Part shown: positions 1-64,000 of the stretch, one piece after another
How the letters are laid out: each line of letters opens with the position of its first letter
How positions within the stretch are numbered: position 1 is the first letter of the stretch
IMG/VR virus record: IMGVR_UViG_3300024999_000034
Coordinates: 116,839 to 180,838 of that record
Length of the DNA: 64,000 nt
Direction: 5' to 3' (one strand)
Source of the DNA: a virus
Translations under genes and position numbers: made by a program
The notes under the pieces: generated by a model
What the model was told of the DNA's origin: nothing
Seen by the model: only the letters and a program-made list of their open reading frames with translations
The model's database searches: none

Positions 1-450
1 TATAAAAATAATAATAAAGTGTTAAATGGTGAGCTTGGGTCTATTATTAAGAAAGAGAAGAAAGGCACTGCTACAGCAGAGGATATTATTAGAAAGAATC
101 AGATTATATTTTCTATTACTGCCAATGAAGAGCAACATGGTATTCAAGCATTGCTAGATTCAAATCCTGATACATTACTTTCTGATATTTATAGTAGTTT
201 TGGTAGTGAAAATAAAGCAGATAAATATTATGAATTAGAGGAGTCATTAGGATTACTTGACACTGGTAAGGAGTTTGGTGTTGATTTTAAGTATTATAAA
301 TGGATAATGATGAATTATGATAAAGAAGAGCATGATAAATTTGTACATTGCGTTAATAATAAAAAGAAAGCTCAATTAACGAACGATGATATAATATATT
401 TTGCCGATCTAAAACCACAAAAACATAAGGGATTTGGTCAAAAGATATAG
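1..450 (+). CDS. 5'-truncated protein of unknown function
   Basis: Open from the left edge of the window, so the true start lies outside; the first internal start-like codon is GTG at 19. The visible 149 residues are polar and rich in Asp, Glu and Lys, with no recognised domain. The frame ends at TAG 448-450, and a long acidic reading frame continues without a gap in the -1 frame to 650. The real protein may therefore be longer. Confidence 0.7.
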   Translation, partial: YKNNNKVLNGELGSIIKKEKKGTATAEDIIRKNQIIFSITANEEQHGIQALLDSNPDTLLSDIYSSFGSENKADKYYELEESLGLLDTGKEFGVDFKYYKWIMMNYDKEEHDKFVHCVNNKKKAQLTNDDIIYFADLKPQKHKGFGQKI

Positions 451-650
451 AGGAAGTAACAGAGGAAAAGCCAGAACCATTTGATGATTGGTTTGAAGAT
501 GATGATAATTATGAATACGAAATGACAGAAGATGATATTCAAGCAATGCATGAGATAGAACAATTAAATCGTGCTCAAATTCCAGATGATGTATTAAGAG
601 AAATAGAAAGAATGGAAAATGACAACGAAGATGATGATTTATTTAGTTAA
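438..650 (+). pseudogene. Acidic C-terminal region in the -1 frame of the preceding gene
   Basis: This frame has no start codon or ribosome binding site of its own. It encodes about 70 very acidic residues with several Asp/Glu runs and ends in DDDLFS, resembling the acidic tail of a DNA-replication or single-strand-binding protein. It abuts the upstream frame at TCAAAAG (438-444). It is either joined to that frame by ribosomal slippage or separated from it by a 1-base indel. Confidence 0.45.
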
Positions 651-660
651 GTGATAGTCA

Positions 661-706
661 GGGGCGGTAACTCCGTCCCAAATAATTCCCTACAATATAC
701 GTGGGA
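661..706 (+). promoter_or_regulatory. GC-rich two-hairpin leader ahead of the 717 gene
   Basis: GGGGCGG (661-667) pairs with CCGTCCC (673-679) around a 5-base loop, unusually GC-rich for this genome. A second short stem, TCCC (687-690) with GGGA (703-706), covers part of the GGGAGG ribosome binding site of the next gene. This could be translational control. No known riboswitch class was recognised. Confidence 0.35.
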
Positions 707-716
707 GGTGAGATTA

Positions 717-914
717 ATGAATATGGATGAAGTATATAATAAATTAGGTTATAAGAATCGTATGGATTATATCGTTGGTATGAGTAAGATAATGAATTCT
801 TCCTTAGAAAAAGATATTAAAAGATGTGATAATGATAAGTTTGATAAATTTATGCTTTTTCTTTCAAGTAATGAAGATTTTGAATATGTTCCATTGAGTG
901 AAATATTAAAATAA
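717..914 (+). CDS. Small hypothetical protein
   Basis: A 65-residue protein. ATG 717 is preferred to an upstream GTG at 651 because GGGAGGTGAG lies just ahead of it. The protein is charged and probably helical, with no recognised family. The leader hairpins at 661-706 could regulate it. Confidence 0.7.
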   Translation: MNMDEVYNKLGYKNRMDYIVGMSKIMNSSLEKDIKRCDNDKFDKFMLFLSSNEDFEYVPLSEILK

Positions 915-930
915 AGGAGATAAAACAAAA

Positions 931-1224
931 ATGATCACACAATTACCAAACGGAATCCGCATAATAACTTTAGGTGAAAATAATACTCAAGTCAGTCAAG
1001 TTGTTCATAAAGATGAAACAGAATCAAAAGGAATATGTTTTTGCAATAGTTTCTTAGAAAATGGCAAACCTTCAAATGATGGTGTAATTATTAATATTGT
1101 TAATATTGAAGGCGTAGTGAGTTATATTAAAGCATTATCAGACATGTTAGCAACATGGGAAATTGAAGGTGCAGAGAAGGAATTAGAATTATTGAGAAAG
1201 AGTTTGGAGGAATTAAGACAATGA
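931..1224 (+). CDS. Hypothetical protein
   Basis: 97 residues; AAGGAG precedes ATG 931. The N-terminal half looks like beta strands and the C-terminal third is a Glu/Lys/Leu-rich helix. The stop overlaps the next start (ATGA), indicating translational coupling. Function unknown. Confidence 0.75.
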   Translation: MITQLPNGIRIITLGENNTQVSQVVHKDETESKGICFCNSFLENGKPSNDGVIINIVNIEGVVSYIKALSDMLATWEIEGAEKELELLRKSLEELRQ

Positions 1225-1415
1225 ATAAGATTACATACAATAATAAAACAATAAATACTACTTCAAAAGGTGTATTTATAGACGATATTTTTGTTCCTTA
1301 TAAGAAAGGAATGAAGGGTAATTCAACTTCAATTATCAATGGGAAATTTATGTTGATGGATATGAGCTTAAAGCAGGAAAATGGAAGAGAACATTTATGT
1401 CATTATGGAATTTAA
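1221..1415 (+). CDS. Small hypothetical protein
   Basis: 64 residues, rich in Asn, Lys and Thr, overlapping the preceding gene by 4 bases. No family recognised. The metallo-hydrolase gene follows after 25 bases. Confidence 0.65.
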   Translation: MNKITYNNKTINTTSKGVFIDDIFVPYKKGMKGNSTSIINGKFMLMDMSLKQENGREHLCHYGI

Positions 1416-1440
1416 TATTTTAAGGAGGAGACAAAAAACC

Positions 1441-2160
1441 ATGCTAAAATTCATAGGTACAGGTTCAGCATTCAATACTAAATTAGGAAATACTTCAGCA
1501 TATATAAAAGAAAATAATACATTATTACTCATTGATTGCGGTGAATTAACTTTTAATAGAATCTTAAAACTAAATCTATTATCAGATGTAAATGAAGTAC
1601 ATATTGCAGTAACTCATTGTCATCCAGATCATATAGGTAGTCTAGGGAGTTTCATATTTTATTGTCATTTCATCAAGAATATTAAACCAACATTCCATGC
1701 TGCTAATTCTGATTTTATTGAATTGCTTGAGATTATGGGAGTTACAGAAGATCATTGTGAATTTGATAATTGTGTTGTGAATCAATATGCAGAAATAAAT
1801 AAATTAAATCTTCAAATGCTATTTATACCAACTAAACATGTCAAGGAAATAACTTCTTTCGGAATATTAATTCTCAATCTAAATACAAGGAAGAGTTCTT
1901 ATTATAGTGGTGATAGCAATTCTATTCCTAAATCTATTTTATACGGATTGGAATGTGGCGAACTTCATTATTTGTATCAAGATACTTGTAAAGCTGATTA
2001 TGATGGAAATGTTCATTTGTCATTGAGAAAATTATGTGAACTTATTCCAATGGAATATCGAGATAGAGTGTATATTATGCACACTGATGAAGGTTTTGAT
2101 TTTGATGAAGCAGAGGGATTAGGATTTAAGGTTGCAGAGATTGAGAAGGGAAGTGATTAA
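1441..2160 (+). CDS. Metallo-beta-lactamase-fold hydrolase (RNase Z-like)
   Basis: 239 residues from ATG 1441, chosen over an in-frame ATG at 1381 because AAGGAGGAGA immediately precedes it. The N-terminus carries the GTGSAF motif of RNase Z-like proteins and the metal-binding motif HCHPDH lies at residues 59-64. Later His and Asp residues (YSGDS, then HTDEG near the C-terminus) fit a two-zinc site. The family includes tRNA 3' processing enzymes and cyclic nucleotide or other phosphodiesterases. Size and motifs support a phosphodiesterase or nuclease, but the substrate cannot be read from sequence. A cyclic-nucleotide-degrading anti-defence role is possible but unsupported by context. Confidence 0.85.
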   Translation: MLKFIGTGSAFNTKLGNTSAYIKENNTLLLIDCGELTFNRILKLNLLSDVNEVHIAVTHCHPDHIGSLGSFIFYCHFIKNIKPTFHAANSDFIELLEIMGVTEDHCEFDNCVVNQYAEINKLNLQMLFIPTKHVKEITSFGILILNLNTRKSSYYSGDSNSIPKSILYGLECGELHYLYQDTCKADYDGNVHLSLRKLCELIPMEYRDRVYIMHTDEGFDFDEAEGLGFKVAEIEKGSD

Positions 2161-2163
2161 ACA

Positions 2164-2319
2164 ATGAATAATTCTACATTAATCATAGATGCACTACACC
2201 AAGTTAATTTTCTATTTGATCTGGAAGATGCAACAGGAGATTTTCCAGAACCGGAATGGCTAGAGGCCAAAAGATTAGTTAAGTTGGCATTAGAAGAATT
2301 AAAGGAGATGGATAAATAA
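2164..2319 (+). CDS. Small acidic hypothetical protein
   Basis: 51 residues starting 4 bases after the hydrolase stop and ending directly at the next start. Acidic, with a Leu/Glu/Lys helix at the C-terminus. No family recognised. Tight packing supports it being real. Confidence 0.65.
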   Translation: MNNSTLIIDALHQVNFLFDLEDATGDFPEPEWLEAKRLVKLALEELKEMDK

Positions 2320-2790
2320 ATGAGCAAAAACATATCAAATTACACAAGAAAACAAAATATTAAAAATATACTCGATAAAATCATAATCAAAATATTCGAT
2401 ATGATTCTCTATCCACTAAGATATATCTATAAACATAAATATGATGGTTCTGAATTACAGTCCAAAAGAAAAGTCAAGAAAGCATATAAGAAGTTAAAGA
2501 ATGATATTTACAAAGAATTATTATGTGAAGATCATATTTATATTACTGATTCTTTTGTAGGTTCAGACAATGATGGCTTAAATATAGTTTCAATAAGTGA
2601 GTATTATACTCTATTGCATTTTTCAAAGAAAACTTCTAAGGTTATATTTAATGAAATAGAAGAGATTTTAAGAGCAGATGAGAGTTTAGTAGTTGAGAGC
2701 GTTAAAGTTAAGGATGTGTTTAAATATGGTTGTTATAAGGAAGACAGTAGAGTTATTAAGGTTATGATTATTGATAAGGAGGAGAAATAA
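2320..2790 (+). CDS. Hypothetical protein, possibly membrane-associated
   Basis: 156 residues. A basic N-terminus is followed by a hydrophobic/aromatic stretch (about residues 18-36, including MILYPLRYIY) and a Lys-rich linker, then a mixed alpha/beta region. This could be peripheral membrane attachment. AAGGAGATGG precedes the start. Confidence 0.65.
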   Translation: MSKNISNYTRKQNIKNILDKIIIKIFDMILYPLRYIYKHKYDGSELQSKRKVKKAYKKLKNDIYKELLCEDHIYITDSFVGSDNDGLNIVSISEYYTLLHFSKKTSKVIFNEIEEILRADESLVVESVKVKDVFKYGCYKEDSRVIKVMIIDKEEK

Positions 2791-2793
2791 ACT

Positions 2794-2934
2794 ATGAATA
2801 ATATTGCTTTTACTGAAGAACTTAAATTATTACTAAACAAATATAATGTTTCTATTGTTAAAAATGAAGATGGATGTTTTTGGTTTGATGAAAATGGTGT
2901 TCCTATTTTGTTTGCACCAATGCAATACTCATAA
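2794..2934 (+). CDS. Small hypothetical protein
   Basis: 46 residues; AAGGAGGAGAAA precedes ATG 2794. An N-terminal helix is followed by short beta strands (WFDENGVPILF). No family recognised. Confidence 0.6.
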   Translation: MNNIAFTEELKLLLNKYNVSIVKNEDGCFWFDENGVPILFAPMQYS

Positions 2935-2988
2935 AAGGCATGTTCGGAAAGTAAATTATACAAAAATAAAAGAGGAGAGATAAAAATT

Positions 2989-4062
2989 ATGGCATTTTAT
3001 TCATTACCACTAGAGAAAAACAATGTAAAAGTACCAGAGGAATATTGCTATTTAGTAATAGTAAAATATCAAGAGGATAATTTCAAACCGTCAAAAGGTA
3101 AAAAATTATCTGCTGAAGAATCAAAAAATAAAAAAGGAAAACTTCTCGCACAGCAAGAAACTATTAAACAATTGGATACCGGTTACTGTAACATACATAA
3201 TCGAAAAATTGAACTAAGCACAATTTTTGATTCATTCTTTGTAGGATATTTAGATAAATATGATAACCATCTAATCTATAAAATCAAACCTCTTGCTTCT
3301 AATGAAATTTCAAAAAGTTATGATTCACAAAAAAGATTTGAAGTTTCAGAGTTTGATGTGGTCAAAAAGTTTAAAGACAAAAGTGAAATTATTCAACAAA
3401 TACACAAAGATAAATTACTACCTGAGTTTTCTGCCATAATGTTTGACAAATTATCTTATACAAATGCAGAACATAGAGAAAAGTTATTTGCTTATTTTCA
3501 ATATATTAATAATGTATTTAAAGATTTAGAAATATCATTGGCAGATATATTATTAAGCAATGATTATAATATGGCATTTAGAGGTAAATTTAAGAAAAAT
3601 GATACTGGTGAATCGACAAAAGAAAATATTAGATATCTACTTGACAATAAATATATTAAATATTTTAAGGAAGGAGATTATTATCAAGTAAAATTAATAG
3701 TTGGTTTAGTAGATTGTGGATTATTTGATGTAGCTTTAGAATGTATAAAATTGTTAGACGAGCGCGATGTTGAAGAATTGAAAAAGAATAAGGATTTTGA
3801 TATCGCTTTGAAAAAATGGTCTATGGATGAGGCCGTTAAGGAAATTATCAATGTTCTAGGAATTAAATTAAGTGGCATGACTTTGACTGTAAAGGAGTAT
3901 ATGGATTATGGCGAAGATCGAATTATAGAAACTGAGATATTTGATAATATTGGAGATATAAAGACACATTTGATTAAGAAATATGATGTTCCATTTGAAA
4001 GAGTGATGAGTAAGGATATTGATGGGTTGGAATGGGATGGTTTTGAGTTTAGGGTAAGTTAG
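2989..4062 (+). CDS. Hypothetical protein, 357 residues
   Basis: One of the larger early-region proteins. AGGAGAGAT precedes ATG 2989. It is Lys-rich, with a predicted helical middle (residues about 150-290) and a mixed C-terminal domain; no motif was recognised. A 9-bp stem-loop (4072-4107) follows it. Confidence 0.8.
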   Translation: MAFYSLPLEKNNVKVPEEYCYLVIVKYQEDNFKPSKGKKLSAEESKNKKGKLLAQQETIKQLDTGYCNIHNRKIELSTIFDSFFVGYLDKYDNHLIYKIKPLASNEISKSYDSQKRFEVSEFDVVKKFKDKSEIIQQIHKDKLLPEFSAIMFDKLSYTNAEHREKLFAYFQYINNVFKDLEISLADILLSNDYNMAFRGKFKKNDTGESTKENIRYLLDNKYIKYFKEGDYYQVKLIVGLVDCGLFDVALECIKLLDERDVEELKKNKDFDIALKKWSMDEAVKEIINVLGIKLSGMTLTVKEYMDYGEDRIIETEIFDNIGDIKTHLIKKYDVPFERVMSKDIDGLEWDGFEFRVS

Positions 4063-4071
4063 GGTAATTTG

Positions 4072-4107
4072 TATTGGTATTGTATAGTAATTTGTACGAT
4101 ACCAATA
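4072..4107. terminator. Stem-loop after the 2989 gene
   Basis: TATTGGTAT (4072-4080) is perfectly complementary to ATACCAATA (4099-4107). No clear U tract follows, so it may be a weak terminator or an mRNA-processing hairpin. Confidence 0.4.
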
Positions 4108-4169
4108 TTCTATCAAATGAATGTCTGGTTTTATTTGGTATAAAATAAATAATAAGGGAGAGATTATTA

Positions 4170-4709
4170 ATGAGAGATGTTAAATTCAGAGCATGGGCTG
4201 AACACACAATAGATAATCGATGGAATTATGCATGGAATAAATCTGAAGAAGTATTTTCAAAAACTGAACCCTCAAAACATTCACAAGAATGGAGCGAGTG
4301 GTATGATAAAAAAGAAGATTATAGAAATGAATTGTTAATGGAATGGGATTCTCAATTTATAGTCGATAGATATGTAAAAGAAAAAGCTATGATTACAAAT
4401 ATTATGGTTAATGGAACAGTACAAAGGCCACATGGGTATGAGATTATCGATATTATGCAATTTTCAGGATTAAAAGATCAAAGCAATAATAAAAATGAAG
4501 TGTATGAAGGTGATATTGTTGAGGAAATTGGATGGCAAGGTGATTATTATGTAGTCGAATTTATTGATTGTGCTTTTTATGCAATATCATTGAAGAGATA
4601 CGTTCCAGCAGGAATACGTACAAGGTATGTTAAATTAGATGAATTGATGAATATTCAAGTTGTTGGAAATAAATATGAAAATATAGAATTATTGGAAGGA
4701 GATAAATAA
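4170..4709 (+). CDS. YopX family protein
   Basis: 179 residues. Typical YopX features are present: the N-terminal KFRAW motif, a central FSGLKDQ segment and the YEGDIV motif, followed by a C-terminal beta-rich region. The family is widespread in Firmicutes phages (first named in SPbeta) and has no established biochemical function. The insertion of about 50 residues between the KFRAW motif and the core is longer than in short members. AAGGGAGAGA precedes the start. Confidence 0.85.
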   Translation: MRDVKFRAWAEHTIDNRWNYAWNKSEEVFSKTEPSKHSQEWSEWYDKKEDYRNELLMEWDSQFIVDRYVKEKAMITNIMVNGTVQRPHGYEIIDIMQFSGLKDQSNNKNEVYEGDIVEEIGWQGDYYVVEFIDCAFYAISLKRYVPAGIRTRYVKLDELMNIQVVGNKYENIELLEGDK

Positions 4710-4710
4710 T

Positions 4711-4989
4711 ATGTTTATAGAAAAGGTAATCACTAAAACCATCTTTGATCCTGAAGTTTTTAAAATAGGAACAAAAATACATGCAAAATATCAATGTGCA
4801 ATCAGTGACGATTATAAATATTGGGAATATGATTTTAATGGAATTGTTAAATCTTATGATGAGGACATTATATGGTTAGAAGATCCAGATGATAGAGATT
4901 ACAATGTATTTTCTGATGAATCGCGTCCTAGACGATATAAAATTGAATTGCAGTTAGTTAAAATGGGATTTTGGGTATTAGAGTTTTAA
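4711..4989 (+). CDS. Hypothetical protein
   Basis: 92 residues, starting 1 base after the YopX stop and probably co-translated. It appears mostly beta, with Asp-rich loops (EDPDDRD). No family recognised. The next 190 bases hold no convincing gene; a 16-codon frame at 5083-5133 has a fair ribosome binding site but cannot be supported. Confidence 0.7.
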   Translation: MFIEKVITKTIFDPEVFKIGTKIHAKYQCAISDDYKYWEYDFNGIVKSYDEDIIWLEDPDDRDYNVFSDESRPRRYKIELQLVKMGFWVLEF

Positions 4990-5178
4990 CTCCTTTCAAA
5001 TCCATATTTCCTCGTACTTTAAGAACCATGAAACCATTATGTAACCCAATTCTTAATTTTAGAAATTATTAAAAAGAGGTGAATGCTTATAATAAATCAT
5101 AAGTATTACAATAAATGGAATCTTAATATATAAAATAGTTAAGTATCAATAAATAAAATATAGAAAGAGGTTGATTAT

Positions 5179-5909
5179 ATGGAAGAAAAAGTAATAATTT
5201 TGCCAGAGAGAGAGAGAGTCTACAACTAAATAAAACGTATAATATGGATTGCACCAAAGGACTAGAGCAAATGTATAAAGAAGGAATTGTAGCAAATTGT
5301 ATTGTAACTGATCCTCCTTATGGAATAAACTTTAGCACAAATCATAGAAAGAAAAATACGTTAACAACACAAAAAGGCATTCTTAATGATAAAGACAATA
5401 ATGACTTTCTAGAAAATATAATTGATTTATCATATAAGGTATTGAAAGACAATGCACATATTTATTGGTTTACTCGTTGGGATAAAGTACCTGAGCATTT
5501 AGTGTTGTTAAGGAAATATTATAATGTTAAAAATGCTTTAATATGGGTTAAAAATAATTGGTCGATGGGTGATTTAACTGGTGCATATGCAGGGCAATAT
5601 GAAGTAATTTTGTTTGGTCAAAAAGGTAGAAAAGAACTAAATGAAATTGATGGTCGAAAAAGACATACAGATATATTGAATTATAATAGAGTATCGGGTA
5701 AGGAGCAAATACATAGTCATCAAAAACCAATAGATTTATTACAGTTTTTGATCAAGAAGTCCACTGTTGAAGGCGAAGTAATATTAGATCCATTTGCTGG
5801 TGCGAGGTCAACAGAGATAGCTTCTAAGTGCTGTGGTAGGCAATACATAGGATTTGAATTTGATAAAGAGATATATGATTTAAGTTTGAGTAGATTAATT
5901 AATTTGTAA
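5179..5909 (+). pseudogene. DNA methyltransferase (DPPY type), frame broken at an (AG)7 tract
   Basis: A site-specific DNA methyltransferase of the N6-adenine/N4-cytosine class. The catalytic motif DPPYGI comes early, and the SAM-binding motif DPFAGARSTEIA lies near the C-terminus after the conserved HQKPIDLL segment, which is the beta-class order. ATG 5179 has a good ribosome binding site (AAAGAGG, 5164-5170), but its frame stops at 5227-5229 after an AG repeat. Removing one AG unit joins it to the methylase frame as ...RESLQLNKTYNMDCTKGLE. As given, only an internal ATG at 5244 without a ribosome binding site could make a protein (221 residues). This looks like a phase-variable OFF state, although decay or sequencing error is possible. 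No restriction enzyme is adjacent. Confidence 0.85.
5205..5218 (+). repeat. (AG)7 dinucleotide tract in the methyltransferase gene
   Basis: Seven AG units lie ten codons into the reading frame that starts at ATG 5179. Losing one unit, or gaining two, restores the frame into the methyltransferase. Tracts of this type in DNA methylase genes are known slippage switches in other bacteria. Confidence 0.85.
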
Positions 5910-5944
5910 TACATATAAACATAAAAATAATTATTATACACTAC

Positions 5945-5974
5945 TTGATATTTACCTATTGAGTGGTGTATAAT
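5945..5974 (+). promoter_or_regulatory. Promoter for the 6008 gene group
   Basis: TTGATA (5945-5950), an 18-base spacer and TATAAT (5969-5974). An imperfect inverted repeat, ACACTACT (just upstream) with AGTGGTGT, encloses the spacer and could be an operator. Confidence 0.6.
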
Positions 5975-6007
5975 AGTATTAAGAAGTAAATCAAAGGAGT
6001 GAAGTAA

Positions 6008-6166
6008 ATGAAAGTAAAAATCCTAAAAGATGGCGAAAATGACAGAATGGTTATATTAAACGTCTTAGATTGGAGTGAAGTTCAGGTTAGTGATTTGATA
6101 GGTAAAAAGATTGTTGATATAACTCTTGATAATAAATATGAGGAAACAACTTTGGAACTAGAATAA
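6008..6166 (+). CDS. Small hypothetical protein
   Basis: 52 residues, first gene after the 5945 promoter; AAAGGAG precedes ATG 6008. Alternating hydrophobic residues suggest a small beta-rich fold. No family recognised. Confidence 0.65.
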   Translation: MKVKILKDGENDRMVILNVLDWSEVQVSDLIGKKIVDITLDNKYEETTLELE

Positions 6167-6206
6167 TCCCAAGAAATTATATTTTTAAAGGTAGGTGATA
6201 AATTAA

Positions 6207-6332
6207 ATGAACGGAGATAGAGAGTGTCCTCACTGCGGAGAAATGAGTTTATTCGAACAGGGTTTAAATCAATGGTTATGTGTAATTTGTGGTAGAGAGT
6301 TTGATGATGAATGGTTAGAAGGAGAAGAATAA
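6207..6332 (+). CDS. Small zinc-ribbon protein
   Basis: 41 residues with two Cys pairs (CPHC and CVIC) separated by 17 residues, the classic spacing for one zinc ion, and an acidic C-terminus (EGEE). Its partner is unknown. GTAGGTGA precedes the start. Confidence 0.7.
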   Translation: MNGDRECPHCGEMSLFEQGLNQWLCVICGREFDDEWLEGEE

Positions 6333-6333
6333 T

Positions 6334-6528
6334 ATGGATTTAAACAAATTTAAACTAAACGAACTGATTGAAGAAATAGAGTATCTGAAAGAAGCAGAGG
6401 AATTATTATTGCAAATATATACAAATGTTGGCGTATATAATCTAGAAGTTTTAGATAATAAATTAGACTACCCACGACCATTATCTACGAGAATAAGAGA
6501 TCATTTTAAATTTGACGATAGTGAATAA
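6334..6528 (+). CDS. Small helical hypothetical protein
   Basis: 64 residues starting 1 base after the zinc-ribbon stop. The first 35 residues form a Leu/Glu/Lys heptad-like helix that may dimerise. No family recognised. Confidence 0.7.
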   Translation: MDLNKFKLNELIEEIEYLKEAEELLLQIYTNVGVYNLEVLDNKLDYPRPLSTRIRDHFKFDDSE

Positions 6529-6573
6529 AATGTTGCTTTTAAACTATAAAATCAATTGAAAGGAAAGTGTAAA

Positions 6574-6768
6574 ATGAGATATTTTGAAGTAATAATGAAA
6601 AGCGGAGAAAAGAATTATCTCTCATATGACGTTGTAGAAATTCAAAGAGAAGAAATATCGGAAATTATTCAAGAAATTGATAGGAATGATTTTTTAAGAG
6701 AAAAAGAAGGAATATGTGAAGAATTACTATGTCATTCATGCGAAGAAAATAAATGCAGTGTTATTTAA
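6574..6768 (+). CDS. Small hypothetical protein with C-terminal Cys motif
   Basis: 64 residues from ATG 6574, behind GAAAGGAAAG. An N-terminal beta hairpin and a central Glu-rich helix are followed by C-terminal cysteines (CEELLCHSCEENKC), possibly binding metal. Confidence 0.65.
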   Translation: MRYFEVIMKSGEKNYLSYDVVEIQREEISEIIQEIDRNDFLREKEGICEELLCHSCEENKCSVI

Positions 6769-6808
6769 TACGAAGAAATATATTTAAATAAAAGGAGTGC
6801 AAAAGTAA

Positions 6809-6967
6809 ATGAAGAAATTATGTGTTGTATGTGGTCAAGAAATAGACACAAAGGAACAGCCATATTTTAAATTTGGCTCTAAATATATTTGTGATGATAC
6901 TGTGGATGTAGGGTGTTGCACCACATTTTTGAGTTGGCATAGAAAGAATGAAGATAAAACTGAATAA
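6809..6967 (+). CDS. Small zinc-finger-like protein
   Basis: 52 residues. CVVC at residues 5-8 and a later Cys group (GCC) after a beta-rich segment fit a treble-clef-like zinc site. AAAGGAGTG precedes ATG 6809. Confidence 0.65.
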   Translation: MKKLCVVCGQEIDTKEQPYFKFGSKYICDDTVDVGCCTTFLSWHRKNEDKTE

Positions 6968-7007
6968 AATGGCACTTTCCAAGTATTTATAAAATGAGGT
7001 GAATGAA

Positions 7008-7234
7008 ATGGATAAGAAATATATATAGTAAAAGTAGTAGACGATAGTGATGAAACAATTTTAACATTACTTGATTTTGGAACAGTAAATTATTCATCAA
7101 AATTAATTAATGTTTGTAGTATTATTATGGATTCAAAAAACGTTAGTAAATTAAGAAAATGCAAATGCGTTTTGTCTGTTAGAGAAAGTAGATCAGGTAA
7201 GTGGTTGGATGGAATTAAAAAAGAAAGGGATTGA
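7008..7234 (+). pseudogene. Small gene with frame broken at a TATATATA tract
   Basis: ATG 7008 has a good ribosome binding site (GAGGTGA), but its frame stops after 6 codons at 7026-7028. Removing one TA unit from TATATATA (7020-7027) gives a 74-residue protein starting MDKKYIVKVVDD and ending at 7234. No family recognised. The lesion has the same form (one extra dinucleotide) as in the 5179 methyltransferase gene. Confidence 0.55.
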
Positions 7235-7241
7235 ATATAAT

Positions 7242-7436
7242 ATGAAAATCAGTGAGGCAGAATTTATCAGCAAATGCATGGAATCTAATGAATGTACTCT
7301 TGAAGAATTTCATGAATATTATGAAGTCTTTCCTTGTAATTGTGAATATGAAAACTGTGAAGGATGGAGGAATGAATTAAAAGAAGATGCAGTAAGGAAA
7401 TTTTATGAAAATAGTAAAAAAGATCAAATCAAATGA
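7242..7436 (+). CDS. Small hypothetical protein
   Basis: 64 residues from ATG 7242; an in-frame ATG at 7209 lies inside the preceding gene. Acidic, with clustered Cys and aromatic residues (FPCNCEYENCEGW) suggesting metal binding. Confidence 0.65.
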   Translation: MKISEAEFISKCMESNECTLEEFHEYYEVFPCNCEYENCEGWRNELKEDAVRKFYENSKKDQIK

Positions 7437-7466
7437 TGTTTTTAAAGGTATGAAAGGAGAGTAAAA

Positions 7467-7559
7467 ATGTTTAAAGTTATGGAAAAATGTTATGTAGAAC
7501 ATTGTGTTGATGGTTCAATGGCAAAGCTAGTATATGGAATATTAGAAGATAGCTGCTAA
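7467..7559 (+). CDS. Very small hypothetical protein
   Basis: 30 residues behind AAAGGAGAG, which is the main support. It contains three cysteines. Function unknown. Confidence 0.45.
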   Translation: MFKVMEKCYVEHCVDGSMAKLVYGILEDSC

Positions 7560-7601
7560 AAATTATGAGTCATATGGTAATGAGTAAAGGAGAGAAAATA
7601 A

Positions 7602-7778
7602 ATGAAATTGATTAATATGAAATGCCTTTTCCATAAAAAACTTACAATACATGTTACTCATAATGAATGTGACGCGATGAGTTGTTATGGTTGTAAATAT
7701 TTGATAGATCAATATTCAAATCATGTAGAGCAAGAAGAAGAACATGATTCTGAACCTTGGAATCCATTTGAAGATTAA
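7602..7778 (+). CDS. Small Cys/His-containing protein
   Basis: 58 residues; AAAGGAGAG precedes ATG 7602. Basic N-terminal half, then a CDAMSCYGC cluster, then a very acidic tail. It may bind zinc. Confidence 0.65.
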   Translation: MKLINMKCLFHKKLTIHVTHNECDAMSCYGCKYLIDQYSNHVEQEEEHDSEPWNPFED

Positions 7779-7817
7779 TTATGCTTTAAAATCATACATT
7801 GAAAGAAGTTTTTATAA

Positions 7818-8030
7818 ATGGAAGAACCAGAACTAACTGAAGAAGTGTTAAAACGAATCACAAATAGAATTCCTTGGTTTTTCTATATCCTAGAGGGACG
7901 TATTAACGGTTTTGATCAAGATATTGAAGAAATAAGACAATTACATGGAGAAAACAATCATTGGGAAGATTTTACTAGAGGACAACATAATGCATTTAAA
8001 GAAGCATGGAGTTTGTTGTTAGGTGATTAA
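7818..8030 (+). CDS. Small hypothetical protein
   Basis: 70 residues, acidic and probably helical with aromatic residues in the middle (PWFFYILEG). Only a weak ribosome binding site (GAAAGAAG). No family recognised. Confidence 0.65.
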   Translation: MEEPELTEEVLKRITNRIPWFFYILEGRINGFDQDIEEIRQLHGENNHWEDFTRGQHNAFKEAWSLLLGD

Positions 8031-8092
8031 CAGATTATTCTTGACTATACTTTGATTTGAATATAAACTTAATCAAAAGACTAGGAGTAATC

Positions 8093-8416
8093 ATGAAAAG
8101 AAGCATAGAATGGCAAAACACACGTAATGCTAATTATATCAATATTCATAAAAGAGTATCTAATGTTTCTCCAGGAATTGTAAGTAAATTAGGATACAAT
8201 GAATCAGATAGGGCAATTATAGGATTTTCAGATGATGGACAATTTCTATACATTAAAAAATCAGACAATGGTTTGAAATTGTCTATCATCAATGAAAGAA
8301 GTTTTGGAAGAACATTTGCTTCAATTGCTCTTATTAAGAATTTTGGTGATATTATTGGTACTTATGAGTATGATAGAGTTGATAATGAAGGTGTAGTGGT
8401 GTTAAGGAAATTATAA
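8093..8416 (+). CDS. Hypothetical protein
   Basis: 107 residues from ATG 8093 behind AGGAG; an upstream start at 8057 is less likely. The sequence looks beta-rich. No family recognised. The next gene follows after 10 bases. Confidence 0.75.
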   Translation: MKRSIEWQNTRNANYINIHKRVSNVSPGIVSKLGYNESDRAIIGFSDDGQFLYIKKSDNGLKLSIINERSFGRTFASIALIKNFGDIIGTYEYDRVDNEGVVVLRKL

Positions 8417-8426
8417 GGAGGTAATT

Positions 8427-8765
8427 ATGAAAAATTATAAAGAAATATTACTAAATACCCTATCAGATGATAATCTTGATCTAGAATCAGGAATCCCATC
8501 ACTTAATAAACCACTTTTAGATTTTACAAAAAATTATCTAGAATTACGATTCTCAAATAATCTAAAGCAATACAATAATGATGAATCAAAAGCATATGAT
8601 TTATTTTCTGCTAAGAAAGCAATGGAATATTTTAATATTTATGTTGAGGAATTATTCTTTTTAACAAGAGACAAAACTGATGGGAATTATTATGAACGAA
8701 AATTTCTCAGACAATTAATTCATTTGTTAAATTTAACGATTTTAGAGGTTGAAAATGGTGAGTAA
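8427..8765 (+). CDS. Hypothetical helical protein
   Basis: 112 residues, predicted mostly helical. AAGGAGG precedes ATG 8427. No recognised family. Confidence 0.75.
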   Translation: MKNYKEILLNTLSDDNLDLESGIPSLNKPLLDFTKNYLELRFSNNLKQYNNDESKAYDLFSAKKAMEYFNIYVEELFFLTRDKTDGNYYERKFLRQLIHLLNLTILEVENGE

Positions 8766-8774
8766 GGTGATTAT

Positions 8775-8924
8775 ATGATTTATCATGTCAGTTGGCTAGA
8801 AAGTGCCATTGTGAAACTTAGAGAGGATAATACTAAGGTTAGTGCTGTGAATGGCAACATGACTATTGAGGAATTTATTAGAGAGTTTTGTGGTGAAGAA
8901 TTGGATAAGAGTGTTAAATGTTAG
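8775..8924 (+). CDS. Small hypothetical protein
   Basis: 49 residues, with AAGGTGA ahead of ATG 8775. Mixed alpha/beta character. It ends 17 bases before the HD-domain gene. Confidence 0.6.
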   Translation: MIYHVSWLESAIVKLREDNTKVSAVNGNMTIEEFIREFCGEELDKSVKC

Positions 8925-8941
8925 AGAGAGGGATGATTATA

Positions 8942-9376
8942 ATGAATTTAGAACAAGCAATTTCAATAGCATCATTGGCCCATGAAGGACAATTAGATAA
9001 AGGTGGAGAACCATATATTTTACATCCTTTAAGGGTTATGATGAAACTTAAAGACGAGAAGCAAAGAATTGTGGCTGTATTGCATGATGTAATAGAGGAT
9101 ACGGATATTACTAGTTTTTATTTATTAAAACAAGGATTTGATTATGAATTAACTAATCACATTTTGACTTTAACTAGACGTAAAGATGAAAATTATGATG
9201 AATATATTAACCGTATAAGTAAGGATGAATTTGCTATACAAATTAAGTTAGCAGACTTAGAAGACAATATGGATATGTCTAGGATTAAGAAACCTACAGG
9301 TAAGGACCATGAGCGTGTGGAGAAGTATGGCAAAGCAAGAGAAAGATTGATGAATGCTTTAGTTTATGTTCAATAA
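8942..9376 (+). CDS. HD-domain (p)ppGpp hydrolase-like protein
   Basis: 144 residues, the size of stand-alone small alarmone hydrolases (MESH1/SpoT hydrolase domain). The motifs occur in order: AHEGQ with His14, YILHP with His28, LHDVIEDT with the HD pair at 48-49 and ED at 52-53, and KLADLEDN, where most members have a KLADR-type motif. These are the manganese and substrate residues of the SpoT/RelA hydrolase domain. It could lower host (p)ppGpp during infection or act on a related nucleotide. ATG 8942 follows a better ribosome binding site than ATG 8918. No synthetase domain is present. Confidence 0.8.
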   Translation: MNLEQAISIASLAHEGQLDKGGEPYILHPLRVMMKLKDEKQRIVAVLHDVIEDTDITSFYLLKQGFDYELTNHILTLTRRKDENYDEYINRISKDEFAIQIKLADLEDNMDMSRIKKPTGKDHERVEKYGKARERLMNALVYVQ

Positions 9377-9400
9377 ATAAAATAGAAAGGAAGATTAAAT

Positions 9401-10297
9401 TTGACAAGAAGTGAATACCATCAATTATTATGGGAAAAATATCATAGAATAGAAAATAATATTGTAGAAAGGAGGTGTACCTCTTGCGAAGAATGGCAAC
9501 AAGAAAATGTAGAAAATTTTTATCTAAAGAATAAATCAAACCCAGAATTAGGATTTTTGCCAGAGTGCAAAGAATGTACTATAAAAAGAACCAATAAAAA
9601 CAGAAGCGATAAATATGATGATTATTATAGAGATTACAACAAGCAAATTTATTTAAAAGATCCCGAAAAATTTAAAGAACGTGATAAAATTAACGTAAGT
9701 AATAAACCGGAACAATATAAAGAAAAGAAAAAGAAATGGAGACAAAACCATCCTGAAAAGTGCAGAGAATACTCTAAGTTACATAGAGTGCATGATATCA
9801 CAGAAGCAGAATGGAGATCATGTTTAAGAGTGTTCGGCAATACTTGTGCTTATTGCGGATTACCAATTGAAAAACACACATTTTACAGAAATGGCAAATA
9901 CATAATTATGAACTTTCACAAAGAACATGTGGATGATGAAGGATATAATGATTTGAGAAACGCGGTTCCTGCTTGTCAACATTGTAATAGTAGTAAGCGT
10001 CAGTACTCAATTGAAGAATGGTATTTTAAACAAAAATTCTTTTCTATTGACAGATATATAAAAATACTTTGGTGGATCAACGAAGAGTATAAAGACTATA
10101 TAGAGGATAAGCCGCCTTACAGAATTATTAGAAAGCAAAATGACGATAAGAAGAGTTTTCATTGGCAATTGTGGATTGTTGATGAGTACAGAAATATGAT
10201 AGAATATATACATATAGGTGACAAGAAAAAAGATATACAAAAATGGATTGAAGTTAATAAAGCAGAATTAGAAGAGGAATTTGAGTGGGAATTATAG
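9401..10297 (+). CDS. HNH homing endonuclease
   Basis: 298 residues from TTG 9401 behind AGAAAGGAAG. Domains in order: an N-terminal zinc site (RRCTSC then CKEC) at about residues 25-60; a Lys/Arg-rich repeat-like region; and an HNH nuclease core at about 140-200 containing CAYCGLP, HKEHV and the NAVPACQHCNSSK segment with the second Cys pair. A C-terminal domain of about 100 residues follows (DKPPYRI motif). The same architecture recurs at 17818 and 63433. Probably a free-standing mobile endonuclease. Confidence 0.85.
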   Translation: MTRSEYHQLLWEKYHRIENNIVERRCTSCEEWQQENVENFYLKNKSNPELGFLPECKECTIKRTNKNRSDKYDDYYRDYNKQIYLKDPEKFKERDKINVSNKPEQYKEKKKKWRQNHPEKCREYSKLHRVHDITEAEWRSCLRVFGNTCAYCGLPIEKHTFYRNGKYIIMNFHKEHVDDEGYNDLRNAVPACQHCNSSKRQYSIEEWYFKQKFFSIDRYIKILWWINEEYKDYIEDKPPYRIIRKQNDDKKSFHWQLWIVDEYRNMIEYIHIGDKKKDIQKWIEVNKAELEEEFEWEL

Positions 10298-10347
10298 GTA
10301 TGTCTTATAAATAAAGTTTCCACTTGCAATTAAAAAGGAGAGTATAT

Positions 10348-10875
10348 ATGAGTGACCATAAAAACAAAATCTTTATGATTTCAGATCCTCATTTCCATCA
10401 TCAAAAAATTATTAAGTATGAGAATAGACCATTTGAAAATGCTGAACAAATGACTAAGACAATTATTAAAAACTGGAGTAAAGTTGTTAAGAGAGATGAC
10501 GAAGTTTTCTGTTTAGGAGATGTATGTTTTAAAAATAAAGAAGTCACAACTGAGATTGTGCAACAATTAAATGGAATTAAAACTTTAATCTTAGGAAATC
10601 ATGATAGATCAAAGTCAGTAACTTGGTGGAAGGGATGCGGATTTCAAGAAGTAAGTAAATATCCTATCATTGTTGGTGAGTTTTATATTCTATCACATGA
10701 GCCTATTTATTTAACTGAAGCAATGCCTTACGCAAATATACATGGACATATTCATCATTTAAAATATGAGAGTAAGCAATATTTTAATGTTAGCGTTGAA
10801 TGTATTGATTATACTCCTATGGATTTTGAAGATATTAAGAAGGAAATATTGATTAGGAATATGGAGGATAAGTAA
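10348..10875 (+). CDS. Calcineurin-like metallophosphoesterase
   Basis: 175 residues from ATG 10348 (AAAAGGAGAG). All metal motifs are present: DPHFHH near residue 13, GDV, GNHD, a later His (LSHEP) and HGHIH. The short length matches phage phosphoesterases of the YfcE/MJ0936 type. The substrate is unknown; cyclic-nucleotide or nucleic-acid phosphodiester cleavage is plausible. A second, different phosphoesterase is at 20369. Confidence 0.85.
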   Translation: MSDHKNKIFMISDPHFHHQKIIKYENRPFENAEQMTKTIIKNWSKVVKRDDEVFCLGDVCFKNKEVTTEIVQQLNGIKTLILGNHDRSKSVTWWKGCGFQEVSKYPIIVGEFYILSHEPIYLTEAMPYANIHGHIHHLKYESKQYFNVSVECIDYTPMDFEDIKKEILIRNMEDK

Positions 10876-11007
10876 ATGGCATTATTAAATCTTGAAGAAT
10901 TATTAAAAGAGGTAGAAGAAACAGATTGTAAACTCCCTCCTCATTTTATTGACGGTGAGGAATACGAGGAGTGGCTTAGAAAAGAATTAATCAAAGATAA
11001 TAAGTAG
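10876..11007 (+). CDS. Small acidic protein
   Basis: 43 residues directly following the phosphoesterase stop, with AGGATAAGT upstream. Strongly acidic and probably helical. No family recognised. Confidence 0.6.
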   Translation: MALLNLEELLKEVEETDCKLPPHFIDGEEYEEWLRKELIKDNK

Positions 11008-11093
11008 CCCCAGAAAAAACGCATTTTATCTTTATTTAAGATTGGGAAAGTGGAGCATATATGAGTATATAGTAGCATGAAGGAGATTGACAA

Positions 11094-11270
11094 ATGAAAG
11101 AAAACGAATTATCAATTCAAGGAACTATTAACAGTTTAATTAAACTGAGAAAAGATTATATGGGTGCAGGAGGATGTTCAATGACCCATATGGACATTAA
11201 CCAAGAAAAATTAAAGGTACTAAGGAACGCTATTGAATTGTTGAATAAATTATTAGTTTTGCAGAAATAA
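11094..11270 (+). CDS. Small helical hypothetical protein
   Basis: 58 residues behind AAGGAGATTG. Two predicted helices separated by a GAGG turn; the second is Leu-rich and could form a coiled coil. Confidence 0.65.
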   Translation: MKENELSIQGTINSLIKLRKDYMGAGGCSMTHMDINQEKLKVLRNAIELLNKLLVLQK

Positions 11271-11301
11271 ATCGGTGAATTCATAAGAGGAGGAATTTAT
11301 A

Positions 11302-11514
11302 ATGGCAGGGTGTGGAATTAGACGAAATTGTGAGAATTGCAATAATCAAGTAGAGGTTAAACAATATATTTATTATTGCAAATTTGGAGAAAAGGCTTTT
11401 CAGGAATGTCAGATAGAATATCCTAAAGATTTAAAAGCAGGGAAACTTTATGACCAAACACAGAAAGATTTTATTTTAGAAAAAGATCGTTTTGTGTTAT
11501 TAGAGGGTTATTAA
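11302..11514 (+). CDS. Small Cys-rich protein
   Basis: 70 residues with CxxC (CENC) and two further Cys residues, fitting one zinc site. GAGGAGG precedes ATG 11302. It resembles the Cys-rich proteins of the 31.9-34 kb cluster in style. Confidence 0.7.
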   Translation: MAGCGIRRNCENCNNQVEVKQYIYYCKFGEKAFQECQIEYPKDLKAGKLYDQTQKDFILEKDRFVLLEGY

Positions 11515-11557
11515 TATCCTATATAAATAAATTATAATATAATTAGAAAGGATTTGT

Positions 11558-11824
11558 ATGATGATTATGAAATTATTAATGTATAAAAATTGTGGAGATG
11601 TTTTTAACCTTGACTATGAAGAAAAATATTGTAAATGTAAAGGAGTTGTAGGCAAATATTTAGACAATCTAAATGCCGAATATCATGGAGACGATGCTAT
11701 CCCATTAGGTTTTGCAAACAATAGTATATCTGTAGCTATTAAAAGCCAACCACTAAATGGAATGGGATATAATTTTAATGCTTTTGTTATTCCTAAAGAA
11801 TGTGATACTTTTGTTAGAAAATAA
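11558..11824 (+). CDS. Hypothetical protein
   Basis: 88 residues; the start is ATG 11558 or the adjacent ATG 11561, behind AGAAAGGA. Contains CKC and other Cys residues plus a Gly/Asn-rich middle. Function unknown. Confidence 0.65.
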   Translation: MMIMKLLMYKNCGDVFNLDYEEKYCKCKGVVGKYLDNLNAEYHGDDAIPLGFANNSISVAIKSQPLNGMGYNFNAFVIPKECDTFVRK

Positions 11825-11907
11825 ATCAATAAGTCAACAAGTTCGTTGTGTCATAGTACTAGAAAATTATTCCACATTAAAGTATAATAAGTTATGGGGT
11901 GAAAATA

Positions 11908-12075
11908 ATGCAAGTAGAAATTATTTATACAAATGAAACGGGAAAATGGTTGTGGGCAATTCAAATGTATGATACAGATGTTTGGATTGATGCTTTTGAT
12001 ATAAGAGATGATGCAATTGAGCATTGTAGAAAATATGGTCATAAAATTATTAGAATTATTGGGGAAGGAGAATGA
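11908..12075 (+). CDS. Small hypothetical protein
   Basis: 55 residues; GGGGTGA precedes ATG 11908. A beta-hairpin-like N-terminus with many aromatics is followed by a helix. The following TTG-start gene is 4 bases away. Confidence 0.6.
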   Translation: MQVEIIYTNETGKWLWAIQMYDTDVWIDAFDIRDDAIEHCRKYGHKIIRIIGEGE

Positions 12076-12079
12076 GTAA

Positions 12080-12259
12080 TTGAAAACAGATATTAAAAAA
12101 GTAGGTTTCTGGTGGAAATGGAATGAGTATTGTAATAATTGTGGTAGAAAGATTAGAGATTATGATGAATCCTCTTCAAGTGCTGAACCGGATGTAAATA
12201 AGGAAGATTATTGTTTAGAGTGCATGAGAAAGAAATTAGATGGCGGTATTAAATTGTAA
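12080..12259 (+). CDS. Small zinc-ribbon protein
   Basis: 59 residues from TTG 12080 behind GGGGAAGGAG. Two Cys pairs (CNNC, then CLEC about 30 residues on) form a probable zinc ribbon. Confidence 0.65.
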   Translation: MKTDIKKVGFWWKWNEYCNNCGRKIRDYDESSSSAEPDVNKEDYCLECMRKKLDGGIKL

Positions 12260-12278
12260 AATAAATATTTATAAACTA

Positions 12279-12308
12279 TTGACGTAATAGTTGGGTATAT
12301 GGTATGAT
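12279..12308 (+). promoter_or_regulatory. Promoter for the 12344 gene
   Basis: TTGACG (12279-12284), an 18-base spacer and TATGAT (12303-12308), 36 bases ahead of ATG 12344. Confidence 0.55.
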
Positions 12309-12343
12309 ATGGGTAAGAAGAAATTTGAGGAGGATATTAGATT

Positions 12344-12571
12344 ATGGAGTTAAACACAATCAAAAATCTAACAGACGACGAATTAAAAATTTGTTTTGAT
12401 GAAATAGCTGATTATAGGCAAAAGGGAATTATGTCAATAGATACTTTAACAAGAAAAGTCAGAAGTGATATTGCAAAAGAGATTGGCGTAATTTCTTGGG
12501 ACTTAGGATGTGATTCTACTAGCAATTACATTATGTTTGAGATTGCTAAAAGGCATTATGGAGTATCTTGA
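12344..12571 (+). CDS. Hypothetical protein
   Basis: 75 residues, first gene after the 12279 promoter; GAGGAGG lies upstream. Helical throughout. No family recognised. Confidence 0.7.
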   Translation: MELNTIKNLTDDELKICFDEIADYRQKGIMSIDTLTRKVRSDIAKEIGVISWDLGCDSTSNYIMFEIAKRHYGVS

Positions 12572-12614
12572 ATTAAATACTCCTCCCTTAAAATATTGAG
12601 AGGTGGAATTAATT

Positions 12615-12812
12615 ATGTCAGAGAATCTTAAACCTGAATGTAAATTAGCTGGTATAAATGGTAATGTATTTAACATAATTGGAACTGTATCCAAAACATT
12701 AAGAAATGCAGGATTAAGAGATAAAGCAGTTGAGTTTTCGGATAGAGCAGTACAGCAGGAAAGTTATGATGCTGTTTTAAGATTGTGTTTTGAATATGTT
12801 GATGTTTGTTAG
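12615..12812 (+). CDS. Small hypothetical protein
   Basis: 65 residues from ATG 12615 behind GAGAGGTGG. Helical, with MSENLKPECKLAGINGNVF at the N-terminus, a form common in small phage proteins of unknown function. The candidate structured RNA follows. Confidence 0.7.
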   Translation: MSENLKPECKLAGINGNVFNIIGTVSKTLRNAGLRDKAVEFSDRAVQQESYDAVLRLCFEYVDVC

Positions 12813-12842
12813 ATTATTTATCTAACTTTAATTTGCCCAAAT

Positions 12843-12989
12843 CACCTGTGCTGAGATGCGAAAGGTGAGCTAATCTTGTGCCTAGTCAACACAAGACAGT
12901 TGAAGTGTTATGGCAAACATCCAATTGTGCAATCAGGATTGGATGAAGACGCTCCTTCCCCAAGGAAATGAACTTAGGGGAATTATTTT
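12843..12989 (+). ncRNA. Candidate structured RNA ending in an intrinsic terminator
   Basis: An unusually G+C-rich stretch without a convincing gene. Four stems follow each other: CACCT (12843-12847) with AGGTG (12863-12867); CTTGTG (12875-12880) with CACAAG (12890-12895); CATCCAAT (12918-12925) with ATTGGATG (12938-12945); and TTCCCC (12956-12961) with GGGGAA (12977-12982), the last followed by TTATTTT like an intrinsic terminator. It could be a small RNA or a leader controlling the 13012 gene. It matches no riboswitch consensus I recognise; CTGAGA also occurs in TPP riboswitches, but their other conserved parts are absent. Confidence 0.5.
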
Positions 12990-13011
12990 AAAATTGAGAG
13001 GTGGGACACAT

Positions 13012-13158
13012 ATGGAAAAGAGACACCAATTAGTAGGATATAGTAAAATTGAAGACAGAGAACATTCATTAATGAAATTCAATAGCTATGCAGACTTCAA
13101 GGAAAATCTTATTGATCGGGAAGATTTAGAAGGATATACTGATTATATAGTCATTTAA
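13012..13158 (+). CDS. Small hypothetical protein
   Basis: 48 residues from ATG 13012 behind GAGAGGTGGG. An in-frame ATG at 12910 lies inside the structured-RNA region and has no ribosome binding site. No family recognised. It may be controlled by the upstream terminator hairpin. Confidence 0.6.
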   Translation: MEKRHQLVGYSKIEDREHSLMKFNSYADFKENLIDREDLEGYTDYIVI

Positions 13159-13229
13159 TATTGTAAATAAACTTAAAAAGATGGTTAGTGGATATTTTGC
13201 TTATGACAGGACACGTTAAATGACGTATT

Positions 13230-13249
13230 TTAAGTTAAGTTAAGTTGAG
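13230..13249 (+). repeat. Short tandem repeat (TTAAG)3-TTGAG
   Basis: Four pentamers in tandem directly upstream of the ribosome binding site of the 13267 gene. The array is short and its significance is uncertain. Confidence 0.6.
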
Positions 13250-13266
13250 AGAGGAGGATTCATTTT

Positions 13267-13512
13267 ATGGAACAAAAAGTTTATTGTACTGAGTGTGAAT
13301 ATTTAAAGGATGAAGATGCAGATATCTATAGTGGTAAAGATGATATCATGTATAAGAGTGGAATAAAAGTTATTTTTACATGCTCTAAACACAATGATCG
13401 TTTACTAAATCTATATAGTAATGTTATTTGTCCGTGTAATAAATGTAATGGCAAAGACTTTGAATTTTATACTACAGGGTCTAAAAGGTTAAAACCTAAT
13501 GTGTTATATTAA
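13267..13512 (+). CDS. Cys-rich small protein
   Basis: 81 residues. Cysteines are arranged as CTEC near the N-terminus, then C, then CPCNKC, with a His between, so it probably binds zinc. GAGGAGG precedes the start. Confidence 0.7.
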   Translation: MEQKVYCTECEYLKDEDADIYSGKDDIMYKSGIKVIFTCSKHNDRLLNLYSNVICPCNKCNGKDFEFYTTGSKRLKPNVLY

Positions 13513-13533
13513 GTGCAAAAGGTGGTGTAATAA

Positions 13534-13704
13534 ATGTCTAGAAATATTCCATTGGGGAACTTAAATGTATTGGCAGATATTAGTTATACTAATGTATTAG
13601 ATAAATATATAATAGGACTTCATATAGGAAGTATCTATACGATCCTAAATGAGAAATTTAATTCAGAAAAAGAGGCTATGGATTATATATTTAAGAATTT
13701 TTAA
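13534..13704 (+). CDS. Small hypothetical protein
   Basis: 56 residues behind AAGGTGGTG, uncharged in the middle with several Ile/Leu residues. No family recognised. Confidence 0.6.
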   Translation: MSRNIPLGNLNVLADISYTNVLDKYIIGLHIGSIYTILNEKFNSEKEAMDYIFKNF

Positions 13705-13748
13705 AATCCTAGCAAACGTGAACTTTAATGGAAAGAAGATGATTAAAA

Positions 13749-13949
13749 ATGTTTGTTGTTACAACGGATACTTATGGAGAAAGATATTATATAATGGAAC
13801 AATTGCCAGTTAAATGGACTAAGGAGTTGAATAGAGCAGTCTTGTATGAATTTGTAGCAGAGATACCACCATTGGAAAGTGATTTTGATTATATAGTTAA
13901 AGTAGAACATGATGAAAATGGTAAATTATATATATCACACGAAAATTAA
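13749..13949 (+). CDS. Small hypothetical protein
   Basis: 66 residues behind GAAAGAAG. Mixed beta strands and acidic loops. No family recognised. Confidence 0.65.
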   Translation: MFVVTTDTYGERYYIMEQLPVKWTKELNRAVLYEFVAEIPPLESDFDYIVKVEHDENGKLYISHEN

Positions 13950-13974
13950 GTTTAAATTGAAGGAGTTGTACATA

Positions 13975-14559
13975 TTGTATCAATCAATGCATGAAATTTT
14001 AAAAGAAGGTAAGGTTGGTAAATTTGAATTAAAGAAGTTTACTATTGGTAATAGTGATTTACGTGCTATGATGGATGGTATTCCAACAGGTGATTATATT
14101 AAGCTTCAGAATCCATGTGATGTTATTATGTCAAATACATCTATGGAGAAAAGAAGTAATGCTAGATTTGTTATGGACGTTCATGGAGATGTTTTTATAG
14201 CAGGATTAGGAATAGGGTTAATAGTATTGCCTATTCAAGACAAAGAAGAAGTAAAATCTATTACTATTTTAGAAAAGTATCCTGAAGTAATTGAATTAGT
14301 TGGTAAACAATTACATTTAAATGAAAAGGTAAAGATTATTCAAGGCGATGTATTTGATTATGAATTTCCAAAAGGAACTAAATTTGATACTTTATATTTT
14401 GATATTTGGAATTATGTGAATTCAGATGTTTATGAGAAAGAAATGAAGGTATTGAAGAAAAAATATAGGAAGTATAAAAGATCATTAAAAGATAATCCAA
14501 ATGCTTTTATTAAATGTTGGGCAGAATATGAGGCCAGATATGATAAACCATTGAGATAG
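13975..14559 (+). CDS. SAM-dependent methyltransferase-fold protein
   Basis: 194 residues from TTG 13975 behind AAGGAG. The Rossmann SAM-binding motif GLGIG is preceded by a strand (DVFIA) and followed by an acidic ribose-binding segment (ILEKYPEVIELV), then GDVFDY and the DTLYFDIWN strand. The pattern is that of spermidine-synthase-like class I methyltransferases rather than sequence-specific DNA methylases. Substrate unknown. The C-terminus is short and basic. Confidence 0.75.
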   Translation: MYQSMHEILKEGKVGKFELKKFTIGNSDLRAMMDGIPTGDYIKLQNPCDVIMSNTSMEKRSNARFVMDVHGDVFIAGLGIGLIVLPIQDKEEVKSITILEKYPEVIELVGKQLHLNEKVKIIQGDVFDYEFPKGTKFDTLYFDIWNYVNSDVYEKEMKVLKKKYRKYKRSLKDNPNAFIKCWAEYEARYDKPLR

Positions 14560-14607
14560 ATTCCGATAAATTTATTCTTTTCTGGGATTTAGGAGAGGAA
14601 GTTAGAT

Positions 14608-14799
14608 ATGAATTGTCAATGTGATAATACTTTAGAGTTTACAGATAATAGTATTAAATCTAAAAATGGCAGACATGGAAAAGTGATTCCTATTTATTAT
14701 TGTAGTTCATGTAATGTTGTTTACGATGGATACGAATTAGATTGTAATAATGAATATATCCTTGCAGAAAAGAAGTATATTAAATGGTTTAAAAAATAA
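14608..14799 (+). CDS. Small zinc-ribbon-like protein
   Basis: 63 residues with CQC near the start and CSSC later, plus a C-terminal basic tail. AGGAGAGG precedes ATG 14608. Probable zinc site. Confidence 0.65.
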   Translation: MNCQCDNTLEFTDNSIKSKNGRHGKVIPIYYCSSCNVVYDGYELDCNNEYILAEKKYIKWFKK

Positions 14800-14820
14800 A
14801 TTGAAAAGAGGTTTTAGATA

Positions 14821-15039
14821 ATGCCAATAAAAATTGAAGGATTTAATCATTGTGGATGGTCTATAAATATATTTTACAGTGATACAAGATGTGAGCATTT
14901 AAATAAAAACAATACTCGTTGCTTAAAGTATGACAAAAAGCTAATAGAGGATGAAGGCACTGATCCTTGGACTTGCAGGGATGGATTTTCGGTGTTAAGG
15001 TGTGACGAATGTAAATTGGAATATCCAAGAGGCGAGTAG
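14821..15039 (+). CDS. Small Cys-rich protein
   Basis: 72 residues. A C-terminal CDEC pair with two earlier Cys residues fits a zinc ribbon. AAGAGG precedes the start. A long inverted repeat (15056-15103) follows. Confidence 0.65.
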   Translation: MPIKIEGFNHCGWSINIFYSDTRCEHLNKNNTRCLKYDKKLIEDEGTDPWTCRDGFSVLRCDECKLEYPRGE

Positions 15040-15055
15040 ACTTTAGTATAATGCA

Positions 15056-15103
15056 AATATAAATATTGTAATATTCTTTCTAGTGTGTTACAATATTTAT
15101 ATT
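15056..15103. repeat. 16-bp perfect inverted repeat before uvsE
   Basis: AATATAAATATTGTAA (15056-15071) is fully complementary to TTACAATATTTATATT (15088-15103) with a 16-base loop. It lies between the 14821 gene and uvsE and has no U tract after it, so it is a processing hairpin, weak terminator or operator. Confidence 0.6.
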
Positions 15104-15126
15104 AAAGGCATAGGAGGCAATACATA

Positions 15127-16008
15127 ATGATCAGACACGTAGGATTCGCTTGTATGAGTAAAAAATGCAATACAAAATATCAAACCTTCAGATTAGCTTC
15201 ATTTAGCGAATACAGATTAAAACAAGCAATTACTCATAATATCAATGAAACTGAGCGTACTATTCAACATTGTATATCTAAAGGAATTAAATTATTTAGA
15301 CTAAGCTCTGATTTAGTTCCATTTGCTGCTCATAAGATTATGCAAGATATTGATTATATGAGTTGGATGCAGTCAGATTTGCAAAGGATTGGTGATATAG
15401 CAAAAAATAATAATATGCTATTATCAATGCATCCATCTCAAATGTGCTGTATAAACAGTCCAAAACAAGATGTAGTAAATAATTCTATCAAAGATTTGAT
15501 GTATCATTATGACATTCTTAATGCTATGGGCCTTACTGATTTTAATATCATTATTCATGTTGGTGGAGTTTATGGGAATAAGCCGGAAGCTATGAAGAGA
15601 TTTATTAATGTTTTTAATTGTTTACCTGTTGATTTAAGGAATCATATTTTGCTAGAAAATGATGACAAAAGTTATACAATAAGTGATATAATGGAAATAC
15701 ACAAGGAAACTGGTGTGAGGGTTGTGTTTGATTATCACCATTATGTTTGTAATAATGATGGTACAGAATTGGACTTAGAGGCTATATTTGCTACTTGTGG
15801 GGCTGGTAATGTACCTAAGATACATCTTAGTTCACCTAAGAGTATTAAGGAGTTCAGAAGCCATTCTGATATGATTGATTTTGATTATTGTAAAGATTTC
15901 TTTAAGAAGTATAAGGGATTAGAATTTGATGTAATGATTGAGGCGAAGGATAAGGATTTAGCTGTAGATAAGTTTATTGAGGATTATAGAAGGGAGATAG
16001 AAAGATGA
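15127..16008 (+). CDS. uvsE: UV-damage endonuclease (UVDE/UvsE)
   Basis: 293 residues, matching the UvsE family length. The TIM-barrel metal-binding pattern is visible: RHVGFACMS at the N-terminus, FRLSSDLVPFA, SMHPSQM, the IIHVGGVYGNK segment, LENDDKSY and VVFDYHHY, with IHLSSP and MIEAKDKD near the end. UvsE cuts DNA 5' to UV photoproducts and other distorting lesions, starting an excision pathway independent of UvrABC. In a phage it would repair UV-damaged virion DNA. AGGAGGCAAT precedes the start, and the stop overlaps the next gene. Confidence 0.93.
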   Translation: MIRHVGFACMSKKCNTKYQTFRLASFSEYRLKQAITHNINETERTIQHCISKGIKLFRLSSDLVPFAAHKIMQDIDYMSWMQSDLQRIGDIAKNNNMLLSMHPSQMCCINSPKQDVVNNSIKDLMYHYDILNAMGLTDFNIIIHVGGVYGNKPEAMKRFINVFNCLPVDLRNHILLENDDKSYTISDIMEIHKETGVRVVFDYHHYVCNNDGTELDLEAIFATCGAGNVPKIHLSSPKSIKEFRSHSDMIDFDYCKDFFKKYKGLEFDVMIEAKDKDLAVDKFIEDYRREIER

Positions 16009-16184
16009 AAATTATATGTAATGAGAGTGAAAAGAAGTGGTTAATAAAAGCATTAGAGAATAGTGAATATGGGTGTCCTAAAGTTCATTCATTGTCAAGA
16101 TGTTTGATACAAGAAACTGATGGTTGTTTAACTTCTACTTTTGAAAATTGTATAGTTAATCAAATAGAATTTGTAGTACAATAA
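16005..16184 (+). CDS. Small hypothetical protein
   Basis: 59 residues overlapping the uvsE stop by 4 bases and so probably co-translated. Four Cys residues are spread through the chain. No family recognised. Confidence 0.65.
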   Translation: MKIICNESEKKWLIKALENSEYGCPKVHSLSRCLIQETDGCLTSTFENCIVNQIEFVVQ

Positions 16185-16210
16185 ATGATAAGTAAGGAGA
16201 TTATACAGTA

Positions 16211-16447
16211 GTGGATATATTTGATAGAATTCAAGAATTAAACAAAAAAGGTATAATTCTTGATTGTATAGCTGTTAATCAAATAGATAATGGTAATGAA
16301 CAAGGTGTTAAAAATGGAGCATTTCCTTTAATAACTTATACGGTAGAAGTAATGGATACTTCATTAGGTGAAATGTTTTATACAGAATCGTGTGATTCAT
16401 TTAAAGAAGCTATTTATTCAGGAGTAAAATTCGCAGAAGAAAAATAG
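16211..16447 (+). CDS. Hypothetical protein
   Basis: 78 residues from GTG 16211 behind AAGGAG. Mixed alpha/beta. No recognised family. Confidence 0.65.
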   Translation: MDIFDRIQELNKKGIILDCIAVNQIDNGNEQGVKNGAFPLITYTVEVMDTSLGEMFYTESCDSFKEAIYSGVKFAEEK

Positions 16448-16471
16448 TGTATATAGGAGGAGATTAGAATA

Positions 16472-16630
16472 ATGTTTCACATTTATAAAAGAGATGATAA
16501 TGGAAATGAAACTAAATTAGAATTTATTAAAATAGAATCTACCAAGCAAGATGCAATTAAAACATGTCAAGAATTAAATATTGAATATTTTGGAACTGCT
16601 TACGCTCCATATTGTTATTTTGAAAAGTAA
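16472..16630 (+). CDS. Small hypothetical protein
   Basis: 52 residues behind AGGAGGAGA. An N-terminal hairpin and a central helix. No family recognised. Confidence 0.6.
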   Translation: MFHIYKRDDNGNETKLEFIKIESTKQDAIKTCQELNIEYFGTAYAPYCYFEK

Positions 16631-16679
16631 TCCCATAAAGGTGTGGTTTTAATCTAAGTGAGAAAGTAGTGAATTTTAC

Positions 16680-16841
16680 ATGAAGAAAAAATATGAGTAT
16701 GATATTGGTGATGGTTTTAAATTTGTTTTAGAAGCAAATTCTCAAGAAGAAGCTGATGAACAATTAAAAGGTTATGATAAGTTTTTTAAAGATTTTGGTA
16801 GAGTTACAAAAGTAATTCTAAATGATATGGTAGATGAATGA
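16680..16841 (+). CDS. Small hypothetical protein
   Basis: 53 residues. The pattern of a beta strand followed by a SQEEADEQLKGYDKFF helix is common in small phage proteins. The ribosome binding site is weak. Confidence 0.55.
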   Translation: MKKKYEYDIGDGFKFVLEANSQEEADEQLKGYDKFFKDFGRVTKVILNDMVDE

Positions 16842-16860
16842 GATTTAGGAGGTAAAACAA

Positions 16861-17130
16861 ATGGCATCAATAACTCTCAAAAACATAGCAGAGCATATTA
16901 TGCTAGGTAATGCTAAAACCAGTGAAGAATTTAGTGATAAGATTAAAGGTCAATGGGAATATAGGAGTAATAAAAGTATTTCTGATGTAAATTTGGCAGT
17001 ACAGAAAGGATTAAAACTAGGTAAAGGTAAATCAGAAAGGGAAATCGAATGTGTGGCTATGTATCTGGAAAGTGTTTTGAAGAAAGTTAAGGTTGTTAAG
17101 AAGGAGAGTGTTAAAGATGTTAAAATTTAA
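16861..17130 (+). CDS. Hypothetical protein
   Basis: 89 residues behind TTAGGAGG; helical, basic at the C-terminus. It overlaps the start of the next gene by 14 bases. Confidence 0.7.
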   Translation: MASITLKNIAEHIMLGNAKTSEEFSDKIKGQWEYRSNKSISDVNLAVQKGLKLGKGKSEREIECVAMYLESVLKKVKVVKKESVKDVKI

Positions 17131-17341
17131 AATTGGAGACGAAGTGACAGTTGGTAAAATCGAATTTAAATTTGATGAATCTGAGGGCGAAGGAAGATTT
17201 ATTGGTGGTGTTGGAGTAATTATTGAGGCAGTAGAAGGGATATCTCCTTATCAGATAAAGTTCTATGATAAAGGAACTCAGAAGGTTAATGAGAATATGG
17301 GAAGTAGATTATTTGAGGAATCTGAGTTATTTTTCTTGTAA
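17117..17341 (+). CDS. Small SH3-like hypothetical protein
   Basis: 74 residues from ATG 17117 behind AAGGAG. The KFKIGDEVTVGK start, glycine-rich turns and a late strand with an acidic end suggest a small SH3/KOW-like barrel. Function unknown. Confidence 0.65.
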   Translation: MLKFKIGDEVTVGKIEFKFDESEGEGRFIGGVGVIIEAVEGISPYQIKFYDKGTQKVNENMGSRLFEESELFFL

Positions 17342-17740
17342 TTGGCATCAAAAAGTAAATTAAATGGAGGAATTATTGAAACGATGGATGGAAGAAGCAT
17401 TGCTATATTAAAACTATATAATCAGCGTAATTACTCATTAAGTTGCTATGATATTGGAATTATTTTAGATGCACCTTCAATATCTATTTCAAATAATGTT
17501 GTTGAGTTACGTGAATTAGAATATATTGATGTTGATATGTTAGAAAAAGACAAACTACATGATAATTTTATTAGTTTGGACACAAAACTTCATATAACTC
17601 AATCTGGAAGATCATATTTGTTTGATTTAAAAGAAGATAAAAAGAATTTTATCATAAAATCTATCACAATTCCATTTATTGTTTCTATTGTAAGTTCTAT
17701 AATTACAACTATAATTACTATAATGTTAAAGAAACCATAA
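17342..17740 (+). CDS. Winged-helix protein with C-terminal membrane anchor
   Basis: 132 residues from TTG 17342, or 118 from in-frame ATG 17384, which follows GGAGG at a long distance. Residues about 15-95 look like a winged helix (DAPSISISNNVVELRELEYID resembles a recognition helix). The last 25 residues form one hydrophobic segment followed by KKP, a tail anchor. It may be a membrane-tethered regulator. Confidence 0.65.
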   Translation: MASKSKLNGGIIETMDGRSIAILKLYNQRNYSLSCYDIGIILDAPSISISNNVVELRELEYIDVDMLEKDKLHDNFISLDTKLHITQSGRSYLFDLKEDKKNFIIKSITIPFIVSIVSSIITTIITIMLKKP

Positions 17741-17746
17741 AATCAA

Positions 17747-17775
17747 ACCACTTCAATATCTAGTTTCGAAGTGGT
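17747..17775. terminator. Stem-loop after the 17342 gene
   Basis: ACCACTTC (17747-17754) pairs perfectly with GAAGTGGT (17768-17775) around a 13-base loop. It lacks a U tract on the + strand. Confidence 0.45.
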
Positions 17776-17817
17776 GAAAAATTAATTAATAAATTATAAT
17801 AAAGGAGAAATAAAAAT

Positions 17818-18660
17818 TTGGGTAGGAATAGTAGAAATAATAAACAATATATAATGAATCATAGAATTAATAATGGAATCATAGAAAGAAGGTGCAGTAA
17901 ATGCCAAGATTGGTTAGTAGAAGATATAAATAATTATTATATGAGAAACAAGAAGAAACCAGAGTTAGGATATTCACCAGAATGTAAAAAATGTGTTATT
18001 GAAAGATCAGCCATAATACAAAATAATAATAAAGAAAGGTCAGACCAATATAAAAGAAACTGGCGTAAGAAGAATAAAGAAAAAGCAAAGAAACAAAGTG
18101 CGGATTGGCATCAAACTCATAAAGAAAGAAGACAAGAAGACCTTAGACGTTTTGTAAGATTAAATCCAGAAAAAGTGAAAGAATATGGTCAAAATCATAG
18201 AATACACGATATAACTAAAAACGAGTGGGAATGTTGCTTGATAATTTTTGATCATAGATGCGTATATTGCGGAATATCAGAAGAAGAAAGTTTAAAAATA
18301 TATAAACAAGTTTTACATAAAGATCATTATGATCCAAATGGAGTTAATAATCTAAGTAATGCAGTACCAGCTTGTAAAATGTGTAATAGTTTTAAACATC
18401 AAGACGATGCAGAAATATGGTTTAGATCACAAGAATTTTTTGATGAAGATAGTTTGGAGCATATTAAATGGTGGATTACAGAGGGTTATAAAGAATTTAT
18501 TGAAGATAAACCACCCTACAGAATAACTAAGAAACAAAATGAAGATAATAAGAAATTCCACTGGGAATTATGGACAGTGGATGAGAAAAGAAATATAGTG
18601 GAGTGTATACATAGGGTAGATAAGAAGAAGGATTTAGATTTGACATTAATACATAATTAA
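17818..18660 (+). CDS. HNH homing endonuclease (paralogue of 9401)
   Basis: 280 residues from TTG 17818 behind AAAGGAGA. Same domain order as the 9401 protein: an N-terminal zinc site (RRCSKC, CKKC), a basic middle, an HNH core with CVYCGI, HKDHYD and the NAVPACKMCNS segment, and a C-terminal domain with DKPPYRI. The two proteins are clear paralogues, so one element has probably copied itself within this genome or arrived twice. Confidence 0.85.
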   Translation: MGRNSRNNKQYIMNHRINNGIIERRCSKCQDWLVEDINNYYMRNKKKPELGYSPECKKCVIERSAIIQNNNKERSDQYKRNWRKKNKEKAKKQSADWHQTHKERRQEDLRRFVRLNPEKVKEYGQNHRIHDITKNEWECCLIIFDHRCVYCGISEEESLKIYKQVLHKDHYDPNGVNNLSNAVPACKMCNSFKHQDDAEIWFRSQEFFDEDSLEHIKWWITEGYKEFIEDKPPYRITKKQNEDNKKFHWELWTVDEKRNIVECIHRVDKKKDLDLTLIHN

Positions 18661-18728
18661 TATATAATTATTATGATAAGAACAAAAACTAAGATTTGAA
18701 GGTAAATAGTATTTAGGAGGTTTTTATT

Positions 18729-19010
18729 ATGAAGTCATTCAGTGATTTTAAGAATGAATATTTTGATAATGTAAGTAATAGTCATACATTTGCGATATTT
18801 AACAAAAGCACAGATAAATTTTTACAATATTATCAAATTGTAAAAGATAATGCAAATGGCAAGTATCGTATATTTGTAATTCCCCTATCTTTTATAAGGC
18901 CAGAAGCATTTGATTCTCAAATAGAAGCCGAAGAATGGATAAAACAAAAAGATGTTATTATTTCCAAAAAAGCATTTTTATCATATAGCTTAGAAAAAAT
19001 TGAAGAGTGA
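18729..19010 (+). CDS. Hypothetical protein
   Basis: 93 residues behind TTAGGAGG. Central beta strands and a Glu/Trp helix (EAEEWIKQKD). No family recognised. Confidence 0.7.
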   Translation: MKSFSDFKNEYFDNVSNSHTFAIFNKSTDKFLQYYQIVKDNANGKYRIFVIPLSFIRPEAFDSQIEAEEWIKQKDVIISKKAFLSYSLEKIEE

Positions 19011-19053
19011 TACTTTCAAACTTTGATATTATAGGAATTAGGAGGAAACAATC

Positions 19054-19251
19054 GTGAGAGTTAAATTTAATGATAAAATATATTTATGTACAAAGGTAAC
19101 ACATACTCCAAATAGCAAACTATTGTTATTTACTACTTCTAATGGAATATATACTACTGATATGAAAACATTAGAAAACGCTAATACTTACTATAAAGAC
19201 ATACTGATTAATGGATATTTAGATGTGTCAGATTTTGAATACTGTAATTGA
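19054..19251 (+). CDS. Small hypothetical protein
   Basis: 65 residues from GTG 19054 behind AGGAGG, beta-rich. Function unknown. Confidence 0.65.
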   Translation: MRVKFNDKIYLCTKVTHTPNSKLLLFTTSNGIYTTDMKTLENANTYYKDILINGYLDVSDFEYCN

Positions 19252-19287
19252 TAAAATACTCAGTTGAAAATAGGAGGAACCAAATAA

Positions 19288-19494
19288 ATGAAATTACTAA
19301 AATCTTCTCACTCAAAAACATTCCATTATGATAATGCAGAAGAAAGATTAAATCATATCTCAGAAATGGAATTACAAGGATGGACATGTAGCGGTCAAGT
19401 CAAGGAGTTTACTGGCAATTTGTGGTTTAAAGATGAAATAGAGGATGAAAGTAAATATTATTATGTTGGTAGATTTTATAAAGAGGAGAGATAG
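19288..19494 (+). CDS. Small hypothetical protein
   Basis: 68 residues behind AGGAGG. The NHISEMELQGWTCSGQVKEF segment resembles short phage proteins that hold a helix-then-strand module. Function unknown. Confidence 0.65.
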   Translation: MKLLKSSHSKTFHYDNAEERLNHISEMELQGWTCSGQVKEFTGNLWFKDEIEDESKYYYVGRFYKEER

Positions 19495-19505
19495 GAGAAT
19501 ATTTT

Positions 19506-19667
19506 GTGAATAAATATATTTGGGAAAAGTCTAATAAAGAAATATCAGAATATAATTCATACTATAGGTGTGACATTATTTTTACAAATGAAGTAATTTA
19601 TAATGGCAAATTGTATTATTGTACACAGGATAATATTATAAATATCACTCCTTTAGATTATGATTGA
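19506..19667 (+). CDS. Small hypothetical protein
   Basis: 53 residues from GTG 19506 behind AGGAG, rich in Tyr, Asn and Ile. No family recognised. About 105 bases of featureless AT-rich sequence follow. Confidence 0.55.
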   Translation: MNKYIWEKSNKEISEYNSYYRCDIIFTNEVIYNGKLYYCTQDNIINITPLDYD

Positions 19668-19774
19668 TATTTAATATACTTAACTTCCTAGTCATTATTT
19701 ACATTAAATTTTAATAATTACATTTAATTTAACTCTATATTATTTAAAAATAAATATTTAAAGGAGATTATAAT

Positions 19775-20005
19775 ATGTATTATGTTTACACAATTTGTAT
19801 GAAAAACGGTAAAGAATATAAAACTGAAGTCAAGCAAAATCTTAATGAATTAATAAATCAACTTATGCCAAAAGATCCTTATGAAATTAAAATATTTCAT
19901 TGTAATTTATTCAATGGTGAAGGTGAGAGCGTAGCTATAATCGGGAGCGAAGTGTCAAGCATTGAATATCTTGTTACTAAAGAATCAATTTTGGCAAGTA
20001 TGTAA
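19775..20005 (+). CDS. Hypothetical protein
   Basis: 76 residues behind AAAGGAGAT. Beta-alpha-beta character. No recognised family. Confidence 0.65.
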   Translation: MYYVYTICMKNGKEYKTEVKQNLNELINQLMPKDPYEIKIFHCNLFNGEGESVAIIGSEVSSIEYLVTKESILASM

Positions 20006-20013
20006 ATAATTAT

Positions 20014-20043
20014 TTGACTTTGTTGGTTAGTATATGTTACAAT
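20014..20043 (+). promoter_or_regulatory. Promoter for the 20079 gene
   Basis: TTGACT (20014-20019), an 18-base spacer and TACAAT (20038-20043), 36 bases ahead of ATG 20079. Confidence 0.5.
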
Positions 20044-20078
20044 AAATACATAAATAATTATTTAGGAGTGATACACAA

Positions 20079-20357
20079 ATGGCATCAGGAGAGGGAATCA
20101 GAAGTTTTATACATAAGCATTCATTATCTACAAGTTATAAAATAATTCCAGAAGGAGATAGGAAAATTAATTATATTCCAAATATAAAATATGATTGTCC
20201 TGTTTGCGGTGGTCATAATATTGGTACAGTGATAGGTGGGAATAAATATTGTCAAGATTGTTGTATAGAATATGATAATATGGGTGAAATATTCTCTATT
20301 CAATGGAATGGTGAATTAGTGCCTTATTATGTAAATGAATTTATAGATTGTGAATAG
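20079..20357 (+). CDS. Zinc-ribbon protein
   Basis: 92 residues. CPVC and CQDC about 20 residues apart form a zinc ribbon in the middle of the protein. TTAGGAGTG precedes the start. Confidence 0.7.
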   Translation: MASGEGIRSFIHKHSLSTSYKIIPEGDRKINYIPNIKYDCPVCGGHNIGTVIGGNKYCQDCCIEYDNMGEIFSIQWNGELVPYYVNEFIDCE

Positions 20358-20368
20358 GAGGATATATA

Positions 20369-21046
20369 ATGATTTTTATTACTGGCGATACACATGGAAA
20401 TGTAAAAAGGTTTAATATGGATAATTTTTCAATACAAAAAGAATTAACTAAAGAAGATTATATGATTATTACAGGTGATTTTGGTTTAGTATGGGATAAT
20501 TCAAAAGAAGAAAAATATTGGCTAGACTGGTTAAATAAGAAAAGTTATGTTACTCTTTTTGTTGATGGAAACCACTCGAATCACTCAATATTAGATTCTC
20601 TTCCAGTTTCAATATGGAATGGTGGTAAAGTACATTTTATTAATGATAGCGTTATTCATTTAATGAGAGGTCAGGTTTTTAATATCAATGGCAAAAAGAT
20701 ATTTACATTTGGTGGAGCTGATTCTATTGACAAGCAACACAGAATTGAAGGTAAATCATGGTGGAAAAGAGAAATGCCATCACATGCCGAATATGAAGAT
20801 GGATTAGATAATTTAGAAAAGCATGACTTTAATGTAGATTATGTTGTCTCACACGATTGTTCTACAAGTGTTTTTGAGAAATTAATGGCAGGGTTGTGGG
20901 TTAAGAATTTAACTTCAATTAACAAGTATTTTGAAGTCTTAGAAGATAAATTGAAGTATAAGCAATGGTACTTTGGGCATTATCATGAGGATCGGTGGAT
21001 TGATGAGAAACATAGATTGATTTATCATGATATTGAGCTATTATAA
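20369..21046 (+). CDS. Calcineurin-like metallophosphoesterase
   Basis: 225 residues behind AGGAGG. The metal motifs are complete and ordered: GDTHG at residues 6-10, GDFG, DGNHSNH, SHDCST and FGHYHED. It is larger than and not closely related to the 10348 enzyme. Related phage enzymes act on phosphodiesters or phosphoproteins; the substrate here is not evident. Confidence 0.88.
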   Translation: MIFITGDTHGNVKRFNMDNFSIQKELTKEDYMIITGDFGLVWDNSKEEKYWLDWLNKKSYVTLFVDGNHSNHSILDSLPVSIWNGGKVHFINDSVIHLMRGQVFNINGKKIFTFGGADSIDKQHRIEGKSWWKREMPSHAEYEDGLDNLEKHDFNVDYVVSHDCSTSVFEKLMAGLWVKNLTSINKYFEVLEDKLKYKQWYFGHYHEDRWIDEKHRLIYHDIELL

Positions 21047-21060
21047 GGGGAGTGAAAAAT

Positions 21061-21372
21061 ATGACAGACGAAGAGAAATTAAACTTATCTACAGAAGAAA
21101 AGCTTAAATTAGTTGCAGATCACATTGAAAATATGACAGATGAAGAATTCGAAAAAGAATGTGGACATCTTTTCATAGAAAAGGGTTCAATAGAAAGTCC
21201 TTGGCATCCATCTAAACAAAATAGTTTCTATCTTTGTTGGTATTGTGGAAAAGATGGTAATGCTCATTTATGTACAGATGGAATGGGTAGAGGTTTCTGT
21301 CCTGATTGTAGAGAAAGAGCAGAGAAGGAATTCTTAGATTGGGAACATCCTAAAGAAAGGGAGAGTTGGTAA
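21061..21372 (+). CDS. Zinc-finger protein
   Basis: 103 residues from ATG 21061 behind AAGGGGAGTG. An acidic helical N-terminal half is followed by WYCGKDG, CTDG and CPDCRE, consistent with a four-Cys zinc site. Function unknown. Confidence 0.7.
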   Translation: MTDEEKLNLSTEEKLKLVADHIENMTDEEFEKECGHLFIEKGSIESPWHPSKQNSFYLCWYCGKDGNAHLCTDGMGRGFCPDCRERAEKEFLDWEHPKERESW

Positions 21373-21373
21373 G

Positions 21374-21562
21374 ATGAATAGAGAAAAGAGTATGGTTCAA
21401 GTATGTATATCTATATTCTTTAATTATGGTTCATTGATTATGGCATGTATTAATGAATTTTATTATCATAAACCATTGGATGCATTAGTGTTTGTTCTTA
21501 TTATTAATGCAATGTTTCTAAGGGAAATTAGTCATAAATTAAATAAGCGAACAATTATATAA
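21374..21562 (+). CDS. Small membrane protein
   Basis: 62 residues with two hydrophobic segments (about 8-25 and 34-50) and a basic C-terminus. It starts 1 base after the preceding stop. Confidence 0.65.
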   Translation: MNREKSMVQVCISIFFNYGSLIMACINEFYYHKPLDALVFVLIINAMFLREISHKLNKRTII

Positions 21563-21590
21563 TTTCTTCCCGATTAAATGAAAATAAAGC

Positions 21591-21619
21591 TTGACACAAA
21601 TCGATAAATAATATATACT
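21591..21619 (+). promoter_or_regulatory. Strong promoter with long leader ahead of the 21776 gene
   Basis: TTGACA (21591-21596), a 17-base spacer and TATACT (21614-21619), near-consensus for the vegetative sigma factor. The leader to ATG 21776 is about 150 bases and holds only a possible 7-codon peptide (ATG 21679). Confidence 0.75.
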
Positions 21620-21775
21620 AAACACAAGGTAAATCAAAAACATTACATAAGTTAAGAACTAAAGGATGTGAAACTGAATGTTGGTAAGTGGCCATACATA
21701 ACTAAGCAAATCAAATTTATCTCAATCACGAATTACATTGAATTGTAAAATAAAATATATTGGAGGGTAAATAAA

Positions 21776-23833
21776 ATGGAATTTAAACAATTAAAAACTT
21801 TAATGCAGGGAAACTTCAAAAATATTTCTAAGGATGCTACCCATTTATTCGAGGTAGAAGTTGATGCTGAGTATATGTGGTCAAAAATTTACCTCGATAG
21901 CTTTCCCAAAGGCACAAATGAAATGTTTAGAAATAGAAGAGAGTATGATTGTAGTTGTTGTAGGAATTTTATTAAAAACATTGGAAATGCTGTTGTTATT
22001 AAAGACAATAAAATTACAACCATTTGGGATTTTGAAACAAATGATTCTACATTTCAACCAGTAATTAATGCTTTATCTAAATATATTAAATCTCAAGTTG
22101 TTTCAGATATCTATGTTACTAAATTCAAAAAGATTGGAACAGATAAAAACTTTGAAAAAGGTGTAAATGGAAACATTACTGAATGGCAACACTTTTTTCT
22201 TGATCTACCGTCAAAATTCGTAGATACAAGTGGAAAATCAGAAGGTGATATTAAGGGTGGTTATAGGGATACACGAAACGTATTCAAGAGATCATTGGAT
22301 GAAATTACAGAAGAAAGTTTGCTTACTGTATTGGAACTTATATCTCAGAACTCATTGCATAAAGGAAAAGAATGGGAATCTGCTCTTAACGAGTTTCTTA
22401 AATACAAAAAAGAATATGACAAACTTGATACATTAGCAGAAAAAGAAAACTATACTTGGGAACAGTCAGTTAAAGTTGGAGGAGTTATCGGTAGAATTAA
22501 GAACCATTCAATTGGAACATTACTTATTAATGTAAGTGAAGGAATGGATTTAGATTTAGCGGTTAAGAAATATGAAAAGATTGTTGCTGGCGAAAACTAT
22601 AAGAGACCAAAACCAATTTATACGAAAAAAATGGCAGAAGAAGCTACAAAATTTCTTGAAGAAAACGGATATACTGATTCATTAGGTAGAGAATATGCAA
22701 CATTGAATCATATAACTGTAAACAATATATTATTCTTTAACAAAGATTCAGCAAAAAGAATTAATGGGAATACCGCACTGGATATTTTAAACGAAATGGC
22801 AAAAAGTGTTCCAGTTAATCCTAAAAAGTTTTCTAAAGTCGAAGAAGTTTCTATTGAAAATTTCATCAATAATATACTTCCAACTGCAAAAGAATTGGAG
22901 GTACTTTTAGAAAATAAACACTCTAGTAATATGGTATCGTTAATTGCTCCAGAAAATAAAGATAGCAAAACAATGTTTAAATGGAGTAATAATTTTTCAT
23001 GGGCTTACTCAGGAAATATGACAGACAGTTCTATGAAAGAAAATGTAAAATCTGCCGGAGGAAATGTAGAAGGTGTTTTAAGATTCTCTATTCAATGGAA
23101 CGACAATGAATACGATGGGAATGATTTAGATGCTCATTGTTATGAACCTAATGGAAATTTGATTTATTATAGTGCTAAAACCAATAGACATACTACAGGT
23201 CAATTAGATGTCGATATCATTACACCATCAATAAATAAGCCTGCTGTTGAAAATATTACATGGACTAATAAAAGTAAAATGCTTGAGGGAACTTATCAAT
23301 TTTTAGTCAATAACTTTTCACATAATGGAGGAAGAGGTGGTTTTAGAGCAGAAATAGAATTCGATGGACAGATATATTCATTTGATTACAGTAAAGAATT
23401 AAGAAATAAGGAAAAAATTCAAGTCGCAGAAGTAAATTTCAGTAGAGATAAAGGATTTACTATTAAGGAAAAATTATCATCGAATGTATCATCAAAAGAA
23501 GTGTGGGGGTTAAAAACAAATCAATTTATACCTGTATCGGTTATGTGTCTATCTCCAAATTACTGGGACAGTCAACATAATCAAGGTCATAAACATTATA
23601 TGTTCATGCTTAAAGATTGTATTAATCCAGAAAAACCAAACGGATTCTACAATGAATTTTTGAAAGAGGAATTAATGCCACAAAAAAGATTTTTTGAAGC
23701 TTTAGGAGCGAGAATGGCAGTAAAAGATTCCGTTAATCAGTTGAGTGGTCTTGGATTTAGTTCAACCAAAAGAAATGAGTTAACGGTTAAGGTTAAGGGA
23801 AATATGGAGAGAGTAATTAAAATCAAATTCTAA
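21776..23833 (+). CDS. Large protein with YfaP-like beta-sandwich domain
   Basis: 685 residues, the largest protein in the window. The N-terminal region has a Cys cluster (CSCCRN) in a W/Y-rich context. The middle is helical and Lys/Glu-rich. From about residue 430 a beta-sandwich begins, with the QWNDNEYDGNDLDAH and PNGNLIYYS motifs and an ENITW segment, as in YfaP/DUF2135-type domains. The C-terminus has another structured region. Its function is unknown. The strong dedicated promoter and long leader suggest high expression. Confidence 0.8.
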   Translation: MEFKQLKTLMQGNFKNISKDATHLFEVEVDAEYMWSKIYLDSFPKGTNEMFRNRREYDCSCCRNFIKNIGNAVVIKDNKITTIWDFETNDSTFQPVINALSKYIKSQVVSDIYVTKFKKIGTDKNFEKGVNGNITEWQHFFLDLPSKFVDTSGKSEGDIKGGYRDTRNVFKRSLDEITEESLLTVLELISQNSLHKGKEWESALNEFLKYKKEYDKLDTLAEKENYTWEQSVKVGGVIGRIKNHSIGTLLINVSEGMDLDLAVKKYEKIVAGENYKRPKPIYTKKMAEEATKFLEENGYTDSLGREYATLNHITVNNILFFNKDSAKRINGNTALDILNEMAKSVPVNPKKFSKVEEVSIENFINNILPTAKELEVLLENKHSSNMVSLIAPENKDSKTMFKWSNNFSWAYSGNMTDSSMKENVKSAGGNVEGVLRFSIQWNDNEYDGNDLDAHCYEPNGNLIYYSAKTNRHTTGQLDVDIITPSINKPAVENITWTNKSKMLEGTYQFLVNNFSHNGGRGGFRAEIEFDGQIYSFDYSKELRNKEKIQVAEVNFSRDKGFTIKEKLSSNVSSKEVWGLKTNQFIPVSVMCLSPNYWDSQHNQGHKHYMFMLKDCINPEKPNGFYNEFLKEELMPQKRFFEALGARMAVKDSVNQLSGLGFSSTKRNELTVKVKGNMERVIKIKF

Positions 23834-23869
23834 AAATAAATTAAAATTAAGAAGGAGCGTGTATTTATT

Positions 23870-24268
23870 ATGACAAATGAAAATACTGTAAACATTTTTG
23901 AGGTTGCTACTAGAAACATGTATCGCTTTCCATTCAAGGGCACGTCTAATGTTGAAGACCTTTGGCAAATTAGTGTTAAAGAATTGGATTCTGTCTTTAA
24001 GGTTCTAAATTCTGAATTAAAACAAGTAAAGGAAGAAAGCCTATTAGAAATTAAAACTCAACAAGATCAAGAATTAGATATCAAAATTGCTATTATCAAA
24101 CATATTGTAAAAGTCAAACAAGAAGAAGCAGAAAAACAATTACAAGCAAAAAGTATTAAAGAACAAAAGCAAAAACTTATGGAAATTTACGCATCTAAAA
24201 AGGATGAAGAGACATTGAAAAAGTCACCAGAAGAAATTAAAGCAATGATTGATGCGTTGGATATTTAG
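23870..24268 (+). CDS. Coiled-coil protein
   Basis: 132 residues behind AAGGAGCG. Residues about 45-110 are a Gln/Glu/Lys-rich coiled coil. It probably partners the large 21776 protein, from which it is separated by 36 bases. Confidence 0.7.
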   Translation: MTNENTVNIFEVATRNMYRFPFKGTSNVEDLWQISVKELDSVFKVLNSELKQVKEESLLEIKTQQDQELDIKIAIIKHIVKVKQEEAEKQLQAKSIKEQKQKLMEIYASKKDEETLKKSPEEIKAMIDALDI

Positions 24269-24291
24269 GTTCTGATTAGTTGGGTTTGTTT

Positions 24292-24321
24292 ATAGGTAGG
24301 GAGTTAATTCTTCCTGCCTAT
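24292..24321. terminator. Stem-loop after the 23870 gene
   Basis: ATAGGTAGG (24292-24300) pairs with CCTGCCTAT (24313-24321) with one G-T pair and a 12-base loop. No strong U tract. Confidence 0.4.
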
Positions 24322-24352
24322 GAAATACATAAAAATAAAAGGTTGTGTAATT

Positions 24353-24859
24353 ATGATTAATGAATTTAAAGGTAATTACTATTTCTTATCTAACTTCTAT
24401 ACTGCTCCAGTAATGTATGAAGGACTTATGTATCAAAATAATGAAGCAGCTTTTCAGTCTGCAAAAGTTAAAGATGTTGAAAAGCGAAAACAATTCTGCA
24501 ATATTGATCCTTCTACATCTAAAAGAAAAGGTAGAAATGTTACTCTAAGACATGATTGGGAGAAGATTAAGGATAAAGTTATGGAAGATTGTATTAGAGA
24601 TAAATTTACAAGGAATGAGGAATTAAAACAGAGATTAATTAATACTGGCAAGAAAGAATTGGTTGAAGGAAATACGTGGAATGATATCTATTGGGGAATA
24701 TGTCGTGGCAGAGGTAAGAATATGTTAGGTAAGATTCTTATGAAAGTTAGAGCAGAATTACAAGAGCAAGAAGCATCTGATTGTTATGGAACTTGGAGTA
24801 ATTTATGTGACAAAGAATATTGTTCTGGATGGGATAGATGCAAAGAAATAAGCAAGTAA
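24353..24859 (+). CDS. NADAR (YbiA-like) domain protein
   Basis: 168 residues from ATG 24353 behind AAAAGG. Signature features: EFKGNYYFLSNFY at the start, a YQNNEAAFQSAK helix, and the late GNTWNDIYWG and GKNMLGKILM segments typical of YbiA/NADAR proteins. Family members are N-glycosidases acting on ribosylated pyrimidine intermediates, and some remove ADP-ribose from guanine in DNA. A PARP and macrodomain pair occurs at 53985-55672, so ADP-ribose reversal is a reasonable role. A short Cys-containing tail extends past the usual domain end. Confidence 0.88.
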   Translation: MINEFKGNYYFLSNFYTAPVMYEGLMYQNNEAAFQSAKVKDVEKRKQFCNIDPSTSKRKGRNVTLRHDWEKIKDKVMEDCIRDKFTRNEELKQRLINTGKKELVEGNTWNDIYWGICRGRGKNMLGKILMKVRAELQEQEASDCYGTWSNLCDKEYCSGWDRCKEISK

Positions 24860-24896
24860 TATATTATTATGAAGATTAGAGAGGAGTTAAGTAACA

Positions 24897-25118
24897 ATGG
24901 AAGTAATTAAAGAAAAACAAACTGTAGAAATTGAAAAAATTATTATGACAAGGGAAGAATATAATAGTAAAATTAAAGAAGCAAGACTTAGAGGTAGAAT
25001 TGAATTAGCCAATGAGTTAAGAAGTTTAATTGTTAACTTTGATTATGTGCTAAATATTAGTGGTATTAATATATTATTTAAGCGTTTGGCAGACAAAATT
25101 ATGAGCAGTTTGTATTAA
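24897..25118 (+). CDS. Small helical protein
   Basis: 73 residues behind GAGGAG, highly charged N-terminal helix and hydrophobic C-terminal half. No family recognised. Confidence 0.65.
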   Translation: MEVIKEKQTVEIEKIIMTREEYNSKIKEARLRGRIELANELRSLIVNFDYVLNISGINILFKRLADKIMSSLY

Positions 25119-25159
25119 AATAAAACAAATATTTCGAACTATAAAAGGAGATAAGATTT

Positions 25160-25360
25160 ATGAAATCGTTAGAAGAAATTCTAAATGAAACAGAGAACTT
25201 ACAATCTCAAATAAATGTATTATTAAAAGAAGTAAATCAATTACAAAAAGTTACCTTAAAAAATATTTTTTGTAATCAGGAAAAGAATATAAATAAAATA
25301 TTATTCAAAGTACATGAATTACAAGGAAAAGTAGATGCATTAATGTGGGTAACGCTTTAA
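25160..25360 (+). CDS. Small coiled-coil protein
   Basis: 66 residues almost entirely Leu/Glu/Gln heptads (about 3-60). AAAGGAGAT precedes the start. Confidence 0.65.
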   Translation: MKSLEEILNETENLQSQINVLLKEVNQLQKVTLKNIFCNQEKNINKILFKVHELQGKVDALMWVTL

Positions 25361-25385
25361 GTTATTAATTGAAAGGAGTAAATAA

Positions 25386-25598
25386 ATGAAAACAATACTA
25401 TTTTCTATTGGAACTTTATCATTATTTATATTTTCTTATTTAGCAGGAATGGTAATGATGGCAGATAAGAAAGTTAATCTTTCAGATTTGTCAAAAACTT
25501 ATGTAGTGTTTAAAGGGAATGGTAGGTTGTTTGTAATACTTTATGGTATATCTTTGATGTCTACTGTTTTAGTTTGTTATTCATTTATGAAACTTTAA
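25386..25598 (+). CDS. Small membrane protein
   Basis: 70 residues with two transmembrane segments (about 4-24 and 48-66). AAAGGAG precedes ATG 25386. Confidence 0.65.
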   Translation: MKTILFSIGTLSLFIFSYLAGMVMMADKKVNLSDLSKTYVVFKGNGRLFVILYGISLMSTVLVCYSFMKL

Positions 25599-25612
25599 GG
25601 AGGATAAATACA

Positions 25613-25777
25613 ATGGAAATAAATACAAATGAGATGTCTGAAAAAGAATTTTCTAATTTAATAAAACAATTGTTATCTAAAAGATATCCAGAAGCAAATA
25701 GAATTAATATTGATATATGGAGTTATAGTAAATCCCTTGATAGTATTAAAATTGTGCCAACGTATGAATTTAAGTAG
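25613..25777 (+). CDS. Small hypothetical protein
   Basis: 54 residues from ATG 25613 behind AAGGAGG. Helix followed by strands. No family recognised. Confidence 0.65.
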   Translation: MEINTNEMSEKEFSNLIKQLLSKRYPEANRINIDIWSYSKSLDSIKIVPTYEFK

Positions 25778-25825
25778 TTCCCTTAAGTTATTGTACTTAT
25801 AGGACAGAGAGAAGGAGAAAAAATA

Positions 25826-26185
25826 ATGTTTAAGAAATTTAACTACAATCTAAATCATAGTTTAGTAGGAACAATATGGGGAATATCACTATCCATAATG
25901 TTGGCTTGTTTATTTGAGTTATCTATAAATTTAGAAAGTATTATACCTAAAAGTGAATTGGTTGTAGTTTTATTAAGTGTCGCAATAATATCTAATTTTA
26001 GCATAGCGACTTATATATTATTCAAAAGTGATATTGTACCAGTCAATGTTACTTATGTGTGCCCTACTGCTAGGAAATATTTGAGTGAGCAAGAGATAAA
26101 GGAATATGAGAAAGTGGTAGAAGATGAAATTATAAATGATATAGAATTTGGCGAAGAATTGGTAAAAGCGTATAAAGAAATTTAA
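25826..26185 (+). CDS. Membrane protein
   Basis: 119 residues with two transmembrane segments (about 14-33 and 47-66) and an acidic cytoplasmic tail. AGAAGGAG precedes ATG 25826. Confidence 0.7.
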   Translation: MFKKFNYNLNHSLVGTIWGISLSIMLACLFELSINLESIIPKSELVVVLLSVAIISNFSIATYILFKSDIVPVNVTYVCPTARKYLSEQEIKEYEKVVEDEIINDIEFGEELVKAYKEI

Positions 26186-26209
26186 TACAAGAAAAGAGGT
26201 ATGTAAATA

Positions 26210-26605
26210 ATGTTTAAAATGAAATCAATTCAATATAAGTTTCAACCAAAGTTTACTCCAACAAAGGAAATATATAATAAATGTATTATAGCAGAGCCTT
26301 TTAAGTGGGATAATGGTCATGGTATTTCATTTATTATTGAAGTTGAAATTCCATTGGAAGGAAAAGTTATTGGTTCAAGATTTAAAACAATGGAAAGATA
26401 TGATTATTTTGATAGAGATGTTAGAGGCAGTAATTATGAATTATCTTTATTATTTCAACCTTTATTTAATGGTGAGATAAGAGGTAAGTATGCTGAGAAT
26501 GTGGTTTGGATGATATTTGATAAATTGTGTAAGAATGAGAAGTGGTTAGAGGAACACTTTAGCGAGTATGTGGAGTTTTTAGAAGAATATGAATTATGGA
26601 AATGA
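26210..26605 (+). CDS. Hypothetical protein
   Basis: 131 residues behind AAGAGG, mostly beta in the first half with a Trp/Glu-rich helical C-terminus. No family recognised. Confidence 0.7.
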   Translation: MFKMKSIQYKFQPKFTPTKEIYNKCIIAEPFKWDNGHGISFIIEVEIPLEGKVIGSRFKTMERYDYFDRDVRGSNYELSLLFQPLFNGEIRGKYAENVVWMIFDKLCKNEKWLEEHFSEYVEFLEEYELWK

Positions 26606-26621
26606 AAAGGAGTTGATATAA

Positions 26622-26969
26622 ATGCCAAGACCATATTTAGTAGGTTGGAAATATGCTTTTGAAGCTTATTTCAGGACATTTAAGAGAACAAAAGCAAGTA
26701 GAAGTATGTGGATTAAGTTAGTTAAAAAAGGTTATTATTGGTTAACTACAGAAGAAAGAGTAGAAGCGAATAAGAAATGTTTTGGAGCGATTTCTGAACT
26801 AGGTAAAAATATGTTTCCTAATGGCATATCCAAAGATGACTATCGATACTCTTATAATTGTGATGAAGATGATAATGATATAACCGAAGAAGAAAGAGAA
26901 ATATTACTTCAATATCGCAAAGATAAAAAAGAAGGTAAAGTAGAGACAGTACCATTAAGAGATATTTAA
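26622..26969 (+). CDS. Hypothetical protein
   Basis: 115 residues behind AAAGGAG. Basic, aromatic-rich N-terminus and acidic C-terminus (DEDDND). Function unknown. Confidence 0.7.
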   Translation: MPRPYLVGWKYAFEAYFRTFKRTKASRSMWIKLVKKGYYWLTTEERVEANKKCFGAISELGKNMFPNGISKDDYRYSYNCDEDDNDITEEEREILLQYRKDKKEGKVETVPLRDI

Positions 26970-26995
26970 GAAAAATATGAGAAAGGAAATAAATA

Positions 26996-27268
26996 ATGTT
27001 CAAAAAGAAATTAAACCTTGACAAATACCTATTTCTAGTAACTATATGTATTTTAATTAATCTCTTAGAATCATGGTATTTTGGTTTGAATTGGCAAGCA
27101 GTTACAATTGCAGAGAAAATATGTGATTGGATTACAACAATTCCTTTTATAATAATTTCATTTTGGTTTTTCTTTAGTAATGATTACATAGAATTTATTA
27201 AGGGATATTTTATTGTGGTAATTATGTTGTTAGTGTATGGTTTGGCGTATGGGGTAATATTTATGTAG
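26996..27268 (+). CDS. Small membrane protein
   Basis: 90 residues with three hydrophobic segments (about 12-28, 45-62 and 68-88) and a KKKLN start. GAAAGGAA precedes ATG 26996. Confidence 0.7.
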   Translation: MFKKKLNLDKYLFLVTICILINLLESWYFGLNWQAVTIAEKICDWITTIPFIIISFWFFFSNDYIEFIKGYFIVVIMLLVYGLAYGVIFM

Positions 27269-27315
27269 TCCAATGAGTTGTGGGTTTTATCCTAAGTTAA
27301 AAAGGAGGAAGAAAA

Positions 27316-28641
27316 ATGTATGCATGGAATCCAGTTTATAATTTTGTCTTAGAAATTAAAAAATTATATCAAGATAAATTTGGAGACATTGATTATAGTA
27401 TTCACTCCATTAAAGACAAAAATAATATGACAAAAGAATTCACTTGTTTAGAGAAATGGGTTGGTGATTTACATGTTCAAAAGTATATAGATTTAATTGA
27501 ACCACTTCAAATAAATCAATTAGGAACTATGTTACTTATTCGTTATGGTAGATATAGTGATGTATTTGGTGGAGAAAATGAAATAACTAATGATAATTTC
27601 TGGGATATTCATAATGGATTTTATAAAGAATGTCGAAGTGTAGTTATTGATGTAAAAACAGAAGAAATAGTTTTAAGTCCTTTCAAGAAATTTAGAAATT
27701 TAAATGAATGTGAAGAAAATAATATCGAAATAATCACAGAAGAGATTAAGAATGCTAAGTCACTTGAAATAACTAATAAACTAGATGGATCAATGCAAAG
27801 TGCTAGATTTTATCATGATAATATTATTATGTCTGGAAGTCAGGCAATTGATATAAATAACTCTTGGAGACTTAGAGATGGTCAAGGAATGCTGATGTCT
27901 CAGGCAAACTATGTTAATATGCTTAAAGAGAATCAAGGTTATACGTTTATATTTGAGTATATTACGCTAAAAGATGCACATGTAGTGAATTATAAACAAG
28001 AGGACGAGGGTTTATATTTACTTGGAATGAGAAATGTTTATACTGGCGAACAGTTATCATATGCACAAGTAAAGACTTATGCGGATATGTACAATGTAAA
28101 GATGACACATATATTTGATAAAACATTTGATGAAGTATTGAATGATGTTGATAAGTATAAATCTCATGAGATGGAGGGATATGTTATCAATATTGATGGT
28201 CATTTAGTGAAAATTAAATGCGATGATTATGTTCAGATCCATAAGATTTTATCTAATATTTCTTCAATTAATTTAATTATTAAGCACATTGCAGACAATA
28301 CATTTGATGATTTGATTAGCAAAGTCCCTGAAAGTTATCATTGGAGAGTTATGAAAGTTGCTAATTTAGTATTTAATTATATTAAAAATGCAGAAGTCGA
28401 AGTTAATAATTGGTTTAAGATTGCTCCTAAAGAAAATAAGAAAGATTTTATGATTTATATTGAACAAAATGTTCCAAGAGAACTTCGTGGATATGTAAGA
28501 TGTAAATATCTGGGTAAAGAATTTAGTTATATTAAGAATGGCAATGAGCAGAGTCCTTCTTATAAGAAGTTGAAAGAAATGGGTATTGATGAGAATTATT
28601 CTGCTATTTTCAATAGCGAGGAGTTCGGATATGCTTCATGA
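27316..28641 (+). CDS. T4 Rnl1-like RNA ligase
   Basis: 441 residues, close to the Rnl1 family length. The adenylylation motif NKLDGS places the nucleophile at Lys155. It follows the CRSVVID region and FRNLNE, and precedes FIFEYI (motif III-like), EGYVINI (motif IV) and VKIKCDDY (motif V). These enzymes join 5'-phosphate and 3'-OH RNA ends and repair tRNAs cut by host anticodon nucleases. The operon that follows supplies the end-processing partners. AAGGAGGAAG precedes ATG 27316. Confidence 0.9.
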   Translation: MYAWNPVYNFVLEIKKLYQDKFGDIDYSIHSIKDKNNMTKEFTCLEKWVGDLHVQKYIDLIEPLQINQLGTMLLIRYGRYSDVFGGENEITNDNFWDIHNGFYKECRSVVIDVKTEEIVLSPFKKFRNLNECEENNIEIITEEIKNAKSLEITNKLDGSMQSARFYHDNIIMSGSQAIDINNSWRLRDGQGMLMSQANYVNMLKENQGYTFIFEYITLKDAHVVNYKQEDEGLYLLGMRNVYTGEQLSYAQVKTYADMYNVKMTHIFDKTFDEVLNDVDKYKSHEMEGYVINIDGHLVKIKCDDYVQIHKILSNISSINLIIKHIADNTFDDLISKVPESYHWRVMKVANLVFNYIKNAEVEVNNWFKIAPKENKKDFMIYIEQNVPRELRGYVRCKYLGKEFSYIKNGNEQSPSYKKLKEMGIDENYSAIFNSEEFGYAS

Positions 28642-29263
28642 ACTAATTAATAATCCTGAAGTATTAAATATCTATCAATATGGTAGTAGAGTATATGGTT
28701 GCTTTACAAATGAATCAGATTATGATTATGCAATTGTCGTTACGGACGATTATAAAGACTTTGTTGACAATATTGAGTTAGAAAATTATCATTTTAACTT
28801 CTATAAATTATCTCAATGGCAAGATATGGTTAGTAGAAACTCAATAGAGACATTAGAGTGTTTATTTGTAGATAAAAAGTTTATCATCAAAGAGTCCCTA
28901 AAATTTAATTTAACAATAAATCAAGTTGAATTACGTAAATCAATATCTAAAGTATGTTCTAACTCCTATGATAAATGTAGAAAGAAACTAATTATTGAGA
29001 AAGATTTTGCCCCTTACGTTGCTAAGAAAAGTCTTTGGCATTGCATCAGAATTCTTTTATTTGGCATTCAATGTGCTAAGTTTGGAAAGATAACTAATTA
29101 CACAGAAGCAAATAAATTCTATAAAGATATTGTATTAAATGAAAGTAATGAATGGGAATATTATAAATTAAACTGGCATGTATTTTGTAATAGTCTTAGG
29201 ACTAAGTTTAGGAAGTATTCAGAGAAAGAGTGGATTGAATGGAAGGAGAAAAAAAGTAAATGA
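28631..29263 (+). CDS. Nucleotidyltransferase (minimal NTase fold)
   Basis: 210 residues from ATG 28631, within the end of the RNA ligase gene and behind GAGGAG. The NTase motif GSRVYG (from residue 18) and the catalytic pair D30 x D32 are clear; a third acidic residue lies further on. A helical C-terminal region follows. Family members add nucleotides to RNA ends or modify proteins. Overlapping genes on both sides tie it to the RNA-repair operon, where it could restore 3' ends before ligation. Confidence 0.82.
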   Translation: MLHELINNPEVLNIYQYGSRVYGCFTNESDYDYAIVVTDDYKDFVDNIELENYHFNFYKLSQWQDMVSRNSIETLECLFVDKKFIIKESLKFNLTINQVELRKSISKVCSNSYDKCRKKLIIEKDFAPYVAKKSLWHCIRILLFGIQCAKFGKITNYTEANKFYKDIVLNESNEWEYYKLNWHVFCNSLRTKFRKYSEKEWIEWKEKKSK

Positions 29264-29970
29264 TTAAGTATATTCATGGTTCAGAAGATTCTATAGATAT
29301 AGATGTGTTTTATGTATTTGATGAATTGCCGGACTTTAAGTTTTGTCAAGAGTTTTGTAGTGATAAGGAAGAAAACAGAAATATTATCACTATACAAAAT
29401 GGTGTGGTAGATAAATGTTTTAAGGGAACTTCTGACGAAGTTAATAATGGCCTCTATTATACCTATCATTTACACAAACAAGAGCATCCTTTATTGGTAG
29501 AGAGATTGTTAGAAAGAGATGTGCTACACAAAGATATAAGAGCTTTTAGAGGCATCTTCTCATATTTATCAAGAACAAAATATAGGCAGGAAATAAAACG
29601 TGGTCTAAAGAGCGATTGGACAACAAGAATCAAAATACTTGAACAAGTTGATTGGAGTGAAGTTAAGGATTTTGGAAAAATATTCAGTAAAAAAGACATA
29701 TTGAAAGTTTATGCTTTTCAATTAGGTCAATCTCTAGGTTTACATGAAGGGATTGAGTTATATACAAAGAGTACAATATCTGAACGGTATCCAGAGTTAA
29801 GAAAATATTTATACAGAGAAGACGTAGGAATAAATGATATATTGGTTTATTTGGATAAGTTTATAAGCAAAATAAAATCTTATAAAGTTATTGAGAATGG
29901 TATGATAGTTAATTTTTGTGATTTCGGTAAGATTGTAGATTTAAAAACTGAAAAATATTTGGAGGATTAA
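29260..29970 (+). CDS. Unknown protein in RNA-repair operon
   Basis: 236 residues, overlapping the nucleotidyltransferase stop by 4 bases. No confident motif. The N-terminal half contains DVFYVFDELPD and YHLHKQEHPLL, and related NTase-associated proteins occur in phage RNA-repair clusters. Its position between two repair enzymes is the only functional clue. Confidence 0.7.
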   Translation: MIKYIHGSEDSIDIDVFYVFDELPDFKFCQEFCSDKEENRNIITIQNGVVDKCFKGTSDEVNNGLYYTYHLHKQEHPLLVERLLERDVLHKDIRAFRGIFSYLSRTKYRQEIKRGLKSDWTTRIKILEQVDWSEVKDFGKIFSKKDILKVYAFQLGQSLGLHEGIELYTKSTISERYPELRKYLYREDVGINDILVYLDKFISKIKSYKVIENGMIVNFCDFGKIVDLKTEKYLED

Positions 29971-29971
29971 A

Positions 29972-30886
29972 ATGAGTAAACTAATCATGATGTGTGGCCT
30001 TGTGGCGAGTGGAAAATCTTTTGTGGCAAATCAGTTAGCATTAAAAGAAAATGCAGTGATTCATTCCTCTGATGAATTGAGAATTGAGTTATTCGGAGAT
30101 GTTAATGAAGTTGATAAAAATGGAGAGGTATTTCAAGAATTGCACAAAAGAATTAAAGATGATTTAAAGAAAGGTAAAAATGTTATATATGATGCAACTA
30201 ATTTAAATCACAAGAAGCGTAAGGGATTCTTGGAAGAGTTAAAGAAATTGGATGTACGAAAAGAATGTATCTTTGTAGCAACTCCATATGAAAAATGTCT
30301 TGAGCAAAATAGGAAAAGAGAAAGAAAAGTTCCAGAGTATGTAATAAAAAGAATGTATATGAGTGTAAATATTCCTCAGTATTATGAGGGATGGAATTCT
30401 ATTGAAATTGTATATAATGTAGATGGATATGATTTTGATACTAATTTATTATTCAATGGTGAGAATGGATTGAATAAAATAGATCAACACAACCCATATC
30501 ACACTTTAACCATTGGTAAACATTGTCTTAAATGTTTTCAGATATGTGAGCAATTACTAGATGACTTTGAATTGAATATGGCTGCAATGTATCATGATAT
30601 AGGTAAGAGATTCACTAAAACATTTAAGAATTCTAAGGGTGAAGATACTGAGATCGCACATTATTATCAACATCATTTAGTTTCAGCATATGATAGTTTG
30701 TTTATTTTCAATAAGCAAGGGTTTGAACCAGAAACGATTCTAAAGACTACTAATTACATACAGTGGCACATGATGCCATTCTTTCTTGATACAGATAAGT
30801 CCAAAAATAAATTTATTAATTTAGTTGGTCAAGAATTTTATGATAAATTACTAATTTTGCATGAAGCAGACAAATTGGCAAAATAA
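29972..30886 (+). CDS. Polynucleotide kinase fused to HD domain
   Basis: 304 residues. An N-terminal P-loop kinase has Walker A GLVASGKS at residues 9-16, then SSDELR and VIYDATNLN, as in T4 Pnk-type 5' kinases. The C-terminal half is an HD phosphohydrolase with NPYHTLTIGKH and YHDIGK (HD at 208-209) and later conserved His residues. Such fusions phosphorylate 5'-OH RNA ends and are expected to remove 2',3'-cyclic phosphates. With the ligase it forms a complete break-repair set. It starts 1 base after the preceding stop behind GGAGG. Confidence 0.87.
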   Translation: MSKLIMMCGLVASGKSFVANQLALKENAVIHSSDELRIELFGDVNEVDKNGEVFQELHKRIKDDLKKGKNVIYDATNLNHKKRKGFLEELKKLDVRKECIFVATPYEKCLEQNRKRERKVPEYVIKRMYMSVNIPQYYEGWNSIEIVYNVDGYDFDTNLLFNGENGLNKIDQHNPYHTLTIGKHCLKCFQICEQLLDDFELNMAAMYHDIGKRFTKTFKNSKGEDTEIAHYYQHHLVSAYDSLFIFNKQGFEPETILKTTNYIQWHMMPFFLDTDKSKNKFINLVGQEFYDKLLILHEADKLAK

Positions 30887-30980
30887 TCCAAACTTGTAAC
30901 CCTACTCCCACAACATTTTTAAAACCATAAATTCCCATAAAAATCAAATTTCATTGTATGAAGGTGAAGGTGGAAAATAA

Positions 30981-31079
30981 ATGAATAGAATATTTGATAA
31001 TTGGTTGACTTGGGCGGTAATTGGCTTTTCTATATATTGTATTCTTGAATTATTAATAGATAAAGGTGTTTTAAGATAA
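30981..31079 (+). CDS. Single-pass membrane peptide
   Basis: 32 residues with one transmembrane segment (about 8-25); AAGGTGGAAA precedes ATG 30981. Function unknown. Confidence 0.5.
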   Translation: MNRIFDNWLTWAVIGFSIYCILELLIDKGVLR

Positions 31080-31103
31080 ATATAAGAGGTGGTATTAATA
31101 ATT

Positions 31104-31325
31104 ATGAAAAGAGTAAATGTTACATATTTTAAACCAAGTGGGAAGTATTATACTCATGAAGAAATTGAGATTTCAAATGAACTTAGTGGTTATCATGCAC
31201 TTTTTGAAGAAATACCTAAACACCATAGAATTAAAAATATGTTTATGTTGGTTCAAGATGGTGATGATAACTTAGAGCCATATATTGTTCCGCATTTATT
31301 TAGACCCTTAGAGACTTGGGAATAA
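31104..31325 (+). CDS. Hypothetical protein
   Basis: 73 residues from ATG 31104 behind AAGAGGTGG. Beta-rich with His residues near the centre. No family recognised. Confidence 0.65.
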   Translation: MKRVNVTYFKPSGKYYTHEEIEISNELSGYHALFEEIPKHHRIKNMFMLVQDGDDNLEPYIVPHLFRPLETWE

Positions 31326-31379
31326 AGTGTCTAATATGAAAGAGTTATTTTCTGGGAAATTAGAAAGGAGGTAAATTTA

Positions 31380-31919
31380 ATGAAAGAATATTGGAATCGT
31401 CTTAAAATTAATGATATTAAATCTGTTTCATCAGGTGTTGGAGGTAGTTATTCATATATAGGTGGTGAAAACGAAGAGTATTTCGATGTAATAATGAAAG
31501 ATGAATCTAAGCATACTTTCCATTACATAACCAAAGATAAAACAAGATATGGCAGAATAGCAAGAAAAGAATTAAAACAAATTTTAAATGAACGAGACAA
31601 CGTTTCAGAAATGTATTATTTATATACTAGTGTATTTGCCAGAATTAATGGAGAGTCAATTAAAGTTGGATATGAAGTAGAAAATATCTTAGATGAATAT
31701 GAAAATTTCAGCTTATTAGAAATTGATAAATTAAGAAAAGAATTTAAAATTGGTGATAAGGGTTTTAGAAGTCTAGTGTATATACATGTATTTGAAATAA
31801 AAGATAATAAAATTATGCGTCCAATTGAACAAAGATGGTTGGATCAATTAAGTAGTATGGGGTATGATATTTCAAAAATAGAATATACACTTTATGAAAA
31901 AGATATTAATTATAATTGA
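31380..31919 (+). CDS. Hypothetical protein
   Basis: 179 residues behind AGAAAGGAGG. Gly/Ser/Tyr-rich N-terminus (SSGVGGSYSYIGG), then mixed alpha/beta. No recognised family. It precedes the Cys-rich cluster. Confidence 0.7.
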   Translation: MKEYWNRLKINDIKSVSSGVGGSYSYIGGENEEYFDVIMKDESKHTFHYITKDKTRYGRIARKELKQILNERDNVSEMYYLYTSVFARINGESIKVGYEVENILDEYENFSLLEIDKLRKEFKIGDKGFRSLVYIHVFEIKDNKIMRPIEQRWLDQLSSMGYDISKIEYTLYEKDINYN

Positions 31920-31945
31920 TTTCTGGTAAAGAAAGGATAATAAAT

Positions 31946-32176
31946 ATGAAAGATAACCCTAATTGTAAAATATGCAAATTAAAATGTTGTGGATGTCAAA
32001 GTTATGAAACTTGCTTAATGCGCAAAGGCGAAAATGGTCATAAAATAGAAGATTGTACATTCATGGCAAGTAAATATTATTTATTTGGTGATTATTTGAG
32101 TTATGAAAAAGGTTTGAATATGAGGTTGTGTAATTACGATGAAGTGTGTAAGAGTTTGGTGGACGCTTGGATGTAA
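31946..32176 (+). CDS. Cys-rich protein 1 of cluster
   Basis: 76 residues from ATG 31946. Cysteines begin as CKICKLKCCGC and continue through the chain (about ten in all), suggesting two metal sites. GAAAGGA precedes the start. Confidence 0.7.
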   Translation: MKDNPNCKICKLKCCGCQSYETCLMRKGENGHKIEDCTFMASKYYLFGDYLSYEKGLNMRLCNYDEVCKSLVDAWM

Positions 32177-32207
32177 ATTAACTTATAGAAAAGGAGTAAT
32201 TAAAAAC

Positions 32208-32342
32208 ATGATAAACTGTTTGTGTTTTACTTGTAAAGGATGTAATAATGAAGATTATCCTTGTGAAGATGATATAGAAGATCCATGTGGTAATTGTAGC
32301 AATGGTAGAACCATTTCATGTACTGGATATTCTGTAAAATAA
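32208..32342 (+). CDS. Cys-rich protein 2 of cluster
   Basis: 44 residues from ATG 32208 behind AAAGGAG with nine Cys residues (CLCFTCKGC, then CGNC). Too small for an enzyme; a zinc-binding adapter is likely. Confidence 0.65.
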   Translation: MINCLCFTCKGCNNEDYPCEDDIEDPCGNCSNGRTISCTGYSVK

Positions 32343-32389
32343 TAATAACTTCAAAGAACACTTCGATTGGATAAGGAGGAAATATTTAA

Positions 32390-32557
32390 ATGAAGTATAA
32401 AGAGTGTATTCAATGCAAATGTAATACATGTGAAGATGAATATTGTAAGAATGAATCATGTAATGAAGGTTGCAGAGATAATAAATTTAATCCAGTTTTA
32501 GGTGATTGTCATGGATATTGTACGTTAGATTCACTTATAAAGGAAGATATTCAATGA
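32390..32557 (+). CDS. Cys-rich protein 3 of cluster
   Basis: 55 residues behind AAGGAGG with ten Cys residues in CxC and CxxC steps. It overlaps the next gene by 4 bases. Confidence 0.65.
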   Translation: MKYKECIQCKCNTCEDEYCKNESCNEGCRDNKFNPVLGDCHGYCTLDSLIKEDIQ

Positions 32558-32805
32558 AGAAAACATATTGTGATGCATGTGAAAAAGAAGTAAAGCATAA
32601 TTATCCTTTTACTTGTTTAGTACATATCTTAGATGATGGCAAATATAGTGGTGGAGGATATGTAACCACTGATGAGGTTAATGGTAAGTGGTTGAATGTA
32701 TCAGGTAGAGAAGAATCAAAGGATTTATGTTTGGAATGCTATAATAAAATTTATAGTGTTGCTTGGAAAGAGTTTTTAAATATTAAGAATCTGAATAGTA
32801 AATAA
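32554..32805 (+). CDS. Zinc-binding protein 4 of cluster
   Basis: 83 residues from ATG 32554. CDAC near the N-terminus and CLEC near the C-terminus frame a beta-rich Gly segment, like a split zinc ribbon. Start overlaps the preceding stop. Confidence 0.7.
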   Translation: MKKTYCDACEKEVKHNYPFTCLVHILDDGKYSGGGYVTTDEVNGKWLNVSGREESKDLCLECYNKIYSVAWKEFLNIKNLNSK

Positions 32806-32842
32806 AAATGGGAGTAAAATTTAAAAGAAAAGAGGAAATAGA

Positions 32843-33043
32843 ATGAAAAATGTTACTATTAATAATTGTATTGATTGTTCTTCACATCAGGTATTACCAG
32901 ATCCAGACCCTCATGATTGGTTTTGTGACGATGATGTTAAAGTTATATGTTCTATAGGTAATAGAGAAATTACATGTGCGTGTAGACCATATAATATTAG
33001 AAAAGAATGTGATATTCCAAAATGGTGTTTTAAATTCAAATAA
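32843..33043 (+). CDS. Cys-rich protein 5 of cluster
   Basis: 66 residues behind AAGAGGAAA. Cys residues at CIDC, FC, IC, CAC and C-terminal CDIPKWC. Probable metal binding. Confidence 0.65.
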   Translation: MKNVTINNCIDCSSHQVLPDPDPHDWFCDDDVKVICSIGNREITCACRPYNIRKECDIPKWCFKFK

Positions 33044-33161
33044 TGAGGTATTTTTTGGGAATTAGTAAAATTAAAATCGTTGCTACAGTAGGCTTTCATG
33101 GTTTGGTACTTAGTATTAAACATGTCTTTTAACGTATTTGATATTAAGGAGAGAGATAATC

Positions 33162-33413
33162 ATGTTAATTAGTCTAAAAGAATTACTAGACGAGATTGAA
33201 AAACAAGAAGATGATTTGTCACAAGATATAGAACTAATTAGTTTTGAAAATTATCTTCACAAATGTTCATATTGCTATAAATGGGAGAATGGAGATTGTT
33301 TAGAGAAATCTTTGCCTAATAATTGTAGTTGGGATGGCATTATGTCCATTGCTAAAGAAGATAAAAAGAGAGATAGAGAACAAATAATTAAATATATGGA
33401 GGAAAATAAATGA
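33162..33413 (+). CDS. Cys-rich protein 6 of cluster
   Basis: 83 residues from ATG 33162 behind AAGGAGAG. A Leu/Glu helix comes first, then CSYCYKWENGDC and another Cys, then a basic helix. It overlaps the next gene. Confidence 0.65.
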   Translation: MLISLKELLDEIEKQEDDLSQDIELISFENYLHKCSYCYKWENGDCLEKSLPNNCSWDGIMSIAKEDKKRDREQIIKYMEENK

Positions 33414-33697
33414 GTTGTTACGCTTTTACATGTCAATGTTTCTATTGCTCAAGAGTACAATATGGTTGCAAAAGGGACACGCCTAATAAATGTGCTGAAC
33501 ATAATTGTGGCTTAGACATCATTTGCTCACAACCATTGCCAGATAATTATTATATTAATCAATGTAAAAGATTTGGAAAAGCTGAATATGATGTAGGAGC
33601 TTGTATTGATTGTAGTGTAGAAAACAAGAATTTGTTTTATGTTTGTAGAGATATTATGAGAAATTTGAAAGAAAAGAAAGTTAGAAAGGACAATTAA
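33410..33697 (+). CDS. Cys-rich protein 7 of cluster
   Basis: 95 residues overlapping the preceding stop, behind GGAGG. Eleven Cys residues (CQCFYCSR and others) with a basic C-terminus that may touch nucleic acid. Confidence 0.65.
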   Translation: MSCYAFTCQCFYCSRVQYGCKRDTPNKCAEHNCGLDIICSQPLPDNYYINQCKRFGKAEYDVGACIDCSVENKNLFYVCRDIMRNLKEKKVRKDN

Positions 33698-33699
33698 TC

Positions 33700-33963
33700 A
33701 TGAAACAAGTGTATCAATGTGATTTTTGCACAATATTACTTCCAAAAGAAGAAATGGAAATTCATGAAAAAATATGCGATTACAATGTTGTAAATAAAAC
33801 TTGTTTAACTTGTAAAAATGCCAGAATGAGGGATGGAAGATTACAATATTGTAGAATTGGTGTTCAAATGAATGTTCAACATGGAGTTATCATTAGAATT
33901 TATCCTATTATTGGTTGTGATAAGTGGGAATTTGGAGAACCTAATGATATGAGGAGTGTGTGA
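33700..33963 (+). CDS. Zinc-finger protein 8 of cluster
   Basis: 87 residues. The N-terminal YQCDFC...HEKIC arrangement is a C2H2/C2HC-like finger; a second Cys pair (CLTC) follows. It starts 2 bases after the preceding stop. Confidence 0.7.
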   Translation: MKQVYQCDFCTILLPKEEMEIHEKICDYNVVNKTCLTCKNARMRDGRLQYCRIGVQMNVQHGVIIRIYPIIGCDKWEFGEPNDMRSV

Positions 33964-34060
33964 TTTATCAATTATATGTTGCTGTGATGGCTTTTAAGGG
34001 TTTAGAGGAATAAATGACATAATGACATAATAATGTAATATTAATGTCACAGCAATGAAA

Positions 34061-34089
34061 TTGACTATATTAGTCGAATATTGTATCAT
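34061..34089 (+). promoter_or_regulatory. Promoter ahead of mazF, next to an inverted repeat
   Basis: TTGACT (34061-34066), a 17-base spacer and TATCAT (34084-34089). Just upstream, TTGCTGTGA (33979-33987) and TCACAGCAA (34047-34055) form a 9-bp inverted repeat, with nested TGACAT and ATGTCA elements. This could be an operator for the toxin gene. Confidence 0.5.
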
Positions 34090-34114
34090 GTTAATAGAAG
34101 GAGGTTTTGAAGAG

Positions 34115-34264
34115 ATGATTTGTAAGACAGAAATAAATTTTCTGCATGGAATGTATATGCCAAGCTTTGTTTGGATATGTTATAAAAAGAGAAATAAAAT
34201 TAAGAAAAGGAAGTGCTTTAAATTATGTTGCAACAACAATTTAATCGGGGAGAGATATGGTTAG
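34115..34264 (+). CDS. Small basic protein overlapping mazF
   Basis: 49 residues behind AAGGAGG, running out of frame into the mazF start. Basic and Cys-containing. It does not look like a MazE antitoxin but occupies the antitoxin position. It may be only an upstream frame controlling mazF translation. Confidence 0.4.
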   Translation: MICKTEINFLHGMYMPSFVWICYKKRNKIKKRKCFKLCCNNNLIGERYG

Positions 34265-34608
34265 TTGATCTTCCATTTACAGGTAATTCAATTCAAGGTG
34301 GAGGCATTAGGCCAGTTGTGTTGTGTAGTAATAATATGGCAAATCTACATAGTCCAATTTTACATTATGTTCCTCTTACAACTCGTAAGAAACCATCCCT
34401 CCCTACTCACACAGAAATTGACACAGATAGCGGAATAATTAGAAAATCTACTGTACTATGTGAACAAGTTATGCCATTACCAAAAACGGCTTTCAAAGAA
34501 TGTATAGGATTCTGCAATGAAAAAGTAATGGATAAGGTTGATTTTTGTCTAGCTGTGCATTTAGGTTTGGTTAAACTTGTGAATAGAAATAATGTTGCTT
34601 ATGGTTAA
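34225..34608 (+). CDS. mazF: MazF/PemK-type endoribonuclease
   Basis: 127 residues. The N-terminal RGEIWLVDLPFTG matches the MazF start; GIRPVVLCSN supplies the conserved Arg-Pro strand; VPLTT is the catalytic loop region, followed by the basic KK linker. MazF proteins cut mRNA at short motifs. No recognisable MazE gene precedes it. In a phage it could act in superinfection control, abortive defence or plasmid-like maintenance. ATG 34225 is behind AAAGGAAG. Confidence 0.85.
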   Translation: MLQQQFNRGEIWLVDLPFTGNSIQGGGIRPVVLCSNNMANLHSPILHYVPLTTRKKPSLPTHTEIDTDSGIIRKSTVLCEQVMPLPKTAFKECIGFCNEKVMDKVDFCLAVHLGLVKLVNRNNVAYG

Positions 34609-34637
34609 TAAAAATAAGAAGGAGAGATAAATAATTA

Positions 34638-36242
34638 TTGGGTAAAAATAAAACTACAGAGCAGTATAGACAAGAGTTAGAAGAATATAATTTAAAATAT
34701 AATACAAAAATAAAGTTAAAGAATGGAGTTGAATATAATGGTGCTAATACTAAAATATTACATATTTGTTCGTGTGGTAAAGAGTGGTTAGTTTCACCTT
34801 CAGGCGTTATAAATAGTAGTTCGAAAACAAGTTGTGGTTTATGTTATACGTTTGCAGAAAAAGGAATCGATAATCTAGGGTATAATTTTTTAGAAAAATA
34901 TTGGGATTATAAAACAAATAACGAATTAGGAATTGATCCTTGGAAAATTAGTTGTAGTTCTGGAAAAGATGTTTATATATTTTGCCAAGAGAAAGATTAT
35001 CATGGAAGTTATAAAGTACGTTGTGTTGATTTTAGTAATGGAAGTAGGTGTGGTTATTGTCAAGGATACTATTTGGTTCATCCTTTAGATAGTTACGGAC
35101 AGTATTTAATTGATTCATTTGGAATAACCGCAATAGAACTGTATTGGGATTATAATATAAACACTGTTGATCCTTGGAAGATTACAAAACAATCAAATAA
35201 GATGGTATATATTAAATGTCAGAGGAAATATTATCATGGAAGTTATGGCATCAAGTGTAATGATTTTGTAAGAGGTGATAGATGCGGATATTGTGGAGGT
35301 AAAAAAGTACATCCATTGGACAGTCTAGGAACACTACATCCAAAATCACTAGAATTATGGTCAAATATAAACAAAAAATCACCATATGAATATATGTCTG
35401 GAAGCGATATGGAAGTTTGGTTTAAATGTGGCAACAAGAGACATGAAGATTACCAAAAAAGAATATATAATGCAGTAAATTGTAATTTTAGATGTCCAGT
35501 ATGTTCTCAAGAGCAAAAAGAATCTGTCATGGCCTCCACACTAAAGCAGGTATTAAGATATGAATACAGTCATACAAAATGGGAATATGACGCAGGATTT
35601 AAAATAGATAATAATATTAGTAGGTATGATATTTATGTTCCAGAATTGAATAACTTATTAATAGAATGCCAAAGTGAATATCACGATGATGAAAAACATA
35701 TTATTAACGATCAACTTAAAAAACAGTTTGCTATTGATAATGGATATGAATTTATAGCAATAGATAAAAGAGATTTTACAATAATAGAAATACTGAAATT
35801 TTTTATACCACATATAGATAAAATCCCTGATTATATACAAATAAATAAAAATACAACAAGAAGCTGGGACATAGAAAACGCTCAAAAACTACTAGATACT
35901 GGTCATACATACATAGATATAGCCAATATATTAGAAACGTCAGCTACAGCAATACGTGCAAGTGTAGGCGATAATGGTTTAATTAAACCAAATAATTATA
36001 TTTTCCAAGGTGCAAATATAGTTTGTTTATCTATGGATAATAATTTAATAAAAACATATAATTCATGTACTTCTGCTGCCAAAGATTTAGGAAAAGCAAA
36101 TGGAACAAGTATTAGTTCATGTTTGACTAAAAAGCCTCGTTCAGATACTGGGAAAATACGTGAAACAGCTTTTGGTTTTAAATGGATGTATCTAGTAGAT
36201 TATGAGAATATGGTCAAAGATCAAAATAATAAACCTCCGTAG
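34638..36242 (+). CDS. Zinc-ribbon EDxHD-type homing endonuclease
   Basis: 534 residues from TTG 34638 behind AAGGAGAG. Residues about 30-290 contain repeated Cys-pair modules (CSCGKEW, CGLC, then several CQ/CGYC) of the DUF4379-like zinc-ribbon type. A Vsr-like nuclease core follows at about 330-400, with SRYDIYVPE, LLIECQSEYHDD and the QLKKQFAIDNGYEFIAID segment. The C-terminal third has an HTH (about 415-450) and a NUMOD1-like module. Free-standing endonucleases of this plan are mobile. It sits between mazF and the Agr-like locus. Confidence 0.75.
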   Translation: MGKNKTTEQYRQELEEYNLKYNTKIKLKNGVEYNGANTKILHICSCGKEWLVSPSGVINSSSKTSCGLCYTFAEKGIDNLGYNFLEKYWDYKTNNELGIDPWKISCSSGKDVYIFCQEKDYHGSYKVRCVDFSNGSRCGYCQGYYLVHPLDSYGQYLIDSFGITAIELYWDYNINTVDPWKITKQSNKMVYIKCQRKYYHGSYGIKCNDFVRGDRCGYCGGKKVHPLDSLGTLHPKSLELWSNINKKSPYEYMSGSDMEVWFKCGNKRHEDYQKRIYNAVNCNFRCPVCSQEQKESVMASTLKQVLRYEYSHTKWEYDAGFKIDNNISRYDIYVPELNNLLIECQSEYHDDEKHIINDQLKKQFAIDNGYEFIAIDKRDFTIIEILKFFIPHIDKIPDYIQINKNTTRSWDIENAQKLLDTGHTYIDIANILETSATAIRASVGDNGLIKPNNYIFQGANIVCLSMDNNLIKTYNSCTSAAKDLGKANGTSISSCLTKKPRSDTGKIRETAFGFKWMYLVDYENMVKDQNNKPP

Positions 36243-36297
36243 AATACATAAATAAATAATTAAAATTAGATATAGTAAAGGAGAGATACAAAAATAA

Positions 36298-36996
36298 ATG
36301 GATTTAATCACACTAGCAACAAAAACGACATACAAATTATTCAAAGTAGATGAAGTAATTGACTCATTTGATCAAAAACACTTTAATATTGTTAAGATAA
36401 TAGTAAAAAAATATAGGAATATGGACATTGAAGCAACAAAATCTCAAGTACAACAATTAGCCGAAAACGGAATTAGGAATTTTTGGAGTGAGTTATTTAA
36501 GTATATAATTGTATTATCAATTGCAAGTTATTTTAATATATTTACTCCAACTTTCTTTGTAATGAATGCTTTCTCTGTCCTCAGAGCATTGGCTGGTGGC
36601 GTACATATGTCTACCATAGGAAAATGCTTTGCAATGATGGTTCTATTCTTCTTATCACTAGGATATTTAATTAGTATATTACATATAAATACGTTAGTAT
36701 TAGTCGTAGGAATATCATTGGGGTCTATATGGAGCATATACATAGCTAAAAAATATTCTCCACAGGAAAGACCAGATAAATCAGATAAAGATTGTGATCA
36801 CGGCAATATAAAAAAGTATAAGACAATAAAGTTTATTAAATTCTCGTATATAATTAGTATGATATTAATATTGTTTACTCAAAAATACATAATTGGGATT
36901 AGTATATTTACAGGTGTTTTACTTGAGATGGTAACAATTACACCTAGAGGAACGAGATTTTTTCAATGGATAGATAGTAAGAAGGTGACACTATGA
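36298..36996 (+). CDS. agrB: AgrB family peptide-processing protease
   Basis: 232 residues, slightly longer than staphylococcal AgrB. The family signature ALAGGVHMSTIGKC carries the catalytic pair His103 and Cys110, seven residues apart as in S. aureus AgrB (His77/Cys84). Several transmembrane segments follow, with a charged loop (KKYSPQERPDK) between them. AgrB is a membrane cysteine endopeptidase that trims the AgrD precursor and forms its (thio)lactone ring. AAAGGAGAGA precedes ATG 36298. The stop overlaps the next gene. A candidate substrate is encoded at 38516. Confidence 0.9.
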   Translation: MDLITLATKTTYKLFKVDEVIDSFDQKHFNIVKIIVKKYRNMDIEATKSQVQQLAENGIRNFWSELFKYIIVLSIASYFNIFTPTFFVMNAFSVLRALAGGVHMSTIGKCFAMMVLFFLSLGYLISILHINTLVLVVGISLGSIWSIYIAKKYSPQERPDKSDKDCDHGNIKKYKTIKFIKFSYIISMILILFTQKYIIGISIFTGVLLEMVTITPRGTRFFQWIDSKKVTL

Positions 36997-37619
36997 TCGA
37001 AGTGGTAGTGTTTACATTCGTTTTTGCATGGTTCAATGGTTATAAGTGGAAGGTATTAAATTTGTTTAAGCATTGGAGCATATACCCCATTGCACTTACT
37101 TGTGTTGCTCATATTTATATTATATATCTTATGGTTCATGGTCAATATTGGTTTATGGAATATGCCAAATACATAAAAATTGTATCTATATTACTTTACT
37201 TAGGTTTGATTTGTAAATATAAGTTATTCGACATATCTATCTTTAAGAAAATTAATATTAAAGAGAACCCTATATTAACCCCTTTTACATCTCCTGTTTC
37301 TTTAGGTGTATTATGCATGGGTATAGGATCTGTCTTAAATATTATTGCTATGAAATTTAATGGTTCAAAAATGCCTGTTTTTGCGAGTGTAAGTTTTGGT
37401 ACAGGATATTCAAAAATAGATATGTTTGATAAAATGTTACAGTATAATGACTTTCATGTATTTGGAAACAGTGCTACACATTTGATATTTTTAACCGATT
37501 TCATAGATATTTTTACATCCATTATGAGTATCGGTGATGTATTAACTAGAATATTTGTTGTTTTAGTAATATATTACTCAATAAAAGTATGTAATCATAA
37601 AGTAATAAATAATATTTAG
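36993..37619 (+). CDS. DUF5317-like membrane protein
   Basis: 208 residues with about five transmembrane segments. The NGSKMPV segment and the late FLTDFIDIF...SIGDV stretch match the DUF5317 family, of unknown function, which I associate with agrB-type genes in clostridia (recollection, not checked). The start overlaps the agrB stop by 4 bases, so the two are probably co-translated. Confidence 0.75.
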   Translation: MIEVVVFTFVFAWFNGYKWKVLNLFKHWSIYPIALTCVAHIYIIYLMVHGQYWFMEYAKYIKIVSILLYLGLICKYKLFDISIFKKINIKENPILTPFTSPVSLGVLCMGIGSVLNIIAMKFNGSKMPVFASVSFGTGYSKIDMFDKMLQYNDFHVFGNSATHLIFLTDFIDIFTSIMSIGDVLTRIFVVLVIYYSIKVCNHKVINNI

Positions 37620-37648
37620 TTGACAAACAGTGAAGGGAGGTGTATACT
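37620..37648 (+). promoter_or_regulatory. Internal promoter of the Agr-like locus
   Basis: TTGACA (37620-37625), an exact 17-base spacer and TATACT (37643-37648), one base from consensus in total. It lies directly after the DUF5317 stop and would drive the receptor-like gene and the peptide gene independently of agrB. Confidence 0.75.
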
Positions 37649-37687
37649 TATCACATAGCAAAGAAAAGTTTAGAGGAGTAGATTATT

Positions 37688-38476
37688 ATGTTGGAAAATA
37701 TCATTTATTGTGCGTTGAGTTGTATTTTTATCACGATCCCAGAAGACATTTTTCTAATAATATTAACGCTAAGATTTATGGGAAGAAAAGAGATGTTGGA
37801 TTTATACAATATTAAAGAAAATTTAATTTCGATTTTAAAAATTGTTATCCCTTCGGCATTGTCTTTAAATCTTTTAAATTTTATAATAATGACACCAACT
37901 TCAATTAACAAAATAATATCTTATACTATGTTGTATTTGTTATTGGTATACATATTAAAAAAGAAATCTTTTATTGAATATCCAAAATTATATCAAAAAG
38001 CTTTTCTATATTTTATCTTAAGTATATTAGTAATAATAGCTATTGAAATTATTACCTTGCCAATTATATTTAAATTAGTTAATAAAACATATAAAGAAAT
38101 TCAGGTAAATTATTATTTAGTCATAATATGTTCTCTGTCTTCTAGAATTATAAATCTAATAATATTGTTCACTATTTTTATGAAGAAGAATAGTAAATTT
38201 CAAATAAGTATTGGTAATTATATATTTAATAATAAATTTTTCACAAGATTATTGATTGGTGTCACGGCAGGATTGGTTGTATCTGAGGCATACTTTGTCA
38301 AGTTAATTTTGTGGAATAACTTTTTAAATATCATTCCAACAATTTACGAACAATTGTTGTTAGTTATAAGTTTTACTTTTTTAGTACCAAGTTTGATAAT
38401 TTCAATAGTTTATTCTTGTATAAATTATTGTGTTATGATTATTAATAGTGAGAAGCAGACTTTCAGAAATGACTGA
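37688..38476 (+). CDS. AgrC-like receptor domain without kinase (copy 1)
   Basis: 262 residues, almost entirely membrane: about six or seven hydrophobic segments. The opening pattern, a first helix carrying PEDIFLIILTL, resembles the sensor domain of Agr-type GHKL histidine kinases, and the chain ends after the last membrane segment, where a kinase would begin. It resembles the 39695 protein in length and in its N-terminal PE motif. It may bind the mature peptide, but how a signal leaves it is unknown. GAGGAG precedes ATG 37688. Confidence 0.7.
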   Translation: MLENIIYCALSCIFITIPEDIFLIILTLRFMGRKEMLDLYNIKENLISILKIVIPSALSLNLLNFIIMTPTSINKIISYTMLYLLLVYILKKKSFIEYPKLYQKAFLYFILSILVIIAIEIITLPIIFKLVNKTYKEIQVNYYLVIICSLSSRIINLIILFTIFMKKNSKFQISIGNYIFNNKFFTRLLIGVTAGLVVSEAYFVKLILWNNFLNIIPTIYEQLLLVISFTFLVPSLIISIVYSCINYCVMIINSEKQTFRND

Positions 38477-38515
38477 TCTGATTTTTCAAATACATTATAG
38501 AAGGAGGTGAAAATA

Positions 38516-38623
38516 ATGAAAAAGAATATCGTAATTGGTTTTGTAGCAATCGCTGCTTTTGCAGCAGTAATGTCTTCAATGGTAGTTTGGCATCAATCGG
38601 AAACTCCTAGTTGTATCGCGTAG
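38516..38623 (+). CDS. AgrD-like signal peptide precursor
   Basis: 35 residues behind AAGGAGGTGA, the best ribosome binding site in the window. A basic MKKN start and a hydrophobic/amphipathic helix (about 5-24) are followed by MVVWHQSETPSCIA. In Agr precursors the ring peptide lies just before an acidic Pro-containing tail. By analogy a Ser-lactone made from S-M-V-V-W (residues 21-25) followed by an HQSETPSCIA tail is possible; Cys33 is too close to the end for a usual thiolactone. It sits between a receptor-like gene and a terminator in an agrB locus. A simple small membrane peptide is the alternative. Confidence 0.7.
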   Translation: MKKNIVIGFVAIAAFAAVMSSMVVWHQSETPSCIA

Positions 38624-38639
38624 TACATATCCATGATCT

Positions 38640-38669
38640 AAGGAGGGAGTATTTATACTCTCTCCTTTT
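38640..38669 (+). terminator. Intrinsic terminator of the Agr-like operon
   Basis: AAGGAGGGAGTAT (38640-38652) pairs with ATACTCTCTCCTT (38655-38667) with a single G-T pair, followed by TT and an AT-rich run. It closes the peptide-gene transcript. Confidence 0.8.
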
Positions 38670-38697
38670 GAATTATAAAATAATTTTTATAATACTA

Positions 38698-38727
38698 TTG
38701 ACATATTATCCACTGTTGTAGTATAGT
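38698..38727 (+). promoter_or_regulatory. Promoter of the HTH-MazF gene
   Basis: TTGACA (38698-38703), an 18-base spacer and TATAGT (38722-38727), just after the terminator and 62 bases before ATG 38789. Confidence 0.65.
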
Positions 38728-38788
38728 AATATAAAGTAAGAAATTACGAAATATTATATTTACAAATTATGAAGGGTGGATGATTAAT

Positions 38789-39601
38789 ATGTTTTTCAAT
38801 ACAAAAAAGAGAAATGAGACTGTTAAATCAAATGAGGCAAAGGATTTCAAGAAGCTTGCAAACTTAGTAAAAATAGCCGTTGGAAGCAATACTATTTCAG
38901 AGTTTGCAAACAGATGTGGTATTCCAAATTCAGCTAAAAGTATTGCTATGATTACTCAAGAAAAAATAACTACATACCCAGAAGTCGGTTTGCTTAAAAA
39001 AATTGCTTTGGGTTCTGAATTTCGAGTATCTTTTAATGATTTAAGGATTGCATGTGGTTATGATTTAAATGATACAGGGATTGATCTTAGAGGTGTAAAA
39101 GCTATGAGGGGTTGGATTGCCTTATGTAACTATGGGAACGTTTTAGACTCAGAACAATCTGGAATTAGGCCTTCCTTAATAATTTCCAATAATATTGGGA
39201 ATGAGAGAGGGACTATTTTGATGGCAATTCCTTTATCTAGTAAAATAATGAAAAATACTATGCCGACCCACGTCAGAATTGGCCCCAAAGACTGCGGATT
39301 GGCACAAGAGTCAGAAATTTTAGTTGAGCAGATGCGTGTAGTATCAAAAAGTCGTTTAATGATTGATGGGTTCATTCAACCAATTTGTGAATGTCCTGAA
39401 GACATACTCCGTAAGGTAGAAATAGCCATCATGAAGGAAACTGGTATGGTGAATACTAGAGCCAATGAATCTACAGTAGATAGATTCCTTGATAAACTTA
39501 ATGAATATGTAAATAAAGCAGAAGAAAGTCGTATCAATCACATTCAAAGCAATAATCGCAACACAATTCCACAACAACAGAGAGTAGCATCTTTTGCATG
39601 A
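38789..39601 (+). CDS. HTH-MazF/PemK fusion protein
   Basis: 270 residues from ATG 38789 behind GAAGGGTGG (ATG 38780 is an alternative). Residues about 20-95 resemble an HTH region (TISEFANRCGIPNSAKSI). From about 110 a MazF-like barrel follows: RGWIALCNYG, GIRPSLIISNN and MAIPLSS. The C-terminus is a helical, Gln/Asn-rich tail. It may be a self-regulated toxin, a toxin with built-in antitoxin, or a MazF-fold regulator. It lies between the two receptor-like genes, implying a link to the peptide system. Confidence 0.75.
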   Translation: MFFNTKKRNETVKSNEAKDFKKLANLVKIAVGSNTISEFANRCGIPNSAKSIAMITQEKITTYPEVGLLKKIALGSEFRVSFNDLRIACGYDLNDTGIDLRGVKAMRGWIALCNYGNVLDSEQSGIRPSLIISNNIGNERGTILMAIPLSSKIMKNTMPTHVRIGPKDCGLAQESEILVEQMRVVSKSRLMIDGFIQPICECPEDILRKVEIAIMKETGMVNTRANESTVDRFLDKLNEYVNKAEESRINHIQSNNRNTIPQQQRVASFA

Positions 39602-39606
39602 ATATA

Positions 39607-39659
39607 ATATAAATGGTCATTATATGTCCTTCTTATTATAATATAATGACCATTTATAT
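39607..39659. repeat. 19-bp perfect inverted repeat
   Basis: ATATAAATGGTCATTATAT (39607-39625) is fully complementary to ATATAATGACCATTTATAT (39641-39659), loop 15 bases. It begins 6 bases after the HTH-MazF stop. Without a U tract it is more likely an operator or a protective RNA hairpin than a classic terminator. Confidence 0.75.
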
Positions 39660-39694
39660 ATACCAAAAATAAAAATAAAAAGGAGTACGCCTAT

Positions 39695-40495
39695 ATGCAA
39701 GCAATTACAAATGCCATCCTAAACACCATATTCGTTGGCCTCCCTGAAGAAATGTTCATTGTAATAATCACATTATCACTTCTAAAAATCAATGATCTGC
39801 TAGACATCTTAATGTGGAAACGTAGTCTAACATGGATTATGCTCACAGCATTACCCGTAGCAATAATGGCAAATATCTTCAAATATATTATCATAGTACC
39901 AAAACAAAATTCTATATTGTCAATTATGTTATTTATGATAATTCTTATGCAATACATAGTCATCACCAATAGTTTCAAAGTAAATTTTTCACTAATATTT
40001 AAAACAGCAATCTACACAATCGCAAGCTTTGTAATTGTAGGAATCATTGAATATGCTTACTGTCCACTTCTATTAGCATTATTAGAAAAACCATATAGTT
40101 TTTTCAATGATAATGTAATGTACAATATCCTATGGGCTATTCCAATCAAAATTCTACACTTATGTATTGTTTCCTTAATTCTAGTGAGAAAAAATAGCAA
40201 AGTAAAAATTAATCTGTTTGACTCAATTATTAGAAATAAATTTATTGTTAGTGGTTTGTTGCTAATATTAGCAACCAGAGCATTAGTAGTTAATTATATC
40301 AATAAATTAGTGGAAAATAATAGCATCATGATTCAATTACAATTTATTGATGAATTAATTGCTATTGTTATAATCACATCAATTCCAGTAATATTTGTCA
40401 CATGGTTATTAATGGTAATCAATCATTATTTATGTAAAGAGAAAATGGCTCTGTTGGTTTGTGAAGGAGTTAGTGGAAATGATGACGGTGAGTGA
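39695..40495 (+). CDS. AgrC-like receptor domain without kinase (copy 2)
   Basis: 266 residues with about six or seven hydrophobic segments. It is similar in length and plan to the 37688 protein, including the PEEMFIVIITLSLL opening and a KNSK turn late in the chain. The C-terminus stops shortly after the last membrane segment (GVSGNDDGE) with no DHp or GHKL kinase region. AAAGGAG precedes ATG 39695. Two related receptors for one peptide suggest sensing plus immunity or decoy functions. Confidence 0.7.
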   Translation: MQAITNAILNTIFVGLPEEMFIVIITLSLLKINDLLDILMWKRSLTWIMLTALPVAIMANIFKYIIIVPKQNSILSIMLFMIILMQYIVITNSFKVNFSLIFKTAIYTIASFVIVGIIEYAYCPLLLALLEKPYSFFNDNVMYNILWAIPIKILHLCIVSLILVRKNSKVKINLFDSIIRNKFIVSGLLLILATRALVVNYINKLVENNSIMIQLQFIDELIAIVIITSIPVIFVTWLLMVINHYLCKEKMALLVCEGVSGNDDGE

Positions 40496-40535
40496 TAAAT
40501 AAGGAGTGGAAAACGAACATTTCAGAATAATTTGT

Positions 40536-40549
40536 CGAACGTATGTACT
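40536..40549. promoter_or_regulatory. Possible LexA/DinR-like box
   Basis: CGAACGTATGTACT matches the Bacillus SOS-box half-sites (CGAAC-N4-GTTCG) at 8 of 10 positions. It lies 20 bases upstream of the promoter at 40569-40597. Confidence 0.35.
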
Positions 40550-40568
40550 ATTTTTGTTATGATAATCC

Positions 40569-40597
40569 TTGAATAGTGTTTTTATAGATGATATAAT
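40569..40597 (+). promoter_or_regulatory. Promoter of the 40678 gene
   Basis: TTGAAT (40569-40574), a 17-base spacer and TATAAT (40592-40597). AAGGAGG follows at 40604 with no recognisable frame; the gene starts at 40678. Confidence 0.6.
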
Positions 40598-40677
40598 ATT
40601 ATCAAGGAGGTATTAAAAGAATCTATAAATTATTTGTAGAAATTACCATAAATTAAAATTAAAGGAGAAGTGAGTAT

Positions 40678-41031
40678 ATGAATTTAGAAACTAACAACGA
40701 GGAATATTTATGGGTAATCAAAGATCAAGATGGTAACTTTGCTCACAGAAACAGTATTGGCAAGTCTGGTAAGAATACCTGCATATACATATCTTTTAGA
40801 ACATTCTCTCCTGAGTGCAAGGGTTATATAAGTAAAGAAAGTGCTGAATTAGCCTTGCAAGAATTAAACAGAAGAAAATCTATCATGAGATTACCAAATA
40901 CATTCAATTTAGAATATAATATTTTAAGTAAGATGACTAAACTACATAGGGAATTTCAAGGAGAGAATATGGTCATATATGAAAAAACACATTCAAATAT
41001 ATTAAACTGTCCTGTATTAGAAGCAATCTAG
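40678..41031 (+). CDS. Hypothetical protein
   Basis: 117 residues behind AAAGGAGAAG. A Trp/Asp/Gly-rich start (EYLWVIKDQDGNF) resembles small phage proteins with a beta hairpin; the rest is helical. It lies alone between two promoters, and its possible LexA-like box would make it damage-inducible. Confidence 0.7.
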   Translation: MNLETNNEEYLWVIKDQDGNFAHRNSIGKSGKNTCIYISFRTFSPECKGYISKESAELALQELNRRKSIMRLPNTFNLEYNILSKMTKLHREFQGENMVIYEKTHSNILNCPVLEAI

Positions 41032-41062
41032 ATTATTGTGTGCTTGATAGAAGAAATATAAA

Positions 41063-41095
41063 GAGCCACACTGGTCGCATCGATAAGTGTGGCTC
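41063..41095. terminator. Stem-loop between the 40678 gene and the lysogeny-type operon
   Basis: GAGCCACACT (41063-41072) is fully complementary to AGTGTGGCTC (41086-41095) around 13 bases. There is no U tract on the + strand; a TTTATATTT run follows the stem on the - strand. Confidence 0.55.
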
Positions 41096-41117
41096 ATATA
41101 AAAATAAGTATAATTTC

Positions 41118-41146
41118 TTGACATTAGAGTAATAATTAGATATACT
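41118..41146 (+). promoter_or_regulatory. Strong promoter of the putative lysogeny-control operon
   Basis: TTGACA (41118-41123), 17 bases and TATACT (41141-41146). The hexamers and spacing equal those at 21591 and 37620. Confidence 0.75.
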
Positions 41147-41184
41147 GATATTAATATTATTTTAATGTGAAGGAGAGATATTTA

Positions 41185-42552
41185 ATGCTTAAAGAAAAAT
41201 CAGTTGAGTTAATGCAAGAATTAAATCCATTGATCGTTAAATATTCTAGTAATGACAAGGTAAGAAAAATAATTTTAAATGAGTTTTCCAAAAGGAATAT
41301 GAGTGGTCGGTTGGCACTATCTATTTTAAACGAGAAAAGAGTATTATCAACATTAGATATCGATGAAGGGAAAGACTTGATATTATTATTTGTTTTTACT
41401 AGTGCAATGTACAATGCATTGACATTTAAAGAAGCAGATGATAAAGAACCTTTGGGAGAAATAGAAGAGTCATTTAAAATAACTCTCGAAAACTATTTTA
41501 CTGAAATTGAGATTGAAAGTCTATTAAACCACACATTTGAAAAAAAAGTTGATGAAAAAGATGAGGCTATTGTTTTTCCAAAAATGAATTTGATTGCTCC
41601 TGGATTTTATTCTGGGTATATGTCTGGAAAACATTTTGCTGAATTAGATGCTGGAAATGAATTCATCTATAATTTTAAAACCCAGCGTGATCCAATTATT
41701 AATGTATCTGGAATGAAAGAAATACATTTAAATAAGAAAAACGCAAAAGAAATTAGAGATGGTTTGCTTTCAGGCGATCAATTCCCAACTACTATAGTGG
41801 TAAATGTTCTTCGAGATGGATCAGACGAAATAATCTACAACGAAAAAAATGGAGACTTGACTATTGTTTCAGGAACTAAAAACCTTGTTGACGGAATGCA
41901 TAGAAAAGTGGGTAATAGCTTAGCCCTTGCTCTTAATCCAGATTTGCAATTTAATTGGTTGTTAGTTGTGATAAACTATAGCGAGGTTAGAGCGCAAAAA
42001 TATATGGTTGAAATTAACAAGCAACAAAAAATGAAGCAGGAACATGTTGATAACATGGATACTTCTAATCTTGGAAACATTGTTGTAGACAACATTAAAG
42101 ATATTGACAACGCTGAATTCTCTGGGCATATTAAAGACAGCGATAAAGAACTAGAACATGGTGGTATGGTAAAAAAATCAACATTAGCAACTAGTATAGA
42201 AGAGTGTTACAAGGATAAACTAACTAATAAAATTGAAGCAAAAAAGATAGCAAAGCATATTGCTAATGTTGTAGATTATGTTATAGGATTACACGCAGAA
42301 GAGTTTATAGAGCATTCTGAAGCTACTAAGAAAGAAAGTTATATCAATCATAAGAATATGTTTGCAGGATATGTTGCCTTATCTGAAAGATTATATGAAG
42401 TAAAGGATTGGGAAGATTTATTAGAAGAAATTCTTAATCAAATTGATTTTAGTGTTAAAAATTCTTTCTGGAAAGATATTGGAATATCAGATTCAGATAT
42501 GAAAAAGTCTACCAGAAACAATTTATATAAATTCTTTCAGAAATTAGTTTAA
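41185..42552 (+). CDS. DGQHR/DndB-like protein
   Basis: 455 residues from ATG 41185 behind AAGGAGAGA. The region around residues 225-300 has the DGQHR-type pattern: SGTKNLVDGMHRKVGN followed by ATP-cone-like alternating strands and EINKQQKM. DndB proteins regulate DNA phosphorothioation, but no dnd genes are here. SPbeta has a protein of nearly this length (YopQ) just before its master repressor, as I recall. A DNA-binding or regulatory role in lysogeny is inferred from position. Confidence 0.65.
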   Translation: MLKEKSVELMQELNPLIVKYSSNDKVRKIILNEFSKRNMSGRLALSILNEKRVLSTLDIDEGKDLILLFVFTSAMYNALTFKEADDKEPLGEIEESFKITLENYFTEIEIESLLNHTFEKKVDEKDEAIVFPKMNLIAPGFYSGYMSGKHFAELDAGNEFIYNFKTQRDPIINVSGMKEIHLNKKNAKEIRDGLLSGDQFPTTIVVNVLRDGSDEIIYNEKNGDLTIVSGTKNLVDGMHRKVGNSLALALNPDLQFNWLLVVINYSEVRAQKYMVEINKQQKMKQEHVDNMDTSNLGNIVVDNIKDIDNAEFSGHIKDSDKELEHGGMVKKSTLATSIEECYKDKLTNKIEAKKIAKHIANVVDYVIGLHAEEFIEHSEATKKESYINHKNMFAGYVALSERLYEVKDWEDLLEEILNQIDFSVKNSFWKDIGISDSDMKKSTRNNLYKFFQKLV

Positions 42553-42586
42553 TTTTTCTAATATTTATTTATAAGGGGTGTTTTAA

Positions 42587-43633
42587 TTGGTTATTAATGA
42601 AGTTAATAATGGGTTGCAAAATGAAGAGGTGGTATTTGAGGTTGATTCAGAAGTGAAAAAGGAATTTCTAGAAAAACAATTAAAGTCAACTAGAAGTTTC
42701 TACACTTATGTTCTCAAAAGAGCAGATGAATTTGAATCACAACTTGGGAAAAAGATTTACGATTTTAATATTGAAGATCGCGATGAGATGTTGACTGTTC
42801 AGTTTAAGAATAAGAATAAATGGACGTTTCAATCTGCATTATCTCCTTTAAAAACTTATGTTGACTTCTGTATTTCTAAGAATTTAGTTAGACACAATGA
42901 AAACAGGTTTATGACTATTCTTCCGTCAGATTATGATGATTATGTTAGTGATCAAGCAAAAAACAGTTCTTATATCCCTTTATCAGAATCCAGAGAATTT
43001 CAAAAAAGATTAGCAAATGATCAAGATAAATTAATCATTGAATTATCTAGTTTAGGGGTTAGGGGAAGAACTGAAAAAGGCAATACACTTGAAGAGTTTG
43101 TAAATCTCAAAGTAAAAGATATTAAGTGGAAAGATAAGGAATTATGGCTCACTAAAAACAATGGGGAGCAAAGGTATATCAATGTTGATGATTATACTTT
43201 AGATTTACTAAAACGAGTTATTAACCAAACTTTCTATGTATCTAACAATGGATTAAAGACTAAAAAGAATGATTTAGGAGAATTCGAAAAGACTAATAGA
43301 GGCAGGGCTATAAGTCCGACTGAGTATGTTTTTAGAGTTCCAGGAAAGAATAGAAAAGGCAAAGTTGCTTATCAATTTTTTACTAGCAGAATTCAACGGA
43401 TGCAAAGTTGGTTAGAAGCTCCGTATTTAAATAGTTCTAATTTATATTTTTCTGCAATTTTAGATTATGCAAAAAACATGTTAGATGAGAAAAAAGCAAA
43501 AGGAGAAAAAGCAGAATTAACTAGAGAAGAATATATTCGAATTAATGAAAGATTTGAATTTGGTGAAAACGGAGAAAAATATGTGTTTAAGACTAGAGAT
43601 TTAGTTAAAATGCACTTTGGTAACGGAGAGTAA
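42587..43633 (+). CDS. Tyrosine-recombinase-fold protein, probably non-catalytic
   Basis: 348 residues from TTG 42587 behind AAGGGGTG. An N-terminal SAM-like core-binding domain (about 20-110) and a recombinase-like core with ELSSLGVRGRTEKG...LEEFVNLKVKDI (box I) and a WLTKNNGEQRYINV strand are present. The HxxR box and the tyrosine nucleophile near the C-terminus are not visible. Loss of catalysis with retained fold is how the SPbeta master repressor MrpR (YopR) is described. A repressor role here is inferred. Confidence 0.65.
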   Translation: MVINEVNNGLQNEEVVFEVDSEVKKEFLEKQLKSTRSFYTYVLKRADEFESQLGKKIYDFNIEDRDEMLTVQFKNKNKWTFQSALSPLKTYVDFCISKNLVRHNENRFMTILPSDYDDYVSDQAKNSSYIPLSESREFQKRLANDQDKLIIELSSLGVRGRTEKGNTLEEFVNLKVKDIKWKDKELWLTKNNGEQRYINVDDYTLDLLKRVINQTFYVSNNGLKTKKNDLGEFEKTNRGRAISPTEYVFRVPGKNRKGKVAYQFFTSRIQRMQSWLEAPYLNSSNLYFSAILDYAKNMLDEKKAKGEKAELTREEYIRINERFEFGENGEKYVFKTRDLVKMHFGNGE

Positions 43634-43638
43634 ATATT

Positions 43639-44043
43639 ATGAAAAATACACTAGCTGAGATGTGGAAAAAATACAATTTACTTCTCTCTTTTAAAAATGA
43701 AATGAATAAGAGAGGATATCCTTCAAAGAGTTTGTATAGTATTGAAACACAAATGAGTGTTTTGATGCTTTTGATTGAAATTGAAAGTATAAATGTTTTA
43801 GAAGTCTTGCTAAAAGGAAAAACTTATTTCAGATTATTAAAGAAGATTAACAGGGGATTTGAGTATTTATATGAAATTGTAGAATCTCCAGAGGACTGGG
43901 TGTTGAACAAAATTGAAAATGATGTTGATGCGTGGATTGATTCAAATGTATTAATTTTTACATGCAAAAGTTCTACTGCTGTATTTAGTAAGATATCACG
44001 CAAAAGTGATGGAGCAAAATATATTGATGGAAAATTTCAATAA
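43639..44043 (+). CDS. Hypothetical protein in lysogeny-type operon
   Basis: 134 residues, 5 bases after the recombinase-fold gene. Helical, with a Leu-rich central part. No family recognised; its position suggests an accessory regulator. Confidence 0.7.
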   Translation: MKNTLAEMWKKYNLLLSFKNEMNKRGYPSKSLYSIETQMSVLMLLIEIESINVLEVLLKGKTYFRLLKKINRGFEYLYEIVESPEDWVLNKIENDVDAWIDSNVLIFTCKSSTAVFSKISRKSDGAKYIDGKFQ

Positions 44044-44055
44044 GAGGTGTGCTTT

Positions 44056-44463
44056 ATGAACGTAGGAGAAAAAATTTGTCTATACAAAGAAAGATTAAAT
44101 TTTAGAGATTATCAAGAATTTGGCAGGGCAGTTGGTATCAGTGGCAATTGGATAAATGAAACATCTAAGAAATCAGAGATTAAACAAATCAACGACTTAG
44201 GTTATTTAGTTAAATTGTGTGGATTTTTAGGAATTACGATAGATGAATTTTTAAGAGACGATGTAATTGAAACCGATGAATCAATTGAACCTAAAATTAT
44301 TGATGTAAATTCGGAAGATATTGGTATTTTGCTCAATAATATGATATTATTACTAGGAAGAGAGGGTATAAAAATAGATGGGGCATTAATGAATGATAAG
44401 AGTAAAGAAATTTGTATAGATAGTCTTGCGGTAGTAAGAACACTAGTCAAACAACATTTGTAA
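44056..44463 (+). CDS. Cro/CI-type HTH regulator
   Basis: 135 residues from ATG 44056 behind AAGAGGTG. Residues about 5-70 form an XRE-type HTH (EFGRAVGISGNWINETSKKS, then LVKLCGFLGITIDEFLRDD). The C-terminal half is acidic and helical, probably for dimerisation. It is likely a phage transcription regulator. Confidence 0.8.
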   Translation: MNVGEKICLYKERLNFRDYQEFGRAVGISGNWINETSKKSEIKQINDLGYLVKLCGFLGITIDEFLRDDVIETDESIEPKIIDVNSEDIGILLNNMILLLGREGIKIDGALMNDKSKEICIDSLAVVRTLVKQHL

Positions 44464-44478
44464 TGGAGGTTGATAATT

Positions 44479-45339
44479 ATGATTAGAAAGAATTACAGGT
44501 CGGTAGACACATATGAAATGGATGATATTGAAGTATACTCATTAGTTAAAAATGGCAGTCTTAGGGCGTTTCCTTCAGGCTTTTGGGAAGGCGTGATAGG
44601 TCTTCAAACTGCTAAGAAAATTCTAAAATATGTTTTTGAGAATCTTCTAAATTGGTCTATTGAGGATATAAAAGCAAAATCAACTAGAGAGATGTTTGAA
44701 GAATATAAATTAGTTGGAATGGTTAGCACTGCATTTGATGGTAGTATGTATATTGCTATTGGAGAAACTTATCCTGAACTTAAAGAATGGGCAGATGAAT
44801 TATATCATACAAATGAACATGCTGATTTTGTCTATAGAAAATATTCAGATGATGAATTAATTAGTATTCTCCAAGAAAAAGCAAAAGAGTTAAAGAGAAT
44901 TCCAAAAGGTGTTGATATGAAAACGCCTAGTAGTGGAATTTATAATCGGAGATTTGGTTCATGGGAAAAATCTTTAATGAAAGCAGGTATAATTGAAGAT
45001 ATTTATAAAAATGTTGATTTTGGAAAGAATTCTAAGGAATCTGTCATATCAAATTTAAAAGAATTATTTGCAAGCAAAGAAAGAGTATTGGACAAGAAAG
45101 AAATACTTGCTATTTATCCAGAAGGATTGATTAAAGAATACTTTGGAACTTATAATAATCTTGAAAAAGTTATTGTAGGTGAGTATACTAAAAGGGATCT
45201 TATCAAAATATTAAAAAAGAAGAAAGAAAAATTAGGCAGAACTCCAAGTAATAAAGATATGAAGTTTCCAATGGCTATTGTGTTCATAGATAAATTTGGG
45301 AGCTGGCAGGAGGCGATTGACAAATTGGAGAAAACTTAA
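44479..45339 (+). CDS. Protein with homing-endonuclease-associated repeats
   Basis: 286 residues from ATG 44479 behind GGAGG. An N-terminal domain of about 125 residues (RSFPSGFW-like FPSGFWEGVIG, DUF4046-like) is followed by two copies of a helical repeat: YSDDELISILQEKAKELKR...FGSWEKSLMKAG and a C-terminal copy ending FGSWQEAIDKL. Such repeats bind DNA in homing endonucleases and in small phage regulators. No nuclease motif is visible, so a DNA-binding role is favoured. Confidence 0.75.
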   Translation: MIRKNYRSVDTYEMDDIEVYSLVKNGSLRAFPSGFWEGVIGLQTAKKILKYVFENLLNWSIEDIKAKSTREMFEEYKLVGMVSTAFDGSMYIAIGETYPELKEWADELYHTNEHADFVYRKYSDDELISILQEKAKELKRIPKGVDMKTPSSGIYNRRFGSWEKSLMKAGIIEDIYKNVDFGKNSKESVISNLKELFASKERVLDKKEILAIYPEGLIKEYFGTYNNLEKVIVGEYTKRDLIKILKKKKEKLGRTPSNKDMKFPMAIVFIDKFGSWQEAIDKLEKT

Positions 45340-45344
45340 TTGTT

Positions 45345-45373
45345 TTACAATGGATATTGAGGTATGTTATAAT
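45345..45373 (+). promoter_or_regulatory. Promoter with operator-like repeat for the 3D-domain gene
   Basis: TTACAA (45345-45350), 17 bases and TATAAT (45368-45373) with an extended TGT before it. TATTGAG (45355-45361) and CTCAATA (45376-45382) form an inverted repeat that brackets the -10 box, a likely repressor site. Confidence 0.6.
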
Positions 45374-45432
45374 ATCTCAATAATACATAATCTAGGATAT
45401 TATTAAAATATAATTAGAAAGCGAGTTAAGCA

Positions 45433-46005
45433 ATGAGGAAGAATCCACTAAAGCATACTAAATTATTTGTCACATTTATTAGTGTGTTTATTCTCATAGG
45501 TAGCACAAATGGAAATCATGTTATAAATAAAGATATAAAAAGTATTAAACATATTGACAATGTAAGGAGTGATGCAAATGTAAATATATTGGAAGAAATG
45601 AGAAAACAATACATAGTGAAAGTAAAACCAGTAGAGAAAGTTATTCCAAAAAAAGAAAATATATTTCTAGTCACAGTGTATGACCTTTCCTTCCAGTCAT
45701 GCCAGAAGTCAAGAGGTAATTCAGATTATGGTATTACTGCTTCAGGATATGACTTGAGAGGCCACACATTATCGTCTGCTAAGGTTATTTCTGTAGACCC
45801 TACTATTATATCACTTGGAAGTAAAGTCAGGCTCACATTCAAAGAAGATAAGTATAAGAAGTATAATGGAATCTACACGGCAAGCGATGTTGGAGGTGGA
45901 ATTAAAAATAAGAAAATAGATTTGTTTGTTGGAGATAATATTTGGTCTAGAAAAAACATAAGAGATTTCGGTGTGAGAGAATGCGTTGTAGAAATAATTG
46001 AGTAA
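45433..46005 (+). CDS. Membrane-anchored or secreted 3D-domain protein
   Basis: 190 residues. A basic start and one hydrophobic segment (about 9-25) act as signal or anchor, then a Lys-rich linker to about residue 75. The C-terminal 3D domain is complete: TASGYDL, DPTIISLGSKVRL, and GIYTASDVGGGIKNKKIDLFVG with the three Asp residues. 3D domains occur in peptidoglycan lytic transglycosylases and Bacillus wall proteins (YocH/YuiC type). It could alter the cell wall of lysogens or help lysis. Confidence 0.85.
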   Translation: MRKNPLKHTKLFVTFISVFILIGSTNGNHVINKDIKSIKHIDNVRSDANVNILEEMRKQYIVKVKPVEKVIPKKENIFLVTVYDLSFQSCQKSRGNSDYGITASGYDLRGHTLSSAKVISVDPTIISLGSKVRLTFKEDKYKKYNGIYTASDVGGGIKNKKIDLFVGDNIWSRKNIRDFGVRECVVEIIE

Positions 46006-46105
46006 TTAGTTATAAAAGTGTAACAATTTTAGATAATTTGAATATTATTGTTATTGTGAACAAATTAATAAATGTAAAAATAAATATTAAGGAGATGTTT
46101 TATTT

Positions 46106-46291
46106 ATGAGTAATCTAGCAATGCGAGATTGTATAGTGGAACCTTATAAAGATTTCTTTGATAAATTAAAGGTTCTAAAGAAATTACAAAAGGAGATGTT
46201 AATTAAGCATGGTAAAAATAAGAAATACAACATTATAGACTTAGATAGTTGCATCATGATTGAGTTTAAAAGTGAAAGAATTTATCATTAA
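46106..46291 (+). CDS. Small hypothetical protein
   Basis: 61 residues behind AAGGAGATG. Basic and helical, with a C-terminal beta hairpin. Function unknown. Confidence 0.65.
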   Translation: MSNLAMRDCIVEPYKDFFDKLKVLKKLQKEMLIKHGKNKKYNIIDLDSCIMIEFKSERIYH

Positions 46292-46408
46292 CCATACATA
46301 ACGTAAGGCAAAATTAAATATTCCCAACCCACTGAATTTTCTGACCTTATTCGTATAAATCATAAAAGGGACAAGGTAAATTTAAATGAAAGAAGAGTGA
46401 AAAGCAAT

Positions 46409-46906
46409 ATGATTATCACTAAAAGTATAGAGGTTCTAGAGGTTAAACAAATTGTAGTAGGAAAGCAGTGTAATAAATGTGGCAATATTTTTAGCCCTCA
46501 TGCTGAAGATATTCACCCATCAAATACTGACTTAGGAGACTATGGCAACTGTAAATCAGAAATATGCAATAGTTGTTGGTTAAAATTCATAAAGTCTTTT
46601 GCAATAGTTCCTACTAATTTCAAAAGTAGTCCTCATTTTACATCTTCATTTGATTTAGATCATGATTTACACCAGTCTTTATTCGAAGAGTGGCAAATAA
46701 CAAATGTATGGAATTGCGATGAGAATCCTTGGAGAGATTTTTACAATGAAGACAATTCAGATCAAGAAGATGAATCTTATGAGGAATATTACGATTACTA
46801 TGAAGAACTTTCCGATGCAATAGAAATACGCAAACCTTTACATATTAATGTTGCAAGGTTAGCAACTGTTTATAAAATTGGATTAGCAAAAAGAGGTGGT
46901 AATTAA
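46409..46906 (+). CDS. Zinc-binding acidic protein
   Basis: 165 residues from ATG 46409 (an in-frame GTG lies at 46397). CNKC and CNSC pairs about 30 residues apart form a zinc site, followed by a very acidic Tyr-rich stretch. It ends overlapping the next start. Confidence 0.7.
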   Translation: MIITKSIEVLEVKQIVVGKQCNKCGNIFSPHAEDIHPSNTDLGDYGNCKSEICNSCWLKFIKSFAIVPTNFKSSPHFTSSFDLDHDLHQSLFEEWQITNVWNCDENPWRDFYNEDNSDQEDESYEEYYDYYEELSDAIEIRKPLHINVARLATVYKIGLAKRGGN

Positions 46907-47160
46907 TGGAAAATAAAGAAGATGCATTATTTGACGTAACAACATTAAAAACAGGAGATATAATTCATTATTTAGCTCATGATAACGGAAATTATTTTAT
47001 TGAGCATGGAGAGGTTAAAAGTGAAAATATTTATAAAGATGGTGTAGAAGTTCACGGAGAAGGATGGAAACAGTATGTAGGAAAATGGTTTATAGATAGA
47101 ATTATACGAGATGAGAAAGTTATATATGAAAAGGAGAAAACAAATGAAAAAACAAAATGA
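46906..47160 (+). CDS. Hypothetical protein
   Basis: 84 residues; overlaps the preceding gene by one base and the next by 17. Beta-rich with a C-terminal Lys/Glu helix. No family recognised. Confidence 0.65.
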   Translation: MENKEDALFDVTTLKTGDIIHYLAHDNGNYFIEHGEVKSENIYKDGVEVHGEGWKQYVGKWFIDRIIRDEKVIYEKEKTNEKTK

Positions 47161-47524
47161 AGATAAATATCTTCCATACACTAAAAAAGATTTTAGAAAA
47201 TATTGGTGTGATCCAGAATCTAGTTTTCCAACTTTTCAATCTTATGAAATAATTAGACCATTCACAGAAGAAGAGAAACTAGATTGGACAAAAGGTGAGG
47301 ACTATGATGAAGAAGTATATTTAGTAAAAAGTTTTGATGAGTTAGGATCAGTGGATGAATACTGTGCGTCTGATAGAGATATTCTTGTTGAATGTGAAAT
47401 TGACGCAGAGACATGGAGAATTTGTTTAATTAATCTGCTTGACAGAATGGAATATTGCGATGATGATATTCTAGATTTTATGAGCGAATGTAAAATTGAG
47501 CAATATATTAAGAAACATTGTTAG
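47144..47524 (+). CDS. Acidic hypothetical protein
   Basis: 126 residues from ATG 47144 behind AAAAGGAG. Asp/Glu-rich with scattered Cys. No family recognised. Confidence 0.7.
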   Translation: MKKQNEDKYLPYTKKDFRKYWCDPESSFPTFQSYEIIRPFTEEEKLDWTKGEDYDEEVYLVKSFDELGSVDEYCASDRDILVECEIDAETWRICLINLLDRMEYCDDDILDFMSECKIEQYIKKHC

Positions 47525-47540
47525 AAAGAAGGAATTTATT

Positions 47541-47735
47541 ATGGATAAAAATAAATTAATTTTAAGTACAATTATGGCAACATTAGTTGATGCTTTCGAA
47601 TACAATCCAAGAAAATTAGAAACAATGATGGGAGATAAACTTGAATCATTTGATGAATATTTTAGAGATTTTTCTGAAAAACAATGTGAGGAAGAATTGC
47701 TTAAATTGTTTAATGAATATTTGAGTGTTATTTAG
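47541..47735 (+). CDS. Small helical protein
   Basis: 64 residues from ATG 47541 behind AGAAGGAA; acidic, helical. Function unknown. Confidence 0.65.
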   Translation: MDKNKLILSTIMATLVDAFEYNPRKLETMMGDKLESFDEYFRDFSEKQCEEELLKLFNEYLSVI

Positions 47736-47782
47736 AGTAATTAAAATAACTATTGTATTTTAAATGAAAGGATGTAGTTAAA

Positions 47783-47941
47783 TTGATTAAAATTACAGGT
47801 TGCACAGTAGAAGAAATTGTAGAATTTATTGATAATCTTAAATGTATTTATGGTTATTCTAATTGTGATGATTTTAATAGTTGTTACCAATGTAAGCTTA
47901 AATATTATAAATTAGAAGTTAATATTGTTTCAGGGAAGTAG
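47783..47941 (+). CDS. Small Cys-containing protein
   Basis: 52 residues from TTG 47783 behind AAAGGATG. Five Cys residues including CYQC. It ends 8 bases before the receiver-like gene. Confidence 0.6.
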   Translation: MIKITGCTVEEIVEFIDNLKCIYGYSNCDDFNSCYQCKLKYYKLEVNIVSGK

Positions 47942-47949
47942 GTAATATA

Positions 47950-48279
47950 ATGATTAATATTTTTATGGACGATAATCGCCCTTGTCCAGACAGATTCATA
48001 TTAGCACGTAACGCTTCAGATTGCCGTTTATTGCTCTTAGAAAATGAAGTTAATATCTTATCACTTGACCATGATCTTGGCGATGTAGATGCAGAAACGG
48101 GTTATGACTTCTGCAAATGGTTAGTAGAAGAAGGATATACTAATTCAAATATTTATCCAAAAGTAATTTATCTTCATACTGGCAATGGAGTTGGAAGAGA
48201 TAATATGTTTAAATTATTAAAAAGATATAAACCTGATTGTGTTAAATTACATCGTGGGCCTATGCCTAATAATGATTAA
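47950..48279 (+). CDS. Receiver-like (cREC-type) domain protein
   Basis: 109 residues. The pattern MDDNRPCP at the N-terminus, a LSLDHDLGD strand and loop in the middle, and a GYDFCKWLVEE helix follow the response-regulator-like fold found in phage and conflict-system proteins. The usual phospho-acceptor Lys/Thr set is not obvious, so it may not be phosphorylated. Function unknown. Confidence 0.7.
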   Translation: MINIFMDDNRPCPDRFILARNASDCRLLLLENEVNILSLDHDLGDVDAETGYDFCKWLVEEGYTNSNIYPKVIYLHTGNGVGRDNMFKLLKRYKPDCVKLHRGPMPNND

Positions 48280-48354
48280 AATACCAAACAAAACCAATCT
48301 AATTATAACCGAACACAACAGAACAGATACGAACAGATATTGGAGGTGAATAAA

Positions 48355-48567
48355 TTGATTGCTATTTTAAATTACTATGATAATCCAAGATTAAGTGATG
48401 TAGAATCAGTTCGCAAAGGAGACAAGGTCAAATCTATCACAAATGATTTTGATTTAACCGAAGGCAAAGAATATGAAATTATTGAAGTAAATAATCCAAC
48501 TATGATTACCATTATGAATGATGTTGGAGAAATTGATATGTATACTGTGGAATATTTTAAATTGTAG
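48355..48567 (+). CDS. Small SH3-like protein
   Basis: 70 residues from TTG 48355 behind GGAGGTGA. VRKGDKVKSI...LTEGKEYEIIEV and MNDVGEIDMYTVEYF form a typical small barrel of phage proteins. The bases just upstream hold a near-perfect direct repeat of GAACAGATA (48321-48340). Confidence 0.65.
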   Translation: MIAILNYYDNPRLSDVESVRKGDKVKSITNDFDLTEGKEYEIIEVNNPTMITIMNDVGEIDMYTVEYFKL

Positions 48568-48582
48568 AAGGAGTAAAATATT

Positions 48583-48771
48583 ATGGAACTAAAGAATTAT
48601 TCAGATGAATGTTTGAAATGTAAATGTAGGACTTGTAGAAGAACATATAAGTTAAATCAAAATCTATCTGCCTGTAATACTTGGTGCGATAAAACTTGTA
48701 AAGGTAACAAGATGGCATTAAAAGTGTATGATGATGAAAATTGTCACGATTATATTTTAATAGAAAACTAG
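48583..48771 (+). CDS. Small Cys-rich protein (paralogue of 49569)
   Basis: 62 residues behind AAGGAG. CLKCKCRTCRR, CNTWCDKTCKG and a late Cys form two possible metal sites. The 49569 protein has the same plan. Confidence 0.65.
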   Translation: MELKNYSDECLKCKCRTCRRTYKLNQNLSACNTWCDKTCKGNKMALKVYDDENCHDYILIEN

Positions 48772-48792
48772 AAATGAAAGGAAGTTAGTAAT

Positions 48793-49201
48793 ATGAAAGT
48801 ATATAAACACTTAGCAAATGAAGAGGTAAAAGTTATCAACGGAATTTTCAAAGGAATCACTGGTTATCCTGAACAAATAGAAACGAGCTGTAGCGAAAAT
48901 TCATCAATACATATTCGAGTTAAAAGATAATCTTATCAAGGTAGATTTTAACGATGTTGAATTTTTGTATGATGATTATTTAGTATATAGATTAAACTGG
49001 ATATCAAACGAAACAAAAGTAGATGAAATTATTGGCAAAGTTAGAATAAGAAAAGATAAAGTAGAAGATTTTTTAGCTCAAAATTACAATAGCAAAGATT
49101 ATTCTTATATTAGTATATGTGCTATTCCAATGGATAAAGTTGAATTTAAGTTTCAAGACAAATCTTTAACTATTGAAGAAATTAAGAAAATTGTAAATTA
49201 G
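48793..49201 (+). pseudogene. Hypothetical gene with a 1-base frame break
   Basis: ATG 48793 (behind GAAAGGAAG) opens a frame that stops at 48930. Another frame without its own ribosome binding site is open from 48881 to 49201. Removing one A from the AAA at 48881-48883 joins them as ...PEQIERAVAKIHQYIFELK, giving a protein of about 135 residues. No family recognised. Confidence 0.6.
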
Positions 49202-49230
49202 GAAAAATATAAGTGAAAGAAGGAATATAA

Positions 49231-49548
49231 ATGAAGATTCATATGGATTGTTATGGAAAATATTCTGAGAAAAATATAATGTGCCAAATGTGTAAAAGAA
49301 TTAGTGATAGTATGTTTGATTCTTGTGGAGACGAATCTAAAATTAAACAAGATGAATTAAATGCAAGAAATGAGTTACGTCAGGAAATAGAAAAAATAAA
49401 ACAAAATTGCAAATATCTTGGTACTTCATGGGATGAAAGAGATCAATTTGATAGTTGTCATAAAAATGGTAATGGATACAGAAGACATGCAGATGATTGT
49501 GTGCCAAGTTTAGATTGTGAGAAGTACTGTAAAGAAAAAATAAGTTAA
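49231..49548 (+). CDS. Cys-rich protein
   Basis: 105 residues behind GAAGGAA. Cys residues at MCQMCK and in the second half, with a Glu/Lys helix in between. Probably zinc-binding. Confidence 0.65.
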   Translation: MKIHMDCYGKYSEKNIMCQMCKRISDSMFDSCGDESKIKQDELNARNELRQEIEKIKQNCKYLGTSWDERDQFDSCHKNGNGYRRHADDCVPSLDCEKYCKEKIS

Positions 49549-49568
49549 GAGAAGGGGATATGAATAAA

Positions 49569-49742
49569 ATGGAATTAAGAATGTTAAGTGAAAAATGCCT
49601 AGCTTGTTATTGTAGAACCTACAAAAATTCATATGAATACAATGAAGAGTATTTCGCTTGTTTTGATTGGTGTGAAAAATCATGTAAAGGTAAGTCAACA
49701 GAAGTTTTAGAAAAAGAAGGTTGCTATAAACCTATTAAATAA
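49569..49742 (+). CDS. Small Cys-rich protein (paralogue of 48583)
   Basis: 57 residues from ATG 49569, chosen because its MEL start aligns with the paralogue; ATG 49560 is too near the ribosome binding site. CLACYCRTYK, CFDWCEKSCKG and a late Cys match the 48583 protein. Confidence 0.65.
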   Translation: MELRMLSEKCLACYCRTYKNSYEYNEEYFACFDWCEKSCKGKSTEVLEKEGCYKPIK

Positions 49743-49787
49743 ATACAACGAAATACAGATTTAAAATGGTAATAAAAGGAGAGATAA

Positions 49788-50051
49788 ATGTTAAAAGAAA
49801 AAACAAGTTATTGTTCTAATAAAGTGGAGGAATTAGAGTATTTAAAAGATGAAACTATCAAAGGTATTATACATCATGAAGGGAAGAAGTGGATTTTGTT
49901 GGAGAGTGGCTACGGATTTTGGTTTAATCAAAACGGATCTTTTTCAATTGAGATTCCTGACGAAGTAGGCAAAATATTGAATCAACACAAAGGTAAATTA
50001 ATAGCAACTAAAAAAGCAATTGAAAATATACTTAAATTAGCAGGTGAATAA
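49788..50051 (+). CDS. Hypothetical protein
   Basis: 87 residues behind AAAGGAGAG. Beta-rich centre (KKWILLESGYGFWF). Function unknown. Confidence 0.65.
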   Translation: MLKEKTSYCSNKVEELEYLKDETIKGIIHHEGKKWILLESGYGFWFNQNGSFSIEIPDEVGKILNQHKGKLIATKKAIENILKLAGE

Positions 50052-50091
50052 TCATGCAAGTTAGTTGATTTCTGGGAAGGAGGAATTAATC

Positions 50092-50190
50092 ATGACCCAA
50101 TAACAAATTATTAAAATATGGGAATACGCTATGTATTGGCATATATCATTTTCTGAAGCAGAAAGATTATTCAAAGAAGGTAGAGTTTAA
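50092..50190 (+). pseudogene. Small gene interrupted by an in-frame TAA
   Basis: ATG 50092 has an excellent ribosome binding site (GGAAGGAGG), but codon 4 is TAA (50101-50103); a CAA there would give MTQQQIIKIWEYAMYWHI... to 50190 (32 residues). Neighbours use TAA as stop, so recoding is unlikely. The downstream ATG 50131 has no ribosome binding site. Confidence 0.5.
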
Positions 50191-50232
50191 ATCCAATCAA
50201 AGATGAGATTGCACAGAAAGTAGGAAATAAAA

Positions 50233-50466
50233 TTGAGAAATAAATTAATTATAGAAAAATATAAGCAATTAATTGATTCACTTAAATATAAACATAAATG
50301 TATTGTAGAAACTATTGAACAATTAAATGATGATAAATTAAATCTAGAAACTGAATTAATCAATAATCTTATTTGCCCCATTTGTTATTCAATATTAAAA
50401 TTAAAAAAACGCAAAGAATATATTTATTGTAATTGTGTGAATTGTTTGTACGATACATACAAGTAA
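50233..50466 (+). CDS. Small zinc-ribbon protein with coiled coil
   Basis: 77 residues from TTG 50233. A 45-residue Leu/Glu/Lys coiled coil is followed by CPIC and CNCVNC, a zinc ribbon. Confidence 0.65.
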   Translation: MRNKLIIEKYKQLIDSLKYKHKCIVETIEQLNDDKLNLETELINNLICPICYSILKLKKRKEYIYCNCVNCLYDTYK

Positions 50467-50575
50467 AACTACTATACAATTAAATGGTGTTAAAATTATA
50501 ATTATTCAAAGAATTTTAATTATAATATCTTCTATGGTCAAAATATATCACCTCTTTGCATTTTAAATAAAAAAG

Positions 50576-50608
50576 TACCTCTTAGTCAGGTAATCTTTCT
50601 AAGAGGTA
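50576..50608 (-). terminator. Intrinsic terminator oriented on the - strand
   Basis: TACCTCTTAG (50576-50585) pairs perfectly with CTAAGAGGTA (50599-50608), loop 13 bases. On the - strand the stem is followed by CTTTTTTATTT, a proper U tract; on the + strand there is none. It lies in a 229-base gap (50467-50695) with no + strand gene. Confidence 0.6.
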
Positions 50609-50695
50609 AATGTGTGTAGGACAAGAATGAAATTTAGTACGAGATTATCATATCCAAGTTATGAATAATTATACAAAAGAAAGAAGGAAAGTTAA

Positions 50696-50905
50696 ATGAA
50701 ATGTATAAAAGAGAATTGTAGAATGCCTTATATGTCAGGTAATACTGGATTTTGTCATGAACTTGAAACATTTATTTTTGGTGAAAATCCTGAATGCCCT
50801 TTGCCGAATAAGATTATAGAACTAGAAAAGAAACTAAGAGAATATAACTGTATTTTAGATAAAGTAATTGTTTATCATGCTAAAAATAAAGATGAATTAG
50901 TATGA
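50696..50905 (+). CDS. Small Cys-containing protein
   Basis: 69 residues behind AGAAGGAAAG. Several Cys residues (CIKENC, C, C) precede a helical C-terminus. It overlaps the next gene by 4 bases. Confidence 0.6.
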   Translation: MKCIKENCRMPYMSGNTGFCHELETFIFGENPECPLPNKIIELEKKLREYNCILDKVIVYHAKNKDELV

Positions 50906-51072
50906 TAAAATTAAATCCTAACTCTTGGCAAGATGCTGAATATTGGTTTGAAGATGAGGAAGAAGTATTTGAGTTTATGAGAAAGAATGAAGATATGATT
51001 GTGAAATATTCTTTGGAAAATAGAATGAATTTTAGAGATGGGATTCTGTATTTGTTTAAAATTAGGGAGTGA
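50902..51072 (+). CDS. Small acidic protein
   Basis: 56 residues; Glu/Asp/Phe-rich (FEDEEEVFEF). Start overlaps the preceding stop. Confidence 0.6.
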   Translation: MIKLNPNSWQDAEYWFEDEEEVFEFMRKNEDMIVKYSLENRMNFRDGILYLFKIRE

Positions 51073-51105
51073 TTAAAATGATGAAAATTGAAAGGAAGAT
51101 AATCA

Positions 51106-51333
51106 ATGAATTATATAAGCATCACAGCACTCATAAAAGATGGTGGAGATAAACAATTACAAATTACATCTGAAATGCTCGGAGAATTATCATTATCAAT
51201 CAAGAAAAATGGATCTGAAGTTGTGCAATTAAAAGATAAATCAATCATTGTTGTTGGAATATTGATTACTGGTAAAGATATGGGTGAGAGGATTATAATT
51301 TGTGGAGATTATAAGGAGAAAGGAAATAAATAA
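51106..51333 (+). CDS. Hypothetical protein
   Basis: 75 residues behind GAAAGGAAG. Mostly beta. Function unknown. Confidence 0.65.
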   Translation: MNYISITALIKDGGDKQLQITSEMLGELSLSIKKNGSEVVQLKDKSIIVVGILITGKDMGERIIICGDYKEKGNK

Positions 51334-51334
51334 T

Positions 51335-51532
51335 ATGAGTAAACCATTAATTGAATTAATAACTAATGAATCTGCAGATTGGGAAGTATTACAAGTAAAT
51401 TTAGGAGAAGATTTTAAATGTGAAGGTCATTCAATTTCTAATCATGGATGGGTTGGTTTATTAGAAGTATTAGGATTTGAGGTAGTGAAAAAAGAAATTT
51501 CTGATGAAGATATGGAAAATGAGAGATATTAA
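51335..51532 (+). CDS. Small hypothetical protein
   Basis: 65 residues from ATG 51335, directly after the preceding stop and behind AAGGAGAAAGG. Acidic C-terminus. Function unknown. Confidence 0.65.
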   Translation: MSKPLIELITNESADWEVLQVNLGEDFKCEGHSISNHGWVGLLEVLGFEVVKKEISDEDMENERY

Positions 51533-51553
51533 TGTAGAAGGGATTGATAATAA

Positions 51554-51799
51554 ATGATAAAAATTGAAGAATTTGAAACAAATAGAGTTTATAGACACTA
51601 TAAAGGCAACTACTATTATGTGATGGACATTGCAGAGCATACAGAAACAAATGAACTTATGGTTGTATATCATGCTTTATATAGTGATTATGAGTGTTAT
51701 GTTAGACCATTTGATATGTTTGTAGGAGAACTAGATGATGTGAGTAAATTATTATATAAACAAGAATATAGATTTGTACCTGTAGATATGGTCAAATAA
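51554..51799 (+). CDS. Hypothetical protein
   Basis: 81 residues. The RVYRHYKGNYYYVMDIAEHTET start and HALY motif match the DUF1653-like beta barrel that recognises modified nucleic acid in some proteins; tentative. Confidence 0.65.
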   Translation: MIKIEEFETNRVYRHYKGNYYYVMDIAEHTETNELMVVYHALYSDYECYVRPFDMFVGELDDVSKLLYKQEYRFVPVDMVK

Positions 51800-51833
51800 A
51801 TGAGAAGATTGAAAGGAAGGAGTAAGATATATT

Positions 51834-52043
51834 ATGAGTAAGTACCTAGAAAAAGTAAATAAATTTGTGTTTCAAATAAAAGATAATGTAGAAAGAACTG
51901 GATTTGCTACACCTTATACAGTTAATCAATTATTAACTTTGTATTTGGATAATGTCCAATATTCAATTGAATTAGAAAAGAAATTAGAATATGCTTTAAA
52001 GACGAAAGGGAAATATTTAGAAATTAATAAAATTGTAAACTAG
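51834..52043 (+). CDS. Small helical protein
   Basis: 69 residues behind AAGGAAGGAG; helical throughout. No family recognised. Confidence 0.65.
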   Translation: MSKYLEKVNKFVFQIKDNVERTGFATPYTVNQLLTLYLDNVQYSIELEKKLEYALKTKGKYLEINKIVN

Positions 52044-52090
52044 AATAAGTTTGTGAGTTTATGGGATTTTAAGAAAGGAGAAAATTAATT

Positions 52091-52339
52091 ATGGAAATTC
52101 CTGAAATAGTTAAGAAATTAATAGGTAGTATAGAACCAAGAGGAGATAGCCAAATTGATCAAAAGCGTTATGAAAATCTTATAGAACATGTATATCTTAT
52201 CAGTGATTTAATTGAAAGTCTTATATTTGTTTCAAGATACAAAGACTCTTATGAAACAAGTGTTAAAAAATTAGGAGTAAGAGCTTACAATGAATTATTA
52301 GAAATAAGGGATTGTATTAATGGTCAAATAGAGGATTAA
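52091..52339 (+). CDS. Small helical protein
   Basis: 82 residues behind GAAAGGAG, rich in Leu/Ile/Glu. No family recognised. Confidence 0.65.
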   Translation: MEIPEIVKKLIGSIEPRGDSQIDQKRYENLIEHVYLISDLIESLIFVSRYKDSYETSVKKLGVRAYNELLEIRDCINGQIED

Positions 52340-52363
52340 AGAAAGAAAGAGGTAATTAAAACA

Positions 52364-52582
52364 ATGAATAAAATGAGCGAAGCAATTCAAGAAAATTTAA
52401 ACGATGACAAAGGATATCAAGTATTTAGTAATCTTATGGATGTAATATTTGAATTAGCAGATGAATTATATGATAAAGTGGATAACGAAGAAGGATTAAC
52501 TGAAATTGAGTTTAAATTTCTTGACGCATTTGATGAATATATTGAGAATATGATTGACGATGAAGAGGATAGTGAGGAGTAG
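52364..52582 (+). CDS. Small acidic protein
   Basis: 72 residues, net charge strongly negative with a DDEEDSEE tail; possibly a DNA mimic. AAAGAGG precedes the start. Confidence 0.65.
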   Translation: MNKMSEAIQENLNDDKGYQVFSNLMDVIFELADELYDKVDNEEGLTEIEFKFLDAFDEYIENMIDDEEDSEE

Positions 52583-52612
52583 AATTAGTCTTATAAATTA
52601 TAAAATAAATAT

Positions 52613-52642
52613 TTGACAATATGGATTTATTTAGTGTATAAT
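52613..52642 (+). promoter_or_regulatory. Promoter of the ligase-macrodomain-PARP operon inside an inverted repeat
   Basis: TTGACA (52613-52618), an 18-base spacer and TATAAT (52637-52642). AATATGGATT (52618-52627) and AATCCATATT (52662-52671) form a perfect 10-bp inverted repeat around the -10 box and likely start site, a good candidate operator. Confidence 0.75.
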
Positions 52643-52695
52643 GTTAATAGAGATGTAAATGAATCCATATTATTTTAAGAAAGAAGGAATTTGAA

Positions 52696-53964
52696 ATGGA
52701 AAAAGTATTAGCAATCGTAGAACAACTCCAGGAAACATCCGGTAGGAATGATAAAGAGGCAATCTTGAAACAAAATGAGAACAATAAATTGTTTAAAAAG
52801 GTCATGCATTTCATTTACAATCCTTACATACTCACAGGAATTTCAAAAAAGAAAATCAGTAAAAAATTGAAACTTCCAAAAGAACCATCTACATTATCAA
52901 TTATTGAAGTTATGGATTATTTACAATCACACAATTCTGGTAGAGATGAAGATATTATTTTTGTCCAACATTTTATTCAATCACAGCCCGAATCACTAAG
53001 AGACTTCTATGCCAAAATCGTTTCTAAGGATCTCAGCATAGGTTTAACGGACGGAACATTGAATAAGGTATATGGAGACTTCATTCCTGTTTTCGATGTC
53101 ATGTTGGCTAAGAAATTTGAAGAACATAATCATAAAATTAAAGGTGATTATATCATCACTGAGAAACTAGATGGCAACCGTTGTGTAGTCATTAAAGACA
53201 ATAGTATTGTAAAATCATTCACCAGACAAGGAAAACAATATGAAGGTCTTGAAGAAATTGAATCCGATATTGCCAATCTTCCATTTGATAATATTGTGTT
53301 TGACGGAGAATTAATTGCAGATATTCAAGGAAGTACAATTGAAGTCTATGCAGAAACGACTAGTAAGGCTAGAAGTAAAGGAGCAAATAAGACAGGATTA
53401 ATATTCCATATTTTTGATATGTTAAAACTGAAAGATTTTCAAAGTGGTAAATCACAAGATAATTGTATTAAGCGTAAAAGTTACTTATCTAGTATTTTTA
53501 AGAATAATAAATTGCCACATTGTAAAGAAGTTAAGCCTTTATATATTGGGAGTGATTTATCAGAAGTTGAAAAATGGATGATTCATGCAAGTGAACAGTC
53601 TTGGGAAGGTTTAATGGTTAATATGGATAAACCTTATATTTGCAAAAGAAGTGATTCTATCCTTAAAGTGAAAGTTATGTCAACGTGTGATGTAAAAGTA
53701 ATTGGATTTGAGAACGGAACTGGTAAGTATGAAGGTAAATTAGGAGCAATGATTATAGATTACAAAGGATTTAGCTGTGGAGTGGGATCTGGTTTTACAG
53801 ATGCGGATAGGGAATATATTTGGAATAATCAAAATGAGTACCTTGGAAAAATCGTTGAAGTTCAATACTTTGAAGAATCTAAGAATGCTCAAGGTGGAAT
53901 TAGTTTAAGATTTCCTGTATTTAAGAAATTGAGAACTGATAAAACTGAACCAAGTTTTTATTAA
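52696..53964 (+). CDS. ATP-dependent DNA ligase
   Basis: 422 residues. An N-terminal helical region of about 125 residues resembles that of T4-type ligases (AKIVSKDLSIGLTDGTLNKVYG). The adenylylation domain has the motif TEKLDGNR with nucleophile Lys157, then FTRQGK, FDGELIA (motif III), IFDM, WEGLMVN (motif IV) and LKVKVM (motif V). A C-terminal OB domain follows (GSGFTDADRE, VEVQYFEES). It seals DNA nicks. First gene of a three-gene operon with the macrodomain and PARP genes. Confidence 0.93.
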   Translation: MEKVLAIVEQLQETSGRNDKEAILKQNENNKLFKKVMHFIYNPYILTGISKKKISKKLKLPKEPSTLSIIEVMDYLQSHNSGRDEDIIFVQHFIQSQPESLRDFYAKIVSKDLSIGLTDGTLNKVYGDFIPVFDVMLAKKFEEHNHKIKGDYIITEKLDGNRCVVIKDNSIVKSFTRQGKQYEGLEEIESDIANLPFDNIVFDGELIADIQGSTIEVYAETTSKARSKGANKTGLIFHIFDMLKLKDFQSGKSQDNCIKRKSYLSSIFKNNKLPHCKEVKPLYIGSDLSEVEKWMIHASEQSWEGLMVNMDKPYICKRSDSILKVKVMSTCDVKVIGFENGTGKYEGKLGAMIIDYKGFSCGVGSGFTDADREYIWNNQNEYLGKIVEVQYFEESKNAQGGISLRFPVFKKLRTDKTEPSFY

Positions 53965-53984
53965 AATTAAAGGGGGGAAATATT

Positions 53985-54443
53985 TTGATTAAAATTGTAG
54001 ATGGAGATATTTTACAAGCATCTGAAAATATAATAGCACACCAAGTTAATTGCATGTCTGTAATGGGTGGAGGAATTGCAAAACAAATTAAAGATAAATA
54101 CCCTAAAGTTTTTAAAGATTATAAAATATATCTTTCTAATAGCGTATTCCCAATTATGGTTTTGGGACAATGCCATTTTGTCAAAGTAGACAACAATAAA
54201 TATGTGGCAAACTTATTTGGACAATATAACTATGGAACAAGTAAACAACAAACAGATTATAAAGCGTTAGAAGAAGCATTATTTACACTCAAAATTAACG
54301 CAAAAGATCATTATTTATCTGTTGCGTTACCTGTAAATCTAGGATGTGGTTTAGCAGGAGGCAATTGGGAAGTAGTTTATAAAATGATTGAAGACGTTTT
54401 TCACGATTATGATGTAACTTTATATAGATGGGAGGTGAAATAA
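53985..54443 (+). CDS. Macrodomain protein (ADP-ribose binding or hydrolysing)
   Basis: 152 residues from TTG 53985 behind a GGGGGG-containing site. Motifs: GDILQ, the HQVNCMSVMGGGIAKQIKDKYP loop, and LPVNLGCGLAGGNW near the C-terminus. This is the plan of TARG1/Poa1p/DarG-like macrodomains, which remove ADP-ribose from proteins or DNA. Ending one base into the PARP gene, it probably reverses or limits that enzyme's product. Confidence 0.88.
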   Translation: MIKIVDGDILQASENIIAHQVNCMSVMGGGIAKQIKDKYPKVFKDYKIYLSNSVFPIMVLGQCHFVKVDNNKYVANLFGQYNYGTSKQQTDYKALEEALFTLKINAKDHYLSVALPVNLGCGLAGGNWEVVYKMIEDVFHDYDVTLYRWEVK

Positions 54444-55672
54444 TGAGTGATATAAATCCATTATATCTTGTAAAAGTTGAACCAGGAGCAAATAATAATA
54501 AATATTATCGCATGATTCCAAATGGTGGGATATTTGATGTACAATATGGCAGAATTGGTACTAGTGGTTATCAAACTGCTTCATATCCTATGGGAAGATG
54601 GGATTCTACTTTAAAAAGTAAGTTGAAAAAGGGATATGTAGATCAGAGTAGGTTAGTTGCAGAAACAATCACAAAAGAAAAGAAGATCAAAGAATATTTA
54701 GATATTCAGAATCAAGTAATTGCATCTATTGTATCAAGACTTCAATCTATGGCACGACAAGCTATTGCAGATAACTATACAATTTCTTCTAATAACGTAA
54801 CTCAAGTTATGATTGATGAAGCACAATTAACATTGAATAATTTAATTAGTGCAGATAATCTTGATTTATTTAATAAAATTCTTGTAGAATTGTTTAAGAT
54901 TATTCCAAGAAAAATGAAAAAGGTTAAAGATAATCTTGCAACAAAAGTAGAAGATTTTGGTGAAATTATTCAAAAGGAACAAGATTTGCTCGATGTAATG
55001 AGAGGGCAGGTATCTACTAAATCAATCGAAGATTCTCAAGAAGAAATAGAACCTGAAGCAAAAAATAATCAAACAATATTAGATGCTATGGGTTTAAGAT
55101 TTGAAGAAATCACTCAAGAAGAAAAGGAGATGATTAAGAAAGAACTTGGAGAAATTAGTGATAAATTCTATTCTGCTTGGAAAGTTATTAATGTTAAGAC
55201 GCAGGAAAAGTATGATAAATTTATTGAAGAAAATAATATTAAAAATGTTAAATTGTTGTGGCACGGAAGTAAATCAGAGAATTTCTGGAATATAATCAAC
55301 ACTGGTTTAGTTTTACGTCCTAACGCAGTAATAACAGGTAAATTATACGGACACGGCATATACTTTGCACCAAGGGCTATGAAAAGTTTAGGTTATACGT
55401 CTTTATCTGGTTCATATTGGGCGAAAGGAAATTCAAAATCAGCATTTATGGCACTAAACAATGTAGCGTATGGAAAACCATATGATGTATATGATTTTAA
55501 TAGTAAATATTATGATTTGAATCATGATAATCTACAAAAGATGCGTCTAGGTGCTAATTCTTTACATGCACATGCTGGAGCTAGTTTAGGTCATACAAAT
55601 CTTAAAAATGATGAGATTGTTGTTTATCGTGAAGATCAATGCACAATAAAATATTTAGTAGAATTGAGATGA
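54443..55672 (+). CDS. WGR-domain PARP (ADP-ribosyltransferase)
   Basis: 409 residues from ATG 54443 behind GGAGGTGA. An N-terminal WGR domain has YGRIGTSGYQ followed by a K-rich strand (about 5-70). A helical region (about 90-245) corresponds to the PARP regulatory domain. The catalytic domain has the H-Y-E triad: WHGS with His274, GIYFA with Tyr307, stacking Tyr318 (SLGY) and Glu391 in NDEIVVY. The triad is that of polymer-forming PARPs. WGR domains sense broken DNA ends, which fits the ligase in the same operon. Phage-encoded PARPs are rare. Confidence 0.9.
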   Translation: MSDINPLYLVKVEPGANNNKYYRMIPNGGIFDVQYGRIGTSGYQTASYPMGRWDSTLKSKLKKGYVDQSRLVAETITKEKKIKEYLDIQNQVIASIVSRLQSMARQAIADNYTISSNNVTQVMIDEAQLTLNNLISADNLDLFNKILVELFKIIPRKMKKVKDNLATKVEDFGEIIQKEQDLLDVMRGQVSTKSIEDSQEEIEPEAKNNQTILDAMGLRFEEITQEEKEMIKKELGEISDKFYSAWKVINVKTQEKYDKFIEENNIKNVKLLWHGSKSENFWNIINTGLVLRPNAVITGKLYGHGIYFAPRAMKSLGYTSLSGSYWAKGNSKSAFMALNNVAYGKPYDVYDFNSKYYDLNHDNLQKMRLGANSLHAHAGASLGHTNLKNDEIVVYREDQCTIKYLVELR

Positions 55673-55675
55673 TAT

Positions 55676-56365
55676 ATTATAGTAGTTAAGGCCAATGAAA
55701 GATATAGCAAATTAGTAACTCAAAAGATAGTAGGAAAAACAAAGCATAGACAAAATATATGGGAATGCATATGTGACTGTACTGGTGTGATTAACGTATC
55801 ATCTGCAAGTTTAACTACAGGTAATACAAAATCGTGTGGTTGTCTTCTTGCTGAATCATTAAGAAAAATGGGAGAAGCATCTAGAAAATTAAATGAATAT
55901 GACCTTTCGGGAGAATATGGTATAGGTTATACTACAAAGGGTGAGGAATTCTATTTTGATTTAGAAGATTACGATAAAATTAAAGGTTATACTTGGTCAT
56001 ACAATGAAGATGGGTATTTAATAACTTCTCCGTTTGGGAAAATTATCAGAATGCATATGTTGATCATGGATTCTACGGGCGAAAATGATGTTGATCATAG
56101 AAACCATATTACACATGATAATAGAAAATTTAATTTGAGGGTTTGCGAACATTTCAAAAACATCATACATAGTAAAACTTATTCAAATAATACTTCAGGT
56201 AGGAAGGGAGTGTATTGGGACAAAAGTCGTAATAAATGGATGGCACTACTAACTCATAACAAGAAAACTAAACATCTTGGAAGATTTGATAATTTTGAAG
56301 ATGCTGTTCGTGCCAGAGAAATTGCAGAAGAAAAATATCATGGTGAATTTCATTGTGACCTATAA
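55676..56365 (+). CDS. HNH endonuclease with AP2 domain
   Basis: Open from just after the PARP stop. The region from about 55676 encodes the RYSKLVTQKIVGK...WECICDC N-terminus usual for these proteins, but no standard start codon is present there; the first conventional one, GTG 55787, would cut it off. Further on, a CGCL motif closes an N-terminal zinc site, and the HNH core reads DVDHRNHITHDNR with NLRVCEH, followed by an AP2 DNA-binding domain (KGVYWDKSRNKWMA). A mobile endonuclease, perhaps using ATT 55676 or missing its start. Confidence 0.7.
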   Translation: MIVVKANERYSKLVTQKIVGKTKHRQNIWECICDCTGVINVSSASLTTGNTKSCGCLLAESLRKMGEASRKLNEYDLSGEYGIGYTTKGEEFYFDLEDYDKIKGYTWSYNEDGYLITSPFGKIIRMHMLIMDSTGENDVDHRNHITHDNRKFNLRVCEHFKNIIHSKTYSNNTSGRKGVYWDKSRNKWMALLTHNKKTKHLGRFDNFEDAVRAREIAEEKYHGEFHCDL

Positions 56366-56394
56366 AAATAAAATTATGAAGGAGTTTTGATAAA

Positions 56395-56697
56395 ATGAGT
56401 AATCAAGATGCGAAAATTAAGGAAATTACATATCATGGGACTAAACAATATTTTACGGAGGTTGACGCTAGAACAAAAGATGTTATCAAAGATAGTTCTT
56501 TTAGAACTTCAGCGAAACATGAAAAGGTTATTCAGAATAATAATGCCACAATTGTAATTCTTGAAGATGGGTCAAAAGGAGTATCAAAATGTTTACCCAT
56601 TGACACATATAATGAGACAAAAGGAATTAAGATTGCCTATATAAGAGCAAAAATAAAATCATTGAATAAAGAGTTAAAAGAATTAATAAAACTCTAG
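56395..56697 (+). CDS. Hypothetical protein
   Basis: 100 residues behind GAAGGAG. Basic, with a Leu/Lys C-terminal helix. Followed by a stem-loop (56706-56757). Confidence 0.65.
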   Translation: MSNQDAKIKEITYHGTKQYFTEVDARTKDVIKDSSFRTSAKHEKVIQNNNATIVILEDGSKGVSKCLPIDTYNETKGIKIAYIRAKIKSLNKELKELIKL

Positions 56698-56705
56698 AAT
56701 TTATA

Positions 56706-56757
56706 AAAGTCCAATTTCAAGAATCAAGCTATAGGCGAGTTTGCGAGGTTGGACTTT
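56706..56757 (+). terminator. Stem-loop, probable terminator
   Basis: AAAGTCCAA (56706-56714) pairs with TTGGACTTT (56749-56757), closing a 34-base loop with inner structure; CCTT follows. Confidence 0.5.
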
Positions 56758-56791
56758 CCTTCGAAATACCAATTTGATAGGAGGATTAAAA

Positions 56792-56971
56792 ATGGATTTA
56801 GATATTGAATATTCACAAGAAGAAAAACAAGAATTATTTGAAAAATTTCTAAATGCTTCTTTTGAACTCAAAGCAGAAATAATCTCTAAGTTATTTGATG
56901 ATCAAGCATATTTAACTGATAAAGAAGAAGAATTTATATTTGCTTTAAAGAAATGGCATCAAAGTATTTAA
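56792..56971 (+). CDS. Small helical acidic protein
   Basis: 59 residues from ATG 56792 behind TAGGAGG. Glu/Phe/Lys-rich helices. Function unknown. Confidence 0.65.
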   Translation: MDLDIEYSQEEKQELFEKFLNASFELKAEIISKLFDDQAYLTDKEEEFIFALKKWHQSI

Positions 56972-56996
56972 ATAAAATTAGGAGGATGATAAAATA

Positions 56997-57248
56997 ATGA
57001 CAATGACAAAAACAGATATTTTACTTTATGGGGCATTACTTGAAAGCGATATGTATGTTGATGGATATGGATCAACTGATGAAGATACAGAATTATTACA
57101 AAAAGCCTTAAAGAAAACATATGGTATTGCAGAGGGAGCTTCAAGAGATGTTTTAGAAAAAGCAGAAGAACAAATGAAAAGTGATTTAATGAATCTAGTT
57201 ATAGAATTTAGAAGTAAGATGGCAGAATATTTAGAAATGGAGGAGTAA
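56997..57248 (+). CDS. Hypothetical protein
   Basis: 83 residues behind AGGAGG, helical. Six bases precede the next start. Confidence 0.65.
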   Translation: MTMTKTDILLYGALLESDMYVDGYGSTDEDTELLQKALKKTYGIAEGASRDVLEKAEEQMKSDLMNLVIEFRSKMAEYLEMEE

Positions 57249-57254
57249 TATAAT

Positions 57255-57551
57255 ATGAAAAATAAACTTATAAAACTCCAACAACTTTATAAAAAAATAA
57301 TGGAATTGCAATATGAAATTAACGGTGAATTTCATGACAAACCAATATCCATTAGTCAAGAAATAAATGGTAGTTGGAAAAATGATGGATTTAATTTAAG
57401 AATTAATAGAATAGATATAAGAACTGATGATTTTGGCGTTTCTTTTGATGTTATTGACAATGGAGAAGAAATTGAATGTATAGATGGAATTGGAATTGAT
57501 CAATTTATAAAATATGGTGAATTGACAAACCCTGAAAACCGCACTACATAA
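57255..57551 (+). CDS. Hypothetical protein
   Basis: 98 residues behind GGAGGAG. A helical start is followed by beta strands. No family recognised. Confidence 0.65.
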   Translation: MKNKLIKLQQLYKKIMELQYEINGEFHDKPISISQEINGSWKNDGFNLRINRIDIRTDDFGVSFDVIDNGEEIECIDGIGIDQFIKYGELTNPENRTT

Positions 57552-57612
57552 GGGTTTCTAAAATCACAATATCCATTGAAAGGATTAATTTAATGGAGAG
57601 GAGGTTAATTAT

Positions 57613-57837
57613 TTGAATGAAGAACTTCTAGCAATTATTTTTTCAACGTGGATTTTTACATCCTTCTTTTGTTGGCTTTTTAATCTTAAATGGATATTTG
57701 AACCAAAATATTATACAGTTGGACATATTCTTTTTGCTGTAGGAACATTGCCTTTTTCTTTAATGGGGATTTGTGTTTACTTATTAATGAAATTATTTCA
57801 ATTAATTGGTTATATATGTAAAATAAAAATTAACTAG
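57613..57837 (+). CDS. Small membrane protein
   Basis: 74 residues from TTG 57613 behind GAGGAGG. Two transmembrane segments (about 6-24 and 35-58), short basic tail. Confidence 0.65.
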   Translation: MNEELLAIIFSTWIFTSFFCWLFNLKWIFEPKYYTVGHILFAVGTLPFSLMGICVYLLMKLFQLIGYICKIKIN

Positions 57838-57884
57838 CTTAAAATTTAACTTTTAATTGTTTAGAAGAAAGGAATTGATTTAAA

Positions 57885-58301
57885 TTGAGTAACGTAGAAG
57901 ATATTAAAGAAAGAATATGTAGCGCATTAGATTTACTTAATAGAGAGACAGCATTGCAAATAATTAGCGAGATATTAGATGATTATAGTTTGTATACTGC
58001 TAGTAAAATTGTTAAAAGTGATAAAGATGTTGATTTGAATAAATTATTATTTGAAGAAAGTTTTTATTCAGAGGGCAATGAAGAAGCAGGTTTTATTAAA
58101 TTAACAACACTTCTTAATGCTGTTGAAGAAGTAGTAAATTGTGACGATTACATAGATGGGGATATTACATTTGAATATTTTGTTAGGCCAGAAACAGACG
58201 AAGAAAATGAAGAGAATGGTCATCCAACAGGGGTAGAATGGTGGACTCAGAATGAAAATGTAAATATAAATGATTTATATATTCAGTTTAAAGGGAATTA
58301 A
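57885..58301 (+). CDS. Acidic hypothetical protein
   Basis: 138 residues from TTG 57885 behind GAAAGGAA. Helical N-terminus, very acidic C-terminal half. Function unknown. Confidence 0.7.
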   Translation: MSNVEDIKERICSALDLLNRETALQIISEILDDYSLYTASKIVKSDKDVDLNKLLFEESFYSEGNEEAGFIKLTTLLNAVEEVVNCDDYIDGDITFEYFVRPETDEENEENGHPTGVEWWTQNENVNINDLYIQFKGN

Positions 58302-58340
58302 TTTCCCAGAAAATTATGGATTGATAGGATAGGAGGTAAA

Positions 58341-58778
58341 ATGTATAAGATAGTTATAGTAGGTATATCAAATAAGTCAAATTGCAAACCTTTAGACGAT
58401 ACAACAAATACAGGTAAAATCATTACTAAAATAACAAATAACTTTCCTGAGATTGAATTTTATAAAACTAACCTTGTAAACTTTGCTCCACTAAATGAAT
58501 TAGGTAAATTGCGTTATCCAACTAAGCAAGAAGTTAAAGATAATATGCCAAATTTATTAAACGATATTAAGAATTGTAATGCAGTAATTTGTTTAGGAAA
58601 TAAAGTATCCAAGTATTTAAATGGAAAAGTAGAAAACATAATTAGTATTAAACATCCTTCTTATATATGGATTTATAAACGAAAAGAGTTAGATGGTTAT
58701 ATAGATGAAGTAGTTAATATGATTATGCAATTAAAAGGAGAAAAATATGAAATGTTCAATACTTGGATGTCAAAATGA
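58341..58778 (+). CDS. Uracil-DNA-glycosylase-superfamily-like protein
   Basis: 145 residues behind TAGGAGG. The N-terminal IVIVGISNKSN loop, the TNLVNFAPLNELGKLRYPTKQE segment, ICLGNKVSKYL and the late KHPSYIW motif follow the pattern of phage and bacterial UDG-fold proteins. The expected chemistry is removal of damaged or modified bases, but catalytic residues are not certain. The last 32 bases overlap the next gene. Confidence 0.65.
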   Translation: MYKIVIVGISNKSNCKPLDDTTNTGKIITKITNNFPEIEFYKTNLVNFAPLNELGKLRYPTKQEVKDNMPNLLNDIKNCNAVICLGNKVSKYLNGKVENIISIKHPSYIWIYKRKELDGYIDEVVNMIMQLKGEKYEMFNTWMSK

Positions 58779-58914
58779 AGTAAGCATAGAAAATGATTTA
58801 GAGATATGTTTTCAATGTTGCTCTATGCATATTAATGAAGTTAAGGATTATTTTGAAGAACAATACAATAGAGAGCAACAAGAAATGTATGATTGGTGGT
58901 TGGGTATCAAATAA
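58747..58914 (+). CDS. Small zinc-finger protein
   Basis: 55 residues from ATG 58747 behind AAAGGAG, within the end of the preceding gene. C-x5-C near the start and CFQCC later suggest one zinc site. Confidence 0.6.
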   Translation: MKCSILGCQNEVSIENDLEICFQCCSMHINEVKDYFEEQYNREQQEMYDWWLGIK

Positions 58915-58949
58915 CAGGTAGAGAAAAATTTAATTTAATATTTAAAAAT

Positions 58950-59094
58950 ATGAGCAATGGAAGTTTAGCAGATTTGTTTATTGGAGGAACTTGCCCTAGT
59001 GAATTCGGTCTTTTTGACAAAAAAAGAAAGTGGTTGTCCAGTTTTCTTTTGTACAAGTTGTTGGGAGAAAGCTTTAAATATGGAATATGAATAA
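58950..59094 (+). pseudogene. Small zinc-finger gene with break at an A7 run
   Basis: The frame from ATG 58950 (LADLFIGGTCPSEFGLFDKK) loses its zinc motif after AAAAAAA (59019-59025) and reads to 59090. With one A fewer it continues as ESGCPVFFCTSCWEKALNMEYE and stops at 59094, restoring paired Cys residues. The ribosome binding site is weak. Confidence 0.45.
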
Positions 59095-59115
59095 ATAAAG
59101 AAAGGAGTAATTCGA

Positions 59116-59286
59116 TTGACAGTAAAAGATTTATATGAAGAGCTTGGAAAGTTAATGAAGGATAATCCTAGTACAATTAATGATGAAATATATTACTTTA
59201 GTTATGATTGGAAAGTAGATGCAATTAATAGTTTGAGTATCGAATATGATTTAGATTGGGAAGGTAGATATATAATATTAAAATAA
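59116..59286 (+). CDS. Small hypothetical protein
   Basis: 56 residues from TTG 59116 behind AAAGGAG. Helix followed by Tyr-rich strands. Function unknown. Confidence 0.6.
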   Translation: MTVKDLYEELGKLMKDNPSTINDEIYYFSYDWKVDAINSLSIEYDLDWEGRYIILK

Positions 59287-59313
59287 AATTATTAAAGAAA
59301 GGAGAGATAAATT

Positions 59314-59763
59314 ATGATTAATCAAATAAAAAATGACATTATCAAGACATTAGACAAATATAAAGATAAACTTTGGTATGTCAAAGTAAGTGGTTGTAGT
59401 TATGGAGATCCTTATTCATATGATGCTAAACGTTATGATTGGTCAAAAGAAAATATTTATGTTGGAAGTAAAAATGATGTAGAAAAGGTTATTAATTTAC
59501 AACATATGTCACCTAAAATTGAACAATTTGATTTCAATAAACATAATATTGTTGAAATGATAAATGCCCAAGAAGAGTATAAAAAGATTTATGTTCCTAG
59601 AAGTGCTGGAGATATTGTATTATATCAGGGACAAGAGTGTAGGGTAACTGGTTTTTCTGGTATGAATGCATGGATTAATTTTAAAGGAGAGGGAACTCTT
59701 TTAAACGAAGATGAAACTAAAAAACTCAAATTAATAAAAAGTAAATATTGGGGAGAAAGTTAA
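59314..59763 (+). CDS. Hypothetical protein with C-terminal SH3-like part
   Basis: 149 residues behind GAAAGGAGAG. The first 90 residues are mixed; from VPRSAGDIVLYQGQE onwards a small barrel is likely. No family recognised. Confidence 0.7.
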   Translation: MINQIKNDIIKTLDKYKDKLWYVKVSGCSYGDPYSYDAKRYDWSKENIYVGSKNDVEKVINLQHMSPKIEQFDFNKHNIVEMINAQEEYKKIYVPRSAGDIVLYQGQECRVTGFSGMNAWINFKGEGTLLNEDETKKLKLIKSKYWGES

Positions 59764-59809
59764 GAATAGATTAAAATTGCATATTTAATTGACGAAAGGA
59801 GGTGTTCAA

Positions 59810-60025
59810 ATGGATGTTAAAATTTTAGAAATATTAAACTCACAACTATGTCCTGTATGTAAAGACAAAGTAGTATTAAGTTGCAAATGTTTTATGGCAG
59901 ATAGTATGTGTGAAAATGGTCATGAATTTCACTATTCTTTAAAAGATAAAGAATTACATTTGGGTTTAGGCAATCATGGGAGAGGAGACTGTTGCGAAGA
60001 TAAAGTTAAAATAGAAATTGAATAA
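59810..60025 (+). CDS. Cys-rich zinc-binding protein
   Basis: 71 residues from ATG 59810 behind AAAGGAGGTG. CPVC, CKC, C and a C-terminal CC with several His residues make a probable zinc site. Confidence 0.65.
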   Translation: MDVKILEILNSQLCPVCKDKVVLSCKCFMADSMCENGHEFHYSLKDKELHLGLGNHGRGDCCEDKVKIEIE

Positions 60026-60041
60026 GGAGGAGAATAAATAA

Positions 60042-61091
60042 TTGAATAGCACAATATTTTTACCTAAAACTATTAAAGTGGGTTATCAAAATCGTTCAGA
60101 TACATACACAGGTCAATTAGCATATGTTATATATTATGATCAAAGAAATGTATTAAGAAAGGAAAAAAGTTGGAATAGTTGGAGAGATGATAAAATTTCA
60201 TCTCAAGAATTCTCTAATGAACCAATTTCGGGATTTGTGCTGAATAAGAAGGTTGGTGATTATTCATGTCATTGGGGAAATCATAGGCAAGCGTATACAA
60301 GGGTATTCGATCCTCGTAATTTTGAAGTGGAAATTACAATTGAAAATTTACTCTACATCTTAGAAAATGCTAGTTCAATTAAAGGTAAGGGATTAGAAGG
60401 TGATTTCGTTTATGGTTGGGATAATAAGAATCTCATCTTAATACCAGTAGAATCACCTGATTACATTGAATTGTCTAAATTAAATGATTTAAGACATGAG
60501 AAAAAGAAATTTGATGGCAAGACTTTAATACTAGGTGGTACATACAAATCTAATTCCAATAATGAATTAATTTATTTGGGTAGATTTTATGAAAATAATG
60601 GAGACAGTAAAGAATCAAAAACATATTTTTTCTATGATAGAAATATAAATTGGAACAAAATCAATTCTATAAAATCTTTATCAGGGAATATAATTGACAT
60701 CATAGATGAAAATTGTGTAGATGATTATGCTAATTTAATGGATGAACTATTAAAAGACAGTAGTTATTCTGCTAGAGAACCTAAATATGACACTTATTCT
60801 GATTACACATTGCAAGAATTTAGAGAATTATTAAATAAAAATAGTTATTGGCATAATAAATGTTTCGTTAAACCAAATGATAAATACGTAAGATATTATA
60901 TTGAAAGGTATAGATCCTATTCTTATTATAGCAATAGAGATAATGGTTATAATGTTTATACCACAGACAGAGGACATAAAGATGAAATATTGATGAGAGA
61001 AGCGTCTCCTGAAAAAATATATAATGCAATAAATCCTAAATATCTAGTAACCTATAATCAAAATAAAGAATTAATTAAGGAGTGGAAATAA
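60042..61091 (+). CDS. Hypothetical protein, 349 residues
   Basis: From TTG 60042 behind AAGGAGGAG. Tyr/Asn/Lys-rich, mostly beta in the first half (SWRDDKISSQEF, HWGNHRQAY) and Tyr-rich in the C-terminal third (YRSYSYYSNRDNGYNVY). No recognised family. Overlaps no gene but precedes the coiled-coil gene by 2 bases. Confidence 0.75.
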   Translation: MNSTIFLPKTIKVGYQNRSDTYTGQLAYVIYYDQRNVLRKEKSWNSWRDDKISSQEFSNEPISGFVLNKKVGDYSCHWGNHRQAYTRVFDPRNFEVEITIENLLYILENASSIKGKGLEGDFVYGWDNKNLILIPVESPDYIELSKLNDLRHEKKKFDGKTLILGGTYKSNSNNELIYLGRFYENNGDSKESKTYFFYDRNINWNKINSIKSLSGNIIDIIDENCVDDYANLMDELLKDSSYSAREPKYDTYSDYTLQEFRELLNKNSYWHNKCFVKPNDKYVRYYIERYRSYSYYSNRDNGYNVYTTDRGHKDEILMREASPEKIYNAINPKYLVTYNQNKELIKEWK

Positions 61092-61093
61092 AA

Positions 61094-61498
61094 ATGGCAA
61101 ATGAAACGAACGATTCAAAAATTATGGAACTGAAAAAGCAAATTGAGGAAAAGAAAATTAAGTTAGGTAAATCTCAAAAATTTTCACCTATTACAAATAG
61201 TTCAATTGAGTTAGATGGGGTGAGAACTAATATCCAAGTTCTCAATAAAGATCAATTAACTTATCTATTAGTAAAACTAAACTCATATGCAAAATCTGCA
61301 AAAGAATTAGAAATTGATTTTGTTATTTCAGGATATCATATTATGGATTGGATTACTGATATTAAGTCAAAACTTGATTTTGTGAGCAGAAAAGAAGAAG
61401 AAAACAAACTAAAAGTGATGGAATCTAAATTGCATCAACTACTTTCTAATGAGAAGAAGGTTGAACTTGAGATTGATGAGATTATGAAGAATTTGTAA
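61094..61498 (+). CDS. Coiled-coil protein
   Basis: 134 residues from ATG 61094 behind AAGGAGTGG. Both ends are Lys/Glu/Leu coiled coil. It may bind the preceding protein. A strong terminator follows. Confidence 0.7.
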   Translation: MANETNDSKIMELKKQIEEKKIKLGKSQKFSPITNSSIELDGVRTNIQVLNKDQLTYLLVKLNSYAKSAKELEIDFVISGYHIMDWITDIKSKLDFVSRKEEENKLKVMESKLHQLLSNEKKVELEIDEIMKNL

Positions 61499-61517
61499 TT
61501 TGTAAGAGAAATATAAT

Positions 61518-61544
61518 AAGGGGAGTAAAATCCCCTTCTATTTT
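61518..61544 (+). terminator. Intrinsic terminator
   Basis: AAGGGGA (61518-61524) pairs with TCCCCTT (61531-61537), loop 6, followed by CTATTTT. It ends just before the next ribosome binding site. Confidence 0.7.
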
Positions 61545-61557
61545 AGGAGGAATTAAA

Positions 61558-62037
61558 TTGAGATCATTAGAGGAAAGATATAATGATTTAAAATGGAGTT
61601 ATAGTGATTTATTAAGTAAATTTCATAGATTACAAGAAGAAAAATCAAAAGTAGATTCTAAATTAAATTCTGCTGAACATCGGATACATAATGAATTAGA
61701 ACCAAGAATTGAACAAGAGCATAAGAATTATGACAGTTATGTATTATCTGGTGGTAGTGACCCTTGTTTTTCTAATGGTATGTCAGGGAATTGTGGTGTA
61801 AAATGTGAAGCTTTTGGAAGCAAAGAAGAATGTTTTGATAGGTCAGATGAGGAATTGATTAAAATATATGAAGAAGGATATTCTCAAGATAAGATTAAAG
61901 AAATCTTTATTGAATTAGGAAAGTCAGATATAGTTTTAAGACTTTTAGAGGATGATTTATTTGGGATTGATGATGAAATATCAAGATTAAATTTAGTTAA
62001 GGAGCAAATTCAGGAAGAAAGAGATAAAATACTTTAA
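61558..62037 (+). CDS. Coiled-coil protein with Cys cluster
   Basis: 159 residues from TTG 61558 behind AGGAGG. N-terminal coiled coil (about 1-60), a Cys cluster (CFSNGMSGNCGVKC, later C), then a second coiled coil. Possible metal-linked dimer. Confidence 0.7.
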   Translation: MRSLEERYNDLKWSYSDLLSKFHRLQEEKSKVDSKLNSAEHRIHNELEPRIEQEHKNYDSYVLSGGSDPCFSNGMSGNCGVKCEAFGSKEECFDRSDEELIKIYEEGYSQDKIKEIFIELGKSDIVLRLLEDDLFGIDDEISRLNLVKEQIQEERDKIL

Positions 62038-62067
62038 ATGATACATTTGCTTGGATTGGAGGAAATT

Positions 62068-62229
62068 ATGAAATTAAGAAAATTATCACACAAAGAAATG
62101 TCGACATTATTAATTTGGATGGGTGGAGCGAATTCTATAAGTTGTGTGATTAAAGGAAATTATGTATTAGCAGGATGTAATATTGGTTTTGGATTGATAT
62201 TAATATATTTAAGAGAAAAATATTGTTAG
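62068..62229 (+). CDS. Small membrane protein
   Basis: 53 residues from ATG 62068 behind GGAGG; one or two hydrophobic segments (about 12-46), positive N-terminus. Confidence 0.6.
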   Translation: MKLRKLSHKEMSTLLIWMGGANSISCVIKGNYVLAGCNIGFGLILIYLREKYC

Positions 62230-62244
62230 AAAGAAGTGAATAAA

Positions 62245-62382
62245 TTGAGTGATCCTAACGATTTTCAATGTGGCATTTGTGGTAATATATTAACTTCAGA
62301 ATCTTGTTTTTGCGATAAGTGTAAAGTATGGCTGTGTAATGGTTGTGCTTTTGAGGATAAGTGTGAAGAAAGGCAAGGATAA
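62245..62382 (+). CDS. Small Cys-rich RING-like protein
   Basis: 45 residues from TTG 62245. CGIC, CFCDKC, CNGC and a last C give eight ligands, enough for two zinc ions in a treble-clef or RING-like arrangement. Confidence 0.65.
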   Translation: MSDPNDFQCGICGNILTSESCFCDKCKVWLCNGCAFEDKCEERQG

Positions 62383-62421
62383 ATTAAAAATAATAAAATA
62401 TTATTTTAAGGAGGAATTTTT

Positions 62422-62643
62422 ATGAATCAGCAAAATGTATCTATGGTAGTAGTAGAAAAATATACAGGAAGTAAATTTAATAGGTTCTTACAATTTTTTG
62501 GATTAAGAGATAAAGAAGTAACTTTACATGCAATATGGGCAGAAAAGAATACTGAATACCCGAATAGTTTTAATGTTAATTATAACAAATCAGAAGATAA
62601 GGGTGATAGTTGGGGCATCACACAAAAGATTTATACCAAATAA
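62422..62643 (+). CDS. Hypothetical protein
   Basis: 73 residues behind AAGGAGG, beta-rich. Function unknown. Confidence 0.65.
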   Translation: MNQQNVSMVVVEKYTGSKFNRFLQFFGLRDKEVTLHAIWAEKNTEYPNSFNVNYNKSEDKGDSWGITQKIYTK

Positions 62644-62695
62644 AGATTAAATACATAAAATGAATATTTTAATTGAAGAAAGAAGGATAATCAAA

Positions 62696-62905
62696 ATGGG
62701 TAAAAGAGTAAAAGTTATATCAGAAAATAAAAAATCAGAAAATAGATTGTATCAAGACACTATAACTAAAAAGAAAATGACCAAAAAAGAATTTGTCAAA
62801 GAAATTGAAAATGGAAGTTATGAAAATTATCATGTCAGAAAAATAAATGGCGTAAAAACACCTGCGTCGAATCCAGATAAAAGCGAAGAAAATAATCTAG
62901 GTTGA
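62696..62905 (+). CDS. Small basic protein
   Basis: 69 residues from ATG 62696 behind AGAAGGAT. Lys/Arg-rich; may bind nucleic acid. Confidence 0.6.
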   Translation: MGKRVKVISENKKSENRLYQDTITKKKMTKKEFVKEIENGSYENYHVRKINGVKTPASNPDKSEENNLG

Positions 62906-62951
62906 TTCACATCAACTCTGACTTTCGAAGGATTATAGAAAGGAGAAACAT

Positions 62952-63281
62952 ATGAAATTAAAATGTCCTGTGGATTATGACTTAAATAATTGCTCATCAA
63001 ACGATTATGGTTTAACTTGTGAAACATGTTTTCACAGTTATAATCACAAATACAACTCACCAGACCACAGCCATATCACCTGTAAAGAATTTGGTAAGAT
63101 TGACGGAATGAATGGATCTTGTCATTACTGCCTAGAAGACACTCCTTATCAGTGGGAAATGTGTAGTGATGAATCTTGGAAAAGAAATTTAATGAGCATA
63201 CGTAGCAAATGCCAGTGCACTGAAGAAGAGGCAATTGAGTTTATTAATGATTATAAATCTAAACTATATCAATTAAATTAA
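62952..63281 (+). CDS. Cys-rich protein
   Basis: 109 residues behind AGAAAGGAG. About ten Cys residues, several in CxxC steps (CETC, CHYC), and a helical C-terminus. Probably zinc-binding. Confidence 0.7.
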   Translation: MKLKCPVDYDLNNCSSNDYGLTCETCFHSYNHKYNSPDHSHITCKEFGKIDGMNGSCHYCLEDTPYQWEMCSDESWKRNLMSIRSKCQCTEEEAIEFINDYKSKLYQLN

Positions 63282-63323
63282 ATAATCTGATTTAATGGAG
63301 AAATAAAGAAAAGGAATGATTAA

Positions 63324-63446
63324 ATGGAAGCAGTAAAAGTAAAAGATTTTGTGTTAGAAGTACCAAACTTCGTTCAAACCCCTAAAAAGAAACAAATTAC
63401 TCAAGCTAAATATGTACTGGAGGAGTTATTGATTGAAACTAAATAA
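63324..63446 (+). CDS. Small hypothetical protein
   Basis: 40 residues behind AAAGGAATG. Its end overlaps the next start by 14 bases. Val/Lys-rich, function unknown. Confidence 0.55.
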   Translation: MEAVKVKDFVLEVPNFVQTPKKKQITQAKYVLEELLIETK

Positions 63447-64000
63447 ACAACGAAAAACAGCAGCAGAAAAAAGACAAGAAAAATTTGATCGTGACCATAA
63501 ATTAATAAACGGAATAGATCATAAATTCTGTAATAAACATCAAATATTTTTCCCTGAAGAAAGTCCTTGGTTTCCTGCTAATACTGATTATTTCTATCAT
63601 AATGATAAAAATAGTATAGATCACCTACATCCATCGTGCATACTTTGTGCTAGAAAGAAGGCAGTAATACATAAGGCAAATAATGTAGAGTATTATAAAC
63701 AAAAAGACAAAGAGCGTTATAATGCTGATAAAGGATATAGAAAAAGACAAAGAGACAGGTATAATCTTTTAAATCCTCATAGAAGCAAAGAAATTCATGA
63801 CGCATTTATAAAAAATAACCCTGAAAAACAAAGAGAATACAGATTAAAAAGAGAGCCTAAAAATCATAAAATAAGTATAAAAGAATGGGAAGCATGTCAA
63901 AAGTATTTTGATTATAAATGTGCATATTGTGGTTTACCGATTACAGAACATTGGATTACACATAAAGGAGTTACTAAATTAGGTGGATTTCATAAAGATC
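63433..64000 (+). CDS. HNH homing endonuclease, truncated by window end
   Basis: Starts at TTG 63433 behind GGAGGAG and runs off the window. It matches the 9401 and 17818 proteins: an N-terminal zinc site (CNKH, CILC), a basic middle with NPEKQREY, an EWEACQKYFDYKCAYCGLP segment and the beginning of the HNH core (HKDH). It is the third family member in 64 kb. Confidence 0.8.
   Translation, partial: MKLNKQRKTAAEKRQEKFDRDHKLINGIDHKFCNKHQIFFPEESPWFPANTDYFYHNDKNSIDHLHPSCILCARKKAVIHKANNVEYYKQKDKERYNADKGYRKRQRDRYNLLNPHRSKEIHDAFIKNNPEKQREYRLKREPKNHKISIKEWEACQKYFDYKCAYCGLPITEHWITHKGVTKLGGFHKD

What the first reader, a model, noticed from the sequence alone, without database searches (positions are those of the whole stretch)
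36298..40495. Agr-type peptide signalling locus in a phage, beside lysogeny-control genes
Seen: an AgrB protein with the His/Cys pair seven residues apart, a DUF5317-type membrane protein, a membrane protein resembling an AgrC sensor domain, a 35-residue candidate AgrD, a MazF-like fusion protein and a second receptor-like protein, followed at once by an operon resembling phage repressor genes. Known: Agr systems sense population density through cyclic peptides, and a few Clostridium phages carry agr genes. Inferred: this could replace arbitrium as a lysis/lysogeny communication system. The gene order (B, DUF5317, receptor, D, toxin, receptor) is not the classical BDCA order.
Basis: partly seen in the sequence, partly recalled or inferred. 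Interest (0 to 1): 0.92.

Follow-up and report, generated by a model that had tools for sequence, protein, structure and literature searches.

The report
Phage Agr peptide cassette beside lysogeny switch
A large SPbeta-like phage carries, exactly where its Bacillus relatives keep the "arbitrium" peptide system, a swappable cassette that should make a small ring-shaped peptide signal and that has its own RNA-cutting MazF protein, which suggests that these viruses use a second kind of chemical language to choose between killing the host and lying dormant.

Summary
Window 36298-40495 encodes AgrB (PF04647; catalytic His103 and Cys110), a DUF5317 protein, two related seven-helix membrane proteins, a 35-aa AgrD, and an XRE-like-HTH-MazF fusion. 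Directly downstream lie homologues of SPbeta YopQ and of the SPbeta master repressor MrpR/YopR. The cassette therefore sits where arbitrium (aimR-aimP) sits in SPbeta.

In IMG/VR I found 16 further distinct cassettes. AgrD lies before HTH-MazF in all 17, and all 17 are followed by YopQ-YopR, even where YopQ/R are only about 25% identical. Receptor, AgrD, HTH-MazF, AgrB and DUF5317 diverge together but independently of YopQ/R. Two contigs with identical YopQ and YopR proteins carry different cassettes. No record with AgrB has AimR above cut-off. Arbitrium in phi3T acts through host MazF; here a MazF is built in.

AgrC homology of the receptors was not found, there is no kinase or AgrA in the locus, and peptide, host and function are untested. 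A second, LytTR-type Agr module sits just downstream of YopR in ten other SPbeta-like records. Verdict: new variant of a known kind, high interest.

The parts
36298..36996 (+). AgrB-type membrane endopeptidase, H103/C110
   Evidence: PF04647 85.9 bits; catalytic residues invariant in 7 aligned relatives
36993..37619 (+). DUF5317 membrane protein; part of the co-varying cassette, role unknown
   Evidence: PF17248 58.7 bits; co-diverges with rec1, AgrD, MazF fusion and AgrB, r 0.55-0.64
37620..37648 (+). promoter-like TTGACA-17-TATACT before rec1
   Evidence: one of the three best hits, 11/12; total number of hits in the region not above shuffles
37688..38476 (+). rec1: seven-helix membrane protein, putative peptide receptor, no kinase domain
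   Evidence: no family match; model pLDDT 76.8 of the homologue P0006 with 11 sequences; co-diverges with AgrD r=0.73, MazF N domain r=0.78, AgrB r=0.76
38516..38623 (+). AgrD propeptide MKKNIVIGFVAIAAFAAVMSSMVVWHQSETPSCIA
   Evidence: TIGR04223 18.5 bits; orthologues over cut-off; AgrD at the same place in all 17 cassettes; strong GGAGGTGA-type ribosome site in nearly all
38576..38590 (+). predicted ring S21-M-V-V-W25 (serine lactone); Ser or Cys only at this column in all 17
   Evidence: ring boundaries inferred from AgrD family knowledge
38640..38667 (+). hairpin just after the agrD stop, present in all 17 cassettes
   Evidence: 5 of 8 consensus pairs with compensatory changes; z -3.6
38698..38727 (+). 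promoter-like TTGACA-18-TATAGT before HTH-MazF
   Evidence: a -35-like element at the same place in the relatives
38780..39601 (+). HTH-MazF fusion, proposed intracellular effector (XRE-like N domain, then MazF/PemK; R130 and S153 at the places of R25 and T48)
   Evidence: PF02452 75.4 bits; B. subtilis MazF 106 bits and TM 0.9; N domain vs XRE hhalign 64%
39607..39659 (.). 19-bp perfect inverted repeat after the MazF fusion
   Evidence: z -6.5
39695..40495 (+). rec2: second seven-helix protein, optional in relatives, not clearly part of the co-varying unit
   Evidence: seven loci, low power
40678..41031 (+). conserved protein of unknown function between cassette and yopQ
41063..41095 (+). stem-loop before the yopQ promoter
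   Evidence: z -5.9
41118..41146 (+). promoter-like TTGACA-17-TATACT before yopQ-yopR
   Evidence: 11/12
41167..42552 (+). YopQ homologue (DndB-like)
   Evidence: E 6e-16 to SPbeta yopQ; PF14072 40.3 bits
42587..43633 (+). YopR/MrpR homologue, proposed master repressor
   Evidence: profile without SPbeta hits MrpR 8a0a at 103 bits; BLASTP E 4e-7 to SPbeta YopR
34225..34608 (+). stand-alone MazF flanking the cassette; does not co-vary with it
   Evidence: PF02452 66 bits; r about 0 with all cassette genes
34638..36242 (+). putative homing-type endonuclease (DUF4379 + NUMOD1) flanking the cassette
   Evidence: 93% identical in L007 beside a different cassette

Best explanation
The locus is a phage-encoded, kinase-less Agr-type communication cassette plugged into an SPbeta-type lysogeny switch in the slot that arbitrium occupies in SPbeta. 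AgrB cleaves AgrD and closes a five-residue ring on Ser21, giving a serine-lactone peptide of the SMVVW type (from family knowledge; not shown). The exported peptide builds up as infections proceed and is sensed by the seven-helix protein rec1 (inferred). Rec1, which has no kinase, acts on the HTH-MazF fusion, for example by releasing or sequestering it (inferred). Active MazF cuts transcripts and, together with MrpR/YopR encoded downstream, tips the outcome to lysogeny, as MazF does in phi3T (inferred by analogy). Cassettes with different rings replace one another by recombination, giving different 'dialects' on the same phage backbone (shown at sequence level).
For: Family matches: AgrB, AgrD in orthologues, MazF fold, MrpR homology, YopQ. 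Same slot as yopK/aimR-aimP in SPbeta. 17 of 17 cassettes lie directly upstream of YopQ-YopR; 9 of the 17 came from a search with the MazF fusion alone. No AimR over cut-off in any AgrB-bearing record searched. rec1, AgrD, HTH-MazF, AgrB and DUF5317 co-diverge (r 0.55-0.88, p 0.002) but not with YopQ, YopR or MazF0. L008/L009: identical YopQ/YopR proteins, different cassette. Ring column only Ser or Cys, other ring residues variable. The main function of arbitrium in phi3T is to control MazF, and MazF activity promotes lysogeny (PMC10769878). A tyrosine integrase elsewhere in the record suggests a temperate phage.
Against: No detectable homology of rec1/rec2 to any known receptor. Co-divergence of neighbouring genes can come from transfer as one block without direct interaction. 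No experiment on any of these phages. The hosts are unknown: neither scan of bacterial genomes found a relative. The window's AgrD scores just below the family cut-off. The direction of the signal (towards lysogeny or lysis) is only an analogy. The MazF active-site Thr is Ser here. The N domain of the fusion is modelled with low confidence.
Confidence: 0.7

Rival explanations
1. The cassette makes a real cyclic peptide, but it changes host behaviour (as proposed for phiCDHM1) and is not an input to the lysogeny switch; its place beside YopQ-YopR is an insertion hot spot.
For: Agr genes in C. difficile phage phiCDHM1 were proposed to act through the host's response regulators (PMC3901668). Homing-type endonucleases flank the locus, which could make it a hot spot.
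Against: 17 of 17 cassettes are at this one place, across YopQ/R as little as 24-28% identical; no kinase or response regulator in the locus that would feed host pathways; arbitrium occupies the same slot in SPbeta.
Confidence: 0.13
2. It is a competition or toxin system: the peptide or the MazF fusion harms cells infected by phages with a different cassette, or aborts superinfection, and the seven-helix proteins give immunity. Variability then reflects allele-specific exclusion.
For: MazF-type RNase in the unit; sharp allele differences and swaps; two receptor-like proteins in some loci.
Against: No PADLOC defence model matches any cassette protein; an AgrB/AgrD pair is a signal-making chemistry; strict coupling to the lysogeny operon.
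Confidence: 0.1
3. The peptide part signals to the switch, but through YopR/YopQ or the protein at 40678, and HTH-MazF is a separate addiction or regulatory gene carried along.
For: HTH-MazF has its own promoter-like site after the agrD hairpin, so it need not be co-regulated; stand-alone MazF genes near the same operon do not co-vary with the cassette.
Against: Both parts of HTH-MazF co-diverge with rec1, AgrD and AgrB; MazF is the known output of arbitrium in phi3T.
Confidence: 0.15

Closest known systems
Arbitrium (AimR-AimP-AimX) of SPbeta/phi3T
   Same: Peptide signal cassette just upstream of yopQ-yopR; a hairpin directly after the signal gene (in phi3T a terminator between aimP and aimX); MazF as output in phi3T (PMC10769878). 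That arbitrium cassettes also diversify on shared phage backbones is my own knowledge.
   Different: No AimR, no linear hexapeptide; AgrB/AgrD ring chemistry and a membrane receptor-like protein; MazF is phage-encoded and fused to an HTH-like domain rather than the host's; most post-agrD hairpins lack a clear U-tract.
Bacterial Agr quorum sensing (AgrBDCA)
   Same: AgrB with His/Cys; AgrD with nucleophile, short ring and a Pro-containing polar tail.
   Different: No AgrC histidine kinase and no AgrA in the locus; Ser instead of Cys in 14 of 17 peptides; proposed effector is HTH-MazF; gene order B-DUF5317-receptor-D-MazF, or DUF5317-receptor-D-MazF-B in most relatives.
agr genes of C. difficile phage phiCDHM1 and of Brevibacillus phages Abouo, Davies and Emery (PMC3901668)
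   Same: AgrB and AgrD in temperate phages, without AgrA.
   Different: phiCDHM1 has an AgrC-like kinase domain protein; the Brevibacillus modules pair AgrB/AgrD with a membrane protein and a short protein in the LytTR place; neither lies on an SPbeta YopQ-YopR operon nor carries MazF.
SPbeta lysogeny operon yopM-yopR with MrpR
   Same: YopQ followed by the MrpR/YopR repressor homologue.
   Different: No genes in the places of yopM to yopP here; a 117-aa protein precedes yopQ instead.
MazF (EndoA/YdcE) of Bacillus
   Same: MazF fold and the Arg of the active site.
   Different: Fused to an N-terminal helical, XRE-like domain, Ser at the Thr48 place in the window, C-terminal tail ending in a V-x-F/Y-A type motif; no MazE antitoxin seen beside it.

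Membership tests
Agr quorum-sensing system | AgrB endopeptidase with catalytic His and Cys | tested here: met
Agr quorum-sensing system | AgrD propeptide with Cys/Ser ring nucleophile and recognition tail | tested here: met
   window copy 18.5 bits (cut-off 19), four orthologues above cut-off, Ser/Cys column in 17 of 17
Agr quorum-sensing system | AgrC sensor histidine kinase (sensor plus GHKL domain) | tested here: not met
   rec1/rec2 are 262-266 aa with no kinase domain and no family match; sensor-domain homology to AgrC itself could not be tested, no AgrC alignment obtained
Agr quorum-sensing system | AgrA response regulator with LytTR domain | tested here: not met
   none among the scanned proteins of the locus; the rest of the 180-kb record was not scanned for it
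Agr quorum-sensing system | secreted cyclic (thio)lactone peptide | not testable with these tools
   needs mass spectrometry
Arbitrium | AimR receptor | tested here: not met
   NF038310 has no match in G000; over cut-off only in Bacillus SPbeta-type records
Arbitrium | position directly upstream of the yopQ-yopR lysogeny operon | tested here: met
Arbitrium | peptide controls lysis-lysogeny | not testable with these tools
   needs infection experiments
SPbeta-type lysogeny switch (MrpR) | YopR/MrpR homologue downstream of YopQ | tested here: met
SPbeta-type lysogeny switch (MrpR) | YopP, AimR and the other core genes | tested here: not met
   AimR has no match in the record; no YopP-like gene between the cassette and yopQ; yokI not tested
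MazEF toxin-antitoxin | MazF RNase fold | tested here: met
MazEF toxin-antitoxin | adjacent MazE antitoxin | tested here: inconclusive
   no MazE-like ORF recognised beside either mazF; a diverged antitoxin cannot be excluded

The most novel reading that the evidence does not exclude
SPbeta-like phages have a conserved MrpR core into which quite different peptide-communication modules are plugged: linear-peptide arbitrium, a kinase-less Agr cassette acting through a phage MazF fusion (this locus), and a kinase-less Agr-LytTR module just downstream of MrpR. Most of the Agr-type signals would be serine-lactone rings whose sequence defines phage dialects that swap between genomes.
Probability: 0.55. 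Interest if true: 0.95.

Novelty: new variant of a known kind. Interest (0 to 1): 0.89.

Why it matters
Arbitrium is the best understood case of viruses talking by peptides, and agr genes in phages have been a curiosity without a role since 2014. Here an Agr-type cassette occupies the arbitrium slot of the same lysogeny operon and carries its own MazF, the kind of protein through which phi3T arbitrium acts. That would mean phage communication is modular, with interchangeable languages on one decision core, and it makes the role of phage-borne agr genes directly testable. Receptors without a kinase and a toxin-like RNase as the effector would also be a new way to read a cyclic peptide.

Tried and rejected
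AgrC homology of the receptors: Pfam and PHROG scans of all 11 members, Foldseek against viral and PDB libraries and profile comparison with the LytTR-class receptors gave nothing; GHKL kinases taken from a Paenibacillus replicon did not supply an AgrC-type sensor. Finding the host: genome-contig scans with YopQ and the MazF fusion found no relative; phage and plasmid collections hold no class 1 relative of AgrB or the receptor, apart from a weak 22% AgrB-like hit on one Klebsiella record. Single-sequence search with the window AgrB in viral contigs failed; YopQ and MazF profiles worked. MazF operator idea: an inverted repeat around the -10 of the MazF promoter is clear in some relatives but not above shuffles in the window, so not claimed. 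Defence system: no PADLOC match for the cassette. Phage_integrase hit in the HTH-MazF N domain judged chance; XRE-like HTH fits better but only moderately. The terminator scan did not call the post-agrD hairpin.
Full report
What is there. The window is the last 64 kb of a 180,838-base virus record. Between 36298 and 40495 all six reported genes are present in one direction. AgrB matches PF04647 at 85.9 bits and the second gene DUF5317 at 58.7 bits. The small ORF 38516-38623 matches the AgrD family TIGR04223 at 18.5 bits, a hair under the cut-off. The fifth gene has a PemK/MazF domain after an N-terminal domain of about 100 residues. The third and sixth genes are homologous to each other (32% identity) and match no family.

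What lies beside it. The next large genes are a homologue of SPbeta YopQ (E 6e-16) and an integrase-like protein. A profile of the latter and nine relatives, made without SPbeta, finds the crystal structures of MrpR (YopR), the SPbeta master repressor, at 103 bits; pairwise, the N-terminal part aligns at E 4e-7. In SPbeta the order is yopK (=aimR), aimP, yopM to yopP, yopQ, yopR. The Agr cassette thus occupies the arbitrium position. [quoted passage not shown]

Relatives. A YopQ search of IMG/VR gave six contigs with the same cassette and a narrower YopQ search one more, L067. An independent search with the MazF fusion alone gave twelve further loci, nine of them distinct cassettes, and every one had receptor, AgrD, HTH-MazF, then YopQ and YopR, although YopQ/R there were mostly only 25-28% identical to the window. 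That makes 17 distinct cassettes, all linked to YopQ-YopR. L067 begins inside the cassette, so its AgrB and receptor are cut off. AgrB lies either before DUF5317 (window, L011, L071, L072) or after MazF (the others). DUF5317 was not detected in L009, and rec2 is present in only some loci.

The peptides. All 17 AgrDs share a tail of the type Q-x-x-x-P-x-C with small variations. At the first ring position only Ser (14) or Cys (L010, L071, L072) occurs, while the other ring residues vary: SMVVW, SAFLW, SWVIW, CFAAW, CLAAW, SYFIS, SMFFS, SWLFT, SWFWL, CRFWF, SWLGA, SWLFS, SWFFA, SWAFS, SAFWT, SAMWT, SAMWS (ring boundaries inferred). Four of seven tested score over the AgrD cut-off. The Ser/Cys exchange at one column is what a lactone/thiolactone nucleophile should show. 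agrD has a strong GGAGGTGA-type ribosome site in nearly all. Nine to 20 bases after each agrD stop is a hairpin; the consensus structure has 8 pairs, 5 of them with compensatory changes, and in the window z is -3.6. A -35-like element follows before MazF in all. In phi3T a terminator between aimP and aimX is the site of AimR action (PMC10769878); most hairpins here lack a clear U-tract, so the parallel is only suggestive.

The cassette is a unit. Pairwise identities of receptor, AgrD, both parts of HTH-MazF, AgrB and DUF5317 correlate with one another (r 0.55-0.88, all p 0.002, the minimum possible) and not with YopQ, YopR or the stand-alone MazF at 34225 (r -0.10 to 0.15); YopQ and YopR correlate at 0.98. 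This mostly holds within the class B loci alone; there one cassette/YopR pair, AgrB-YopR, also correlates (r 0.35, p 0.004). L008 and L009 have identical YopQ and YopR proteins (100% after rounding) and 98.6% identical upstream DNA, yet receptor 45%, AgrD 55%, MazF fusion 59% and AgrB 65%. Window and L007 share a 96% identical HTH protein downstream but receptors of 27%. Window and L011 share an 85% identical MazF fusion but YopQ of only 58%. So cassettes are exchanged as blocks. Block transfer alone can produce the correlation, so it shows what travels together, not who binds whom. rec2 gave weaker correlations, but in only seven loci.

Mechanism. Shown: gene content, linkage, exchange, family membership of AgrB, AgrD, MazF and MrpR. 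Inferred: AgrB makes a serine-lactone from AgrD; rec1 senses it; rec1 controls HTH-MazF; MazF activity favours lysogeny. The last step rests on phi3T, where the authors conclude that the major function of arbitrium is to control MazF and that MazF promotes lysogeny (PMC10769878). The fusion's MazF part matches B. subtilis MazF (106 bits; TM 0.9), keeps the active-site Arg (R130) and has Ser153 for Thr48 in the window, Thr in many relatives. Its N domain aligns to XRE HTHs at 64% probability, similar to a true HTH control at 70%, but is modelled poorly. rec1-type proteins model as seven long helices without any known relative. The virus record has a tyrosine integrase at 99748-100215 of the record, in keeping with a temperate phage. 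AimR over cut-off was found only in Bacillus SPbeta-type records, never with AgrB.

A second architecture. Searching 38 SPbeta-like records for AgrB found it in 19. In ten, AgrB lies about 0.9 kb downstream of YopR in a compact module: a membrane protein of about 215 aa, AgrB, a Ser-ring AgrD such as SWTFL or SWTLI, and a single LytTR domain or similar short protein. The same kind of module is in Brevibacillus phages Abouo and Emery between integrase and repressors and in Paenibacillus replicons. Its receptors are not detectably related to those of the window class. AgrB is otherwise rare in phage records: 5 of 50,697 for one such query.

Known work. Agr genes in phages were reported for phiCDHM1, and AgrB/AgrD with kinase-less membrane proteins for Davies, Emery and Abouo (PMC3901668). 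A 2025 review mentions SPbeta-like phages with agr homologues in one sentence without detail (PMC11945551). My searches of the held library found no report of an Agr cassette on the YopQ-MrpR operon or of an Agr-MazF unit; the library omits most subscription papers and preprints.

Limits. The host is unknown, nothing has been expressed, AgrC homology could not be tested properly, and the signal's direction is an analogy.

Noticed in passing
L043 11085-12830, L048, L050-L053, L057, L065, L066 (same positions, just downstream of yopR): A second, different Agr module (membrane protein, AgrB, Ser-ring AgrD, single LytTR-type protein) directly downstream of the MrpR homologue in other SPbeta-like phages; deserves its own study because most of the phages appear to come from sequenced isolates.
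   Followed up: partly
L049 5265-6793 and 11071-14644: One phage has an HTH-containing 445-aa protein followed by a 37-aa secreted-type peptide upstream of yopQ and, downstream of yopR, an Agr module with LytTR, a response regulator-LytTR and a GHKL kinase: possibly two signalling systems around one switch.
   Followed up: no
L068 5343-7022, L069 3547-5958: Brevibacillus phages Abouo and Emery carry the same kind of Agr module, each with a short protein after AgrD in the place of the LytTR protein, between integrase and repressor genes.
   Followed up: partly
window 34638-36242; L007 3135-4730: A homing-type endonuclease gene (DUF4379, NUMOD1) beside the cassette is 93% identical in two phages whose cassettes are of different types; a different one sits between g40678 and yopQ in L008, L009, L011 and L067. 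They may drive cassette exchange.
   Followed up: partly
window 34225-34608 and C-terminus of 38780-39601: Both the stand-alone MazF and the HTH-MazF fusion of most cassettes end in a similar short motif (V-x-Y/F-A, sometimes plus N or R) after a polar linker; could be a docking or degradation tag.
   Followed up: partly
L043 5623-6009, L048 6922-7311, L050 5437-5832, L057 5772-6152: SPbeta-like phages with the LytTR-type module also carry a stand-alone MazF about 1.5-3.5 kb upstream of yopQ, so phage-borne MazF near the MrpR operon may be general.
   Followed up: partly
window 39607-39659: 19-bp perfect inverted repeat with a 15-base loop after the MazF fusion; terminator-like or an operator, no clear T-run.
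   Followed up: no
PDB 9rd5 chain H (not in window): The YopR profile matches a solved 'core-binding domain' protein better (133.7 bits) than MrpR itself; its identity was not followed.
   Followed up: no
NZ_CP061968.1 14661-15062: A small Klebsiella plasmid record contains a weak AgrB-like stretch, odd for that host and possibly contamination.
   Followed up: no
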